53,341 bases of DNA from an uncultured Bacteroidota bacterium (GTDB lineage: Bacteria > Bacteroidota > Bacteroidia > Flavobacteriales > Flavobacteriaceae), in contig CABXGL010000008.1 of assembly GCA_902511755.1 (NCBI GenBank), forward strand, positions 1-53,341, read 5' to 3'. Below the pieces are notes generated by a model. It ran no database searches. It saw only the letters and a program-made list of their open reading frames with translations, and was not told the DNA's origin. The number at the start of each line of letters is the position of its first letter. The stretch's first letter is position 1. A program made the translations under genes and the position numbers. Shown here in pieces: positions 1-53,341 of the stretch.

Positions 1-826
1 ATCAGTTGATTATGATGTTATTGAAAAATTAGTTGATTTTGTAATAGAAGGTGGAGTAAATTATATCGTTGTTCAAGGTACAACGGGAGAATCTGCAACA
101 TTATCTGAAAATGAGAAAGTTAAATGTAGAAAAGTTTTTATTAGTGCAAATAAAGGAAGAGTTCCTCTTGTTGTTGGAATAGGATCAAATTATACAGATT
201 CTTTAGTAGATTATATTAAGAAATCAAATTTAATAGGATTTTCTGCGATTCTTTCAGTTGTCCCATATTATAATAAACCTTCACAAGAAGGTGTTTTTCA
301 GCATTTTTCAAAACTTGCAAACGCATCTAAAGTACCAATTATACTATATAATGTTCCTGGAAGAACTAGTTGTAATATGGAGCCTGATACTACAATTAAA
401 CTTGCAAAACAACATAAAAACATTATTGGAATAAAAGAAGCTAAAGGAGATTTAGATCAAATCAAGAATTTAATAAAAAATAAACCAGCAAATTTTCTAG
501 TTATTTCTGGGGATGATGATACTGCTGCTGAAAGCATTTTAAATGGTGCAGATGGTGTTATATCTGTAGCTGCTGGGTCTATTCCTAAACTTTTTACAAA
601 GACAATTAATTATGCTTTAAATAAAGAAAAAAGGAATACTAACATATTATCAGATTTAATAAAGCCATATCTAAAATTACTTTTTGATGAGGGAAATCCA
701 TCTGGGACCAAGGCGGCACTTTCTATATTGAATCTTTGTGAAAATAAATTAAGATTACCATTAATTCCTGTATCAGATAGTCTTTATTCTAAAATAGAAA
801 AGTTTATTTCTGAAAATCCTGAGTAG
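1..826 (+). CDS. dapA: 4-hydroxy-tetrahydrodipicolinate synthase, 5'-truncated
   Basis: Condenses pyruvate with aspartate semialdehyde, the first committed step of the diaminopimelate/lysine pathway in the cytoplasm. The reading frame is open from base 2, so the gene starts upstream of the window; judged by family length only about 20-30 N-terminal residues are missing. Visible family motifs are GTTGES near the start, the catalytic tyrosine in YNVPGRTS (codon 347-349), the Schiff-base lysine in GIKEAKG (codon 434-436) and ISGDDDTA. The ATG at 377 lies inside the barrel between the Tyr and Lys motifs and cannot be the real start. bamD follows after 36 bp in the same direction, an order usual in Flavobacteriaceae. 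Confidence 0.95.
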   Translation, partial: SVDYDVIEKLVDFVIEGGVNYIVVQGTTGESATLSENEKVKCRKVFISANKGRVPLVVGIGSNYTDSLVDYIKKSNLIGFSAILSVVPYYNKPSQEGVFQHFSKLANASKVPIILYNVPGRTSCNMEPDTTIKLAKQHKNIIGIKEAKGDLDQIKNLIKNKPANFLVISGDDDTAAESILNGADGVISVAAGSIPKLFTKTINYALNKEKRNTNILSDLIKPYLKLLFDEGNPSGTKAALSILNLCENKLRLPLIPVSDSLYSKIEKFISENPE

Positions 827-862
827 TTTTTATATATTTACATTCCTTTATAATTTTATTAT

Positions 863-1666
863 ATGTCAAATAAAATATATATATTTTTTCTTCTAATATT
901 TATTAGTATTTCTTTTTCATGTAATGAATTTCAAAAAGTGCTTAAAAATGAAGATATTAAGGTTAAGTATGACATGGCTGAAAAGTATTATGAAAATCAA
1001 GACTTTAGAAGAGCTAGTAAATTGTTTGAACAAATAAAACCAAAATATAGAGGAAAACCACAAGGAGAGAGAATTACTTTTTTTTATGCTAATTGTTTGT
1101 TAAATACTAAAAGTTATGTATTAGCATCTTATGAATTTGAAAGTTTTGCTAAAGCATATCCATTAAGTGAAAAGGTTGAAGATGCCATGTATTTATCTGC
1201 TTTTTCCTATTATAAAACATCTCCTGTTCATAGTCTCGATCAAAATGAAACAAATGAAGCTATTGATAAACTTCAGGTATTTATAAATACCTATCCTAAT
1301 TCTGAAAGAATGTCCTCAGCTAATGATTTAGTTCAAGAGCTTAGAATAAAACTTGAATTTAAGGCATTTGAAATAGCAAAACAATATAATACAATTAGAG
1401 ACTATAAATCAGCAATAATAGTATTAGATGATTTTATTTCTGATTATCCCGGAACTCCATACAGAGAAGATGCTCTTTATTACCTATTAGACTCATCTTA
1501 CGAATTGGCAATCAATAGCATTGACGAAAAAAAATTAGAAAGACTAAAAAATGCGAGAAAGATATATGATGAATTATTAGAAACTTATCCTGAATCTAAA
1601 TATGTAGATAAATCAAATAAACTCTTAGAAACTATAGAAAAAGAAATTACTACATTTGCAAAATAA
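863..1666 (+). CDS. bamD: Outer membrane assembly lipoprotein BamD
   Basis: 267 aa. The N-terminus is a hydrophobic signal ending in a lipobox (SFSC, Cys20), so the mature protein should be lipid-anchored, in the outer membrane by analogy. The rest is TPR-like helical repeats (YYENQDFRRASKLFEQI, YPLSEKVEDAMYLSAFSYY, YPGTPYREDALYYLL) typical of the BamD/YfiO family, which with BamA inserts beta-barrel proteins. Length matches the family. It sits between dapA and rpoZ as in other Flavobacteriaceae. The family assignment is strong; the actual partners are inferred. Confidence 0.92.
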   Translation: MSNKIYIFFLLIFISISFSCNEFQKVLKNEDIKVKYDMAEKYYENQDFRRASKLFEQIKPKYRGKPQGERITFFYANCLLNTKSYVLASYEFESFAKAYPLSEKVEDAMYLSAFSYYKTSPVHSLDQNETNEAIDKLQVFINTYPNSERMSSANDLVQELRIKLEFKAFEIAKQYNTIRDYKSAIIVLDDFISDYPGTPYREDALYYLLDSSYELAINSIDEKKLERLKNARKIYDELLETYPESKYVDKSNKLLETIEKEITTFAK

Positions 1667-1689
1667 TTACTTTCATTTAAAAAAATATT

Positions 1690-2013
1690 ATGGATTTTAA
1701 AAAAACAAATGCACCATTAAATACAATAACTTACGATAGAAATGTAGTTGATGCTAAAACAGATAACATATATGAAGCTATTTCTGTAATTTCCAAAAGA
1801 ACCATTCAAATTAATGAGGAAATAAAAAAAGAGTTGTTGGATAAACTGGAAGAGTTTGCTAGTCCTACAGAAAGTTTAGATGAAATCTTTGAAAACAAAG
1901 AGCAAATAGAAGTTTCAAAATTTTATGAAAAGCTTCCTAAAGCTCATGCTATGGCAATTGAAAATTGGTTGTTAGATAAAATATACTACAGAAATTCTGA
2001 AATTAAAGAATAA
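1690..2013 (+). CDS. rpoZ: RNA polymerase omega subunit, Bacteroidota type
   Basis: 107 aa, matching the Bacteroidota branch of the Rpb6/omega family, which is longer and more divergent than proteobacterial omega. The N-terminal helix region (YDRNVVDAKTDNIYEAISVISKR, about residues 15-37) is the part that contacts beta-prime, and the C-terminus (FYEKLPKAHAMAIENWLLDKIYYR) is characteristic of this branch. It is followed after 2 bp by coaBC, the same adjacency as in many bacteria, so the two are probably co-transcribed and translationally coupled. No RBS-like AGGAGG is visible, as expected in this phylum. Confidence 0.88.
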   Translation: MDFKKTNAPLNTITYDRNVVDAKTDNIYEAISVISKRTIQINEEIKKELLDKLEEFASPTESLDEIFENKEQIEVSKFYEKLPKAHAMAIENWLLDKIYYRNSEIKE

Positions 2014-2015
2014 AG

Positions 2016-3233
2016 ATGTCCATCCTAAATGGAAAAAATATTCTATTAGGTATTTCAGGAGGAATAGCAGCTTATAAGTCTGCTTTTTTAGTAAGATTAT
2101 TAATTAAAAATGGAGCTCATGTACAAGTTATAATGACCCCTAATTCTAAAGATTTTGTAACTCCTCTAACTCTTTCTACTTTATCAAAAAAACCTGTTTT
2201 ATCAGAGTTTTTTAATAAGGATAATCAAAATGAATTATGGAATAATCATGTTGATTTAGCTTTGTGGGCTAATTATTTTATTATTGCACCTGCTACTGCT
2301 AATACTTTATCTAAAATGGCATCTGCTAGAGCTGATAACTTATTAATTGCAACTTATCTTTCTGCAAAATGTACTGTATTTTTTGCTCCAGCAATGGATT
2401 TAGATATGCATAAAAATCAAGCAAACAAATTAAATATTAATAAGTTAATAGATTTTGGAAATATTCATATTCCAGTTAATTCTGGATTCCTTGCAAGTGG
2501 ATTAGAAGGAGAGGGGAGGATGCAGGAACCAAATCAGATAATTGATTTTGTTTCTAATTATATTTTAAAACAGCAAAAACTTTATGGAAAAAAAGTATTA
2601 ATTACTGCTGGACCTACATACGAAGCTATTGATGCAGTAAGATTTATTGGTAATTTTTCTAGCGGAAAGATGGGTTTTGCATTAGCTAATATTGCTGCTA
2701 ATTTAGGTGCAGAAGTTTTCTTAATAACTGGTCCTACTAGCTTATCTGTTAAAAATAATAGAATAAAGTCCTTTCATATTACTAGTGCAGATGAAATGTT
2801 TGAAATTTCTTCTGATTTATTTTTAAAATCAGATATAGCTATTATGTCTGCAGCAGTTTCTGATTTTAAACCTAAAAAAGCAAAAAAAAATAAAATAAAA
2901 AAAGAGTCAAATGGAAATCTTACTATAGATTTGGTATCAAATATTGATATTCTAAAGCATTTAGGTTCTATAAAAAAAACAAACCAGTTACTAATTGGTT
3001 TTGCATTAGAATCTGATAATGAAGTTGATAATGCAATTAAAAAGATTAATAATAAAAACTTGGATGCTATTGTATTAAATTCTCTAAATGATAAAGGAGC
3101 TGGTTTTAATTACGATACTAATAAAGTTACTTTTATAAACAATAAAAATGATTTAACAGAGTTTAAATTAAAAAACAAACTTGAAGTTGCAGAGGATATT
3201 TTTAATGAGATAATTAAACTTAATGATAAATAG
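2016..3233 (+). CDS. coaBC: Bifunctional phosphopantothenoylcysteine decarboxylase/synthase
   Basis: 405 aa. Two-domain enzyme of coenzyme A synthesis: the C-terminal CoaB domain joins cysteine to 4'-phosphopantothenate and the N-terminal CoaC domain decarboxylates the product using FMN. CoaC (about 1-180) shows GISGGIAAYK, His78 in NNHVDLALW, and APATANTLSKMA. CoaB (about 190-400) shows ITAGPTYEAIDAVRFIGNFSSGKMG and AAVSDFKP. Two residues differ from the E. coli pattern: the PAMN motif reads PAMD (Asp128), and the catalytic-loop cysteine is serine (FLASGLEGEGRM, Ser161). I think this is the usual Bacteroidota form, but cannot check. It overlaps the next gene by 11 bp. Confidence 0.95.
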   Translation: MSILNGKNILLGISGGIAAYKSAFLVRLLIKNGAHVQVIMTPNSKDFVTPLTLSTLSKKPVLSEFFNKDNQNELWNNHVDLALWANYFIIAPATANTLSKMASARADNLLIATYLSAKCTVFFAPAMDLDMHKNQANKLNINKLIDFGNIHIPVNSGFLASGLEGEGRMQEPNQIIDFVSNYILKQQKLYGKKVLITAGPTYEAIDAVRFIGNFSSGKMGFALANIAANLGAEVFLITGPTSLSVKNNRIKSFHITSADEMFEISSDLFLKSDIAIMSAAVSDFKPKKAKKNKIKKESNGNLTIDLVSNIDILKHLGSIKKTNQLLIGFALESDNEVDNAIKKINNKNLDAIVLNSLNDKGAGFNYDTNKVTFINNKNDLTEFKLKNKLEVAEDIFNEIIKLNDK

Positions 3234-4119
3234 AATTCTTTTTTTTGTATTTATATTTTTAATAAATATTAGTTATACACAGGAGATTGATTCTAAAGTA
3301 ATTGTCAATTCTGATCAAATTAATCAAACTAATAAATCTGTTTTTTCAAATTTAGAGAAATCAATTACAACTTTTATTAACTCAAAATCATGGTCTGATA
3401 CTAATTTTTTAATTCATGAAAAAATTGATCTTAATATTCTGATTACAGTTTTATCTTATTCAAACAATAAATTTAAAGCCAATTTTGAATTTCAATCTCT
3501 AAGACCAGTATTAAATTCTACTTATCAAACACCACTTTTTAATTTTTTAGATAAGAATGTAGAATTTGAATATGAAGAATTTGAGACTCTATTTTTTACT
3601 GAAAATAAATTTCAATCTGATTTAGTTTCATTATTATCCTATTATATAAATATTATTTATGGGATTGATAGTGATAGTTTTATAAATAATTCAGAAAATA
3701 TTTTTTATAGTAAGGCTCAAGAAATTTTAAATTTAGCTAATCAAAGTGGTCTTTCTAATACTTGGCAGTCTGGAAATTCAGGTGGAAGAATTAATAAATT
3801 TTGGTTAGTTGAAAATTTAAACTCTTCAAACTCTAAAGAATTTAGAGACCTTTTATATAATTATCATGTCAATGGATTGGATTTGATGCATGAAGATAAG
3901 CTATTGTCAAAGCAAAACATTTCATCCTCAATAGTTTCATTAGAAAGAATGAATAGAAGAATTCCAAATTCTATTTTACTTAAAATATTTTTTGAAACAA
4001 AATCAGATGAAATAAAAGACATTTTTTCTTCTGGACCAGATTTTGATACGGTTATTTTATATAATCAATTAAATAGAATGGCTCCTTTCTTTTCTAACAA
4101 GTGGAATAACATTAGATAA
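3223..4119 (+). CDS. DUF4835 family secreted protein
   Basis: 298 aa. A cleavable signal peptide is likely (about residues 1-19, ending SYTQ), which would place the protein in the periplasm or at the outer membrane. The body matches the DUF4835 family as I remember it from Bacteroidota, where it is regularly found between coaBC and recN. No catalytic motif is visible. The ATG lies 11 bp inside coaBC, suggesting translational coupling. The function is unknown; conserved position in this housekeeping cluster suggests a core role, but nothing in the sequence says which. Confidence 0.8.
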   Translation: MINRILFFVFIFLINISYTQEIDSKVIVNSDQINQTNKSVFSNLEKSITTFINSKSWSDTNFLIHEKIDLNILITVLSYSNNKFKANFEFQSLRPVLNSTYQTPLFNFLDKNVEFEYEEFETLFFTENKFQSDLVSLLSYYINIIYGIDSDSFINNSENIFYSKAQEILNLANQSGLSNTWQSGNSGGRINKFWLVENLNSSNSKEFRDLLYNYHVNGLDLMHEDKLLSKQNISSSIVSLERMNRRIPNSILLKIFFETKSDEIKDIFSSGPDFDTVILYNQLNRMAPFFSNKWNNIR

Positions 4120-4176
4120 TTCTTTTTGGATTCATATAATAAACTAAGTTATATTTGATTAAAATACATTAATATA

Positions 4177-5829
4177 TTGCTAACAAAAGTTTCTATAAAA
4201 AATTTTGCTTTAATTGATTCTTTAGAGATTAATTTTTCAAAAGGATTTTCTACAATAACTGGAGATACTGGATCAGGTAAGTCAATTTTATTAAATGCTT
4301 TGTCATTAATAATTGGAAAACGTGCAGACCATACTTTATTAAAGAATAATAAAATTAAATGTGTAATTGAAGCAGAATTTGATTTAAGCAATTTTAAATT
4401 AAAAAAAATATTTGAAAAAAATAACTTGGATTATTTTGATCATTCTATCCTAAGAAGAGAGGTTTTGCCTAATGGTAAATCAAGATCCTTTATTAATGAT
4501 ACACCCGCTAATTTAGATTTAATGAAATCTATTGGAGAAAGATTAATAGATATTCATACTCAAAATGAATCTTTAATACTTTCTAAAGACAATTTCTTTT
4601 TTTCACTAATTGACAATTTATCAGAACAAAATAATATTGTAAAGAATTTTTCACAGAATTTAAACTTATATAAAGAACTTGTCTTAGAGCTAGAAAAATT
4701 AAATAGAATAAATGTTAGTCTTCAAAATGATTATGATTATAATCTTTACCTCTTAAACGAATTAAAAGACGCTAAATTGTTTTTAGGTGAACAAAAAGAT
4801 TTAGAAGAAAATCTTAAAATTTTAAAAAATTCTGAAGAAATAATAACTTCTCTTAATCAAATAGATAATCTAATTCAGACTGATGAAAAAAGTATAGAAA
4901 ATCAGATAAGAAATTTAAATTTTATTTTAAGTAACATTTCAAAATTCTCAGATAAATACTCTTTAGTTAAAAAGAGGATTGAAAGTATTTTAATTGAATT
5001 AGAAGACATAAAATTAGAAATTGTTGGCTCATCATCAGATTTTAACAATAATCCCTTGGAATTAGAGGAGATGGAGTCTAGGTTGAATTTAATTTATAAT
5101 CTTCAGAAAAAGCATTCTGTTAATTCAATTTCAGATCTAATCCAAGTAACTAATGATTTAGAAGAAAAGCTTGAGAGAAATAATAATATAATTATTGACA
5201 TTGAGAATTTAAAAAATGAGATTCTTTTGAAAGAATCTTTATTAAAAGAACAATCAAAAAAAATATCCCTTTCAAGAAAAAAAGTGTTACCAAACTTAAA
5301 ACATAAAATTGAATCTATTTTAGGTAAACTTGGAATGAAGAATTCTTCCTTTATTTTTAATTTAAAAGAATCTGAAAATTATAATAAATATGGAAACGAT
5401 ATTGTTGAAGTTCTTTTCTCAGCTAATAAAGGAATTGATTATTCACCAATTTTTAAAGTTGTCTCTGGCGGAGAGCTTTCTAGGATTCTTTTATCAATTA
5501 AGTCTATTTTATCTAAGCATTTAAATTTACCAACAATGATATTTGATGAAATTGATACTGGAATTTCTGGAGAGATGTCTAATGCTATGGCAAATTTAAT
5601 GTTGAATATGAGTAAAACCATGCAAATTATATCTATTACTCATTTACCTCAAATTGCAGCAAAAGGAGAAAATCAATATAATGTGTTTAAATATCAAAAA
5701 TCAGGAATAACTAATACTAAAATTAAAAAATTAAATAGTGAAGAAAGAATTGAAGAAATTGCAAAAATGCTTTCAGGAGACAATCTTTCCTCTTCTGCAT
5801 TAACACATGCTAAAGAGTTACTTAATTAA
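4177..5829 (+). CDS. recN: DNA repair protein RecN
   Basis: 550 aa SMC-like ATPase involved in recombinational repair of double-strand breaks. Walker A is at residues 29-36 (GDTGSGKS). A long coiled-coil region fills about residues 150-370. The signature motif VSGGELSRILLSIK and Walker B (MIFDEIDTGISG) follow, with the ITHLPQIAA switch region after them. The start is TTG: an in-frame TGA lies at 4156-4158 with no ATG or GTG between, and the family normally begins ML(T/x)xLxIxNFALI exactly as read from this TTG. Confidence 0.95.
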   Translation: MLTKVSIKNFALIDSLEINFSKGFSTITGDTGSGKSILLNALSLIIGKRADHTLLKNNKIKCVIEAEFDLSNFKLKKIFEKNNLDYFDHSILRREVLPNGKSRSFINDTPANLDLMKSIGERLIDIHTQNESLILSKDNFFFSLIDNLSEQNNIVKNFSQNLNLYKELVLELEKLNRINVSLQNDYDYNLYLLNELKDAKLFLGEQKDLEENLKILKNSEEIITSLNQIDNLIQTDEKSIENQIRNLNFILSNISKFSDKYSLVKKRIESILIELEDIKLEIVGSSSDFNNNPLELEEMESRLNLIYNLQKKHSVNSISDLIQVTNDLEEKLERNNNIIIDIENLKNEILLKESLLKEQSKKISLSRKKVLPNLKHKIESILGKLGMKNSSFIFNLKESENYNKYGNDIVEVLFSANKGIDYSPIFKVVSGGELSRILLSIKSILSKHLNLPTMIFDEIDTGISGEMSNAMANLMLNMSKTMQIISITHLPQIAAKGENQYNVFKYQKSGITNTKIKKLNSEERIEEIAKMLSGDNLSSSALTHAKELLN

Positions 5830-5850
5830 TATTATATTTAAATTAAAATT

Positions 5851-6669
5851 ATGTCATATAATCTTTTAAAAGGAAAAAAAGGAATTATTTTTGGAGCTTT
5901 AGATGAAAATTCAATTGCGTGGAAAACAGCAGAAAGAGTTTATGAAGAAGGGGGTGAGTTTGTTCTTACTAATGCTCCAATAGCATTGAGAATGGGTCAA
6001 GTTGATTTACTAGCAAAAAAAACAAATTCAAAACTTATTCCAGCTGATGCTACTAAATTAGAGGATTTAGAAAATCTTATTAATCAAACCATGGAAATAT
6101 TCGGAGGTAAAATTGATTTTGTTTTACATTCTATTGGTATGTCAGTTAATGTTAGAAAAGGAAAACATTATACAGATTTAAATCATGATTGGACGGCAAA
6201 AGGATGGGATGTTTCAGCAGTCTCATTTCATAAATTACTTCAGAGTTTATATAAATTAGATGCAATGAATGAATGGTCTAGTATTGTTGCTCTTTCATAC
6301 ATGGCTGCACAAAGAGTTTTCCCCAATTATAACGATATGGCTGATAATAAAGCTTATTTAGAATCAATTGCTAGAAGCTTTGGCTATTTTTTTGGAAAAG
6401 AAAAGAATGTTAGAGTAAACACAATCTCCCAATCACCAACACCTACTACTGCAGGAAAAGGAGTTAAAGGATTTGATGGTTTTATATCCTATGCTGAAAA
6501 GATGTCTCCTTTAGGAAATGCTACAGCTTTAGATTGCGCTAATTATACCGTTACTTTATTTTCAGATTTAACGAAAAGAGTTACTCTTCAAAATTTATAT
6601 AATGATGGTGGATTTTCAAATGTTGGAGTAAGTCAAGAAATCATTGATATAATTTCACCATCTGATTAA
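5851..6669 (+). CDS. fabI: Enoyl-[acyl-carrier-protein] reductase (NADH)
   Basis: 272 aa short-chain dehydrogenase-type enzyme that reduces the trans-2-enoyl-ACP double bond in each round of fatty acid elongation. The nucleotide-binding start reads KKGIIFGALDENSIAW. The catalytic segment aligns with the FabI pattern: SYMAAQRVFPNYNDMADNK, giving the two FabI tyrosines and the conserved lysine. A SPTPTTAGKG substrate loop follows. It lies 21 bp after recN, a pairing common in Flavobacteriaceae, and is probably read through from it. Confidence 0.95.
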   Translation: MSYNLLKGKKGIIFGALDENSIAWKTAERVYEEGGEFVLTNAPIALRMGQVDLLAKKTNSKLIPADATKLEDLENLINQTMEIFGGKIDFVLHSIGMSVNVRKGKHYTDLNHDWTAKGWDVSAVSFHKLLQSLYKLDAMNEWSSIVALSYMAAQRVFPNYNDMADNKAYLESIARSFGYFFGKEKNVRVNTISQSPTPTTAGKGVKGFDGFISYAEKMSPLGNATALDCANYTVTLFSDLTKRVTLQNLYNDGGFSNVGVSQEIIDIISPSD

Positions 6670-6745
6670 TTTTTTTACTTATTTAGTTCCTAAAATTATT
6701 TATATTAAATTGACTTGAAAAGAAGTGGATTTTTATTAGATTAAA

Positions 6746-7333
6746 ATGAAAAACATTGGCCTTACTGGAGGAATTGGCTCTGGAAAATCTACCGTCTCAA
6801 AAATATTGATCAGTGAAGGTATTCCAGTTTATGACTCTGACTCTAGAGCTAAATTTTTGATGAATTATTCTATTGAATTAAAAAAAAATATAATTCAAAA
6901 ATTTGGCAAAGAATCATATATAAACAATAAATTAAATATAGAATATCTCTCAAAGATTGTATTTAATAATAGATCTGAGATAATAAAGATAAATTCTTTA
7001 GTTCATCCTTTTGTATACAATGATTTTAATAATTGGAAAAAAGGTTATTTTTCAAAATACGTTATTTTTGAATCAGCTCTTATATTTGAGACGGGATCTT
7101 ATAAAAATAATGATTTCAATATTTTAGTAGTTTCAGATCTTGAAAAAAGAATTAAGAGAGTAACAGATAGAGATAATATATCTAGAAATGATGTAATAAA
7201 TAGAATTAGTAATCAATGGAGTGATGATAAAAAAATACCCTTATGTGATTACTTAATTAAGAATGATTCTTTACATGAAACTAATAAAATAGTTATGAAA
7301 ATGATAGAATATCTCAATAAAAAAATTAAATAA
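6746..7333 (+). CDS. coaE: Dephospho-CoA kinase
   Basis: 195 aa. Phosphorylates the ribose 3'-hydroxyl of dephospho-CoA, the last step of CoA synthesis. The P-loop GLTGGIGSGKST is at residues 5-16, followed by the family's VYDSDSRAK motif and the conserved FESALIFE. Length is normal. With coaBC about 3.5 kb upstream, two CoA genes share this cluster. It is followed after 21 bp by the histidine kinase gene; the coaE-kinase-regulator order recurs in related genomes. Confidence 0.93.
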   Translation: MKNIGLTGGIGSGKSTVSKILISEGIPVYDSDSRAKFLMNYSIELKKNIIQKFGKESYINNKLNIEYLSKIVFNNRSEIIKINSLVHPFVYNDFNNWKKGYFSKYVIFESALIFETGSYKNNDFNILVVSDLEKRIKRVTDRDNISRNDVINRISNQWSDDKKIPLCDYLIKNDSLHETNKIVMKMIEYLNKKIK

Positions 7334-7354
7334 TGATAATATTGTTTATATATA

Positions 7355-8956
7355 ATGAATAAAAAGATTTATTTTACTCTTATTTCTATAATGAGTATTG
7401 CTCTTATAGGTATAATTTTAGTTCAAGCCTTTTGGATTAAAACTACATTAGATAATAAGGAAGAACAATTCTCTCTAAATATAAATCAAGCATTAAAATC
7501 AGTTTCTGAACAGATTCAAAATAGAGAATTGAGAGATTATTTAGCTGTATACCAAAAATTAGTGGATAGTATAGGTTCGCCAAAAGAATCCCAACTAACG
7601 GCAGTTTTTAAATATGTTGATAGAAATGAAAATACTAATCAAACTTATATATATTCTCATGGAATATTAGAAGAAGATTATAATATTTCTGCTAAATTAT
7701 TTGAGCCTAATGTTAGTGACTCCTCTTCAATTTTAGAATACAAAGGTTTGAAGACAACAACTATAATTGATGAAGCATTTGATAGAGAAATGAAAAATAT
7801 GAGTAGTATTGAAAGATTACAGAGAGTTGAAAGACTTTCTTTGATGGATAAAGCTAAGTATGCTTCAGTGTTTATGGAACTTGCTGCATTAAAACCTATT
7901 CATAGAAGATTAACTAATGTTGAACTTGAACTTTTATTGCAAAGAGAATTAAGAGATAGAGATATTAATATTCCTTTTCAATATAGAGTTTTTAATGGAA
8001 GTTTTGCTACTAAAGTAGGATCAGATAATTATACAAATTTAGAGGGTTTGAAAAAATATAAATCTCCATTATTTGTAAATGAGAAAGGAGATAGTGACTT
8101 TGAATTAGTTATTGCTTTTCCTGAAAGAAAATTATATTTAAGGTCATCGTTAATTAATTTAATTCTTTTGTCATTATTATTTACTTTAACAATAATTATA
8201 ACTTTTTCTTCCACTATTTATCAAATCCTAAAACAAAAAAAAGTGTCTGAGATTAAATCAGATTTTATTAATAATATGACTCATGAGTTTAAAACTCCAA
8301 TAGCTACAATTAAATTGGCATTAGATGCAATAAATAATGATAAAATACAAAATGACCTAAATAAAAGAAAAAAATATTTAAAAATGATAAAGGATGAGAA
8401 TGAAAGAATGAATTTTCAGGTTGAAAATGTATTGAGAATATCTCAACTTGAAAGAAAAGAAAATATATTAAAAAAATCTATTTGTGATATTCATGAAATT
8501 TTAGAAAAATCTATTTCTCATTTAGATTTATTATTAAAAGATAGAAATGTTGATGTTTCATTAAATTTTTCTGCTATAAATTCCAAAATTTTTGTTTCCA
8601 ATGAAAGTTTTATTAATGTTTTTGTTAATATATTAGAAAATGCTATTAAATATTCTAAAGAAGACCCCAAAATTAATATTGAAACTTCTAATTTAGAAAA
8701 TTCATTATCAGTTAATATTAAAGATAATGGTATGGGAATGAATACTGATGTTAAAGACAAGATTTTTCAAAAATTTTATCGTGAAACAAAAGGAAATGTT
8801 CATAATGTTAAAGGACATGGTTTAGGTCTATCTTATGTGAAAAAGATATTGGATTTACATAATGGCACAATTTATGTAGAAAGTAAAGTAGGAGTTGGAA
8901 GTACTTTTTCTATAAAACTTCCAATAAATAATTTAATAAAAGAGAATGAAAAATAA
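7355..8956 (+). CDS. Sensor histidine kinase (RprX-like)
   Basis: 533 aa membrane-bound kinase. Transmembrane segments lie at about residues 4-26 and 262-285, enclosing a sensor region of roughly 235 residues with no recognisable ligand fold. A short linker leads to the HisKA H-box with His310 (NMTHEFKTPIATIK), then the HATPase domain with N-box (NVFVNILENAIKYS), G1 (DNGMGM) and G2 (GHGLGLSYVKKI). There is no HAMP, PAS or receiver domain. It overlaps its response regulator by 11 bp. It resembles the RprX/RprY system of Bacteroidota; the stimulus is unknown. Confidence 0.9.
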   Translation: MNKKIYFTLISIMSIALIGIILVQAFWIKTTLDNKEEQFSLNINQALKSVSEQIQNRELRDYLAVYQKLVDSIGSPKESQLTAVFKYVDRNENTNQTYIYSHGILEEDYNISAKLFEPNVSDSSSILEYKGLKTTTIIDEAFDREMKNMSSIERLQRVERLSLMDKAKYASVFMELAALKPIHRRLTNVELELLLQRELRDRDINIPFQYRVFNGSFATKVGSDNYTNLEGLKKYKSPLFVNEKGDSDFELVIAFPERKLYLRSSLINLILLSLLFTLTIIITFSSTIYQILKQKKVSEIKSDFINNMTHEFKTPIATIKLALDAINNDKIQNDLNKRKKYLKMIKDENERMNFQVENVLRISQLERKENILKKSICDIHEILEKSISHLDLLLKDRNVDVSLNFSAINSKIFVSNESFINVFVNILENAIKYSKEDPKINIETSNLENSLSVNIKDNGMGMNTDVKDKIFQKFYRETKGNVHNVKGHGLGLSYVKKILDLHNGTIYVESKVGVGSTFSIKLPINNLIKENEK

Positions 8957-9650
8957 TGATAAAAATATTTTATTGGTTGAGGATGATATTAATTTTGGTG
9001 CATTATTAAATGATTTTTTAACTCTTCATTCTTATAATGTTGTTTTAGCAAAAAATGGAATTGAAGGATTAGAAAAATTTAAAAAATCTCAATTTGGATT
9101 ATGTGTTTTAGATGTTATGTTGCCTTTTAAAGATGGTTTTACTTTAGCAAAAGAAATTAGAGAACTTGATAAAGATGTTCCATTATTTTTCTTAACTGCA
9201 AAGACTTTAAAAGATGATGTTTTAAAAGGTTACAAAATTGGTGCAGATGATTATTTAACCAAGCCTTTTGATTCAGATATCTTACTACTTAAAATTAAAT
9301 CTATTTTTAAAAGAAAACAGCTAATAAATAGTAAAGAGATTGTTAAACATGAATTTGAGTTTGCCAAATTTAAATTTAATTCAAAGTTAAGAACATTACA
9401 ATTTGAAACAGAAGCTATTATAAAATTGTCACCTAAAGAGAATCAATTATTAAGGATGCTATTAAACTATCTAAACGATTTAATGCCTAGAGAATTAGCT
9501 TTAGTAAAAATATGGAATGATGATAATTATTTTACTTCAAGAAGTATGGATGTTTATATTGCTAAAATTAGAAAATATCTAAGTAAAGATCCTAGTGTTG
9601 AAATTGAAAATATTCACGGAGAAGGATTTAGATTAATTATAAATAAATAA
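8946..9650 (+). CDS. OmpR-family response regulator (RprY-like)
   Basis: 234 aa. Receiver domain with acidic pair Asp13-Asp14, phospho-acceptor Asp56 (VLDVMLPFKDG), the switch threonine in FFLTAKT and the lysine in DYLTKPFD. The C-terminal winged-helix domain (about 140-230) carries the RELALVKIW and SRSMDVYIAKIRKYL segments of OmpR/PhoB-type DNA-binding domains. Translation is probably coupled to the kinase through the 11 bp overlap. Its stop codon directly abuts the stop of xerD on the other strand, leaving no intergenic terminator. Confidence 0.92.
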   Translation: MKNNDKNILLVEDDINFGALLNDFLTLHSYNVVLAKNGIEGLEKFKKSQFGLCVLDVMLPFKDGFTLAKEIRELDKDVPLFFLTAKTLKDDVLKGYKIGADDYLTKPFDSDILLLKIKSIFKRKQLINSKEIVKHEFEFAKFKFNSKLRTLQFETEAIIKLSPKENQLLRMLLNYLNDLMPRELALVKIWNDDNYFTSRSMDVYIAKIRKYLSKDPSVEIENIHGEGFRLIINK

Positions 9651-10556
9651 CTATTGTTTTTTTGTTCTTGGATGAAATTTCAGTACGGAATCGATTAGAT
9701 GTTTTTTATTTACGTGCAAATATCTTTCAGTTGTTGTTATACTTTCATGTCCCATCATTTTTTGAATTGTTATTAGATCCGCTCCGTTTTCTATTAAGTG
9801 AGTTGCAAAAGAATGCCTTAATGTATGTGGACCTATTTTTTTCTTAATATTTGATACTTCTTTTAATTTTTTTAGAATTAGAAATATCATAACTCTTGAA
9901 AGAATAGTTCCTCTTTCATTTAAAAAAAGAGTGTCTTCAAAACCTTTTTTAATTTTTTGGCATGACCTTATATCCTGTATGTAATTATTAATATATAATT
10001 GAGATTGTTTGCTAATTGGTACAAATCTTTCTTTATTTCCCTTTCCAGTAACTTTTATCAATGATTCTTTAAAAAATAAATCAGAAATTTTTAAATGAAT
10101 TAATTCGGAAACTCTAAGACCACAACTATATAATAATTCTATAATGGCAGTATTCCTTAATCCAGTTTTAGAACTTAATTTAATAGACGATATAATTTTA
10201 TCTATTTCTTTTATTGTTAATGTATTTGGAAGGTGAGATCCTAATTTTGGAGATTCTATATTATCCATTGGATTCGTCTCAATTAAATTTTCTAATATTA
10301 AATAATCGAAGAAACGTCGAATTCCTGAAATAATTCTAGCTTGAGTAGGAGGCTTAACCTTTTTTGAAATATTATATATAAATTCTTTTGTAATTTTTGA
10401 TTTTACCTCATCTGGGTTTTTTTTAATTTTATTTTTTTTTAAAAAAATAATCAGTTTTTTTACATCAAATAAGTAACTTTCTATTGTATTTATCGATAGA
10501 TTTCTTTCAATTTTAAGATAATTTTTAAAATTATTAATTGCTACATCCCAATTCAT
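9651..10556 (-). CDS. xerD: Site-specific tyrosine recombinase XerD
   Basis: 301 aa. Resolves chromosome dimers at dif together with XerC. The N-terminal SAM-like core-binding domain (about 1-85) precedes the catalytic domain with the full tyrosine-recombinase set: Arg148 (CGLRVSE), Lys172 (GKGNKER), His244 and Arg247 (HTLRHSF), His270 (MMGHES) and nucleophile Tyr279 (TTERYLH). It is divergent from aroQ, an arrangement I associate with flavobacterial xerD, which argues for a housekeeping Xer protein rather than an integrase. No att-like repeats or cargo genes surround it. Confidence 0.9.
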   Translation of the reverse strand: MNWDVAINNFKNYLKIERNLSINTIESYLFDVKKLIIFLKKNKIKKNPDEVKSKITKEFIYNISKKVKPPTQARIISGIRRFFDYLILENLIETNPMDNIESPKLGSHLPNTLTIKEIDKIISSIKLSSKTGLRNTAIIELLYSCGLRVSELIHLKISDLFFKESLIKVTGKGNKERFVPISKQSQLYINNYIQDIRSCQKIKKGFEDTLFLNERGTILSRVMIFLILKKLKEVSNIKKKIGPHTLRHSFATHLIENGADLITIQKMMGHESITTTERYLHVNKKHLIDSVLKFHPRTKKQ

Positions 10557-10608
10557 ATATAAAATTGATTAATTAAATGCTATATTCATATTTAAATAAA
10601 ATATTTTA

Positions 10609-11034
10609 ATGAAATTACAAATTATTAATGGTCCCAATTTGAATTTATTAGGAACAAGAGAAAAAGACATCTATGGTGACCAGAATTTTGAAGATTACTT
10701 TAAAAAATTAAAATCAAAGTTTAAAAGTATTGAACTACATTATTTTCAATCAAATATTGAAGGAGAATTAATTGATAAAATTCACGATGTTGGATTTAAT
10801 TTTGATGGAATAATTATAAATGCTGCTGCTTATACGCATACATCAGTAGGAATAGGTGATGCAATTAGGTCCATATCAATTCCAGTTATAGAAGTTCATA
10901 TTTCAAACACATATTCTAGAGAGGAATTTCGTCATAAATCTTTTTTAAGTGCTCATGTTAAGGGAATAGTTATGGGTCTTGGATTAAGGAGTTATGATTT
11001 AGCTATCTCAAGCTTCATTAAAAATTATAAGTGA
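10609..11034 (+). CDS. aroQ: Type II 3-dehydroquinate dehydratase
   Basis: 141 aa. Dehydrates 3-dehydroquinate to 3-dehydroshikimate in the shikimate pathway. The family signature INGPNLNLLGTRE is at residues 6-18, with catalytic Tyr22 in KDIYG. FQSNIEGELID, NAAAYTHTSVGI and the histidine-containing EVHISNTYSREEFR complete the active site. Its last 10 bp overlap the end of lpdA on the opposite strand, so the tails of the two convergent transcripts are complementary. Confidence 0.95.
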   Translation: MKLQIINGPNLNLLGTREKDIYGDQNFEDYFKKLKSKFKSIELHYFQSNIEGELIDKIHDVGFNFDGIIINAAAYTHTSVGIGDAIRSISIPVIEVHISNTYSREEFRHKSFLSAHVKGIVMGLGLRSYDLAISSFIKNYK

Positions 11035-12419
11035 ATAACTTCACCATATGCATCTGCAACAGCTTCCATTACAGCTTCACTCATTGTAGGATGTGGATGA
11101 ATAGCCTTAAGCACTTCATGGCCAGTAGTTTCTAACTTTCTTCCTAAAACTACTTCTGCTATCATATCTGTAACTCCATCACCAATCATATGACATCCCA
11201 GCCATTCTCCATATTTGGAATCAAAAATAACTTTTACAAATCCTTCACTTTTACCTGATGCTTGTGCTTTACCGGATGCACTAAATGGAAATTTCCCTAC
11301 TTTAATATCATACCCTTTCTCGATAGCTTTTTCTTCCGTAAGACCAACTGATGCAATTTCTGGCGAACAATAAGTGCATCCAGGAACATTATTATAATCT
11401 ATGGGAGAAACATCCATATTAGCAATTTTTTCAACACAAAGAATTCCTTCTGCTGAAGCTACATGTGCGAGGGCTTGTCCTTTAACAACATCACCAATTG
11501 CATAATATCCTTTAACATTAGTTTGGTAATATTCATCAACTAAAATTTTATCATTTTCTAATTCAATACCAATATCTTCTAAACCAATATTTTCAGTATT
11601 TGATTTAATTCCAACTGCGCTTAATACAATTCCTGAATTAATTTTTGTTTTTTCTCCTTTAGAAGATTTAAAATAAACATCTACACCATTATTAGTTATT
11701 TTTGCTTCTTTTACTTCTGATGAAGTAAAAATATTGATTCCTTTTTTCTTTAAATTTTTTTCTAATTCTTTAGAAATTTCTTTGTCTTCTATAGGGACTA
11801 TTCTATCTAAATATTCAATTATAGTAACATTAGATCCCATTGAATTATAAAAAAATGCAAATTCAATTCCAATAGCACCAGATCCAACAATTATAATATC
11901 CTTTGGTTGTGTGTTTAATGTCATGGCTTCCCTATATCCAACAATATTTTTACCATCTTGTTTTAAATTTTCTATTTCTTTGGACCTTGCACCCGTAGAA
12001 ATTATTATTTTTTCAGAAAATATAACTGTTTCCTTATTTAATTCATCAGCAATAGTAACAGTATGATCGGTAGTTAATTTTCCAAATCCATTAAAAACTT
12101 TAATTTTATTTTTTTTTAATAAAAAGCTAACACCCTTACTCATTTTATCAGCAACTTTTCTACTTCTTTTAATTACTGAATTAAAATCTTTATTAACATC
12201 ATTAACGTTTATTCCATAATCTTTAGCATTTTTTAAATATTCAAAAACTTGTGCAGATTTTAATAAAGCCTTTGTTGGAATACAACCCCAATTTAAACAA
12301 ACACCACCCAAGTTTTCCTTTTCAATTATAGCAGTTTTTAAACCAAGTTGAGAAGCTCGAATAGCAGTAACATAACCACCTGGTCCACTTCCTAAAATAA
12401 TCAAATCAAATTTTTCCAT
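11025..12419 (-). CDS. lpdA: Dihydrolipoyl dehydrogenase (E3)
   Basis: 464 aa FAD flavoprotein that reoxidises lipoamide in the 2-oxoacid dehydrogenase complexes and possibly in glycine cleavage. The FAD dinucleotide fold (ILGSGPGGYVTAIRA) is at the N-terminus. The redox disulfide is Cys41/Cys46 in GGVCLNWGCIPTK. The NAD fold (IIVGSGAIGIEFA), FAD site (YYAIGDV) and C-terminal HPHPTMSEAV catalytic base are all present. The 2-oxoacid dehydrogenase E1/E2 genes are not nearby. Six bases separate it from the upstream msrB gene, so co-transcription is likely. Confidence 0.96.
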   Translation of the reverse strand: MEKFDLIILGSGPGGYVTAIRASQLGLKTAIIEKENLGGVCLNWGCIPTKALLKSAQVFEYLKNAKDYGINVNDVNKDFNSVIKRSRKVADKMSKGVSFLLKKNKIKVFNGFGKLTTDHTVTIADELNKETVIFSEKIIISTGARSKEIENLKQDGKNIVGYREAMTLNTQPKDIIIVGSGAIGIEFAFFYNSMGSNVTIIEYLDRIVPIEDKEISKELEKNLKKKGINIFTSSEVKEAKITNNGVDVYFKSSKGEKTKINSGIVLSAVGIKSNTENIGLEDIGIELENDKILVDEYYQTNVKGYYAIGDVVKGQALAHVASAEGILCVEKIANMDVSPIDYNNVPGCTYCSPEIASVGLTEEKAIEKGYDIKVGKFPFSASGKAQASGKSEGFVKVIFDSKYGEWLGCHMIGDGVTDMIAEVVLGRKLETTGHEVLKAIHPHPTMSEAVMEAVADAYGEVIHL

Positions 12420-12424
12420 AGTTA

Positions 12425-12883
12425 TTATTTTTTGTTAAATGATAATGCAGCTGAGTTAATACAATATCTTTTTCCTGTTGTTTCTTTCGGTCCATCATTA
12501 AATACATGCCCAAGATGACCATTACATTTAGAACATTTGACTTCAATTCTTTTCATATTATGGGAAAGATCTTCTATATAAACAATTGAAGAAGGTATTG
12601 CTTTATCAAAGCTTGGCCAACCACAATTGCTTTCATATTTATTTACACTTGAAAATAGAGTTTGATTGCAACCCTTACATTTATAGTTACCTTTTTCAAA
12701 ATGTAAATTATATTCACCTGTAAATGGTCTTTCAGTATACGATTTTCTTAAAACCTGATAACTCAGATTGTCCAGATCATTTTTCCATTCTGAATCAGAT
12801 TTTTGAATTTGTTTTTTTTCTTGAGAGAAATTATAATTTGTCATAACTATACTTATTGCAAAAATGATATAAAATTTATTCAT
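12425..12883 (-). CDS. msrB: Peptide-methionine (R)-S-oxide reductase MsrB, exported
   Basis: 152 aa. Reduces methionine-R-sulfoxide in oxidised proteins. A signal peptide (about residues 1-20, ending NYNFS) suggests periplasmic repair. The catalytic domain is complete: zinc cysteine pairs CKGC and CSKC, the SNCGWPSFDKA loop, GHLGHVFNDGP, and catalytic Cys141 in RYCINSAAL. Its start overlaps by one base the stop of the divergent MsrB-like gene upstream, so the two form a tandem pair transcribed together. Confidence 0.93.
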   Translation of the reverse strand: MNKFYIIFAISIVMTNYNFSQEKKQIQKSDSEWKNDLDNLSYQVLRKSYTERPFTGEYNLHFEKGNYKCKGCNQTLFSSVNKYESNCGWPSFDKAIPSSIVYIEDLSHNMKRIEVKCSKCNGHLGHVFNDGPKETTGKRYCINSAALSFNKK

Positions 12884-13287
12884 TAGTCTATTTTAAGAGT
12901 TTTAAAAATTAAAGCATTTTTAGTAACACAGTGTCGATTTCCTGTAGTTTCAGGACCATCCTTCCATACATTACCTATGTGTGTTCCACATTTTTTACAT
13001 TCTAGTTTTGTTTTATTTATAAATTGCTTGTCATATTTTACTCTGTTATCAATAGACTTATCAAAACTTTCATCATCAAAATTTGATTTATACTTGTTTT
13101 CAGATTTATATAGAGGAGAGTTGCATTTTTTACAATGATAAATTCCCTTGTTATATTCAACATTGTCTGTTGATAAATCTTTTAATTCTGAATTATTTAC
13201 AAGCTTATCTATAGGTTTTTTTTGTTTAAAATCAGCGCAACTTTTTAAAAAACAAACCAATAAAATAATCAAACAAATTTTTTTCAT
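12883..13287 (-). CDS. Divergent MsrB-like lipoprotein
   Basis: 134 aa. A lipoprotein signal (lipobox LKSC, Cys17) is followed by a shortened MsrB-type fold. The zinc-type cysteine pairs remain (CKKC, CKKC), as does the cysteine at the catalytic position (RHC, Cys120). Several active-site elements of MsrB are changed: the SNCGWPSF loop reads SNFDDESF, GHLGHVF reads THIGNVW with the histidine lost, and the NSAAL stretch after the cysteine reads VTKNAL. It may be a membrane-anchored paralogue with altered or no sulfoxide reductase activity. It is the first gene of the msrB-lpdA run. Confidence 0.75.
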   Translation of the reverse strand: MKKICLIILLVCFLKSCADFKQKKPIDKLVNNSELKDLSTDNVEYNKGIYHCKKCNSPLYKSENKYKSNFDDESFDKSIDNRVKYDKQFINKTKLECKKCGTHIGNVWKDGPETTGNRHCVTKNALIFKTLKID

Positions 13288-13387
13288 TCTTTTATTTTAC
13301 AAAAGATGAACAAAATTACTTAATAATTTCAAAAGTATTAGGATAATTTGTATTAAGTATATTGCATATATTTAATGGAAAGATATT

Positions 13388-14695
13388 ATGTCAAAAATTT
13401 TTTCAAAAAAGGGAGATCCTAAAGTTTTAAATGCATGGGCTTTTTATGATTGGGCTAATTCAGTTTACCCCCTAGTTATTTCATCTTCTGTTTTTCCAAT
13501 TTATTATGGAGCTTTATTTATAGATGACTTATATATTGAGGTTTTTGGATTTAATTTTAAGAATACTGCATTAATTAGTTTTTTAACTGCATTTGCATTT
13601 ATAATACTTTCTTTTATAACTCCTTTGCTTTCAGGAATTGCAGATTATATGGGAAATAAAAAAACTTTCCTTAAGTTTTTCTGTTACCTAGGCTCAGTAT
13701 CTTGTATAGGATTATATTGGTTTGATTTAGAGAATATTTATATAGGTTTGCTTTTTTATTTTTTAGCTCTTATTTCTTTTTGGGCTAGTTTAGTTTTTTA
13801 TAATTCATATTTACCTGATATTGCCTATAAAGAACAACAGGATTACATTAGTGCTAAAGGATATGCGATGGGTTATATTGGAAGTGTAATTCTATTAATA
13901 TTTAATTTGGGTATGGTTTTATATCCAAGTTCATTTGGAATCTATGGAGATGGTTCTGAGCTTATTGCAATGAAATATTCTTTTATTTCAGTTGGGATTT
14001 GGTGGATTGTTTGTAGCCAATATACTTTTTATCATCTTCCAAATTTAATTGAAAAAAAAAAAATTATTAAGGATGTATTTTTTAATGGTTTTAAAGAGCT
14101 TAAAGAGGTTTGGGATGAACTTAAAGAGATTGTTGTTATAAAGAAATTTTTATTTGCGTTTTTTATATATAGCGCTGCATTACAAACTGTTTTACTTATT
14201 GCAACATATTTTGGTGAGCAAGAAATTATTTGGCCTGAAGGCGAAAAAACTATAGGCTTAATTGTTAGTATACTTTTGATTCAATTGATTGCTATGTTTG
14301 GAGCAATGTTTACAGCAAAGCTTTCCGAAAAGTTAGGAAACATTTATACATTGGTAATTTTAAATTTATTTTGGGCAATTTTATGTATTGGTGCTTATTT
14401 TATTACGAAACCATTGGAGTTTTATATAGCAGCTGGATTAGTTGGTTTAGTAATGGGTGGTATACAAGCATTATCTCGTTCTACTTTTTCTAAAATGATT
14501 CCAGAAACAGATAATACTACTTCTTATTTTAGTTTTTACGATGTTACACAGAAAGTAAGCATTGTAATTGGTATGACTTTGTTTGCTTTTGTTGATCAAA
14601 TTACTGGAAGTATGAGAAATTCTATTTTAGTTTTCTTATTTATATTTCTTATAGGTGCTTTTCTTTTGAAAAGAATTAAAATTAAGAATGTTTGA
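13388..14695 (+). CDS. MFS transporter, UMF1/Atg22-like family
   Basis: 435 aa with about twelve hydrophobic membrane segments. The start LNAWAFYDWANSVYPLVISS is the signature of the UMF1 branch of the major facilitator superfamily (Atg22-like), and GLVMGGIQALSRSTFSKMIP is the matching second-half motif. The substrate of this branch is generally unknown in bacteria; eukaryotic relatives export amino acids from vacuoles. It stands alone on the + strand, divergent from the MsrB-like gene, so context gives no hint of substrate. Confidence 0.85.
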   Translation: MSKIFSKKGDPKVLNAWAFYDWANSVYPLVISSSVFPIYYGALFIDDLYIEVFGFNFKNTALISFLTAFAFIILSFITPLLSGIADYMGNKKTFLKFFCYLGSVSCIGLYWFDLENIYIGLLFYFLALISFWASLVFYNSYLPDIAYKEQQDYISAKGYAMGYIGSVILLIFNLGMVLYPSSFGIYGDGSELIAMKYSFISVGIWWIVCSQYTFYHLPNLIEKKKIIKDVFFNGFKELKEVWDELKEIVVIKKFLFAFFIYSAALQTVLLIATYFGEQEIIWPEGEKTIGLIVSILLIQLIAMFGAMFTAKLSEKLGNIYTLVILNLFWAILCIGAYFITKPLEFYIAAGLVGLVMGGIQALSRSTFSKMIPETDNTTSYFSFYDVTQKVSIVIGMTLFAFVDQITGSMRNSILVFLFIFLIGAFLLKRIKIKNV

Positions 14696-14754
14696 TTTTA
14701 TGGCATGAATCTTGACTTATCTAATGGATATATAATTAAAAGATCATTTAGTAC

Positions 14755-14780
14755 AGTGTTACAATGAATTTTATGACACT
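14755..14780. promoter_or_regulatory. Imperfect inverted repeat upstream of lon
   Basis: Half-sites AGTGTTA (14755-14761) and TGACACT (14774-14780) match as an inverted repeat at 6 of 7 positions around a 12-base spacer, 18 bases ahead of the lon ATG. It could be an operator or part of the promoter of this heat-shock-type gene. In an AT-rich spacer a repeat this short can arise by chance. Confidence 0.3.
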
Positions 14781-14798
14781 TTGACTTAAAAATTTAAA

Positions 14799-17243
14799 AT
14801 GTCTAAATCTAAAATATTAAATCTTGACATGATGTCACTGCAAAATATGGATGAGAATTCAGATTTAATTCCTTTAATGACTTCAGACGATGAAGAAGCA
14901 ATTTCAAAAGAATCATTACCTGAAACCCTTCCAATTTTACCTCTTAAAAACACCGTTATGTTTCCTGGAGTAGTAATTCCTATAACTGCTTCTAGAGATA
15001 AATCTATTAGATTAATTAAAGATTCTAATATAAATACAAAATTAATAGGGGTTGTTTCCCAAAAGGATTCTAAAATTGAAAATCCAAATTTAAATGATAT
15101 TCAATCAACAGGGACAGTTGCTAAAATTTTAAGAGTCTTACAAATGCCTGATGGAAATGTAACAGTAATTATTCAAGGTAAAAAACGTTTCTCAATAGAA
15201 AAAGTTATATCTGAAGATCCATATATAACAGCTGAAATAAAAGAAATAAAAGAGATTAAACCTGCTAATGATAATAAAGAATTTACTGCAACCATAGAAT
15301 CAATTAAAGATATTGCTCTTAAAATTATTGAAGAAAATCCTAATATTCCAAGTGAAGCATCATTTGCAATTAAGAATATTCAGAGTGATTCATTTTTAGT
15401 AAACTTTGTATGCTCAAATATGAATCTTAGTATTCAAGAGAAATATGATATTTTAAAAACAAGTGATCTTCATGATAGAGCTCTTATGTGTTTAAAACAA
15501 ATGAATATTGAGCTTCAGAGACTTTCATTAAAAAATGACATTCAATCAAAAGTTAGGTCTGATTTAGATCAACAACAAAGAGAATATTTTTTGCATCAAC
15601 AATTAAAAGCTATTCAAGAAGAATTAGGGGGTGTTTCATATGATGAAGAAATTAATGAAATGAGAATTAGGTCAAAGAAAAAGAAATGGGGGAAAGATAT
15701 TAAGGATCATTTCTTAAAAGAATTAGCTAAACTTCAAAGGATGAATCCTCAAGTTGCTGAATATTCAATTCAAAGAAATTATTTGGATTTATACCTAGAT
15801 CTTCCTTGGAATGAGTTTTCAGTAGATAAATTTGATTTAAAACGTGCTCAGAGGATATTAGATAGAGATCATTATGGATTAGAGGATATTAAAAAAAGAA
15901 TAATTGAACACATTGCTGTTTTAAAACTTAGGAATGACATGAAATCGCCTATTTTATGTTTTAATGGCCCTCCAGGCGTTGGAAAAACTTCTTTAGGAAA
16001 ATCTATTGCTGAAGCATTAGGAAGAGAATATGTTAGAATTTCACTAGGAGGTTTAAGAGATGAATCAGAAATTAGGGGGCATAGAAAAACATATATTGGA
16101 GCTATGCCTGGTAGAATTATTCAAAGCTTAAAAAAAGCTAAAACTTCTAATCCAGTTTTTGTTTTAGATGAAATTGATAAACTTTCTGTTGGTAATCAAG
16201 GGGACCCTTCTTCTGCCATGTTAGAAGTTTTAGATCCAGAACAAAACACTTCGTTTTATGACAATTTTGTTGAGACAGGTTTTGATTTATCTAAAGTCAT
16301 GTTTATAGCTACTTCAAATAATATATCTAATGTTCAGCCTGCATTAATAGATAGAATGGAAATTGTTAATGTTTCTGGATATACAATTGAAGAGAAATTT
16401 CATATAGCAAAGAAACATTTATTACCAAAACAAATTTCTGAACATGGATTAGAAAAAAATATTATTAAGTTAAATAAGCTATCATTAGAAAAAATTATTG
16501 AGGGATATACTAGGGAGTCTGGAGTTAGAGGTCTTGAAAAACAAATTGCAAAAGTTATTAGATATGTTGCAAAGTGTATTGCTATGGATGAGAAATTTTC
16601 AAAAAATATTTCGGTAGATGAATTGGAACAGATTTTAGGTCTTTCAATCTCTAAAGATAAATATGAAAATAATGATGTTGCCGGAGTTGTGACTGGTTTG
16701 GCTTGGACTCAGCTTGGAGGAGATATTTTGTTTATTGAGTCTACGATGTCTAAAGGAAAAGGGAATTTATCCATTACAGGTAATCTTGGAAAAGTTATGA
16801 AAGAGTCTGCTACAATTGCTTTAGAATATATTAAATCAAATTCAAGTGAATTAAATATTAATATTGATAAATTATCAAAATATAATTTGCACATCCATGT
16901 TCCTGAAGGAGCAACACCTAAAGATGGTCCAAGTGCAGGAATTTCTATGTTAACTTCCCTAGTCTCTTTATTAACCCAGAAAAAAGTTAAAAACAAATTA
17001 GCTATGACTGGAGAGATTACTTTGAGAGGAAAAGTTTTGCCAGTAGGTGGAATTAAAGAAAAAATTTTAGCAGCTAAAAGAGCTAAAATCAAAGAAATAA
17101 TTTTAAGTATTGATAATAAGAAAAATATTTTAGATATTGATAAATCTTATTTAAAAGGTCTTAAATTTCATTATGTATCAAACATGAATGAAGTTATTGA
17201 TATTGCAATTACAAAACAAAAAGTAAAAAATTATAAATGGTAG
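14799..17243 (+). CDS. lon: ATP-dependent protease Lon
   Basis: 814 aa cytoplasmic AAA+ protease that degrades misfolded and regulatory proteins. The N-terminal substrate-binding domain starts after about 40 variable residues (LPILPLKNTVMFPGV). The AAA+ module has Walker A GPPGVGKTS and Walker B VFVLDEIDK. The C-terminal protease domain has the Ser-Lys dyad: Ser712 in PKDGPSAGIS and Lys755 in GGIKEKILAAKRA. Length is typical of Bacteroidota Lon. Its end overlaps cmk by 7 bp, so cmk is probably coupled to it. Confidence 0.97.
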   Translation: MSKSKILNLDMMSLQNMDENSDLIPLMTSDDEEAISKESLPETLPILPLKNTVMFPGVVIPITASRDKSIRLIKDSNINTKLIGVVSQKDSKIENPNLNDIQSTGTVAKILRVLQMPDGNVTVIIQGKKRFSIEKVISEDPYITAEIKEIKEIKPANDNKEFTATIESIKDIALKIIEENPNIPSEASFAIKNIQSDSFLVNFVCSNMNLSIQEKYDILKTSDLHDRALMCLKQMNIELQRLSLKNDIQSKVRSDLDQQQREYFLHQQLKAIQEELGGVSYDEEINEMRIRSKKKKWGKDIKDHFLKELAKLQRMNPQVAEYSIQRNYLDLYLDLPWNEFSVDKFDLKRAQRILDRDHYGLEDIKKRIIEHIAVLKLRNDMKSPILCFNGPPGVGKTSLGKSIAEALGREYVRISLGGLRDESEIRGHRKTYIGAMPGRIIQSLKKAKTSNPVFVLDEIDKLSVGNQGDPSSAMLEVLDPEQNTSFYDNFVETGFDLSKVMFIATSNNISNVQPALIDRMEIVNVSGYTIEEKFHIAKKHLLPKQISEHGLEKNIIKLNKLSLEKIIEGYTRESGVRGLEKQIAKVIRYVAKCIAMDEKFSKNISVDELEQILGLSISKDKYENNDVAGVVTGLAWTQLGGDILFIESTMSKGKGNLSITGNLGKVMKESATIALEYIKSNSSELNINIDKLSKYNLHIHVPEGATPKDGPSAGISMLTSLVSLLTQKKVKNKLAMTGEITLRGKVLPVGGIKEKILAAKRAKIKEIILSIDNKKNILDIDKSYLKGLKFHYVSNMNEVIDIAITKQKVKNYKW

Positions 17244-17932
17244 ACCAATTTATAATAACAATTGATGGAACTTCATCAACTGGCAAAAGTACTATTGCAA
17301 AAAGAATAGCAAAAAAATTAGGATATATTTATATTGATTCCGGAGCAATGTACAGGGCATTAACTTATTATTGTATTAAAAAAAAAATAATTTCTAAATC
17401 TTTTTTTAATAAAAATGTTCTTATAAATCATTTGCCATCAATAAAAATTGATTTTATAAAAAATCCTAATAGTAATAATTTGGAAGTTAATTTGAATGGA
17501 GAATTTATTGAAAGTAAGATAAGGACTCTAGAAGTTTCAGATCTTGTAAGTGAATTGGCAAAATTTGATGATGTTAGAAAATATATGGTAGAGATTCAAC
17601 ATTCATTAGGAAATAAAAAAGGAGTAGTAATGGATGGTAGAGATATTGGTACTGTTGTTTTTCCTAATGCAGAATATAAGTTTTTTTTAGAGGCTTCAAG
17701 TAAATTAAGAGCTAAGAGACGATATGATGAGTTAGTTATAAAAAATAAAGAGATTTCATTTAATGAAGTATTTGAAAATATTATTTCTAGGGATAAACTA
17801 GACACTAATAGATCTAATTCTCCTCTAAGAAAAGCCTCAGATGCTATTTTGATTGATACTGAAAACCTAAATTTAGATCAGGTTGAAAGTAAAATTATGG
17901 ATTATATAAATTTCTCAAATTCAAATTCTTAA
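17237..17932 (+). CDS. cmk: Cytidylate kinase
   Basis: 231 aa. Phosphorylates CMP and dCMP. The P-loop is DGTSSTGKSTIAKRI at about residues 9-23, followed by the substrate motif DSGAMYRALTYY and the MDGRDIGTVVFPNA segment that binds the nucleotide monophosphate. It starts inside the end of lon and precedes rpsA, the cmk-rpsA pairing found in many bacteria including E. coli. Confidence 0.95.
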   Translation: MVDQFIITIDGTSSTGKSTIAKRIAKKLGYIYIDSGAMYRALTYYCIKKKIISKSFFNKNVLINHLPSIKIDFIKNPNSNNLEVNLNGEFIESKIRTLEVSDLVSELAKFDDVRKYMVEIQHSLGNKKGVVMDGRDIGTVVFPNAEYKFFLEASSKLRAKRRYDELVIKNKEISFNEVFENIISRDKLDTNRSNSPLRKASDAILIDTENLNLDQVESKIMDYINFSNSNS

Positions 17933-17939
17933 TAAAAAA

Positions 17940-17971
17940 TTTGTTTAAAGAATAAAATGAGCTTATTTTCG
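17940..17971 (+). promoter_or_regulatory. Predicted promoter of rpsA
   Basis: TTTG (17940-17943), 20 bases, then TATTTTCG (17964-17971), one mismatch from the Bacteroidota -7 box TAnnTTTG with a suitable -33 spacing. Transcription would begin near 17975 and give a leader of about 105 nt. Confidence 0.5.
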
Positions 17972-18026
17972 CGATCCTTTTGGTTGGTTAAAATAGAATA
18001 CCGAAAGTTTAATATTTATTAACATC

Positions 18027-18064
18027 TTCTAATTTATTCCTTTATTTCTATTAATAAATTAGGA
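18027..18064 (+). promoter_or_regulatory. Stem-loop in the rpsA 5' leader
   Basis: A perfect 10-bp inverted repeat, CTAATTTATT (18029-18038) and AATAAATTAG (18053-18062), encloses a 14-base U-rich loop and can be extended by a U-G and a U-A pair. It ends 15 bases before the rpsA ATG. E. coli S1 represses its own mRNA through leader structure, so this is a candidate S1 autoregulation element. That role is inferred; no T-tract follows, so it is not a standard terminator. Confidence 0.4.
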
Positions 18065-18079
18065 TACAAAAAATAACCT

Positions 18080-20059
18080 ATGCCTTCAACTAAAAAAGAT
18101 AGTAAATCTAAGAAAGCTATTAAAAAATCTTCTAAACCAAAGACAGAAATTAAAGGGACAGTAAAAGAAAAAAAAGCTGTTAAAAAACCTTCTAAATCAA
18201 AGAAAGAAATTAAAGAGACAGTAAAAGAAAAGAAAACTGCTATAAAAATAAAAGAAAAAAAGATTGAAGTTGATAAAAACCAATCAAAAGAAGTTCCAGA
18301 ATTAGAGAAGTCTGTATCATCGGATAAATTTTTAAAAGATTTTAATTGGGAAAATTTTGAAGAAGGTATAGAAACTGTAGACGAAAAAAAATTGGTTGAG
18401 CTTGAAAAACTAATTGAAAAGAACTTTATTGACACTTATAATGATAGTGTTATTGAGGGAATCATTATTAATATAACTGATAGAGAAGCTATTATTGATA
18501 TAAATGCTAAATCTGAAGGTGTTATATCACTGAATGAATTTAGATATAATCCTAATTTGAAGGTTGGAGACAAAGTTGAGGTTTTAGTTGATATTCAAGA
18601 AGATAAAACAGGTCAATTAATATTATCACATAGAAAAGCTAGAACAATAAAAGCTTGGGATAGAGTAAATGAAGCACATGATAAATCTACTGTTGTAACA
18701 GGTTTTGTTAAGTGTAGGACAAAAGGAGGAATGATTGTTGATGTTTTTGGTCTTGAAGCTTTTCTTCCTGGATCCCAAATTGATGTTAAACCAATAAGAG
18801 ATTATGACCAGTATGTTAATAAGAATATGGAATTTAAGGTTGTTAAGATTAATCATGAGTTTAAGAATGTAGTGGTTTCTCATAAAGCTCTTATAGAAGC
18901 TGACATTGAAGAACAGAAAAAAGAAATTATTAGTCAACTTGAAAAAGGCCAAGTATTAGAAGGAATTGTAAAAAATATTACAGCATATGGTGTGTTTATT
19001 GATTTAGGAGGTGTGGATGGATTAATTCATATTACTGATCTTTCTTGGAATAGAATAAATCATCCTAGTGAAATCATAGAATTAGATCAAAAGTTAAATG
19101 TAGTTATACTTGACTTTGATGATGATAAGTCTAGAATTCAATTGGGTGTTAAACAATTAAGTCCTCATCCTTGGGAAGCTTTAAATGATAAATTAAAGGA
19201 AGGTGATAAGGTGAAAGGAAAAGTTTCGGTATTAGCTGATTATGGAGCTTTTATTGAAATTGTTGATGGAGTAGAGGGATTAGTTCATGTTTCTGAAATG
19301 TCATGGTCAACTCACCTTAGATCTGCTCAAGATTTTGTAAAAGTTGGAGATCAAGTTGAAGCAGTAGTTTTATCTCTAGATAGAGATGAAAGAAAAATGT
19401 CTTTGGGAATTAAACAATTAACTAAAGATCCATGGACTGATATTACAGCAAAATATCCAAAAGATTCTAAACATACCGGAATTATAAGGAATTTTACAAA
19501 TTTTGGAATATTTGTTGAACTAGAAGAAGGTATCGATGGTTTAGTTTATATTTCAGATCTATCCTGGACAGTTAAAGTTAAACATCCTTCTGAACTTTTT
19601 TCAACTGGGGATTCAATTGACGTTATTGTTTTAGAACTCGATTCAGATGATAGAAAATTAAGTTTGGGTCATAAACAAACTATGGATAATCCCTGGGATT
19701 CCTATGATAAAACTTTTGCAGAAGACACAATTCATAACGGAACTATATCTAATTCAAATGATAAAGGTTCAACTATTGCATTCAATGATGATGTAATAGC
19801 TTTTGTTCCAAGCAGACATTTGTTAAAAGAAGATGGAAATAAATTAAAAAAAGGTGATACTGCAGATTTTAAAGTTATTGAATACAATAAAGATTTTAAA
19901 AGAGTAGTAATGTCTCATACAGTTCTTTTTAAAGAAGATGAAGCTAAAACAGTAAAAAAATCATTAAAAAAGATTAATAAGAAAGATTCTGACAAGTCTA
20001 CTTTAGGTGATTTAGATGTTTTAGCAGATCTTAAAAAGAAAATGGATGGCAAAAAATAA
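18080..20059 (+). CDS. rpsA: 30S ribosomal protein S1
   Basis: 659 aa. Binds mRNA on the 30S subunit. Six S1/OB-fold repeats fill about residues 125-625; the best conserved are the third to fifth (GIVKNITAYGVFIDLGGVDGLIHITDLSW, GKVSVLADYGAFIEIVDGVEGLVHVSEMSW, GIIRNFTNFGIFVELEEGIDGLVYISDLSW). The first about 70 residues are an unusual lysine-rich tail with an internal 20-residue duplication. The next in-frame ATG lies well inside the S1 repeats, so the basic tail appears to be translated unless a non-ATG start is used. cmk lies upstream; the gene ends 5 bp from the convergent leuB. Confidence 0.95.
   Translation: MPSTKKDSKSKKAIKKSSKPKTEIKGTVKEKKAVKKPSKSKKEIKETVKEKKTAIKIKEKKIEVDKNQSKEVPELEKSVSSDKFLKDFNWENFEEGIETVDEKKLVELEKLIEKNFIDTYNDSVIEGIIINITDREAIIDINAKSEGVISLNEFRYNPNLKVGDKVEVLVDIQEDKTGQLILSHRKARTIKAWDRVNEAHDKSTVVTGFVKCRTKGGMIVDVFGLEAFLPGSQIDVKPIRDYDQYVNKNMEFKVVKINHEFKNVVVSHKALIEADIEEQKKEIISQLEKGQVLEGIVKNITAYGVFIDLGGVDGLIHITDLSWNRINHPSEIIELDQKLNVVILDFDDDKSRIQLGVKQLSPHPWEALNDKLKEGDKVKGKVSVLADYGAFIEIVDGVEGLVHVSEMSWSTHLRSAQDFVKVGDQVEAVVLSLDRDERKMSLGIKQLTKDPWTDITAKYPKDSKHTGIIRNFTNFGIFVELEEGIDGLVYISDLSWTVKVKHPSELFSTGDSIDVIVLELDSDDRKLSLGHKQTMDNPWDSYDKTFAEDTIHNGTISNSNDKGSTIAFNDDVIAFVPSRHLLKEDGNKLKKGDTADFKVIEYNKDFKRVVMSHTVLFKEDEAKTVKKSLKKINKKDSDKSTLGDLDVLADLKKKMDGKK
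18113..18232 (+). repeat. Tandem 60-bp duplication in rpsA
   Basis: Two adjacent 60-base units (18113-18172 and 18173-18232) encode KAIKKSSKPKTEIKGTVKEK and KAVKKPSKSKKEIKETVKEK, 15 of 20 residues identical. A degenerate third start (KTAIKIKEKK) follows. The repeat expands the basic N-terminal tail of S1. Confidence 0.85.
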
Positions 20060-20064
20060 TATTT

Positions 20065-21123
20065 TTAAATCTGATTAACTAGCCAGTCGCCGACCTCACT
20101 AGTAGAATATGATTTTTCTCCATTAGATAAATCTTCTGTTACAATCATTGCTTTTAGTGATTTGTTTACAATATTTCTAATTAGTTGAGCCTCTTTTTTT
20201 AGTGCAAATGCGTCTTCAAACATCATTGCAGCTGATAATATTGTTGCTAAAGGGTTAGCTATATTTTTCCCTGCAGCTTCTGGATAAGAACCATGAATGG
20301 GTTCAAATAATGAAGTTTTGTTGCCAATTGAAGCAGAAGGCATAAGCCCCATAGAACCAGAAATAACAGATGCTTCATCAGTTAAAATATCTCCAAATAG
20401 GTTATTAGTAATTAAAACATCATAAGAGTTTGGCCATTGTATCAATCTCATTGCTACAGCATCTACAAATTCATAAGATACATTTACTTTTGGATAATCT
20501 TTTTCCATAGATTGTACAGTTTCTCTCCAAAGTCTTGAAGATTCTAATACATTTGCTTTATCTACGCAGCATAATTTTTTTGATCTCTTCATAGCTAATT
20601 CAAACCCTTTTTTAGCCAATCTTATTATTTCTTTACGAGAATAAGTACATGTATCAAATGCGATATTTCCTCTATCTTTTCTTCCACTTTCACCAAAATA
20701 TATGCCACTAGTTAATTCTCTTACAAAAATTAAATCTGTACCTTCAATTCTTTCTTTTTTTAATGGTGACTTATTTATAAGAGATGGAAATGTGAAAGTG
20801 GGTCTTATATTTGCAAATAGACCCAATTTTTTTCTCATTTTCAATAAACCTTGTTCAGGTCTAATTTTAGCACCAGGATCATTATCATATTTTGGATGAC
20901 CTATTGCTCCGAATAATATGGCATCAGATTTTAAACAAATTTCATGAGTCTTATCCGGATATGGATCTCCGGCTTTATCAATAGCATCAGCTCCAGTTAA
21001 TGCTGGATTCCAATTAATCTTATGATTAAATTTTTGTGCAATAGCATTAGATACCTTTACAGCTTGATCAATAACTTCAGGACCAATTCCATCTCCATGA
21101 AGAAGAGCTATATTTAATTCCAT
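20065..21123 (-). CDS. leuB: 3-isopropylmalate dehydrogenase
   Basis: 352 aa. Oxidatively decarboxylates 3-isopropylmalate to 2-oxoisocaproate with NAD+; the same enzyme can serve the citramalate route to 2-oxobutyrate. Family motifs: LLHGDGIGPEVIDQAVKV at the N-terminus, LFANIRPTFTFP, the FVRELTSGIYFGE substrate segment, and the NLFGDILTDEASVISGSMGLMPSAS and EPIHGSYPEAAGK cofactor-binding regions. It is the last gene of the minus-strand branched-chain run, 2 bp after cimA. Confidence 0.95.
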   Translation of the reverse strand: MELNIALLHGDGIGPEVIDQAVKVSNAIAQKFNHKINWNPALTGADAIDKAGDPYPDKTHEICLKSDAILFGAIGHPKYDNDPGAKIRPEQGLLKMRKKLGLFANIRPTFTFPSLINKSPLKKERIEGTDLIFVRELTSGIYFGESGRKDRGNIAFDTCTYSRKEIIRLAKKGFELAMKRSKKLCCVDKANVLESSRLWRETVQSMEKDYPKVNVSYEFVDAVAMRLIQWPNSYDVLITNNLFGDILTDEASVISGSMGLMPSASIGNKTSLFEPIHGSYPEAAGKNIANPLATILSAAMMFEDAFALKKEAQLIRNIVNKSLKAMIVTEDLSNGEKSYSTSEVGDWLVNQI

Positions 21124-21125
21124 AT

Positions 21126-22643
21126 TTATATAATATTTAGCATTTTTTCTGTAGCCTTTATTGCTGAAACTGTTTGATCAGAATCTAGCCCTCTGGTTAT
21201 AAATTCTTTTTTTTCATTTTTCCAAGTTATAAATGTTTCACAAAGAGCATCAGAATTGCTTCCTGGTGGTATTGTAACAGCATAGTCAATTAATAAAGGT
21301 AAATTTATTTTATTATTCTGGTATATCTTTTTAATAGCATTCATAAATGCATCAAATTGACCATCTCCAGTACAAGATCCTTTAAATAATTTTCCTTCAA
21401 TTTCAATTTCCAAATCAGCTGAAGGATTTAATCCCTTTGTATGTTTTAAAACATAAGATTTAATAATTATTTTATTTTTAAATTCTGAACTATTTAAAAC
21501 GTCAGAAATGATATAGGGAAGATCTTCAGCAGTTACCCTTTCTTTTTTATCACCTAGTTGAATAATTCTTTCTGTTACTTTTTTTAAATTATTATTATTT
21601 AATGTTAATCCTAAATCTTGTAAATTTTTTTTAATATTAGCTTTACCAGATGTCTTTCCCAAAGCATATTTTCTTTTTCTGCCAAACCTTTCAGGAAGTA
21701 AATTATTATAATATAAATTTTTCTTACTATCTCCATCTGCATGAATTCCAGCAGTTTGAGTAAATACATTTTCTCCAACAATTGGTTTATTAGCAGGAAT
21801 TCTAAAACCAGTAAAAGCAGACACCAACTTACTTACTTTATATAAGGATTCTTCTTTTAAGTTAATCTTAATATCAGGAACAAAATCTTTTATTACTGCT
21901 GCAACACTTGCCATAGGAGCGTTTCCGGCTCTTTCACCCATACCATTTACTGTTAAATGCAAACCATGACATCCACCCCTTAAACTTTCAATTACATTAG
22001 AGACACTAAGGTCATAATCGTTATGAGCATGGAAATCAAAATGAGTTTGGGGATATTTATTAATAATTTCTGATATAAATAAAAATGTTTCAGAAGGAGT
22101 TAAAACCCCTAAAGTATCAGGTAATAGAATTCTATCAACATCTTGTTTTGTTAAAAAATCAAGAAATTCGAAAACATATTCCTTTGAGTCTCTCATCCCA
22201 TTACTCCAATCTTCTAAGTATACATTAGTGTTTATACCTTCCTTTTTAGCAGATATAATTGAATCATGAATTTCTTTAAAATGTTTTTCTGGAGTTTTCT
22301 TAATTTGATATTTTAGATGGTTTAAAGATCCTTTAGTAAGTAGGTTTTGGACTTTTGCTCCCGATTTTAATAACCAATCGAGAGAAATTCCATTATCTAA
22401 AAATGTTAAAATTTCAATTTTATTTAAGTATCCGTTTAATTTAGCCCAATTAGTAATATTTTCTACTGCTTTAAATTCCCCTTTTGACACTCTTGCCGAA
22501 GCAATTTCAACTCGATCAATTTTTAATTCTTCAATTAATAATTTAGAAATTGTTAATTTTTCAGATGCTGAAAAGGACATTCCAGATGTTTGTTCCCCAT
22601 CTCTAAGGGTTGTATCCATTATTTCAACTGTTCTTTTTTTCAT
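21126..22643 (-). CDS. cimA: (R)-citramalate synthase (LeuA-family)
   Basis: 505 aa. HMGL-like TIM barrel ([16 protein letters not shown]; metal ligands in HAHNDYDLS) followed by a LeuA-type C-terminal regulatory domain (about 375-505). The sequence follows, as I recall it, the Leptospira citramalate synthase closely: RVEIASARVSKGE, NLLTKGSLNHL, NVYLEDWSNGMR, ILLPDTLGVLTP and VFTQTAGIHADGD. It differs from the 390-aa LeuA in the same cluster. The expected reaction is pyruvate plus acetyl-CoA to citramalate, which LeuCD and LeuB next door convert to 2-oxobutyrate for isoleucine. The alternative is a second 2-isopropylmalate synthase. Confidence 0.8.
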   Translation of the reverse strand: MKKRTVEIMDTTLRDGEQTSGMSFSASEKLTISKLLIEELKIDRVEIASARVSKGEFKAVENITNWAKLNGYLNKIEILTFLDNGISLDWLLKSGAKVQNLLTKGSLNHLKYQIKKTPEKHFKEIHDSIISAKKEGINTNVYLEDWSNGMRDSKEYVFEFLDFLTKQDVDRILLPDTLGVLTPSETFLFISEIINKYPQTHFDFHAHNDYDLSVSNVIESLRGGCHGLHLTVNGMGERAGNAPMASVAAVIKDFVPDIKINLKEESLYKVSKLVSAFTGFRIPANKPIVGENVFTQTAGIHADGDSKKNLYYNNLLPERFGRKRKYALGKTSGKANIKKNLQDLGLTLNNNNLKKVTERIIQLGDKKERVTAEDLPYIISDVLNSSEFKNKIIIKSYVLKHTKGLNPSADLEIEIEGKLFKGSCTGDGQFDAFMNAIKKIYQNNKINLPLLIDYAVTIPPGSNSDALCETFITWKNEKKEFITRGLDSDQTVSAIKATEKMLNII

Positions 22644-22646
22644 GCT

Positions 22647-23243
22647 TTATAGAGGAGTTTTCTTAGCAAATTCTTCTATTGAATTTTTTATATTCATTAA
22701 ATAATCAATATCATCATAACCATTTAGCATATTCCCTTTTTTATATTCATTTATTTCAAATGACTCAAACATCTGATTTCCAATAATTTTAATAATTTGT
22801 TTTTCAAGATCTACTTTTATTATTGTATCAGGATTTTTATAAATTTCATTAAAAATATTTTCTAAAAACTTAGCAGAAACTTGAACAGGCAGAACTCCAA
22901 TATTTAAGCAGTTATTTCTAAAAATATCAGCAAAAAAACTTGAAACAACACATCTAAATCCATAGTCATAAATAGCCCATGCAGCATGTTCTCTAGAGGA
23001 TCCCGATCCGAAATTTTTTCCTCCCACTAATATTTTTCCACTATATGTGTTATTATTTAAAACAAAATCTTTTTTAGGTAGATTTTTTGAATTATACCTC
23101 CAGTCTCGAAATAAATTATCTCCAAAACCAATTCTTTCAGTTGCTTTTAAAAATCTAGCAGGAATAATTTGATCAGTATCAATATTTTCAATTGGTAGCG
23201 GAACAGCAGAGCTTTCTAAAACATTAAATTTATCGTATGCCAT
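22647..23243 (-). CDS. leuD: 3-isopropylmalate dehydratase small subunit
   Basis: 198 aa swivel-domain partner of LeuC. Family motifs: [17 protein letters not shown] near the start and [23 protein letters not shown], the substrate-recognition loop. Together LeuCD isomerise 2-isopropylmalate to 3-isopropylmalate and probably also citramalate. It starts 7 bp after leuC and is followed 3 bp later by cimA. Confidence 0.95.
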
Positions 23244-23250
23244 AATTGTT

Positions 23251-24645
23251 TTAATATAAAGTTCTAGGATCTGTTACATGCCCAGTTATAGCAGCAGCAG
23301 CAGCAACTAAAGGACTTGCTAATAACGTTCTAGATCCTGGACCTTGTCTACCTTCAAAATTTCTATTTGATGTGCTTACAGCATATTTCCCAGCTGGTAT
23401 TTTATCATCATTCATTGCTAAGCATGCTGAGCATCCAGGCTCTCTTAATTCAAATCCAGCTTCTTCCAAAATAGATAATAATCCTTCTTCTTTTATAGCT
23501 TCTTCTACTTTATGAGAACCAGGGACTAACCAAGCAGTTACATTGGGTGATTTTTTTTTACCTTTAACTATTTCAGTAAATGCTCTAAAATCTTCTATTC
23601 TTCCATTAGTACAGCTTCCTAAAAATACAAAATCAATTTTTTTACCTAACATACTTTCACCTTCATTAAAATTCATGTATTCTAGAGATTTATTATATGT
23701 TTTAGCTTCACTATTTTGATTTATTGTTTTAGGAATTCCATTTGATATACTCATTCCCATTCCAGGGTTAGTACCATAAGTTATCATTGGTTCAATCGTA
23801 TTCCCATCAAAATCTAATTCTTTATCAAAAATTGCATTTTTATCACTTTTTAATTTTAACCAATATCGCATTGCTTTTTTCCAATTTTCACCTTTAGGAC
23901 TGTATTCTCTATTTTTTAAATAATCAAATGTTTTTTTATCAGGTTCTATCATTCCTCCTCTTGCACCCATTTCAATACTTAAATTACAAACTGTCATTCT
24001 TCCTTCCATACTCATTTCTTTAAAAACATTTCCAGAATATTCAACAAAATAACCTGTTGCACCAGATGTTGTTAATTTAGAGATGATAAAAAGTGCTACG
24101 TCTTTTGGTGTTACCCCTTTGTTTAATTTACCATTGATATTTATTCTCATTTTCTTAGGCTTAGGTTGCATTATACATTGGGTAGAAAGAACCATTTCAA
24201 CTTCAGAAGTTCCAATTCCAAAAGCTATTGCACCAAATGCACCATGGGTTGAGGTATGAGAATCACCACAAACTATGGTTGCACCAGGTTGCGTTATTCC
24301 ATATTCAGGACCAATAACATGAACAATTCCATTTTTTTTATGACCTAAACCCCAGTATGAAATTCCATGTAATTTAGAATTTTCTTCTAATGCTTTTAAT
24401 TGATTAGCAGATAAAGGATCCTTAACAGGAAGATGTTGGTTTTTTGTTGGAGTGTTATGATCAGCTGTTGCAAATGTTTTATCTGGAAATAATACTTTAG
24501 CTCTTCTGTTTTTTAATCCCAAAAATGCTACTGGACTGGTAACTTCGTGAACTAAATGTCGATCTATAAATAAAACATCTGGACCATTGTTAATTCTATG
24601 AACTACATGGCAATCCCAAACCTTATCAAATAATGTATTACCCAT
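23251..24645 (-). CDS. leuC: 3-isopropylmalate dehydratase large subunit
   Basis: 464 aa aconitase-family protein. The three cysteine ligands of the [4Fe-4S] cluster are visible: one in [14 protein letters not shown] and two in [26 protein letters not shown]-type sequence (here [15 protein letters not shown]) and the DHNTPT segment near residue 63 are typical active-site regions. Spacing to leuA is 3 bp and to leuD 7 bp, so all are probably one transcript. Confidence 0.96.
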
Positions 24646-24648
24646 GAT

Positions 24649-25821
24649 TTATAAAGTAGTGATAGATTTTAAATTAGAATTTTTTATGATGAAAGGAATG
24701 TCTGAGTCTTTTACTTCTTTTTTTTGATCAGCAAATTTTAAAAATTCAGAATAAACAATATCCAATTCATCTTTAGTCAATTCAAAACCTATATTTTTAG
24801 CTCTATAAGCTAGTGCAGCTCTACCGCTTCTTGCAGTAAGAACAATTGCAGATTCATTTACACCTACATCTAGAGGGTCAATAATTTCATAAGTTTCTCT
24901 TTTTTTAATTACTCCATCTTGATGAATTCCAGAACTATGAGCAAAGGCATTAGCTCCTACAATTGCTTTATTAGGCTGAACTGGCATTGCCATGCTTTCT
25001 GAGACCATTTTACTTGTATCAAATAAAAGCTTAGAATTAATATTTGTATCTAAATTTAATTGATCATGCTGTCTCATTATCATAACTACTTCTTCTAAAG
25101 ATGTATTGCCAGCTCTTTCTCCAACGCCATTAATAGTACATTCAATTTGTCTTGCTCCATTTAATACTCCATAAATAGAATTAGCTGTGGCAAGACCCAA
25201 ATCATTATGACAATGACATGAAAGAATGGCTTTATCAATATTTCTTACATTTTCTTTAAGAAATTTAATTTTTTCTCCATATTCAAATGGAAGACAATAG
25301 CCTGTAGTATCAGGAATATTAAGAACAGTAGCTCCAGCTTCAATCATTTTTTCACAAACTTTAGCTAGAAATTCATTATCAGTTCTTCCAGCATCTTCAG
25401 CATAAAATTCTACATCATTTACAAATTTTTTAGCATATTTCACTGCTTCATAACCCCTTTCAATAATTTTTTCTCTACTAGAATTGAATTTATATTTGAT
25501 ATGAGAATCAGATGTACCAATTCCTGTATGAATTCTTGGAAAGACTGCTTTTTTCAAAGATTCTGCCGCTACTTCAATATCTTTTTTAACTGCTCTAGTT
25601 AAACCACAAACTGAGGCATTTTTAACAATTTTAGAAATTTCTACAACAGAATTAAAGTCTCCAGGACTAGAAATAGGAAAACCCGCTTCAATCACATTTA
25701 CTCCTAAATTATCAAGTCTCTCGGCAATAATAATTTTCTGTTCGGTATTTAGCTTGCATCCTGGAACTTGTTCTCCGTCTCTTAATGTAGTATCAAATAT
25801 TTGAACAATTTCTTTACTCAT
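24649..25821 (-). CDS. leuA: 2-isopropylmalate synthase, short form
   Basis: 390 aa. Condenses 2-oxoisovalerate with acetyl-CoA, the first step of leucine synthesis. Motifs: [32 protein letters not shown] (metal ligands) and [14 protein letters not shown]. It ends shortly after the catalytic and linker regions and lacks the roughly 130-residue C-terminal leucine-binding domain of classical LeuA, so leucine feedback through that domain is not expected. The regulatory-type domain is instead on the CimA-like protein. It begins 64 bp after rluA and opens the leu cluster. Confidence 0.92.
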
Positions 25822-25885
25822 TTATATAATATGTTTTATAAAAGAATATTCGTAAGGTAAAAGTAATAAAATCAGGTAAATAAAT

Positions 25886-26569
25886 CTATTTTTGGATATA
25901 GTTAAGGCATAAATCCCAAATATTATTTTTTGGAGGATTTGCTATAATTTCTATGTTTTTTTTATTTACAGGATGAATAAAACTTATTTTTCTTGAATGC
26001 AAATGGATACTACCATCTTTATTAGATCTAGGGTAACCATACTTTAAATCTCCTTTAATTGGATAACCAATATTAGCTAATTGTGTTCTGATCTGATGAT
26101 GTCTTCCAGTTTCTAAATTTATGCTTAAAAGACAGTATTTTTCTAATTCTAAAATTTTTTTATAATTTAAAATAGCTTTTTTTGATTCTTTATTTGAGCT
26201 ATTAGTTACATAAGATTTATTTTGTTTTTTATTTTTTATGAGATAATTAACTAGCTTGTCTGAGCTTTTTTCTCCCATTGAGTTAATAATAGCCCAATAT
26301 GTTTTTTTTATTTCATTTTTCTTAAATAATTCATTTATTCTTGAAAGAGCTTTTGATGTTTTAGTAAAAATGATTACTCCACTAGTTGGTCTATCTAATC
26401 TGTGCGCTATACCTAAATAGACATTTCCTTTTTTATTATACTTTTTCTTTTGGTAGAACTTTACTTTGTCCCCCAAAGTTTGGTCTTCAGTAATATCACC
26501 TTGACTTAAATCACCAGGGATTTTATTAACTATGATTAAGTGATTGTCTTCAAATAAAATATCTAACAC
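25886..26569 (-). CDS. RluA-family pseudouridine synthase
   Basis: 227 aa. Converts specific uridines in rRNA or tRNA to pseudouridine. The catalytic aspartate is Asp59 in the family motif HRLDRPTSGVIIF, followed by ETGRHHQIRTQLA and PIKGDLKYG. There is no N-terminal S4 domain, so it is the short RluA/RluC-core type; the target nucleotide cannot be told from sequence. It sits 6 bp after panB, an adjacency seen in other Flavobacteriaceae. Confidence 0.9.
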   Translation of the reverse strand: MLDILFEDNHLIIVNKIPGDLSQGDITEDQTLGDKVKFYQKKKYNKKGNVYLGIAHRLDRPTSGVIIFTKTSKALSRINELFKKNEIKKTYWAIINSMGEKSSDKLVNYLIKNKKQNKSYVTNSSNKESKKAILNYKKILELEKYCLLSINLETGRHHQIRTQLANIGYPIKGDLKYGYPRSNKDGSIHLHSRKISFIHPVNKKNIEIIANPPKNNIWDLCLNYIQK

Positions 26570-26575
26570 AAATTA

Positions 26576-27388
26576 TTAATATTGTTCTTTTTTATTTGGG
26601 AAATTTAAGCTTTTTACATCCTTAATATAGCTTTTTATTGCTTTAGACATTATATCATTTAAATCAACATATCTTCTTAAGAATCTTGGATTGAATTCTG
26701 TGCTAAGCCCAACTAAATCATGAGTAACTAATACTTGACCATCTACATTACTTCCTGCTCCAATTCCTATTACAGGACTACTTATTGCATTTGTAACTTT
26801 TTTTGAAACTGCAGCTGGAATTTTTTCTAAAACTATTCCAAAGCATCCCAGATTATCTAAAAGTTTAGCATCTTCTATTAATCTTTTTGCTTCCTCATTT
26901 TCTTTTGCTCTAACTGTATAAGTTCCAAATTTATAAATTGACTGAGGAGTTAATCCTAAATGTCCCATTACAGGAATACCAGCATTTAATATTTTTATTA
27001 TTGAATCTTTAATTTCAGATCCACCTTCCATTTTTACAGCATGAGCCCCAGATTCTTTCATAATTCTAATAGCAGACCTTAATGCTTCATTTGGATCAGA
27101 TTGATAACTTCCAAATGGCAAGTCAACAACTACTAAAGCTCTCTTGACTCCTCTTACAACTGAAGATGCATGATAGATCATTTGATCTAAAGTTATGGGT
27201 AAAGTAGTTTCATGCCCTGCCATCACATTTGATGCTGAATCTCCTACTAGAATGATGTCAATACCAGAGTAATCAATAATTTTTGCCATTGAATAATCGT
27301 AACATGTTAACATAGATATTTTATCACCACTTTGTTTCATTTCTAACAATGTGTGTGTTGTTACTCTTTTATATTCCTTATTAGACAT
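26576..27388 (-). CDS. panB: 3-methyl-2-oxobutanoate hydroxymethyltransferase
   Basis: 270 aa. Transfers a hydroxymethyl group to 2-oxoisovalerate to form ketopantoate, the first step of pantothenate synthesis; the substrate is shared with LeuA just downstream. Family motifs: [38 protein letters not shown] (metal and substrate site), [17 protein letters not shown], and [13 protein letters not shown]. It is the first gene of the panB-rluA-leu run and is divergent from dnaK. Confidence 0.95.
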
Positions 27389-27445
27389 AATAAAATTTTT
27401 GTAAATGTAATTTAAAATATTAATTCTATAATTGATTAAAATTAT

Positions 27446-27466
27446 TTACTGCCACTATGTCAGTAA
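27446..27466. promoter_or_regulatory. Palindrome in the panB-dnaK divergent spacer
   Basis: TTACTGCCA-CTA-TGTCAGTAA is an inverted repeat with one mismatch in nine pairs and a 3-base centre. It is about 57 bases ahead of the dnaK ATG and 58 bases from the panB start. The compact, nearly symmetric shape suggests a dimeric regulator site, plausibly for heat-shock control of dnaK. It is not a CIRCE element. Confidence 0.45.
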
Positions 27467-27522
27467 TCATATAATGGCATAATCATTGAAATGTGTTAAT
27501 TGTTAATGATAAAATTATAACA

Positions 27523-29437
27523 ATGAACAAAATAATTGGAATTGATTTAGGAACCACAAATTCTTGTGTTTCTGTGATGGAAGGAAATGAACCAGTAGTT
27601 ATACCAAATGCTGAGGGAAAAAGAACAACACCTTCTGTAGTAGCTTTTGTTGAAGGTGGAGAAATCAAGGTAGGAGATCCCGCTAAAAGACAAGCTGTTA
27701 CTAATCCTACAAAAACAGTTGCCTCTATAAAGAGATTTATGGGTAGTAAGTATAGCGAATCAAAGAAAGATGCTGATAGATCTGCATATAAAGTGGTTAA
27801 AGGAGATAATGATACTGCAAGAGTTGATATAGATGGAAGATTATACACTCCTCAAGAATTATCCGCTATGACTCTTCAAAAAATGAAGAAAACAGCAGAA
27901 GATTATTTAGGTAATGCAGTTACTGAAGCAGTAATTACTGTACCAGCATATTTTAATGATTCTCAAAGGCAAGCAACAAAGGAAGCTGGAGAAATAGCTG
28001 GATTAAAAGTTCAGAGAATTATAAATGAACCAACTGCAGCAGCATTAGCTTATGGTTTAGATAAATCAGGAAAAGATCAAAAAATTGCAGTTTTTGATTT
28101 AGGTGGAGGTACATTTGATATTTCTATCCTTGAACTTGGAGATGGAGTTTTTGAAGTTCTTTCAACAAACGGGGATACAAGATTAGGTGGAGATGATTTT
28201 GACGATGCTATTATTCAATTTTTAGCTGATGAGTTTAAAAAGCAAGAAGATATAGACCTTAGAAAAGATCCCATGGCATTGCAGAGATTAAAGGAGGCTG
28301 CAGAAAAAGCTAAAATTGAACTTTCTTCATCCGCTCAAACAGAAATTAATTTACCATATATTTCTGCAACTTCATCTGGTCCAAAACACCTTGTTAAAAC
28401 CTTAACTAAATCTAAGTTTGAACAATTAACTACAGAACTAGTTAAAAGATCAATGGAGCCAGTAAAAAAGGCACTAAGTGATGCAGGATTAAGTGTTAAA
28501 GATATAAATGAAGTCATTCTAGTTGGAGGATCAACAAGAATTCCTATAATTCAAGAAAAAGTAGAGAAGTTTTTTGGTAAAAAACCATCTAAAGGTGTTA
28601 ACCCTGATGAAGTTGTTGCAATTGGAGCAGCTATTCAAGGTGGAGTACTTACAGGAGATGTTAAGGATGTTTTATTATTAGATGTTACACCACTTTCTTT
28701 AGGTATAGAAACTATGGGAAGTGTTATGACTAAGCTAATTGAATCCAATACTACAATTCCTACAAAAAAATCACAAGTTTTTTCAACTGCTGCTGATAAT
28801 CAACCATCTGTTGAAATTCATGTTCTTCAAGGAGAAAGACCAATGGCTAAAGATAATAAGACCATTGGAAGGTTTCATCTAGATGGCATACCACCATCTC
28901 CTAGAGGTGTTCCTCAAATTGAAGTTACTTTTGATATTGATGCAAACGGAATGATACATGTTACGGCGGCTGATAAAGCTACTGGTAAAACCCAAGATAT
29001 TAGAATTGAAGCTTCATCTGGGTTAACTGAGGCAGAAATTGAAAAAATGAAAAAAGAAGCAGAAGCAAATGCTGAATCTGATAAAAAAGTAAAAGAAGAA
29101 GTAGATACTTTAAATAGTGCAGATGCAATGATTTTTCAAACAGAAAGTCAATTAAAGGAATATGGAGATAAGCTTTTAAAGGATAAGAAAAAAAGCAATA
29201 GAAGAATCCTTAGAAACCTTGAAAAAAGCGCACGAATCGAAAGATATAGATAGTATAAAAACTGCTCTTGAAGGAATTAATGAAGCTTGGAAAAATGCAT
29301 CAGAGGAATTATATAAAGCTCAAGCTGAATCTGCTCAAAGTGCACCTGGTGCAGCACCAAAAGGAAATGCTAAGTCTGATAATGGAAAAGATTCTTCTGA
29401 TGATGTTCAAGATGTTGATTTCGAGGAAGTTAAATAA
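27523..29437 (+). CDS. dnaK: Chaperone DnaK, disrupted by a +1 frameshift
   Basis: Hsp70 chaperone. The ATG at 27523 gives the canonical start [21 protein letters not shown]; an upstream in-frame ATG at 27493 would add ten unrelated residues. ATPase motifs [32 protein letters not shown] and [11 protein letters not shown] are intact. After KDKKK the frame breaks in a seven-A run (29188-29194) and stops early at 29251-29253. The downstream frame continues perfectly to the canonical DVDFEEVK end. Removing one A restores a 637-aa protein. The cause is either a one-base sequence error, a real mutation, or slippage-rescued expression. The 72-aa ORF from 29219 is the detached C-terminus, not a separate gene. 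Confidence 0.93.
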
Positions 29438-29460
29438 CAAATATTTTTAAAAAATAATTA

Positions 29461-29598
29461 ATGAATAAAACAGAAAACGGAAACCAACAATTAAATTCAA
29501 TCAGAGAGGAATTTAATCAAAGATTAGACAAAAAAGTAATGCTAGGCAATACAAAAAGAATTTTTTGGAATAAATTTAGAAGACACTGGTCAATCTAA
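29461..29598 (+). CDS. Small basic hypothetical protein (45 aa)
   Basis: Short ORF starting 23 bp after the dnaK stop and ending just before a strong terminator hairpin. It encodes 45 residues beginning MNKTENGNQQLNSIREEF and ending RRHWSI, rich in basic and polar residues, with a predicted helix in the first half. I recognise no family. Position inside the dnaK transcript and an A-rich region before the ATG support expression; its short length means chance cannot be excluded. Confidence 0.45.
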   Translation: MNKTENGNQQLNSIREEFNQRLDKKVMLGNTKRIFWNKFRRHWSI

Positions 29599-29624
29599 TG
29601 TTAAAGATAGTTTTATCCACTTAT

Positions 29625-29660
29625 AAAAAACGTATCAAAATTTTTGATGCGTTTTTTTTG
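29625..29660 (+). terminator. Rho-independent terminator after dnaK
   Basis: A 16-bp stem pairs 29625-29640 (AAAAAACGTATCAAAA) with 29642-29657, with one U-G wobble, and runs into a T-rich tract. It would end the dnaK transcript. Its right arm also contains the -33 element of the next promoter. Confidence 0.75.
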
Positions 29661-29673
29661 TTTTATACTTTTG
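29643..29673 (+). promoter_or_regulatory. Predicted promoter of the thioesterase gene
   Basis: TTTG (29643-29646), 19 bases, TACTTTTG (29666-29673): a full match to the Bacteroidota -33/-7 pattern. The ATG is only 4 bases past the box, so the mRNA would be leaderless or nearly so. Confidence 0.6.
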
Positions 29674-29677
29674 GCAA

Positions 29678-30094
29678 ATGAATAAAAAAAACTTATTAAA
29701 AAAGATTAACTCTGTAAATAAAAACTCTTTGGAAGAGACTTTGGAAATTGAATTTATAGATATAGGTGAAGACTTTATAATTGCAAAAATGCCAGTTACT
29801 TCAAAGGTGCTCCAACCCGATGGAGTTTTACATGGAGGAGCTACCGCAGCCCTTGCTGAATCAGTAGGAAGTGCCGCTTCATATTTCTCTATTGATAAAG
29901 ATAAACAAATAGTAAGGGGAATGGTTATTTCTTGTAATCATTTGAAAGGGGTGACCGAGGGGTATGTTTATGGTAAAGCAACACCTATACATAAAGGTAG
30001 AACTACTCAACTTTGGGAAATTAAAGTTAATGATGATAATGATAATTTAATTTCTCATTGTAAGCTTTCAACTATTATTTTAAATAAAAGATAA
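29678..30094 (+). CDS. Hotdog-fold thioesterase (PaaI/MenI-like)
   Basis: 138 aa. The segment DGVLHGGATAALAESVGSAAS (about residues 49-69) is the hotdog helix of the PaaI/YdiI family, with the catalytic glutamate in ALAES. Such enzymes hydrolyse acyl-CoA thioesters; the DHNA-CoA thioesterase of menaquinone synthesis belongs here, and Flavobacteriaceae use menaquinone, so that role is possible. No other men gene is in the window. It has its own promoter and is followed 17 bp later by the CPBP protease gene. Confidence 0.85.
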   Translation: MNKKNLLKKINSVNKNSLEETLEIEFIDIGEDFIIAKMPVTSKVLQPDGVLHGGATAALAESVGSAASYFSIDKDKQIVRGMVISCNHLKGVTEGYVYGKATPIHKGRTTQLWEIKVNDDNDNLISHCKLSTIILNKR

Positions 30095-30111
30095 TTAAGA
30101 TTTAGGAATTC

Positions 30112-31023
30112 ATGTATATAGAAAATGTATTAAAAGTAAAAAATGATTGGTGGAGATATATAATAGGCTGCATTGTAATTTTTATTGCTACTCAAATTGG
30201 CTCAATTCCTTTTATAATTGCCATTTTTTCCAAAGTTGGTTTAGAGGGATCCTCTCAAATTGACCAGTCTACTATGATGACTGTACTGGGTGATAGTAAC
30301 TTAACTTTATTTTATTTTTTAATTCCTTTTCTATTTGGATTTTTTGGACTTTTTTTAACGATAAAAATTTTACATAATCAATCCTTTTTATCGTTAACGA
30401 CATCAAGAAAAAAAATAGATTTTTCAAAAATAGGAACCTCTTTTTTACTTGCCTTTTCAATTGTTTTACTATTTACTAGCATAGATTATTTAATATCCCC
30501 TGAAGATTACTTATTTAATTTTAAATTAAAGCCCTTTTTGGTTTTAGCTATGATTTCAATTTTGTTAATTCCAGTGCAAACTAGTATGGAAGAATATCTG
30601 TTTAGAGGGTATTTAATGCAAGGTATTGGAGCAATTACAAGAAATAAATTCGTACCATTACTTTTAACATCTATCTTATTTGGATTATTACATTATTGGA
30701 ACCCAGAAGTAATGAAATTGGGTAATTTATCTCTAATTTATTATGTTTTAACAGGATTTTTTTTGGGAGTTATTACACTTATGGATAAAGGAATGGAACT
30801 TGCTATAGGTTTTCATGCTGGAAATAACTTATTAATATCTCTATTAGTAACGTCTGATTGGACTGTTTTTCAAACTAATTCTGTTTTAAAAAATGTAGGT
30901 GAACCAGATTTGACAACTATGATGGTTCCATTTTTTATCATTTATCCCCTAATAATATTATATTTCTCTAAAAAATATAATTGGACTGATTGGAAAGAAA
31001 ATTTAAGTGGAAGAATTAGCTAA
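30112..31023 (+). CDS. CPBP-family intramembrane metalloprotease
   Basis: 303 aa with about eight hydrophobic segments. The CAAX-protease/bacteriocin-processing (Abi) motifs are clear: EEYLFRG (EExxxR), the histidine in FGLLHYW, and GFHAGNN. These residues bind the catalytic metal in the membrane plane. Functions of bacterial members range from peptide processing to bacteriocin self-immunity; no bacteriocin or prenylated target is nearby, so the substrate is unknown. Confidence 0.88.
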   Translation: MYIENVLKVKNDWWRYIIGCIVIFIATQIGSIPFIIAIFSKVGLEGSSQIDQSTMMTVLGDSNLTLFYFLIPFLFGFFGLFLTIKILHNQSFLSLTTSRKKIDFSKIGTSFLLAFSIVLLFTSIDYLISPEDYLFNFKLKPFLVLAMISILLIPVQTSMEEYLFRGYLMQGIGAITRNKFVPLLLTSILFGLLHYWNPEVMKLGNLSLIYYVLTGFFLGVITLMDKGMELAIGFHAGNNLLISLLVTSDWTVFQTNSVLKNVGEPDLTTMMVPFFIIYPLIILYFSKKYNWTDWKENLSGRIS

Positions 31024-31092
31024 CTTTATAATTATTTTAACATAATTAATCTATAATTATTTACATATTGCACAAGCAACAACTTTATTAAA

Positions 31093-31272
31093 ATGGCATT
31101 AAATAAAAATGGAATTTTTTCATGGGCTTCATTTATTTTAACTGTACTTGGTATAGCGCTTGTATTATTAGGAGTTCTAAAATATCAAGATTATGCAATT
31201 GGATTTTCCATCGTAGGAGTTGGTTTTATTTCTATAGGATGGGCATTTAATGCTTTAAAAGGAAGAATTTAA
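31093..31272 (+). CDS. CAL67264-type small membrane protein (59 aa)
   Basis: 59 aa with two hydrophobic helices separated by a short loop ([21 protein letters not shown], then [17 protein letters not shown]) and the basic end NALKGRI. The pattern, including [10 protein letters not shown], matches a small membrane-protein family of unknown function found in Flavobacteriaceae and labelled CAL67264 in annotation. Its stop overlaps the fumC stop on the other strand by 4 bp. Confidence 0.8.
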
Positions 31273-32666
31273 TTATTGTTTCCAGTCATTTTTTTCACAT
31301 CTACCCACTTATCAAACTCTTCTGAAGATGCATAACCTAAATTTATAGCTTCTTCTTTCAAGGTTGTACCATTTTTATGAGCTAAATTTGCTATTTCTGC
31401 TGCTTTATAATACCCTATTTTATTGTTTAATGCAGTTACTAACATTAAAGAATTATTAAGAAGTTCTTCAATTCTTTTTTTGTTTGGTTTTATTCCTTTT
31501 ACACAGTTGTTGTTAAAACTATCAACTGCATCAGAAATGAGTGTAGAGGATTCTAATAGGTTAGCAGCCATTAATGGTTTATAAACGTTTAATTCGTAAT
31601 GACCTTGCATTCCTCCAATAGTTACTGAAACGTCATTACCAATTACTTTAGCACATACCATTGATAAGGCTTCGCATTGAGTGGGATTAACTTTTCCAGG
31701 CATTATAGAACTTCCAGGCTCATTTGCAGGTATTGAAATTTCTCCTATACCAGATCTAGGTCCAGAAGCCATCATTCTAATATCATTTGCAATTTTATTT
31801 AATGAATTGGCAATTAATTTTAAAGCACCATGTGTTTCTACAAGAGCATCATGTGCTGCAATTGATTCAAATTTATTTTCCGCTGAAACAAAATTTAATC
31901 CAGTAAATTTTGATATAAATTCTGCAGACATATCAGAATAACCTTCTGGAGAATTTATACCAGTCCCTACCGCTGTAGCTCCTAGTGCAAGCTCAGATAA
32001 GTGATTTAATGAATTTTTTAAAGAAATTAAACCATGTTTTATTTGAGATTGGTAACCTGAAAACTCTTGTCCTAAGGTAACCGGTGTTGCATCCATCAAG
32101 TGGGTTCTTCCTATTTTGATAATTTCATTAAATTCTTTTGATTTTTTTAAAAGAGTTTTTTCAAATTCCTCCAGACATGGAATGGTGTTTTCTATTAAAT
32201 TTTTATATATAGCAATATGCATTGCTGTTGGAAATGTATCATTTGAAGATTGAGACATATTAACATCATCATTTGGTGCTAATGTCTTCTTAGATTCTCC
32301 TAATTTTTTTCCTTCTAGTATATGGACTCTATTAGAAATAACCTCATTAACATTCATATTAGTTTGTGTGCCTGATCCTGTTTGCCATATTACAAGTGGA
32401 AACTGATCATTATGCTTACCATCTAAAATCTCATCACAAACATTACCAATAAGATCTCTTTTTTCTTTATTTAATACACCTAATTTGTGATTGGTAAATG
32501 CAGCAGCTTTTTTTAGATATGCAAAACCATAAATGATTTCAATAGGCATAGAGCTAGGTTTACCAATTTTAAAATTATTTATTGATCTTTGGGTTTGGGC
32601 GCCCCATAAACAATTAATTGGCACTTTAACTTTTCCAATAGTATCTTCTTCTATTCTATATGACAT
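31269..32666 (-). CDS. fumC: Class II fumarate hydratase
   Basis: 465 aa. Interconverts fumarate and malate in the TCA cycle without an iron-sulfur cluster. Motifs: [46 protein letters not shown] and the signature [16 protein letters not shown] that includes the mobile catalytic loop. Argininosuccinate lyase and adenylosuccinate lyase share the last motif, but the full set and length fit fumarase. It is transcribed alone. Confidence 0.96.
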
Positions 32667-32683
32667 GTCAAATAATTATAGTA

Positions 32684-32691
32684 CAAATTTA
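32684..32691 (-). promoter_or_regulatory. Possible -7 box for fumC
   Basis: Read on the minus strand this is TAAATTTG, a full TAnnTTTG match, 17 bases ahead of the fumC ATG. No TTG lies at the usual -33 distance, which lowers confidence. Confidence 0.4.
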
Positions 32692-32763
32692 CTACAAATG
32701 GTTTATATATTTGTTTTTTATCAATTGTTAAAAAAAATGTTAAAATGAAAGATATCTTTTAAT

Positions 32764-32771
32764 TATATTTG
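32764..32771 (+). promoter_or_regulatory. Possible -7 box for the 52-aa membrane protein
   Basis: TATATTTG, a full TAnnTTTG match, 18 bases ahead of the ATG at 32790. A second copy of the same octamer is at 32706-32713. No clear -33 TTG accompanies this one. Confidence 0.4.
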
Positions 32772-32789
32772 CTCTATTAAATAATAGTT

Positions 32790-32948
32790 ATGGAATTTGA
32801 TCAATATTTAGGATTTATTTTGTTTTTATCTGTTCTAACAATGGGATTCTGGTTGTTTTTTTTATTGTTAACTTTTATTATACCTTATTGGGTAGGTGGA
32901 GCATTTATCGAAAGAATTAAGGAGCTAAGAAAAAAAATAAAAAAATAG
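32790..32948 (+). CDS. Small single-span membrane protein (52 aa)
   Basis: 52 aa: a short acidic start (MEFDQYLG), one long hydrophobic stretch of about 30 residues (residues 8-36) and a strongly basic tail (ERIKELRKKIKK). That charge pattern predicts an inner-membrane protein with a cytoplasmic C-terminus. I do not recognise a family. A TAnnTTTG box lies upstream, and the gene fits exactly between fumC and the outer membrane protein gene, ending 1 bp from the stop of the latter. Confidence 0.6.
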   Translation: MEFDQYLGFILFLSVLTMGFWLFFLLLTFIIPYWVGGAFIERIKELRKKIKK

Positions 32949-32949
32949 T

Positions 32950-35385
32950 TTATCCTCCAAAACCTTCACCTTCATAGTCTTCATAATTAGGCTCTTGCTT
33001 TTTTTCACTTTTCTTTTGATTAAACCTGTAGATTAGATTTAATTCAAAACTTCTTCCACCTCTCCAATTACTTTCACTATAACTTTTATAGGATTCGTTA
33101 AAAGATTCAATTCTCCATTTGCCAGTTTCAAAAATATCATTGACCTTAAAGGTTAATGTTATTTTATCTTTTAATAGATCTTTACTAAATGCAGTATTTG
33201 TATAAATAGATGCTTTTCTTTCAGAAACAGCAGTTTTTTGAGGAGCTCTATATCTAAAACTTGTTTGCCAATCGATACTTGAAAATAAATTTAGATAATT
33301 ATTTAATCTACTCGACCATGATAAGTTTTTCGAATCATATACTATTCCCTTGTATTCACCTATAGTTTCCGATTCATAGAAATTAAAACTTCCTCTTAAT
33401 CGCCATTTTTTAGATTGACTAAAGTTTGCACTAAATTCTACACCTATTTGTTTGTTACTTGCTAAGTTTATTGGTGTTCTTCGTAATACTGGAACTAATA
33501 TATCATTTACAAGAACAGAATCTCCTGTATTTTCACTAATAAAAGTAAATTCTCCGGTTGATTTTCTATAGTAGACAGATCCATTTAAAGTTAGTTTTTC
33601 ATATCTCTTTAAATAACCTATATCAATCCCATTTGAATAAGTTGGGTCTATATTTGGATTACCTTGAAAAATATTTGTTGCACTTGATTTAGAAGGAAAA
33701 GGGTTAATAAAATAAGATCTCGCTCTTCTAATTCTACGATTATAACCAAAAGTTATAGTTTCATTTTCTTTTATTTCATAAGCTAAATTAAGAGTAGGAA
33801 ATAAGTCATTATATTTTTTTATATTATTTGTATTATTTACTAATTGTTTAACTGTAGTTTTAGACTGTTCATACCTTAATCCAAATAGATATGAGAATTT
33901 ATTTTTTTTATTACCATATTGAGTATAAAAAGCATTAACCTTTTCATTATAAAGTAGATTATTGCTAAGGTTTGTATCATTGATAAAATCTCCCTTTGAG
34001 TCTTCATTTTCTACTAAATAATCAATATCCTGATGTTGATTGCTTCTTCTAAAACCAAATTCAAATTGACCGTCTTCTCCAATTGGCAAAACATAATCTA
34101 TTTTAAACAGTTCACTGTCTTGAAACTCATCAGTAAATACTCTTTCACTTAAATATCTCGTGTAAATTGGTTTTAATTGAGAATTTGTAATAAATCCGCT
34201 TTCATTTTCTGAAGATTTTTCTTTTTGATAGTCCATGGTTAATACATGTCCTTCAGAATTAAACTCATGAGTTAGGTTAAAGGAGAATTCGTCCGTATCA
34301 TCTGTTTCTGTTTCATTTTCTAATCTTTCAGAAAATTTTGTTGTTCCATTGAAATTTTGATCAACATTATTAGTATTGTTTGTTCCTCCATCACTTTTTC
34401 TGGAAACATATGAACCAACAACACTAGTTTTATCTGAAATAAAATATTCAATTCCAGTATATAAATAATTTGAATTTCTTTCTGATTCTCTAATACCATT
34501 TTCATTTAAAAAATTATTAATGGCTTGATCTGTATAGTATTCTGTTTCATTTAAAAAGGTACCTTCAGTTGCTCTTGTGTTATAACCAATATTATTAAAA
34601 AAATTTATTTTTTTTGTTCTATAATTTATATTAGCTGAAGCACCATACCTTTTTGGATCTCCACTGTTTAGGGATAAAGATCCATTCAAACCTGCCAATT
34701 TACTTCTTCTCAATACAATATTAATAATACCTGCAGTTCCTTCAGCATTGTATCTAGCTGATGGGGAGGTAATCACTTCTACTTTTTCAACACTTTCTGA
34801 TGGAAATTGTTTTAATGCTTCGTTACTGCTTATTCCAACAAGTCCGGAAGGTTTCCCATTTATAAGGATCCTTACGCTTTGATTTCCACGTAAAGATATA
34901 TTTCCTTCAATATCCACTTCAATTGATGGTAGGTTGTCTAAAACATCACTAACACTACTTCCTCTAAGAGTTAAATCTTTACCAATATTATAAACAGTTT
35001 TATCTAGTTTAATTTGAATTTCTGTTTTTTCAGCTATTACTTCAACTTCATTTAAAATATTTTCATTAATTGACATTAATATAGTACCTAAATCTTTTGA
35101 TTTATAGATAGCAATGTTTTTTAAAACTTTTTCTTTAAATGAAATGTATTCCAATTTTAAATCATAGTTTCCTCTAGAAATTTCTAAATTAAATTTGCCA
35201 TTTGAATCAGTTATTCCACCATATTTAAGAATGGTATCGTTACTTTGAAAAACTGAAATTGTAGCATACTCCAACGGAGTATTAGACTCATTATCTAAGA
35301 TAGTTCCAGAAAGATAAATGATGTTTTGTTGAGCATTTAAATTAAAAGAAACAATTGCAATAATTATAAAAAATATTTTTTTCAT
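32950..35385 (-). CDS. Outer membrane beta-barrel protein, TonB-receptor-like
   Basis: 811 aa from the ATG at 35385 (signal peptide KKIFFIIIAIVSFNLNAQQ); a TTG four codons earlier is in frame but less likely. Residues about 23-100 form a CarboxypepD-like regulatory beta-sandwich. About 115-220 is a plug-like domain (DVLDNLPSIEVD, RGNQSVRILINGKPSG, VEVITSPSARYNAEGTAGIINIVLR). The rest is a beta-barrel ending in an aromatic/basic strand (FELNLIYRF). The architecture matches the OMP_b-brl_3 group common in Bacteroidota. No SusD-like partner or TonB box is evident, so the substrate is unknown. It begins 12 bp after arsC. Confidence 0.85.
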   Translation of the reverse strand: MKKIFFIIIAIVSFNLNAQQNIIYLSGTILDNESNTPLEYATISVFQSNDTILKYGGITDSNGKFNLEISRGNYDLKLEYISFKEKVLKNIAIYKSKDLGTILMSINENILNEVEVIAEKTEIQIKLDKTVYNIGKDLTLRGSSVSDVLDNLPSIEVDIEGNISLRGNQSVRILINGKPSGLVGISSNEALKQFPSESVEKVEVITSPSARYNAEGTAGIINIVLRRSKLAGLNGSLSLNSGDPKRYGASANINYRTKKINFFNNIGYNTRATEGTFLNETEYYTDQAINNFLNENGIRESERNSNYLYTGIEYFISDKTSVVGSYVSRKSDGGTNNTNNVDQNFNGTTKFSERLENETETDDTDEFSFNLTHEFNSEGHVLTMDYQKEKSSENESGFITNSQLKPIYTRYLSERVFTDEFQDSELFKIDYVLPIGEDGQFEFGFRRSNQHQDIDYLVENEDSKGDFINDTNLSNNLLYNEKVNAFYTQYGNKKNKFSYLFGLRYEQSKTTVKQLVNNTNNIKKYNDLFPTLNLAYEIKENETITFGYNRRIRRARSYFINPFPSKSSATNIFQGNPNIDPTYSNGIDIGYLKRYEKLTLNGSVYYRKSTGEFTFISENTGDSVLVNDILVPVLRRTPINLASNKQIGVEFSANFSQSKKWRLRGSFNFYESETIGEYKGIVYDSKNLSWSSRLNNYLNLFSSIDWQTSFRYRAPQKTAVSERKASIYTNTAFSKDLLKDKITLTFKVNDIFETGKWRIESFNESYKSYSESNWRGGRSFELNLIYRFNQKKSEKKQEPNYEDYEGEGFGG

Positions 35386-35397
35386 AAATATATTCAA

Positions 35398-35742
35398 TTA
35401 TAATATTTTTAAGGATTCTTCAGGTGGATTAGCGATTATCGCTTTGTTTTTAGAAACAAAAATGGGTCTTTGCATTAGTTTAGGATTTTCAAATATAGCT
35501 TGAATAATTTGACTTTTTGATAAAGATTTATTTTTAAAAGATTCTTTCCATACTATTTCTTGTTTTCTTATAAAATCAATTGGATTTAGATCTGATTTAT
35601 CAATAATTTCCTCAATTTGGTTTTTATCTAATAGATCTGATAAATATAAAATAGTTTCAAACTCAATTTTTTTAGTTTTCAAAAATTCCATTCCCTCTCT
35701 AGATTTTCTACATCTCGGATTGTGTAATAATTTATATTTCAT
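35398..35742 (-). CDS. ArsC/Spx-family thioredoxin-fold reductase
   Basis: 114 aa. The N-terminus LLHNPRCRKSREGMEFL carries the single active-site cysteine of glutaredoxin-linked arsenate reductases (Cys12, NPRCRKS), and QRPIFVSKNKAII matches the later RPI motif. Length fits ArsC of Bacteroidota. No arsenite pump or ArsR regulator is nearby, so arsenic resistance is not assured; relatives such as YffB have other thiol roles. It lies 7 bp after prfB and is probably co-transcribed with it. Confidence 0.82.
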   Translation of the reverse strand: MKYKLLHNPRCRKSREGMEFLKTKKIEFETILYLSDLLDKNQIEEIIDKSDLNPIDFIRKQEIVWKESFKNKSLSKSQIIQAIFENPKLMQRPIFVSKNKAIIANPPEESLKIL

Positions 35743-35749
35743 TTATAAG

Positions 35750-36830
35750 TTAATTAGCCATCAAAAATGCTTTTAGAAATGGATTTAACCCTCCATTCAA
35801 AACATTATCAATATCATTAGTCTCATACCCAGTTCTAACATCCTTTATTAGTTTATATGGATGCAGAACATAGTTTCTTATTTGAGAACCCCATTCAATT
35901 TTCATTTTACTAGCTTCAATTTTTTCTCTTTCTTTCATTTTTTCTTTTAATTCTATTTCATAAAGTTGAGATTTTAAAAGTTGAAGTGCCTTTTCCTTAT
36001 TTTCAAGTTGAGATCTTGTTTCGGAATTTTCAATAATTATTCCTGATGGTGCATGTCTAAGTCTTACAGCAGTTTCAATTTTATTTACACTTTGACCTCC
36101 AGCACCACTTGATCTCATAGTTTCCCATGAAATATCAGATGGATTTATATTAATTTCAATTGAATCATCAACTAGTGGATAAACATAAACTGATGCAAAT
36201 GATGTATGTCTTTTTGCATTACTATCAAAAGGAGATATTCTCACAAGTCTATGCACTCCATTTTCCCCTTTTAACCATCCAAAACCATGAGTGCCATCAA
36301 TTTCTAATGTGACAGATTTAATTCCAGCTACATCTCCTTGTTGTAAATCTAATTCTTTGACTTTATAATTATTTTTTTCAGCCCACATAATATACATTCT
36401 CATAAGCATATTTGCCCAATCACAACTTTCTGTTCCACCAGCACCAGCAGTTATTTGGATTACTGCACTCATTTCATCACCTTCATTTGACAACATATTT
36501 TTAAATTCTACTGATTCTATATGGTCGTTACATTTTTTAAAGTGGGAAGTCAATTCAATTTCTGAAATTTCATTTGATTTAAAATATTCAAACAATACTT
36601 CTAAATCTTCACATAATAAACTAGCCTTATCATAATCTTTAACCCATTGCTTTAATGATTGAAGTTCTTTCATTAATTTTTGAGCTTTTTTAGAATCATT
36701 CCAGAATTCAGGATCTAAAGTAATCTCCTCTTTATTAGAAATTTCTATTTTTTTTGAGTCTATGTCAAAGATAACTCCTTAGCGCTTTAGTACGCTTAAG
36801 GAGATTCTTAATTTGGTCTATAGTTATCAT
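35750..36830 (-). CDS. prfB: Peptide chain release factor 2, with programmed +1 frameshift
   Basis: Release factor that recognises UGA and UAA. Translation from the ATG at 36830-36828 reads 21 codons (MITIDQIKNLLKRTKALRSYL) and meets an in-frame TGA at 36765-36767. Shifting +1 at CTT-TGA-C continues as DIDSKKIEISN into the long frame, giving 359 aa in all. The codon-recognition motif SPF (RISPFDSNAKRH) and catalytic GGQ (SSGAGGQSVNK) are present. Taking the ATG at 36673 as the start would drop the frameshift and 52 residues. This is the classic autoregulation: low RF2 slows termination at the UGA and favours the shift. Confidence 0.95.
36765..36803 (-). promoter_or_regulatory. prfB recoding site and overlapping hairpin
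   Basis: On the mRNA strand an SD-like AGGAG (36779-36775) sits just upstream of the slip codon CTT and stop TGA-C (36770-36764), with the spacing seen in E. coli (AGG-NNN-TAT-CTT-TGA-C). The stimulator is also the 3' arm of a hairpin: 5' CTCCTTAAGCG (36803-36793), 8-base loop, CGCTAAGGAG (36784-36775), ten pairs with one bulged A. The 5' arm resembles the 16S anti-Shine-Dalgarno sequence. Confidence 0.8.
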
Positions 36831-36846
36831 TTTATTAAATAATCAA

Positions 36847-36854
36847 CAAAAATA
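36847..36854 (-). promoter_or_regulatory. Predicted -7 box for prfB
   Basis: Minus-strand TATTTTTG, a full TAnnTTTG match, 16 bases before the prfB ATG. No TTG is at the expected -33 distance. The position agrees with the frameshift-containing start rather than the internal one. Confidence 0.45.
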
Positions 36855-36921
36855 CATTTAAAAATGAATCCATTTTAACTTAATTAATTTTTATATTTAA
36901 ATAAGAATTAAAACTATTATT

Positions 36922-39321
36922 ATGCTTAATAGATTTTTCACTTTTTTGACTTGTTTTTTCTTTCTAGGGATTATTGCTCAAGACACAAATCAAAACAAAA
37001 TAAATTATCAGGGCTTTTTTAATTTTACTTATGAAGAAAAGTCTGATAAGATTTTTTTATATGTAGATAAGTTAAATTATGATTTTTTATATATTAATTC
37101 ATTAGCTACAGGAATAGGTTCAAATGATATAGGCTTAGATCGAGGTCAGTTAGGTAGTGAGAGAATTGTTAGGTTCAAAAAGTATGGAAATAAGTTACTT
37201 TTAATTCAACCTAATCAATCTTATAAAGCCATCTCAAAAAATAATGCTGAAAAAAATAGTGTTAAACAAGCTTTTGCATTTTCTGTGATTTATGGATTTG
37301 AAATTATAGAATCAAAATCAGGAATTTATAAAATTGATTTTACTCCTTTTTTATTGCAAGATAAACATGGAGTAATTAATAGATTAAAAAACCTTAATCA
37401 AGGTGCATATAAATTAGATTTAACTAAAAGTGCCTTAGAATTGACAAGAACCAAAGCCTTTCCTGAAAATGTTGAGTTTGAAGCATTGTTAACTTTTATA
37501 GGTGAATCTAATGCAAGATTAATTTCAAGTGTATCTCCAGATCCATCGATTATTAGTGTTATACAGCATCATTCATTTATAAAACTTCCTGATAGAAATT
37601 ATAAACCAAGAAAGTTTGACTCTAGAAGTGGAGCTATTATGACTTCTTTTATGGATTATGCCACTCCAGTTCAAGATCAAATAAGTCAAAAGATGATTAC
37701 TAGACATCGTCTAGAAAAGACAAATCCAAATTTAGAATATAGTGATGCAATTAAACCAATAATATATTATTTAGATCCAGGAACTCCAGAACCAATTAGG
37801 TCTGCTTTAATAGAAGGAGCTAGTTGGTGGAATGAAGCTTTTGAAGAAATAGGATTTAAAAATGCTTTTCAAGTTAAGCTCTTACCTAAAGATGCTGACC
37901 CAATGGACTGTAGATACAATGTTATTCAATGGGTTCATAGGTCTTCTAGGGGTTGGAGTTATGGAGCTAATGTGTCTGATCCAAGAACAGGTGAAATTAT
38001 TAAGGGACATGTTAGTTTAGGAAGTTTAAGAATAAGACAAGATTTTTTAATAGCACAAGCTTTAATTAATAAACCTTATGAAAATGATGATAATTATAAA
38101 CCTATGTTAGAAATGGCTTTATCAAGAATAAAACAACTAAGTGCTCATGAAGTTGGACATACCTTAGGCTTTACACATAATTTTGCATCTAGTGCTAATA
38201 AAAGAGCTTCTGTAATGGATTATCCTCATCCATTAATAAAATTAAATGAAGATAAGATTGATTTGTCGAATGCTTATTCAGTTGGAATAGGGGAGTGGGA
38301 TAAAGTGAGTGTCGCTTACAGCTATTCTCAATTTAACCAAGATGATGAAAATGAAGAATTACAGGATATTTTAAAAAGTGCAAGTCAAAAAGGATTAAGA
38401 TTTATTACTGACAAAGATGCCAGAGCCCAGGATGGGTCCCATATATATGCTCATTTGTGGGATAATGGGCAGGATATAGTTGAAGGTTTAGATCAAATTT
38501 TTAAAATAAGAGAAAATGCCATATCAAATTTTTCTGAATTAAATATTAAAAGTGGACAACCTTATTCTTATTTAGAGGATGTTTTTGTTCCATTATATTT
38601 CATGCATCGATATCAAACTGAAGCTGTAGTAAAGTTGATTGGTGGAATGGATTACAATTATGCAACTAGAGGGGACGGTCAGATAATTGTGGAAGATCTT
38701 GATCTTGAAATTCAAAATAGAGCTTTAGTTTCTGTCTTTCAATCTATGGACGCTCAAAATCTAGCAATACCAAGACGTATTTTAAAGCTATTTCCACCTA
38801 GAGCGTATGGATTTCCAAGAACAAGAGAATCATTTAAGGGGAAAACTGGAATTTCTTTTGACCCATTTAGCGCCGCCTCAACAGCAAGTGAAATGACTAT
38901 TTCATTATTGTTAAATCCAAAGAGATTAAATAGAATTATGATTCAAAACTCTATAGATAATTCTAAGATGAGTTTAAGATATCTTCTAAATGGATTAATA
39001 TCAAATTCCTTTAAGAAAACATATGAAGATTCTTATATAAGTGAAGTTCAACATTTAATTAATACAAATATTTTAATTTATTTATTAAATATAACTGAAG
39101 ATGAAGAAGCATTTATGCAAGTTAAACACGAAGCTAAAATGGCAGTTAAATATTTACAAGGATTAATTACAAAATCAAAAAAAATACATGCTTATTATGA
39201 TCAATATTCTTATATAATTGAGGATTTTAAGAATAGACCAGAGTTATATAAAAAACAAAGATCATCTAAAATACCTGATGGCTCTCCAATTGGAAGTGAA
39301 TCGTGCAATTATAATTTGTAA
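36922..39321 (+). CDS. Secreted zinc-dependent metalloprotease (DUF4953/DUF5117 type)
   Basis: 799 aa. Signal peptide about residues 1-19 (LTCFFFLGIIAQ), then a beta-rich DUF5117-like region. The catalytic core has the metzincin-like motif HEVGHTLGFTH with His409, Glu410, His413 and His419. A methionine in SVMDYPHP about 15 residues later fits a Met-turn. The C-terminal DUF4953-type region (GMDYNYATRGDGQ onward) is helical. Such proteases are common in Bacteroidota and probably act in the periplasm or outside the cell. No C-terminal type IX secretion tail is evident. Substrate unknown. Confidence 0.88.
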   Translation: MLNRFFTFLTCFFFLGIIAQDTNQNKINYQGFFNFTYEEKSDKIFLYVDKLNYDFLYINSLATGIGSNDIGLDRGQLGSERIVRFKKYGNKLLLIQPNQSYKAISKNNAEKNSVKQAFAFSVIYGFEIIESKSGIYKIDFTPFLLQDKHGVINRLKNLNQGAYKLDLTKSALELTRTKAFPENVEFEALLTFIGESNARLISSVSPDPSIISVIQHHSFIKLPDRNYKPRKFDSRSGAIMTSFMDYATPVQDQISQKMITRHRLEKTNPNLEYSDAIKPIIYYLDPGTPEPIRSALIEGASWWNEAFEEIGFKNAFQVKLLPKDADPMDCRYNVIQWVHRSSRGWSYGANVSDPRTGEIIKGHVSLGSLRIRQDFLIAQALINKPYENDDNYKPMLEMALSRIKQLSAHEVGHTLGFTHNFASSANKRASVMDYPHPLIKLNEDKIDLSNAYSVGIGEWDKVSVAYSYSQFNQDDENEELQDILKSASQKGLRFITDKDARAQDGSHIYAHLWDNGQDIVEGLDQIFKIRENAISNFSELNIKSGQPYSYLEDVFVPLYFMHRYQTEAVVKLIGGMDYNYATRGDGQIIVEDLDLEIQNRALVSVFQSMDAQNLAIPRRILKLFPPRAYGFPRTRESFKGKTGISFDPFSAASTASEMTISLLLNPKRLNRIMIQNSIDNSKMSLRYLLNGLISNSFKKTYEDSYISEVQHLINTNILIYLLNITEDEEAFMQVKHEAKMAVKYLQGLITKSKKIHAYYDQYSYIIEDFKNRPELYKKQRSSKIPDGSPIGSESCNYNL

Positions 39322-39327
39322 ATAATT

Positions 39328-40353
39328 ATGGAAATAAACCTAATAAGTGATACAGTAACAAAACCTAGCAAAGAAATGCTTGATTCTATGGTTAATGCAG
39401 AAGTAGGTGATGATGTTTTTAAAGAGGATCCAACTGTAAATGAACTTGAATACAAAATTGCAAAGATGTTTGGAATGGATTCTGCATTGTTTTTTCCCTC
39501 TGGTACAATGACCAATCAAACAGCTATAAAGTTACATACAAACCCTGGAGATCAATTGATATGTGATAAATATGCTCATGTTTATAATTATGAAGGAGGT
39601 GGGGTAAGCTTTAATAGTGGAGTTTCTTGTAAGTTAATAGATGGAAATAGAGGAATGTTTAATAATGAACAACTAATTAATGCTATTAATCCCCCAGATT
39701 TTTATCATAGCCCTAAAACTTCATTAGTTTGCATTGAAAATACAACAAATAAAGGGGGAGGTGCATGTTGGAATATTGATGAACTAAAATTAATCAAAAA
39801 CACATGTTTAGAAAATAACTTATCCTATCATTTAGATGGTGCAAGAATTTGGAATGCTATGATTAAAATGAAGCAAAGTCCAAAAGATTATGGCTCATTG
39901 TTTGATTCTATTTCAGTATGTTTAAGTAAAGGTTTAGGATGTCCTTCTGGATCTGTTTTAATTGGTTCTAATGATTTAATAGAAAGGGCTTTAAGAATTA
40001 GAAAAGTTTTAGGTGGAGGGATGAGACAGGTAGGCTATTTAGCTGCATGTGGAATTTATGCTTTGGAAAATAATTTTTTAAGACTTTCAAAAGATCATGA
40101 TAGAGCATTAGAAATAGAAAAAATTCTTAATAATCTTTCATTTATTAAAAAGGTAGAACCTGTGGAAACTAATATTGTAATTTTTGAAATTGAATCAAAA
40201 ATAAATTCTGACATATTTTTAAATAAATTAAATAAAAAGGGTATAAAAATTATTTCAATGGGAGATAATAAATTAAGGATAGTTACTCATCTTGATTATA
40301 CTGAAAAAATGCATCAAGCTTTTTTAGAAATTTTAAATGAATTAAAATTTTAA
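39328..40353 (+). CDS. ltaE: Threonine aldolase family PLP enzyme
   Basis: 341 aa fold-type I PLP enzyme that splits L-threonine or allo-threonine to glycine and acetaldehyde. Motifs: LISDTVTKPSKEMLDSM, VGDDVFKEDPTVNELE, FFPSGTMTNQTAI, LDGARIWNA (cofactor aspartate), and SVCLSKGLGCPSGSVL with the PLP lysine. The order and length match the low-specificity enzyme family. It begins 6 bp after the metalloprotease stop. Confidence 0.9.
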   Translation: MEINLISDTVTKPSKEMLDSMVNAEVGDDVFKEDPTVNELEYKIAKMFGMDSALFFPSGTMTNQTAIKLHTNPGDQLICDKYAHVYNYEGGGVSFNSGVSCKLIDGNRGMFNNEQLINAINPPDFYHSPKTSLVCIENTTNKGGGACWNIDELKLIKNTCLENNLSYHLDGARIWNAMIKMKQSPKDYGSLFDSISVCLSKGLGCPSGSVLIGSNDLIERALRIRKVLGGGMRQVGYLAACGIYALENNFLRLSKDHDRALEIEKILNNLSFIKKVEPVETNIVIFEIESKINSDIFLNKLNKKGIKIISMGDNKLRIVTHLDYTEKMHQAFLEILNELKF

Positions 40354-40419
40354 CTAATACCAAAAATCATTAAATTTTTAACATTAAATCTCATAATTTG
40401 AGCTTACTGTGATATAACT

Positions 40420-42492
40420 ATGAAAACATTATCAGAAAACACAATTTTTCCTCCAACAGCTAAAAAAACCCCCACTTACCTAAAAAAATTTGATTCAGTA
40501 AGATTAGACAATTATTATTGGTTAAATGATAGAGAAAATCCTGAAGTTTTAGATTATCTAAATAAGGAAAACAACTATTATGAAAAAATGACTGTTAATA
40601 CTAAGGGTTTTCAAAAAAAAATTTTTAAAGAAATAAAAGAAAAAATTAAAGAAGATGATGAATCAGTTCCTTATTTTTTAAATGGGTACTGGTATATAAC
40701 GAAATTTGAAGAGGAAAAAAATTACCCTATATATTTAAGAAGAAAAAGCTCTTTAAATGCTAATGATGAGATATTATTTGATTGTAATAAACTTGCTAAA
40801 GGTCATGAGTATTTTAATTTATCAAATATTAGAATAAGCCCAAATAATAAATATGCTGCATTTAGTATTGATACAATTTCTAGAAGATTATATACTATTA
40901 GAATAAAAAATTTAGAAACAGGAGAAATTTTAAGTCAATCTATTAAAAATTCTTCTGGAAATTTTGCCTGGGCTAATAACAATTCTACTTTATTCTATAC
41001 AATTAGAGATTCTAAAACTTTAAGAAGCAATAAGATTTATAAACATTCTTTAGGTTCAAACTCAAAAAAAGATAAATTGGTTTATCATGAAAAAGACAAA
41101 ACTTTTTATACTAACGTCTCAAGATCAAAATCTAATAAATATATAATAATATCATCCTATAGCACTTTAACTTCTGAATTTCAATTTTTAGATGCTGATC
41201 TTCCTGACAATAATTTTAAATTATTTAGTAAAAGAAAAAGAGGATTAGAGTATAGTATAAGTCATTTTAAAAAAGACTTTTTTATAATAACCAATAGAGA
41301 TAATTGTATAAATTATAAATTGATGAAAACATCTATTAATAATACGGATTACAAAAATTGGAAAACTGTTATTGAACATAGGGAAGATGTTTTAATTGAA
41401 GGAATAGATATTTTCAAAAATTATTTAGTAGTTAGTGAAAGGTCAAATGGCTTAAATCAAATAAATATTAAGAAATGGGATGATTCAGAAAATTATTTTA
41501 TAAATTTTGATACGGAAACTTTTTCATCATACACTACTAGTAATTTTGATTTTAATACACATATTCTAAGATACGGGTTCAGTTCTCTAAATCAACCATC
41601 TATGGTTATTGATTTTAATATGAAAACTAGAGAAAGAATAATTAGAAAGGAACAACAGGTCTTAGATAAAAATTTTAATAAAGAAAATTATATTTCTGAA
41701 AGGATTTGGGCTTCGGGTGAAGATGGTACTCAGATTCCGATTTCACTTGTTTATAAAAAAGGAATTAAAAAAGATGGAAAAAACCCTCTTTTATTATATG
41801 GATATGGCTCATATGGAAATACTATAGATCCATATTTTTCTATTAGTCGTTTAAGTTTATTAGATAGGGGTTTCATTTTTGCAATAGCTCATGTAAGAGG
41901 AAGTGAATATATGGGTAGAAAATGGTATGAAAATGGTAAACTTTTGAATAAAATGAATACATTTTTAGATTTTGTTTCCTGTACAAAGTATTTAATTAAT
42001 CAGGGATATACTAGTTCTAATCACAGTTATGCCTATGGAGGATCAGCTGGTGGATTATTAGTAGGTACAGTTATTAATTTAGCCCCTGAACTATATAATG
42101 GAGTTGTCTCTGCTGTTCCATTTGTTGATTTGGTTACTACAATGTTAGATGAAATAATACCTTTAACAACTGGAGAATATGATGAATGGGGAAACCCTAA
42201 TCAAAAAAAATATTTTGATTATATGCTCGCATATTCCCCATATGATAATATAAAAAAAATAAAATACCCCAATCTATTAGTAACAACAGGTCTTCATGAT
42301 TCTCAAGTTCAATATTGGGAACCTGCTAAATGGGTAGCTAAGTTGAGAGAATTTAAAGAAGGGAATAATCTAATATTTTTAAATACTAATATGGAAAGTG
42401 GACACGGAGGAGCCTCTGGAAGGTTTGAAGCTATTAAAGAACTTGCAAAAGAATATGTTTTTCTATTTGATCTTGAAAAAATTCATAAATAG
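40420..42492 (+). CDS. ptrB: Oligopeptidase B (S9A prolyl oligopeptidase family)
   Basis: 690 aa serine peptidase that cleaves short peptides, usually after basic residues. An N-terminal seven-bladed propeller (about 70-400) covers the alpha/beta-hydrolase domain. The nucleophile is Ser542 in YGGSAGGLLVG; the aspartate is in TTGLHDSQVQYWEP and the histidine in SGHGGASGRFE. The preceding AHVRGSEYMGRKWYENGK is characteristic of the family. No signal peptide is seen, so it is probably cytoplasmic. Trypsin-like specificity is inferred from the family. Confidence 0.9.
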   Translation: MKTLSENTIFPPTAKKTPTYLKKFDSVRLDNYYWLNDRENPEVLDYLNKENNYYEKMTVNTKGFQKKIFKEIKEKIKEDDESVPYFLNGYWYITKFEEEKNYPIYLRRKSSLNANDEILFDCNKLAKGHEYFNLSNIRISPNNKYAAFSIDTISRRLYTIRIKNLETGEILSQSIKNSSGNFAWANNNSTLFYTIRDSKTLRSNKIYKHSLGSNSKKDKLVYHEKDKTFYTNVSRSKSNKYIIISSYSTLTSEFQFLDADLPDNNFKLFSKRKRGLEYSISHFKKDFFIITNRDNCINYKLMKTSINNTDYKNWKTVIEHREDVLIEGIDIFKNYLVVSERSNGLNQINIKKWDDSENYFINFDTETFSSYTTSNFDFNTHILRYGFSSLNQPSMVIDFNMKTRERIIRKEQQVLDKNFNKENYISERIWASGEDGTQIPISLVYKKGIKKDGKNPLLLYGYGSYGNTIDPYFSISRLSLLDRGFIFAIAHVRGSEYMGRKWYENGKLLNKMNTFLDFVSCTKYLINQGYTSSNHSYAYGGSAGGLLVGTVINLAPELYNGVVSAVPFVDLVTTMLDEIIPLTTGEYDEWGNPNQKKYFDYMLAYSPYDNIKKIKYPNLLVTTGLHDSQVQYWEPAKWVAKLREFKEGNNLIFLNTNMESGHGGASGRFEAIKELAKEYVFLFDLEKIHK

Positions 42493-42556
42493 ATATAAAA
42501 TTTGGTGTTCACAGCTTTTTTTAAGTAATTTGCCTACTTTAAAGATTATACTTTAG

Positions 42557-43597
42557 ATGAATAAAAAAGTAAAAGCTTATAAAAATGCCCTTGATTTAAT
42601 AGGGAAAACTCCTCTAGTTAAGCTTAATAACATAGTCAACAATATATCAGGAAATTTTTATGCTAAAGTAGAAGCTTTAAACCCTGGTCATTCAAATAAA
42701 GATAGAATTGCTCTTCATATTATAGAATCTGCAGAGGAAAAAGGTCTTATAAAGCCTGGTAGTACGATAATTGAGACTACTTCTGGAAATACTGGATTTA
42801 GTTTGGCTATGGTTAGTGTTATTAAAGGCTATAATTGTATTCTAGCAGTTTCTTCAAAATCATCACCTGATAAAATAGATATGTTAAAAGCTATGGGAGC
42901 TAAAGTTTATGTTTGTCCCGCTCATGTTAGTGCTGATGATAGTAGATCATATTATCAGGTTGCTAAAAGACTTCATGAAGAAATAAAAGGGTCTTTCTAT
43001 ATTAATCAATATTTCAATAAGTTAAATATTGAAGCTCATTATAAGACTACTGGTCCTGAAATTTGGGATCAAACAAATGGAACAATTACCCATTTAATTG
43101 CAAGTAGCGGAACTGGTGGAACTATTTCAGGAATAGGTAAATTTTTAAAAGAAAAGAATCCTAATATTAAAATTATAGGAGTGGACGCATACGGTTCTGT
43201 GCTAAAAAAATATCATGAAACTAAAGAATTTGATGAAGATGAAATTTACCCTTATAGAATAGAAGGTTTAGGAAAGAATTTGATTCCAACAGCTACTAAC
43301 TTTGATGTTATCGATTTATTTGAAAAAGTTACTGATGAGGAAAGTGCACATTGTTCAAGAGAAATTGCCTTAAAAGAAGGTCTTTTTGTTGGATATACAT
43401 CTGGAGCGACTATGCAAGCTGTTAAACAATTAGCAAAAGGAAAACATTTTAATAAGAACAGTAATGTTGTTATGATTTTTTGTGATCACGGTTCTAGATA
43501 TATGAGTAAGATATATAGTGATAAGTGGATGTATGACCAAGGTTTTTATGATTCTGAAAAAACTGAATTGGAAAAACCCATTGAATATATAAAATAA
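42557..43597 (+). CDS. PLP-dependent cysteine synthase family enzyme
   Basis: 346 aa fold-type II PLP protein. The PLP lysine is Lys48 in [23 protein letters not shown] binds the substrate and [15 protein letters not shown] the PLP phosphate. The length and the lack of a C-terminal CBS pair fit O-acetylserine sulfhydrylase or the short cystathionine beta-synthase-like enzymes of Bacteroidota; the sequence cannot decide between them. A TACTTTAG box ends directly before the ATG. It is followed by the SPT-like gene, which also uses serine-derived chemistry. Confidence 0.85.
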
Positions 43598-43632
43598 GCT
43601 TATTTTTACTTCTTAAATTTTTACATTTTTTA

Positions 43633-44877
43633 ATGAAAGATTTATTTGATAAGATCATTACAAATAAAGGTCCTTTAGGTAAATATGCTAAAATAGCTGA
43701 AGGCTACTTTGCTTTTCCAAAATTAGAAGGACCTATAGGAAATAGAATGATTTTTAATGGTAAAGAGGTAATAACTTGGAGTGTTAATGATTATCTGGGT
43801 CTTGCTAACCATTCTGAAGTTAGAGAAACAGATTCAGAAGCAGCAAAAAAATATGGTTCCGCATATCCTATGGGTGCAAGATTAATGTCTGGTCATACTG
43901 AACTTCATGAAAAATTAGAAAATGAACTTGCAGAATTTGTTAATAAAGAAAAAGCATATGTTTTAAACTTTGGATATCAAGGAATTTTATCAACCATTGA
44001 CTCACTTGTTTCAAAAAATGATGTTATTGTATATGACATTGATTCACATGCATGTATTGTAGATGGAGTTAGGTTACATATTGGCAAGAGATTTACATAT
44101 CAACATAATGATATTGATAGTTTATGTCTGAATCTTGATAGAGCCACTAAAATTGTTGAAAAAACAGGTGGAGGAATTTTAGTTATTTCTGAGGGAGTTT
44201 TTGGAATGAGAGGAGAGCAGGGTAAAATAAAAGAAATTGTAGCTCTTAAAAACAAATATAAATTTAGATTACTTGTAGATGATGCTCATGGATTTGGAAC
44301 TTTAGGAGCTAATGGATCAGGAGTAGGTGAAGAACAGGGAGTTCAAGATAAAATTGATGTTTATTTTGCAACATTTGCAAAATCAATGGCAAGTACCGGT
44401 GCATTTATTGCTGGTGATGCAATGATAATAGATTTTCTTAAATATAATATGAGATCTCAAGTATTTGCTAAATCTTTACAAATGCAATTGGTAATTGGTA
44501 TTTTAAAAAGATTAGAATTATTGAGAAATAGACCTGAAATTAGATCAAAATTATGGTCTAATGTAAAAGCATTACAAAACGGATTAAGAGATCAAGATTT
44601 CGATTTAGGAACAACACAAAGTTGTGTTACCCCCGTTTTTCTAAAAGGTGATATTCATGAAGCTTTTGTAATGGTTAAAGAATTAAGAGAAAAATATTTT
44701 ATTTTTTGTTCTATTGTTGTTTATCCTGTAATACCTAAGGGTCTAATCTTATTAAGATTAATACCTACAGCTTCTCACGAGATGAAAGACATCGAAGAAA
44801 CTCTTTCAGCTTTCTCTAAAATAAGATCTAAACTATATGATGGAACTTATTATAAAATTGCAAAAAGCATTAAATAA
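43633..44877 (+). CDS. Alpha-oxoamine synthase, probable serine palmitoyltransferase
   Basis: 414 aa fold-type I PLP enzyme of the KBL/BioF/SPT family, which joins an amino acid to an acyl-CoA. VDDAHGFGTLGANGSGVGE contains the cofactor aspartate and histidine, and Lys250 in FATFAKSMAS is the PLP lysine. Bacteroidota carry SPT for sphingolipid synthesis and this length and N-terminal region (YLGLANHSEVRETDSEAA) fit that group. BioF or KBL are alternatives; there are no biotin or threonine-catabolism genes beside it. Confidence 0.78.
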   Translation: MKDLFDKIITNKGPLGKYAKIAEGYFAFPKLEGPIGNRMIFNGKEVITWSVNDYLGLANHSEVRETDSEAAKKYGSAYPMGARLMSGHTELHEKLENELAEFVNKEKAYVLNFGYQGILSTIDSLVSKNDVIVYDIDSHACIVDGVRLHIGKRFTYQHNDIDSLCLNLDRATKIVEKTGGGILVISEGVFGMRGEQGKIKEIVALKNKYKFRLLVDDAHGFGTLGANGSGVGEEQGVQDKIDVYFATFAKSMASTGAFIAGDAMIIDFLKYNMRSQVFAKSLQMQLVIGILKRLELLRNRPEIRSKLWSNVKALQNGLRDQDFDLGTTQSCVTPVFLKGDIHEAFVMVKELREKYFIFCSIVVYPVIPKGLILLRLIPTASHEMKDIEETLSAFSKIRSKLYDGTYYKIAKSIK

Positions 44878-44936
44878 ATATTATAGTCTTTTTTAATCTT
44901 ATTATTAATTCTTAAAATTAATAGGGAAAAAAACAT

Positions 44937-44944
44937 TAATTTTG
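44937..44944 (+). promoter_or_regulatory. Predicted -7 box for the pyr cluster
   Basis: TAATTTTG, a full TAnnTTTG match, 16 bases ahead of the pyrR ATG, in an 83-bp spacer. No TTG stands at the standard -33 distance. The predicted leader of about 13 nt is too short for a PyrR-binding attenuator. Confidence 0.45.
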
Positions 44945-44960
44945 GAAACAAATCAGCGGG

Positions 44961-45500
44961 ATGACTCCAAAAACAATACTGAACGCTAATGAAATATCTA
45001 CAATACTTCATCGTCTTTCTTTTCAATTAATTGAAGATCATAATGACTTTTCAGATACAGTAATAATTGCTATTCAACCAAGGGGAGTTCTTTTGGCTCA
45101 AAGAATAATTGATTTGTTAATTAAAGAATCATACGAAGTTCAATTTGGTTTATTGGATATTACTTTTTACAGAGATGATTTTAGAAGAAATGAGAAGGTT
45201 CTAAAAGCAAACAAAACAAAATTGGATTTTTCGATCGAAAACAAAACTGTAGTATTAATTGACGATGTTCTTTATACAGGAAGAAGTATTAGATCAGCTT
45301 TAGACGCACTTCAATCCTATGGAAGACCAAAATCTATACAATTATTAAATTTAGTTGATAGAAGATTTTCAAGAGAATTACCAATTCAACCTGATTATTG
45401 TGGTATTCAAGTAGATTCAAGATTAAATCAAAAAGTAAAGGTTAATTGGAAGGAAAATGATGGAGAAGATTCAGTTTGTTTATTTAAAAATAAAGAATGA
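44961..45500 (+). CDS. pyrR: PyrR-family phosphoribosyltransferase
   Basis: 179 aa. The PRPP-binding motif VVLIDDVLYTGRSIRSALDAL is at about residues 95-115, and the N- and C-terminal segments (IAIQPRGVLLAQRI, LVDRRFSRELPIQPDYCG) are those of PyrR. In Bacillus PyrR is a uracil phosphoribosyltransferase that attenuates pyr operons by binding RNA. The short leader here leaves no room for an upstream attenuator, so an enzymatic role may dominate. It overlaps pyrB by 4 bp. Confidence 0.92.
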   Translation: MTPKTILNANEISTILHRLSFQLIEDHNDFSDTVIIAIQPRGVLLAQRIIDLLIKESYEVQFGLLDITFYRDDFRRNEKVLKANKTKLDFSIENKTVVLIDDVLYTGRSIRSALDALQSYGRPKSIQLLNLVDRRFSRELPIQPDYCGIQVDSRLNQKVKVNWKENDGEDSVCLFKNKE

Positions 45501-46423
45501 GTAATTTAAGTGTTAATCATTTATTAGGTATAAAGTATTTAAATTCTAAGGATTTAAAATTAATTTTTGAGACAACTGATCATTTTAAAGAAGTAATTAA
45601 TAGAAAAATAAAAAAAGTACCCTCTCTTAGAGATGTAACAATTGCAAATTTATTTTTTGAAAATAGTACAAGAACAAAAATTTCATTTGAATTAGCTCAA
45701 AAAAGACTTTCAGCCGATGTAATTAATTTTTCTTCTTCAGCCTCTTCTGTTTCTAAGGGTGAAACATTAATTGATACAGTAAATAATATTTTATCTATGA
45801 AGGTAGATATGGTAATTATTAGACACCCAAGTCCTGGAGCCAGTGTTTTTTTAGCAAATAATGTAGATTCATGCATTATAAATGCTGGTGATGGAACACA
45901 TGAACATCCAACTCAAGCCTTACTTGATGCTTACTCAGTTAAAGAAAGAATAGGAGAGTTAAAAAATAAAAAAATACTAATAGTAGGAGATATTTTACAT
46001 TCTAGAGTTGCTCTTTCAAATATTTATACATATCAAAAATTAGGTGCTCATGTTACAGTATGTGGTCCAAAATCATTAATCCCAAAGTATATTGAATCTT
46101 TAAATGTTAAAGTAGAAACAGATTTATTAAAGGCATTAAATTGGTGTGATGCTGTAAATATGTTAAGGATTCAAAATGAAAGAATGTCTGAGAGCTACTT
46201 TCCTTCCATTAGAGAATATGTACAACAGTTTGGTTTAAATAAACAGATTCTAGATTCCTTAAATAAGGAAATTATAATTATGCACCCAGGACCCATAAAT
46301 AGAGGGGTTGAAATTACTAGTGAAGTTGCAGATTCTGATCAAGCTATTATTCTTGATCAAGTAGAAAATGGAGTAGCTATAAGAATGGCAGTAATGTATT
46401 TATTAGCTTCAAAGCTCTATTAA
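45497..46423 (+). CDS. pyrB: Aspartate carbamoyltransferase catalytic subunit
   Basis: 308 aa. Forms carbamoyl aspartate in pyrimidine synthesis. The carbamoyl-phosphate site reads FENSTRTKISFELA, with ASSVSKGETLIDT as the flexible 80s loop and DGTHEHPTQALLD later. HPGPINRGVEI near the C-terminus is the 240s-loop region. No pyrI regulatory subunit is in the window. ATG overlaps the pyrR stop, so the pair is coupled. Confidence 0.96.
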   Translation: MSNLSVNHLLGIKYLNSKDLKLIFETTDHFKEVINRKIKKVPSLRDVTIANLFFENSTRTKISFELAQKRLSADVINFSSSASSVSKGETLIDTVNNILSMKVDMVIIRHPSPGASVFLANNVDSCIINAGDGTHEHPTQALLDAYSVKERIGELKNKKILIVGDILHSRVALSNIYTYQKLGAHVTVCGPKSLIPKYIESLNVKVETDLLKALNWCDAVNMLRIQNERMSESYFPSIREYVQQFGLNKQILDSLNKEIIIMHPGPINRGVEITSEVADSDQAIILDQVENGVAIRMAVMYLLASKLY

Positions 46424-46425
46424 AA

Positions 46426-46737
46426 ATGAAAATTAATTTTATAAAAAATTCTATTTTATTCATAATAGAAAAAAAAGATAACCCTATTTCAATTAAGCTT
46501 GAAATCAATAAAGAAAATTATAATAATTATAATAAGATAGTTGATTTAAGTAATATTATTCCAGATCAATTTATAATCATTTTAAAAACTTTCACAAATC
46601 AAAATGATAAATCTTTTGTTATTGTTACTGAAAAAATTGATTATGATATAGATAATATGAACCTAGTTCCTACCATTCAAGAAGCGATAGATTTTATTGA
46701 TTTAGAAGAAATGGAACGTGATTTAAATTTATTATGA
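46426..46737 (+). CDS. Conserved small protein with STAS-like fold, unknown function
   Basis: 103 aa. The pattern of a hydrophobic strand (KIVDLSNI), a helix, then SFVIVTE and the end VPTIQEAIDFIDLEEMERDLNLL resembles proteins that sit directly before ribonuclease Z in Flavobacteriaceae; the fold looks STAS-like (anti-sigma-antagonist type). No anti-sigma or kinase partner is present. It begins 2 bp after pyrB and overlaps rnz by 4 bp. This tight coupling suggests joint expression with rnz; function unknown. Confidence 0.7.
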   Translation: MKINFIKNSILFIIEKKDNPISIKLEINKENYNNYNKIVDLSNIIPDQFIIILKTFTNQNDKSFVIVTEKIDYDIDNMNLVPTIQEAIDFIDLEEMERDLNLL

Positions 46738-47639
46738 AGTTAACTATTTTAGGTTGTTTTTCTGCTTCTCCAAGTAAGAATTCTTTTCCCTCTGCTCAAA
46801 TACTTGAAATTGGTGGAAATAATTTTTTAATTGATTGTGGAGAAGGAACACAAATTCAACTAAGAAGATGTGGAATTAAATTAAATTCTATTGAACATAT
46901 TTTTATTTCCCATTTACATGGAGATCATTTTTTTGGTTTACCTGGTTTGATTTCTACTTTTCGATTGCTAGGAAGATCAAAACCTCTCAATATATATGGC
47001 CCTAAAGGAATTAAACAAGCCATTACACTTATGCTAAAGTTAGGTGATTCATGGACTAATTATGAATTAAGATTTAATGAATTAGAAGATTTAAAATCAA
47101 TTAAATTATTAGAAAATAACAAGTTTTCAGTTTATACAATTCCACTAAACCACAGAATATACACTAATGGATTTTTGTTTAAGGAGAAAAAAAATGAAAA
47201 AAAGTTACTTGTCGATATTGCATTAAAATTAAAAATTGATAAGACCCAATTTAATGGTATTAAGATGGGTAAAGATGGAGTTTTATCAAATGGCGATATA
47301 ATTAAAAATAGTAAGCTTACAGAACCCAAACCAAATGACATTATTTATGCATATTGTAGTGACACTTGTTATTACCCTAAAATAATTGATTTGATAAATG
47401 AATGTGATATTCTATATCATGAATCAACATTCTTAGATAAACATATTGAATTAGCAAATCGGACTAAGCATTCTACAGCTAAACAAGCTGCTGAGATTGC
47501 TAGATTAGCCAATGTAAAAAAATTGATTCTGGGACATTTTTCATCTAGATATAATAATTTAAATGATTTTCAGTCTCAAGCTCAAGAAGTATTTAACAAT
47601 GTAGAATTAGCATCTGACGGTAAGGTTTTTTATTTTTAA
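46734..47639 (+). CDS. rnz: Ribonuclease Z (tRNA 3' endonuclease)
   Basis: 301 aa metallo-beta-lactamase-fold nuclease that removes tRNA 3' trailers. The zinc motif FISHLHGDHFFGLPGL is at about residues 58-73, the exosite region covers about 150-190, and YCSDTCYYP, YHESTFL and LILGHFSSRY carry the remaining ligands. Length fits the short bacterial RNase Z. It is the fourth gene of the run beginning with pyrR. Confidence 0.95.
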   Translation: MKLTILGCFSASPSKNSFPSAQILEIGGNNFLIDCGEGTQIQLRRCGIKLNSIEHIFISHLHGDHFFGLPGLISTFRLLGRSKPLNIYGPKGIKQAITLMLKLGDSWTNYELRFNELEDLKSIKLLENNKFSVYTIPLNHRIYTNGFLFKEKKNEKKLLVDIALKLKIDKTQFNGIKMGKDGVLSNGDIIKNSKLTEPKPNDIIYAYCSDTCYYPKIIDLINECDILYHESTFLDKHIELANRTKHSTAKQAAEIARLANVKKLILGHFSSRYNNLNDFQSQAQEVFNNVELASDGKVFYF

Positions 47640-47671
47640 ATTAATTATCTTTAATCTATATATTATATTTT

Positions 47672-48310
47672 ATGTCCAAGGATTTAAGTAGTTATAGAAA
47701 AGAGTATTTAAAAGGAATTTTAGTTGAAGAGGATCTTCCTGAAAATCCAATCAAATTATTTTCAGATTGGTTCAATAATGCAGATTCTAAAAGCAATGAA
47801 ATTGAACCAAATGCTATGTCGCTTTCAGCTATAGATTTAAACGGAGTTCCGATCACTAGAGTAGTTCTTTTGAAGAAATTTTCAAATGATGGATTTGTGT
47901 TTTGTACAAATTATAGTAGCAGAAAAGGGAAATCAATAACTAAAAATCCTAATGTATGTATTTCATTTTTTTGGTCAAGCCTCGAACAACAAGTTATTAT
48001 AAATGGTAAAGCATCCAAGGTTAGTGAAGTGGATTCTGACAATTATTTTAATAGCAGACCTATTGAAAGTAGATTAGGAGCAATAATATCTAATCAAAGT
48101 GAAGTTATTCCATCAAGAGAATACTTAGAAAATAAATTTAAGAAAAACAATCTCGAAAATAACTCGGTTAAAAGACCTAGGAACTGGGGTGGTTATATTG
48201 TAGATCCAACTTCAATCGAATTTTGGCAAGGAAGAGAAAATAGATTACATGATAGAATATTATATAAAAAAGAGAATAATATTTGGAATTATGTAAGATT
48301 ATCACCTTGA
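47672..48310 (+). CDS. pdxH: Pyridoxamine 5'-phosphate oxidase
   Basis: 212 aa FMN enzyme that makes pyridoxal phosphate. Motifs: EPNAMSLSAIDLNGVPITRVVLLK, FCTNYSSRKGKSI, and the C-terminal signature RPRNWGGYIVDPTSIEFWQGRENRLHDR. Several PLP enzymes lie upstream in the window. Its stop overlaps the TTG start of sixA. Confidence 0.96.
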   Translation: MSKDLSSYRKEYLKGILVEEDLPENPIKLFSDWFNNADSKSNEIEPNAMSLSAIDLNGVPITRVVLLKKFSNDGFVFCTNYSSRKGKSITKNPNVCISFFWSSLEQQVIINGKASKVSEVDSDNYFNSRPIESRLGAIISNQSEVIPSREYLENKFKKNNLENNSVKRPRNWGGYIVDPTSIEFWQGRENRLHDRILYKKENNIWNYVRLSP

Positions 48311-48786
48311 AAAAATTAATTCTTATTCGTCATGCAAAATCATCATGGAAATATAATGTTTCTGATTTAGAAAGACCCTTATCTAAAAGAGGAATGAATG
48401 ATGCAAATCTAATGTCTAAATTATTAAATGATTTATGTATTAATATTGATTGTGTTTTTTCTAGTATTTCAACAAGAACAAAAGAAACTGCAAAAATTTT
48501 TATAAATAATTTAAATCATAAAAACAAATCTATTATTGAATCTTCAGATTTATATGATTTTTCAGGTCAAAAAGTAGATTTATTCATTAAAAAAATAGAT
48601 AATAAATTAGATACAATTATGGTTTTTTCTCATAACAATTCCTGTTCTAATTTAATTTCCAAATATGCAAAGATTAATAAACATGTTCCAACTTGTGGAA
48701 TTTTAATTTTTGATTTTGATGTATCTTTGTGGTCTGATATTGAATTAGGTAGTTGTAATTACTATTTTCCTAAAGATTTTAGATGA
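48307..48786 (+). CDS. SixA-like histidine phosphatase
   Basis: 159 aa from the TTG at 48307, which overlaps the pdxH stop (TTGA). From this codon the protein reads MKKLILIRHAKSSW, placing the phosphatase motif RHA (His9) where the family has it; an upstream TTG at 48283 would add eight unrelated residues. HNNSCSNLI carries the second histidine. SixA removes phosphate from the HPt domain of ArcB in E. coli, but no HPt protein is here, so the target is unknown. Confidence 0.85.
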   Translation: MKKLILIRHAKSSWKYNVSDLERPLSKRGMNDANLMSKLLNDLCINIDCVFSSISTRTKETAKIFINNLNHKNKSIIESSDLYDFSGQKVDLFIKKIDNKLDTIMVFSHNNSCSNLISKYAKINKHVPTCGILIFDFDVSLWSDIELGSCNYYFPKDFR

Positions 48787-50825
48787 GTACTTCACAAAAT
48801 AAATTTGTTAATAGAGAAATAAGTTGGCTTCAGTTTAACCAAAGAGTTTTACAGGAGGCTAATGATTCTAATGTACCATTAATTGAGAGAATTAGATTTT
48901 TAGGTATTTTCTCTAATAATCTAGATGAGTTTTATAGAGTTCGCTACGCTACAGTAAAAAGAATTGCCATTAGTAATGAATCTGGTAAAAAAATATATAA
49001 AGATATAACTGCAAAAAAATTATTAAATGAAATTACCCGAATTGCAATTGATCTTCAAGAAAAAAGCTTCAAAATATTAGACCAAATAATCAGTTTATTA
49101 GAATTAGAGAAGATATTTTTTGTAAATGAAACTAATCTTAACAAAAAACAAAAAAAATATATAACAGAATTTTTTAATCAAAAAATAAGTCCTGCTTTAG
49201 GAGTTATAGTTTTAAATAAATCTAAAAAAGTGCCAAAGTTTAAAGATAATTTATCTTTTCTTTTGGTGAGAATGAAACTTAAAAATGATCCTATTCAGCA
49301 TGCAATAATTCATATTCCAAAGGATTTGAAAAGGTTTGTTGTATTACCATCTACTGATTCTAATAGTTATGTAATGATGATAGATGATATAATTAGATTT
49401 CATTTAAATGAAATTTTTAAAATATTTGAACCAATCAATATTCAGGCTAATATGATAAAGATAAGTAGAGATGCTGAGCTTGATTTTGATGATGATATTT
49501 CAAAGAGTTACTTAGAACAAATATCTCAAAGTGTAAAAGAAAGATCTTCTGGAGTTCCAGTAAGATTTGTTTATGATAGTAAAATACCTTTAGATACATT
49601 ATCTTTTTTAGTTGATAAAATGAAGATTGATAGTGATACAGATAGCATGATTCCTGGCGGAAAATATCACAATAGAAGAGATTATATGAATTTTCCAAGT
49701 TTAAATAATAATTTATTATATAAACCTCTTAAGCCTTTAAAAATCAAAGGAATTAAACTTGGTGAGAGTATGTTTAAAAAGATTTCTCAAAGAGATTACC
49801 TTCTTCATGCACCATATCACAATTTTTTATATATAATTAATTTTTTACTTGAAGCTTCTATAGATCCCAATGTTAAAACTATTTATATAACTATATATAG
49901 ATTGTCAAAATTGTCAAAGGTTGCAAGTGCTTTAATTAATGCTGCAAAAAATGGAAAAAAAGTTGTTGTTCAAATTGAACTTCAGGCAAGATTTGATGAG
50001 TCTGCAAATATTAAGTATGCAAAGGAAATGCAATCTCAAGGTATCAAATTAATGTTTGGTTCTCAACACTTAAAAGTCCATGGCAAGATTTGTATAATTG
50101 AAAGAAAAGAAGAAAAAATTTTAAAGAATTATGGTTTTATTAGTACGGGTAATCTTAATGAGTCAACAGCAAAAGTATATACTGACATGACCTTATTCAC
50201 TTCAAATAGTAATATTTTAAGGGAAGCAAAATCAGTTTTTAATTTTTTTGATGCGAATTATAAGAAATATAGTTTTAAAAATCTTATTATTTCACCTATA
50301 AACACAGAGAATAAATTAAAGAAATTAATTAACAATGAAATTAAGAATGCTAGACTTGGAAAATCATCATGGATAAAAATTAAAATTAATAATATTACTA
50401 GTCGTAATATGATAAAATATTTATATAATGCTAGTAGAGCAGGAGTTAAGATTCAGATGATTGTTAGAGGGGTATGCTGTTTAATTCCTGACCAATTAAA
50501 TATGAGTGAAAATATTAAGGTAATTAGTATTGTAGATAAATTTTTAGAACATACAAGATTTGTTGTTTTTTGTAATAACGATGATAATAAGGTGTTTATT
50601 TCATCGGCTGACTGGATGACTAGGAATTTAGATAATAGAGTAGAGGTTACCTGCCCTATTTTTGATGATAGAATTAAAAAAGAAATAATTGATGTGTTTA
50701 ATATTTATTGGAAGGATAATGTTAAGTCTCGCCATGTAAATCATCCAAAGATAAATAAGTATAAGAGAAATAGTAAAAAAACATTTAGATCTCAAGAAGA
50801 AATTTATAAATATTATTTGAAGTAG
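48783..50825 (+). CDS. ppk1: Polyphosphate kinase 1
   Basis: 680 aa. Reversibly transfers the terminal phosphate of ATP to polyphosphate. The N-terminal domain starts FVNREISWLQFNQRVLQEA. The two PLD-like catalytic domains include the phospho-acceptor histidine in LKVHGKICII and TGNLNESTAKVYTD, and the C-terminal FISSADWMTRNLDNRVEV. Length is normal. It overlaps sixA by 4 bp (ATGA). The sixA-ppk pairing is common in Bacteroidota. Confidence 0.95.
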   Translation: MSTSQNKFVNREISWLQFNQRVLQEANDSNVPLIERIRFLGIFSNNLDEFYRVRYATVKRIAISNESGKKIYKDITAKKLLNEITRIAIDLQEKSFKILDQIISLLELEKIFFVNETNLNKKQKKYITEFFNQKISPALGVIVLNKSKKVPKFKDNLSFLLVRMKLKNDPIQHAIIHIPKDLKRFVVLPSTDSNSYVMMIDDIIRFHLNEIFKIFEPINIQANMIKISRDAELDFDDDISKSYLEQISQSVKERSSGVPVRFVYDSKIPLDTLSFLVDKMKIDSDTDSMIPGGKYHNRRDYMNFPSLNNNLLYKPLKPLKIKGIKLGESMFKKISQRDYLLHAPYHNFLYIINFLLEASIDPNVKTIYITIYRLSKLSKVASALINAAKNGKKVVVQIELQARFDESANIKYAKEMQSQGIKLMFGSQHLKVHGKICIIERKEEKILKNYGFISTGNLNESTAKVYTDMTLFTSNSNILREAKSVFNFFDANYKKYSFKNLIISPINTENKLKKLINNEIKNARLGKSSWIKIKINNITSRNMIKYLYNASRAGVKIQMIVRGVCCLIPDQLNMSENIKVISIVDKFLEHTRFVVFCNNDDNKVFISSADWMTRNLDNRVEVTCPIFDDRIKKEIIDVFNIYWKDNVKSRHVNHPKINKYKRNSKKTFRSQEEIYKYYLK

Positions 50826-50831
50826 TTTGAT

Positions 50832-50863
50832 GGGGTTTAAAGAGATTAAAAAATTTAAAGCCC
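50832..50863. terminator. Hairpin between convergent ppk1 and dnaX
   Basis: GGGGTTTAAA (50832-50841) pairs with TTTAAAGCCC (50854-50863) with one mismatch around a 12-base A-rich loop. On the minus strand the loop supplies a T-run. It spans the end of dnaX and may terminate both transcripts, though neither side has a long T-tract after the stem. Confidence 0.4.
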
Positions 50864-52564
50864 TAATTTAAATTCTTTACGTATTTTTTCTATACTAGGA
50901 TTTATCGACTTAAGTTTTTCAAATTTTTCTGTAGTTGAATAAACAAATTCTTTTTCTTTTTCTTTATTCACGTGTATTATTAGCTCAATAAGATTATTAT
51001 TTAATTTCTCTTTTAGATAAACAAGAAGTTTGTTTTTATTTTTTTCGAGTTCTAGTTTATTAGTGTTATTGGATAAAGTAAAATGTATTTCATGTTTATT
51101 TTTTAACATGGGTTGATCAATTTGTAATATACTAGCAAGATTTTTCTCTCCCTTATCTAATAAATTAGAATAATATTTAATCCATAATTTAATTAAGTCT
51201 TCTTCTGAGAATTCCTTATTCTGATCTTTTATATTTATTAATTCTTTTTCCTTTTCTTTATTTTTCTCAATGTTTTTCTTGATTTTCAGACTAGAAATGG
51301 ATAATCCAGAAATTAGTTTATCATTTTTAGTTTTAGGAATGTCTATTTCTTCTTCTTCTTCTTCTTCTTCTTCTTCTTCTTCTTCTTCTATATTATTTTT
51401 TTTATTAGGAAGTGTTTCTTTTTTAACAATGTTATTTTCTTCTTTAATTAAATCTTTATTGTTTTTTGTAGAATTACTAGGAATTATTTTTATTTTTTTT
51501 TTTAATTCAATTTGAGAAATTGAACAAAGTTTCATCAAACATATTTCAACTAATAATCGTTGATTTTTACTTGTTTTATAACGAAAACTACAATCTTCAG
51601 ATAAATCAATTGCTTTTAATATAAAATCTAAATCTTTTATTTTAGATTGTTCAATATATTTTTTTGAAATTGAGCTATTTTGTTCAAGTAATACATGAGT
51701 TTGGGAATTTTTAGAGACCATTAAATCTCTTAGATGTGATGAAAATCCATCAATAAAATGTTGAGCATCAAAACCTTTTTCAATTACTAAATTTAATAAT
51801 AAGAGAATTTTGGTGATATCATTATTAATTATGTGTTCATAAGCCTTAAAATATATTTCAAAATCTAGAACATTTAAATTTTCATACGCTAATTCCTTTG
51901 TAATATTCCTTTCAGTATAATTAACTAGTCTGTCAAAAATTGATAATGCATCTCTTAATGCTCCATCACTTTTTTTTGCAATCAAAAAAATTGCCTCATC
52001 ATCATATTTTATTTTTTCAGATTTTGCAATCTTTTCAAGGTAAGTTTGAATTTCATTAGTGCTAATTTTTTTAAAATCATAAATTTGACATCGTGATAGA
52101 ATAGTTGGAATTACTTTATGTTTTTCTGTTGTTGCTAGAATAAAGATTGCGTATGTTGGTGGCTCTTCCAATGTTTTTAAAAAAGCATTAAATGCTTGAC
52201 CTGACAACATGTGAACTTCATCAATTATATATACTTTATATTTTCCTGTTTGAGGAGGAATTCTTACTTGATCAATAAGATTTCTAATATCATCTACACC
52301 ATTATTCGAGGCAGCATCTAATTCAAAAATATTATAAGAAAAATCATCTGATTTATTTTCAGTTCCATTTGTATTTATTTTTTTTGCTAATATTCTTGCA
52401 CATGTAGTTTTTCCAACCCCTCTTGGACCACAAAACAATAAAGCTTGAGGTAATTGATTTTGTTTTATGGCATTTTCGAGGGTTTTTGTTATTGAATTTT
52501 GACCAATAACATTCTCAAATGTATTTGGTCTATATTTTAACGCTGAAACAACAAAATCATTCAT
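50855..52564 (-). CDS. dnaX: DNA polymerase III subunits gamma/tau
   Basis: 569 aa clamp-loader ATPase. Walker A (FCGPRGVGKTTCARIL, about residues 44-59), YIIDEVHMLS (Walker B) and the LSRCQIYDF sensor region are present; domain III ends near residue 360 (LLVEICLMKLCSI). The CxxC zinc module normally found between Walker A and ELDAASN is absent, replaced by KINTNGTENKSDDFSYN. Domain III is followed by a charged linker with 14 consecutive glutamates and a C-terminal tau domain. An A8 run at codons 387-390 may allow a short gamma-like product. Confidence 0.95.
   Translation of the reverse strand: MNDFVVSALKYRPNTFENVIGQNSITKTLENAIKQNQLPQALLFCGPRGVGKTTCARILAKKINTNGTENKSDDFSYNIFELDAASNNGVDDIRNLIDQVRIPPQTGKYKVYIIDEVHMLSGQAFNAFLKTLEEPPTYAIFILATTEKHKVIPTILSRCQIYDFKKISTNEIQTYLEKIAKSEKIKYDDEAIFLIAKKSDGALRDALSIFDRLVNYTERNITKELAYENLNVLDFEIYFKAYEHIINNDITKILLLLNLVIEKGFDAQHFIDGFSSHLRDLMVSKNSQTHVLLEQNSSISKKYIEQSKIKDLDFILKAIDLSEDCSFRYKTSKNQRLLVEICLMKLCSISQIELKKKIKIIPSNSTKNNKDLIKEENNIVKKETLPNKKNNIEEEEEEEEEEEEEEIDIPKTKNDKLISGLSISSLKIKKNIEKNKEKEKELINIKDQNKEFSEEDLIKLWIKYYSNLLDKGEKNLASILQIDQPMLKNKHEIHFTLSNNTNKLELEKNKNKLLVYLKEKLNNNLIELIIHVNKEKEKEFVYSTTEKFEKLKSINPSIEKIRKEFKLGL
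51347..51388 (-). repeat. (GAA)14 microsatellite in dnaX
   Basis: Fourteen perfect GAA codons (TTC on the plus strand) encode a run of 14 glutamates in the linker between the ATPase and tau domains. All codons are identical, which indicates a replication-slippage tract rather than long-selected poly-Glu. Confidence 0.95.
51388..51403 (-). promoter_or_regulatory. Candidate slippage site in dnaX
   Basis: The mRNA reads AAT-AAA-AAA-AAT-AAT-ATA-GAA. A -1 slip on the A8 run (51403-51396) gives K then TAA at 51395-51393. A +1 slip gives two ATA codons then TAG at 51390-51388. Either yields a protein of about 390 residues ending just after domain III. Confidence 0.45.
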
Positions 52565-52568
52565 TTAA

Positions 52569-52576
52569 CAAATATA
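52569..52576 (-). promoter_or_regulatory. Predicted -7 box for dnaX
   Basis: Minus-strand TATATTTG, a full match, ends only 4 bases before the dnaX ATG. By the distance measured at rnpB, transcription would start at or next to the A of the ATG. Confidence 0.5.
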
Positions 52577-52646
52577 TAAATTGACAATATCAATATATTG
52601 ATATAATTAATTAAATAAAACTTTTTATCAACACCAATTTTTACCA

Positions 52647-52654
52647 TACTTTTG
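52647..52654 (+). promoter_or_regulatory. Promoter -7 box of rnpB
   Basis: TACTTTTG, a full TAnnTTTG match, ends 4 bases before the first base of RNase P helix P1. The -33 position holds TTA instead of TTG. Confidence 0.65.
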
Positions 52655-52658
52655 CTAT

Positions 52659-52942
52659 GCAGGCCACCTTATCGCTTTTGTTTTTCAAAAGAGGAAAGTC
52701 CGGACACCATAGAGCATTATAGCGGGTAACGCCCGTCACTATGAAAATAGAGGACTAGTGCAACAGAAAGAATATACAGTTAGGCTGTAGTGAAATCAGG
52801 TAAACTCTATAAGGTGAAACGTCACGTAGACCAACTTTTAAGAATTGCTCGTTCGATGTTGGAGGGTGGGCGGTTTGAACAAAATAGTAATATTTTGTCT
52901 AGATAAATGATAAGGCACGACAGAATCCGGCTTATGGCCTGC
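52659..52942 (+). ncRNA. rnpB: RNase P RNA
   Basis: Catalytic RNA of RNase P, which matures tRNA 5' ends. Helix P1 is closed by GCAGGCCA (52659-52666) and TGGCCTGC (52935-52942). The near-universal core element GAGGAAAGTCCGG is at 52691-52703 and the 3' partner ACAGAATCCGG at 52920-52930. Length (about 284 nt) is short compared with E. coli but plausible for a reduced type A RNA. The P1 3' strand runs straight into TTTTT, which can act as the terminator. It is divergent from dnaX. Confidence 0.95.
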
Positions 52943-52945
52943 TTT

Positions 52946-53341
52946 TTATTTTAAATAGCTAATGCTATTTGGTCCTTGGTTAAATACAAGGTCTAAAATG
53001 CTTAAGTTATTTTTAAAGCCATGTTTTGGAGAAAAAACCTGTATATATTCCTTAACAATGAATTTATCATCAAATTTTTTTTCAGCCATGTCTCTAAGAT
53101 CAATTTCATTATTATATTTTTCTTTGAATTTTTTTGTAAAACTTAATTTATTATTAATATCTAACCATTCATATACAAGTTTAATACACTCAATATTGAA
53201 AACTGAAAGTTTATTATAATGATTGAAATATAAATTTTTTAATCCATCTTCATAAAATTCAAAAAAAGGTGAAGACTTATATGCTGATTGAATTGATTTC
53301 CAATGGTCTTTTTGCCATTGAAAATCATTTTTAATAATAGC
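52946..53341 (-). CDS. WbqC family protein, 5'-truncated
   Basis: The last 131 codons of a minus-strand gene that starts beyond the window. The readable part begins NDFQWQKDHWKSIQSAYKSSPFFEFYED, a signature I associate with the WbqC-like family of Bacteroidota, and ends QGPNSISYLK. WbqC proteins were first noted in polysaccharide clusters, but the biochemical role is unclear. A plus-strand ORF over the same bases is a shadow. Its stop is 3 bp from the 3' end of rnpB, tail to tail. Confidence 0.82.
   Translation of the reverse strand, partial: AIIKNDFQWQKDHWKSIQSAYKSSPFFEFYEDGLKNLYFNHYNKLSVFNIECIKLVYEWLDINNKLSFTKKFKEKYNNEIDLRDMAEKKFDDKFIVKEYIQVFSPKHGFKNNLSILDLVFNQGPNSISYLK

Follow-up and report, generated by a model that had tools for sequence, protein, structure and literature searches.

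The window analyzed here, a stretch of 53,341 nucleotides of DNA from an uncultured member of the Flavobacteriaceae, carries prfB on its reverse strand. ORF0 of the gene has 21 codons (MITIDQIKNLLKRTKALRSYL, followed by the stop; 36765 to 36830) and ends at an in-frame TGA that forms part of the +1 slippery site CTT-TGA-C (36764 to 36770, with CTT at 36770-36768, TGA at 36767-36765, and C at 36764). The frame that continues in +1 (35750 to 36766) is the body of RF2, matching TIGR00020 with an E value of 1.7e-143 and above the family cut-off. The locus has the features of prfB +1 frameshifting, CTT followed by an in-frame TGA and then C, with an RF2 body in the +1 frame, and the original prediction of such a site with AGGAG upstream is borne out. 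The neighbors of prfB are an ArsC-family protein on the reverse strand (35398 to 35742) and a Met-zincin protein (DUF4953/DUF5117) on the forward strand (36922 to 39321).

The stretch just before the slip site folds into a hairpin, all parts of which lie on the reverse strand. The 5' arm, CTCCTTA(A)GCGT with one bulged A (36792 to 36803), is joined by the six-base loop ACTAAA (36786 to 36791) to the 3' arm GCGCTAAGGAG (36775 to 36785), as read from the fold and the pairing probabilities. Positions 36803-36797 and 36795-36792 pair with 36785-36775, giving 11 pairs, ten Watson-Crick and one U-G; the ten-pair hairpin foreseen in the original prediction was right, and the minimum free energy (MFE) fold adds the U-G pair. 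Its description of the 5' arm as an anti-SD mimic was also accurate, since CUCCUU copies the 16S anti-SD, and CTC CTT is conserved in the genus. The 3' arm holds the SD-like AGGAG (36775 to 36779), a five-base core in AGGAGT whose next base is T and not G, so that the final G of the common AGGAGG is missing from this prfB; the canonical element is AGGGGG or AGGAGG 3 nt upstream of CTT. Counting from the C of CTT, with 36771 as -1, the stem runs from -33 to -5 (CUCCUUA, the bulged A, GCGU, the loop ACUAAA, GCGC, and UAAGGAG). Its start lies 27 nt downstream of the A of the prfB ATG and its end four bases from CTT, so that a stable stem sits a short distance 5' of the E-site codon. Its MFE is -14.4 kcal/mol with a z score of -3.9 (none of 200 dinucleotide shuffles was as stable), or -3.2 when it is folded in a 121-nt context, and each base of AAGGAG is paired with a probability of 0.98 to 1.0 in the window fold. 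In an Rfam search of the whole window at the gathering score, the hairpin matched no described family. The sole match in that search was RNase P RNA (RF00010) at 52656 to 52949 on the forward strand.

Unusual codons in the hairpin had been taken to suggest selection on the nucleotides, and both parts of that claim held up. The codons are indeed rare in the window, where among open reading frames of at least 200 codons CTC makes up 1.2% of Leu codons, CGN 6.6% of Arg codons, and GCG 2.2% of Ala codons. We drew synonymous codons according to window usage, leaving the protein unchanged and the three codons that precede CTT untouched. Recoded window sequences had a mean of -1.5 versus the observed -14.5, and none of 300 draws was as stable; every one of the 21 readable sites of the genus likewise beat its recoded versions, each with a p value of at most 0.01. 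The genus sites had a mean MFE of -12.4, whereas 60 further windows taken from these genes averaged -2.2 and reached -5.7 at the lowest. The arm codon is CTC in 19 of 20 genus genes with distinct proteins, versus 2.3% of the Leu codons there, and the encoded peptide, LLxRTxxLRSYL, is largely conserved.

RF2 was present in all 22 genomes of the genus, which we take to be marine and to correspond to GTDB MAG-121220-bin8, and 21 prfB starts were readable, L023 being dropped because its contig begins inside the gene. The hairpin exists in all 21, with 11 pairs in 13 sites, ten in 7, and nine in one. The original prediction had proposed aligning relatives and looking for compensatory changes, and these are present: among the 19 distinct rows, 20 cells were doubly changed versus 5.9 after shuffling (0/500), and 95.7% of cells were paired versus 89.3%, while structures slid along the alignment paired at most 46%. 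Double changes occurred at -29/-9, -25/-12, and -22/-15; the pair -24/-13 was broken in 5 of the 19 rows. Arms swapped between members of the genus folded worse (0/400 as stable), although the arm-swap z of at least one of 60 control windows was no higher than that of the genus site (-3.98 versus -3.84). In a test that took the RF2 tree into account, the three doubly changing pairs gave p values of 0.04, 0.065 to 0.19, and 0.13, with few events, and in sign tests on supported branches there were too few events to reach 0.05 and, on average, no pair pointed in the opposite direction. One member, L022, has TTGGAG in place of AAGGAG and CTCCAT in place of CTCCTT, so that the 5' arm compensates one of the two SD changes, while the other produces a U-U mismatch. 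Searching 299 family genomes with a covariance model of the genus sites gave matches in 70 at an E value of at most 0.01; the sample included three genus members, which scored 72 to 77 bits, as expected for the source of the model, and the best outsider scored 46. The hairpin is thus conserved across the genus and covaries, with tree support there that is modest, and it is a real, selected structure in which the stem, and not the sequence as such, is under selection.

Sites from the wider family were taken from a sample in which RF2 was found in 154 of 159 genomes; most genomes with an open frame of at least 362 amino acids, suggesting no frameshift, and a few genomes at the end of the list were left out. 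A site was present in 205 of the 220 loci tried (15 had none); 176 of the sites were distinct, and the SD is strong in 120 of these and weak or absent in 56. For the SD-bearing relatives we used a set, A3, of 71 of the 103 distinct sites; the 32 omitted were those whose first copy had been picked by the hairpin model, an omission that also removes identical sites of the unbiased sample. Rows with model-picked loci remain among the SD-bearing sites in the control-window arm-swap and branch sign tests. SD-bearing Flavobacteriaceae share the upper stem of the genus, with at least four of the five pairs -26 to -22/-15 to -11 in 70 of the 71 A3 sites (55/56 in a narrower count, and 80/81 when model-picked loci are included). 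The full genus stem is paired in 74.5% of cells in SD-bearing sites, with no excess of double changes, and the covariation score was reached by 1 of 500 shuffles. The arm codon is CTY in 36 of 38 Leu codons in full genes of SD-bearing relatives (33% in the gene body) and in 49 of 57 in A3, versus 31 of 42 in SD-less sites (32% in the body), a contrast with a p value of 0.027 without the model-picked loci and of 0.0001 with them (61/63). Among the individual loci, the first frame of prfB in L083 and L095 lacks an ATG at the usual place and perhaps starts at TTG, and in L174 (G108:C25) the hairpin model matches at two places separated by about 3.3 kb, with a single RF2 match close by, which may reflect a duplication or a second site.

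Because the upper stem is shared in this way, the genus may have extended an older stem, one lying before the SD, down through the SD, and the controls on this point are mixed. In 43 of 55 distinct sites from other Bacteroidia families the last paired base was -11, a position partly set by the folded region (-36 to -10), which stops at -10. Arm swaps among these sites gave a z of -6.2 (n = 55) but of -1.1 when restricted to the 18 rows for which full genes were available, and 17 of the 55 had a p value of at most 0.05 in synonymous recoding. The idea of such a stem across the whole class, with its end right before the SD, is a lead only.

Most sites with a weak SD or none read AGGCAC, AGGCAA, AGACAN, and similar (AGGCAN/AGACAN). 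The genus stem is not formed in SD-less sites, where 32.6% of its cells are paired. These sites have instead a second, shorter stem in which -23 to -19 pairs with -10 to -6, as GCCUU/AAGGC, GCCUA/UAGGC, GUCUA/UAGAC, GUCUC/GAGAC, and GCUUA/UAAGC, so that the stem edge lies at -6 here and at -5 in the genus. All five pairs occur in 29 of 55 aligned SD-weak sites versus none of 71 SD-bearing sites, a contrast that is partly by construction, since the C at -6 that closes the stem also disrupts the SD. Covariation does not share this origin in the same columns: SD-weak sites had 26 doubly changed cells versus 13.1 after shuffling (0/500), and SD-bearing sites had no excess (2 versus 1.1, reached in 142 of 500). 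The arm-swap z was -8.4 for the C-A sites, 42 distinct SD-less sites with these bases at -6 and -5, and did not fall below -2.4 in any of 60 control windows. Changes fell on the same branch at -22/-7 (6 of 7 changes on the 3' side) and at -19/-10 (6.5 of 12), with p values of 0.003, the floor of the test, and of 0.003 to 0.009, versus 0.49 to 1 for eight control column pairs. The five pairs are complete in 28 of the 42 C-A sites, four are present in 10, and fewer in 4; L200, L221, and L257 among them, and also the prfB site L258, have neither an SD nor the short stem. On a quick single-protein tree the C-A state changes 8 times, which leaves the number of its origins uncertain. Loss of the anti-SD is not supported as the reason for loss of the SD in this clade, as CCUCC was present in all 5 of the 16S ends read (G034, G088, G141, G145, and G153) and the rpsU SD was retained in 14 of 15 genomes.

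In the lineage of the window, pairing to 16S rRNA itself looks weakened. In 20 of the 21 genus sites the prfB SD is missing its final G, while a GGAG or GGGG core is retained in all 21, and the predicted SD:anti-SD duplex has an energy of -7.7 with CCUCC and -5.0 with CCUCU, versus -12.5 for AAGGAGG. The 16S rRNA of the window genome ends in GGAACACCUCUUUUCU and thus has the anti-SD CCUCU and not CCUCC, in one copy from one draft genome (G000:C7:15033-16560; L001 3015-3030). This 16S is about 98% identical to those of three relatives in the genus, all of which read CCUCC; with these 3 of 4 readable ends, a genus-wide loss of the anti-SD is not supported. The occurrence of GGAACACC for GGATCACC was dismissed as a special change, since it is present in every 16S end read. 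The rpsU gene, which in Flavobacteriales is reported to be alone among ribosomal genes in having an SD (PMC8710568), points the same way. An S21 match was found in 15 of 22 genus genomes, and the SD is absent from all 14 copies whose start could be found (L149-L163, with L161 dropped), the best duplex being -2.5, so that autoregulation of bS21 by SD pairing may have been lost in the genus. Elsewhere in the family, all 15 of the SD-bearing genomes examined and 14 of the 15 SD-less ones retain the extended rpsU SD (-16.8 to -20.9). Two or three S21 matches occur in 20 of 30 Flavobacteriaceae genomes searched (L435-L477), and the paralogues read were of an MLKII/MIKI type without an SD and an MLIIP type with the extended SD.

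The stem is probably a frameshift stimulator. Our confidence is slightly above even that it works as a cis duplex that promotes +1 slippage by re-forming behind a ribosome that has stalled at UGA. A translating ribosome would open the stem; when RF2 is scarce, it would stall with CUU and UGA in the P and A sites, respectively, and the stem would re-form behind it, the edge of the stem lying one base upstream of the codon in the E site. The re-formed stem, whose 5' arm would be an anti-SD in cis, may then act like the SD:anti-SD duplex of E. coli, pulling or chocking the mRNA and helping the E-site tRNA to leave, so that the peptidyl-tRNA-Leu would slip from CUU to UUU. Against this stand the few events behind the tree support in the genus, the control window that matches the arm-swap z there, the broken pair -24/-13, the half compensation in L022, the stemless L200, L221, and L257, the single 16S copy behind CCUCU, and, among published hairpins, the restriction of H1 to reactions without RF2 and the sensitivity of -1 attenuation to spacing. 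Because the SD is only weakened, with its core retained in 21/21 sites, the hairpin could still assist SD:anti-SD pairing or compete with it, and conservation of the AAGGAG bases could be due to the SD alone.

The original prediction had proposed that the hairpin hides the stimulator. In this reading the SD, still acting through pairing with the anti-SD, is concealed from the 30S subunit or from the anti-SD of the elongating ribosome, which would damp frameshifting or false internal initiation. Such masking agrees with the SD being fully paired in the window (mean of 0.99 over 20 genus sites), with a cis stem of about -14 versus -5 to -8 kcal/mol for the anti-SD, and with the CTY arm codon of SD-bearing relatives (36/38), which could pair with the SD. 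We nevertheless consider it unlikely. The hairpin is not confined to sites with an SD: the SD-less clade retains a covarying stem in about the same place, in another register, with no SD to hide. The preference for CTY persists in SD-less sites (31/42) and is therefore not tied to the SD alone. These sites, together with the partial compensation in L022, are why we favor the duplex as stimulator over concealment of the SD. Another possibility is that the rare CTC, CGN, and TCG/GCG codons slow or space ribosomes and that pairing is a by-product; the rarity of these codons in the window and the long pausing reported at the F. johnsoniae site by McNutt 2021 (PMC8710568) fit this, but bases covary between the arms, and the arm swaps within the genus keep the arm codons yet fold worse (with a control window matching their z), making this account quite improbable. 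We give equally little credence to an element for mRNA stability or initiation with no tie to frameshifting, for although the stem starts near the initiation region, stems of differing register both sit close upstream of the slip site (-5 in the genus and -6 in the SD-less clade). Chance, or protein constraint and base composition without any RNA function, is very improbable despite the conserved peptide and is already contradicted by the shuffles, by the synonymous recoding beaten in 21/21 sites, and by covariation that lies mostly at synonymous sites.

If the stem is a stimulator, an mRNA hairpin may have taken over from the rRNA-mRNA duplex in RF2 autoregulation at least twice in Flavobacteriaceae, in the genus through cis-anti-SD zipping as SD:anti-SD pairing decays and in the SD-less clade through the short stem. 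We hold this view tentatively, at somewhat less than an even chance. Were it true, the stimulator would be wholly encoded in the mRNA in ribosomes whose anti-SD is sequestered.

The prfB hairpin is a new variant of the prfB frameshift signal. As in E. coli and F. johnsoniae, the site consists of ORF0, CTT-TGA-C, the RF2 body, and SD-like purines upstream; unlike theirs, its SD is one base shorter and lies within an 11-pair stem with an anti-SD-like arm. The prfB leader of E. coli K-12 (L478) also has a two-part stem, with CCUC opposite the GGGG of its SD and an MFE of -12.2, but its recoding p value, from a run in which model-picked SD-bearing loci remain, was 0.085 and not significant, unlike those of the genus. 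The extended SD of rpsU and its autoregulation by bS21 (PMC9976891) are similar in being the other SD-dependent case in Flavobacteriales, and differ in that this SD is gone from the readable genomes of the genus. A survey of 12,753 genomes reported hyper-conservation of the prfB SD (PMC12421855), and the terms "hairpin" and "secondary structure" are absent from its main text; SD-less sites with a stem would qualify the claim of almost universal conservation. No natural prfB hairpin or SD-less prfB site appeared in the titles and abstract openings searched, and Naeem et al. 2024, a study of F. johnsoniae prfB that Prince 2025 cites for low frameshifting in that species, may describe upstream elements.

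The closest parallels to the proposed duplex are 6BPGC (Cho 2013, PMC3639245) and H1 (Huang 2018, PMC6321510), stems just upstream of a slip site that are thought to refold behind the ribosome. H1 is reported to give about 60% of the +1 stimulation of an SD at CUUUGA with 70S ribosomes in vitro, an effect seen only without RF2 (Huang 2018, PMC6321510). A hairpin also stimulated +1 shifting in yeast (PMC3639245), and attenuation of -1 shifting was halved when the spacing was widened from 2 to 5 nt (Cho 2013, PMC3639245); the spacing here is 4. Both 6BPGC and H1 are designed or adapted reporter constructs, whereas the stem described here is natural in prfB, is conserved, and contains the SD. It would be a natural prfB case of an effect that we encountered in reporter constructs only. 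McNutt 2021 left open how Bacteroidia carry out prfB frameshifting with a sequestered anti-SD and suggested unknown cis elements or factors (PMC8710568). A conserved stem that swallows the SD, together with sites that have a stem and no SD, makes that question testable.
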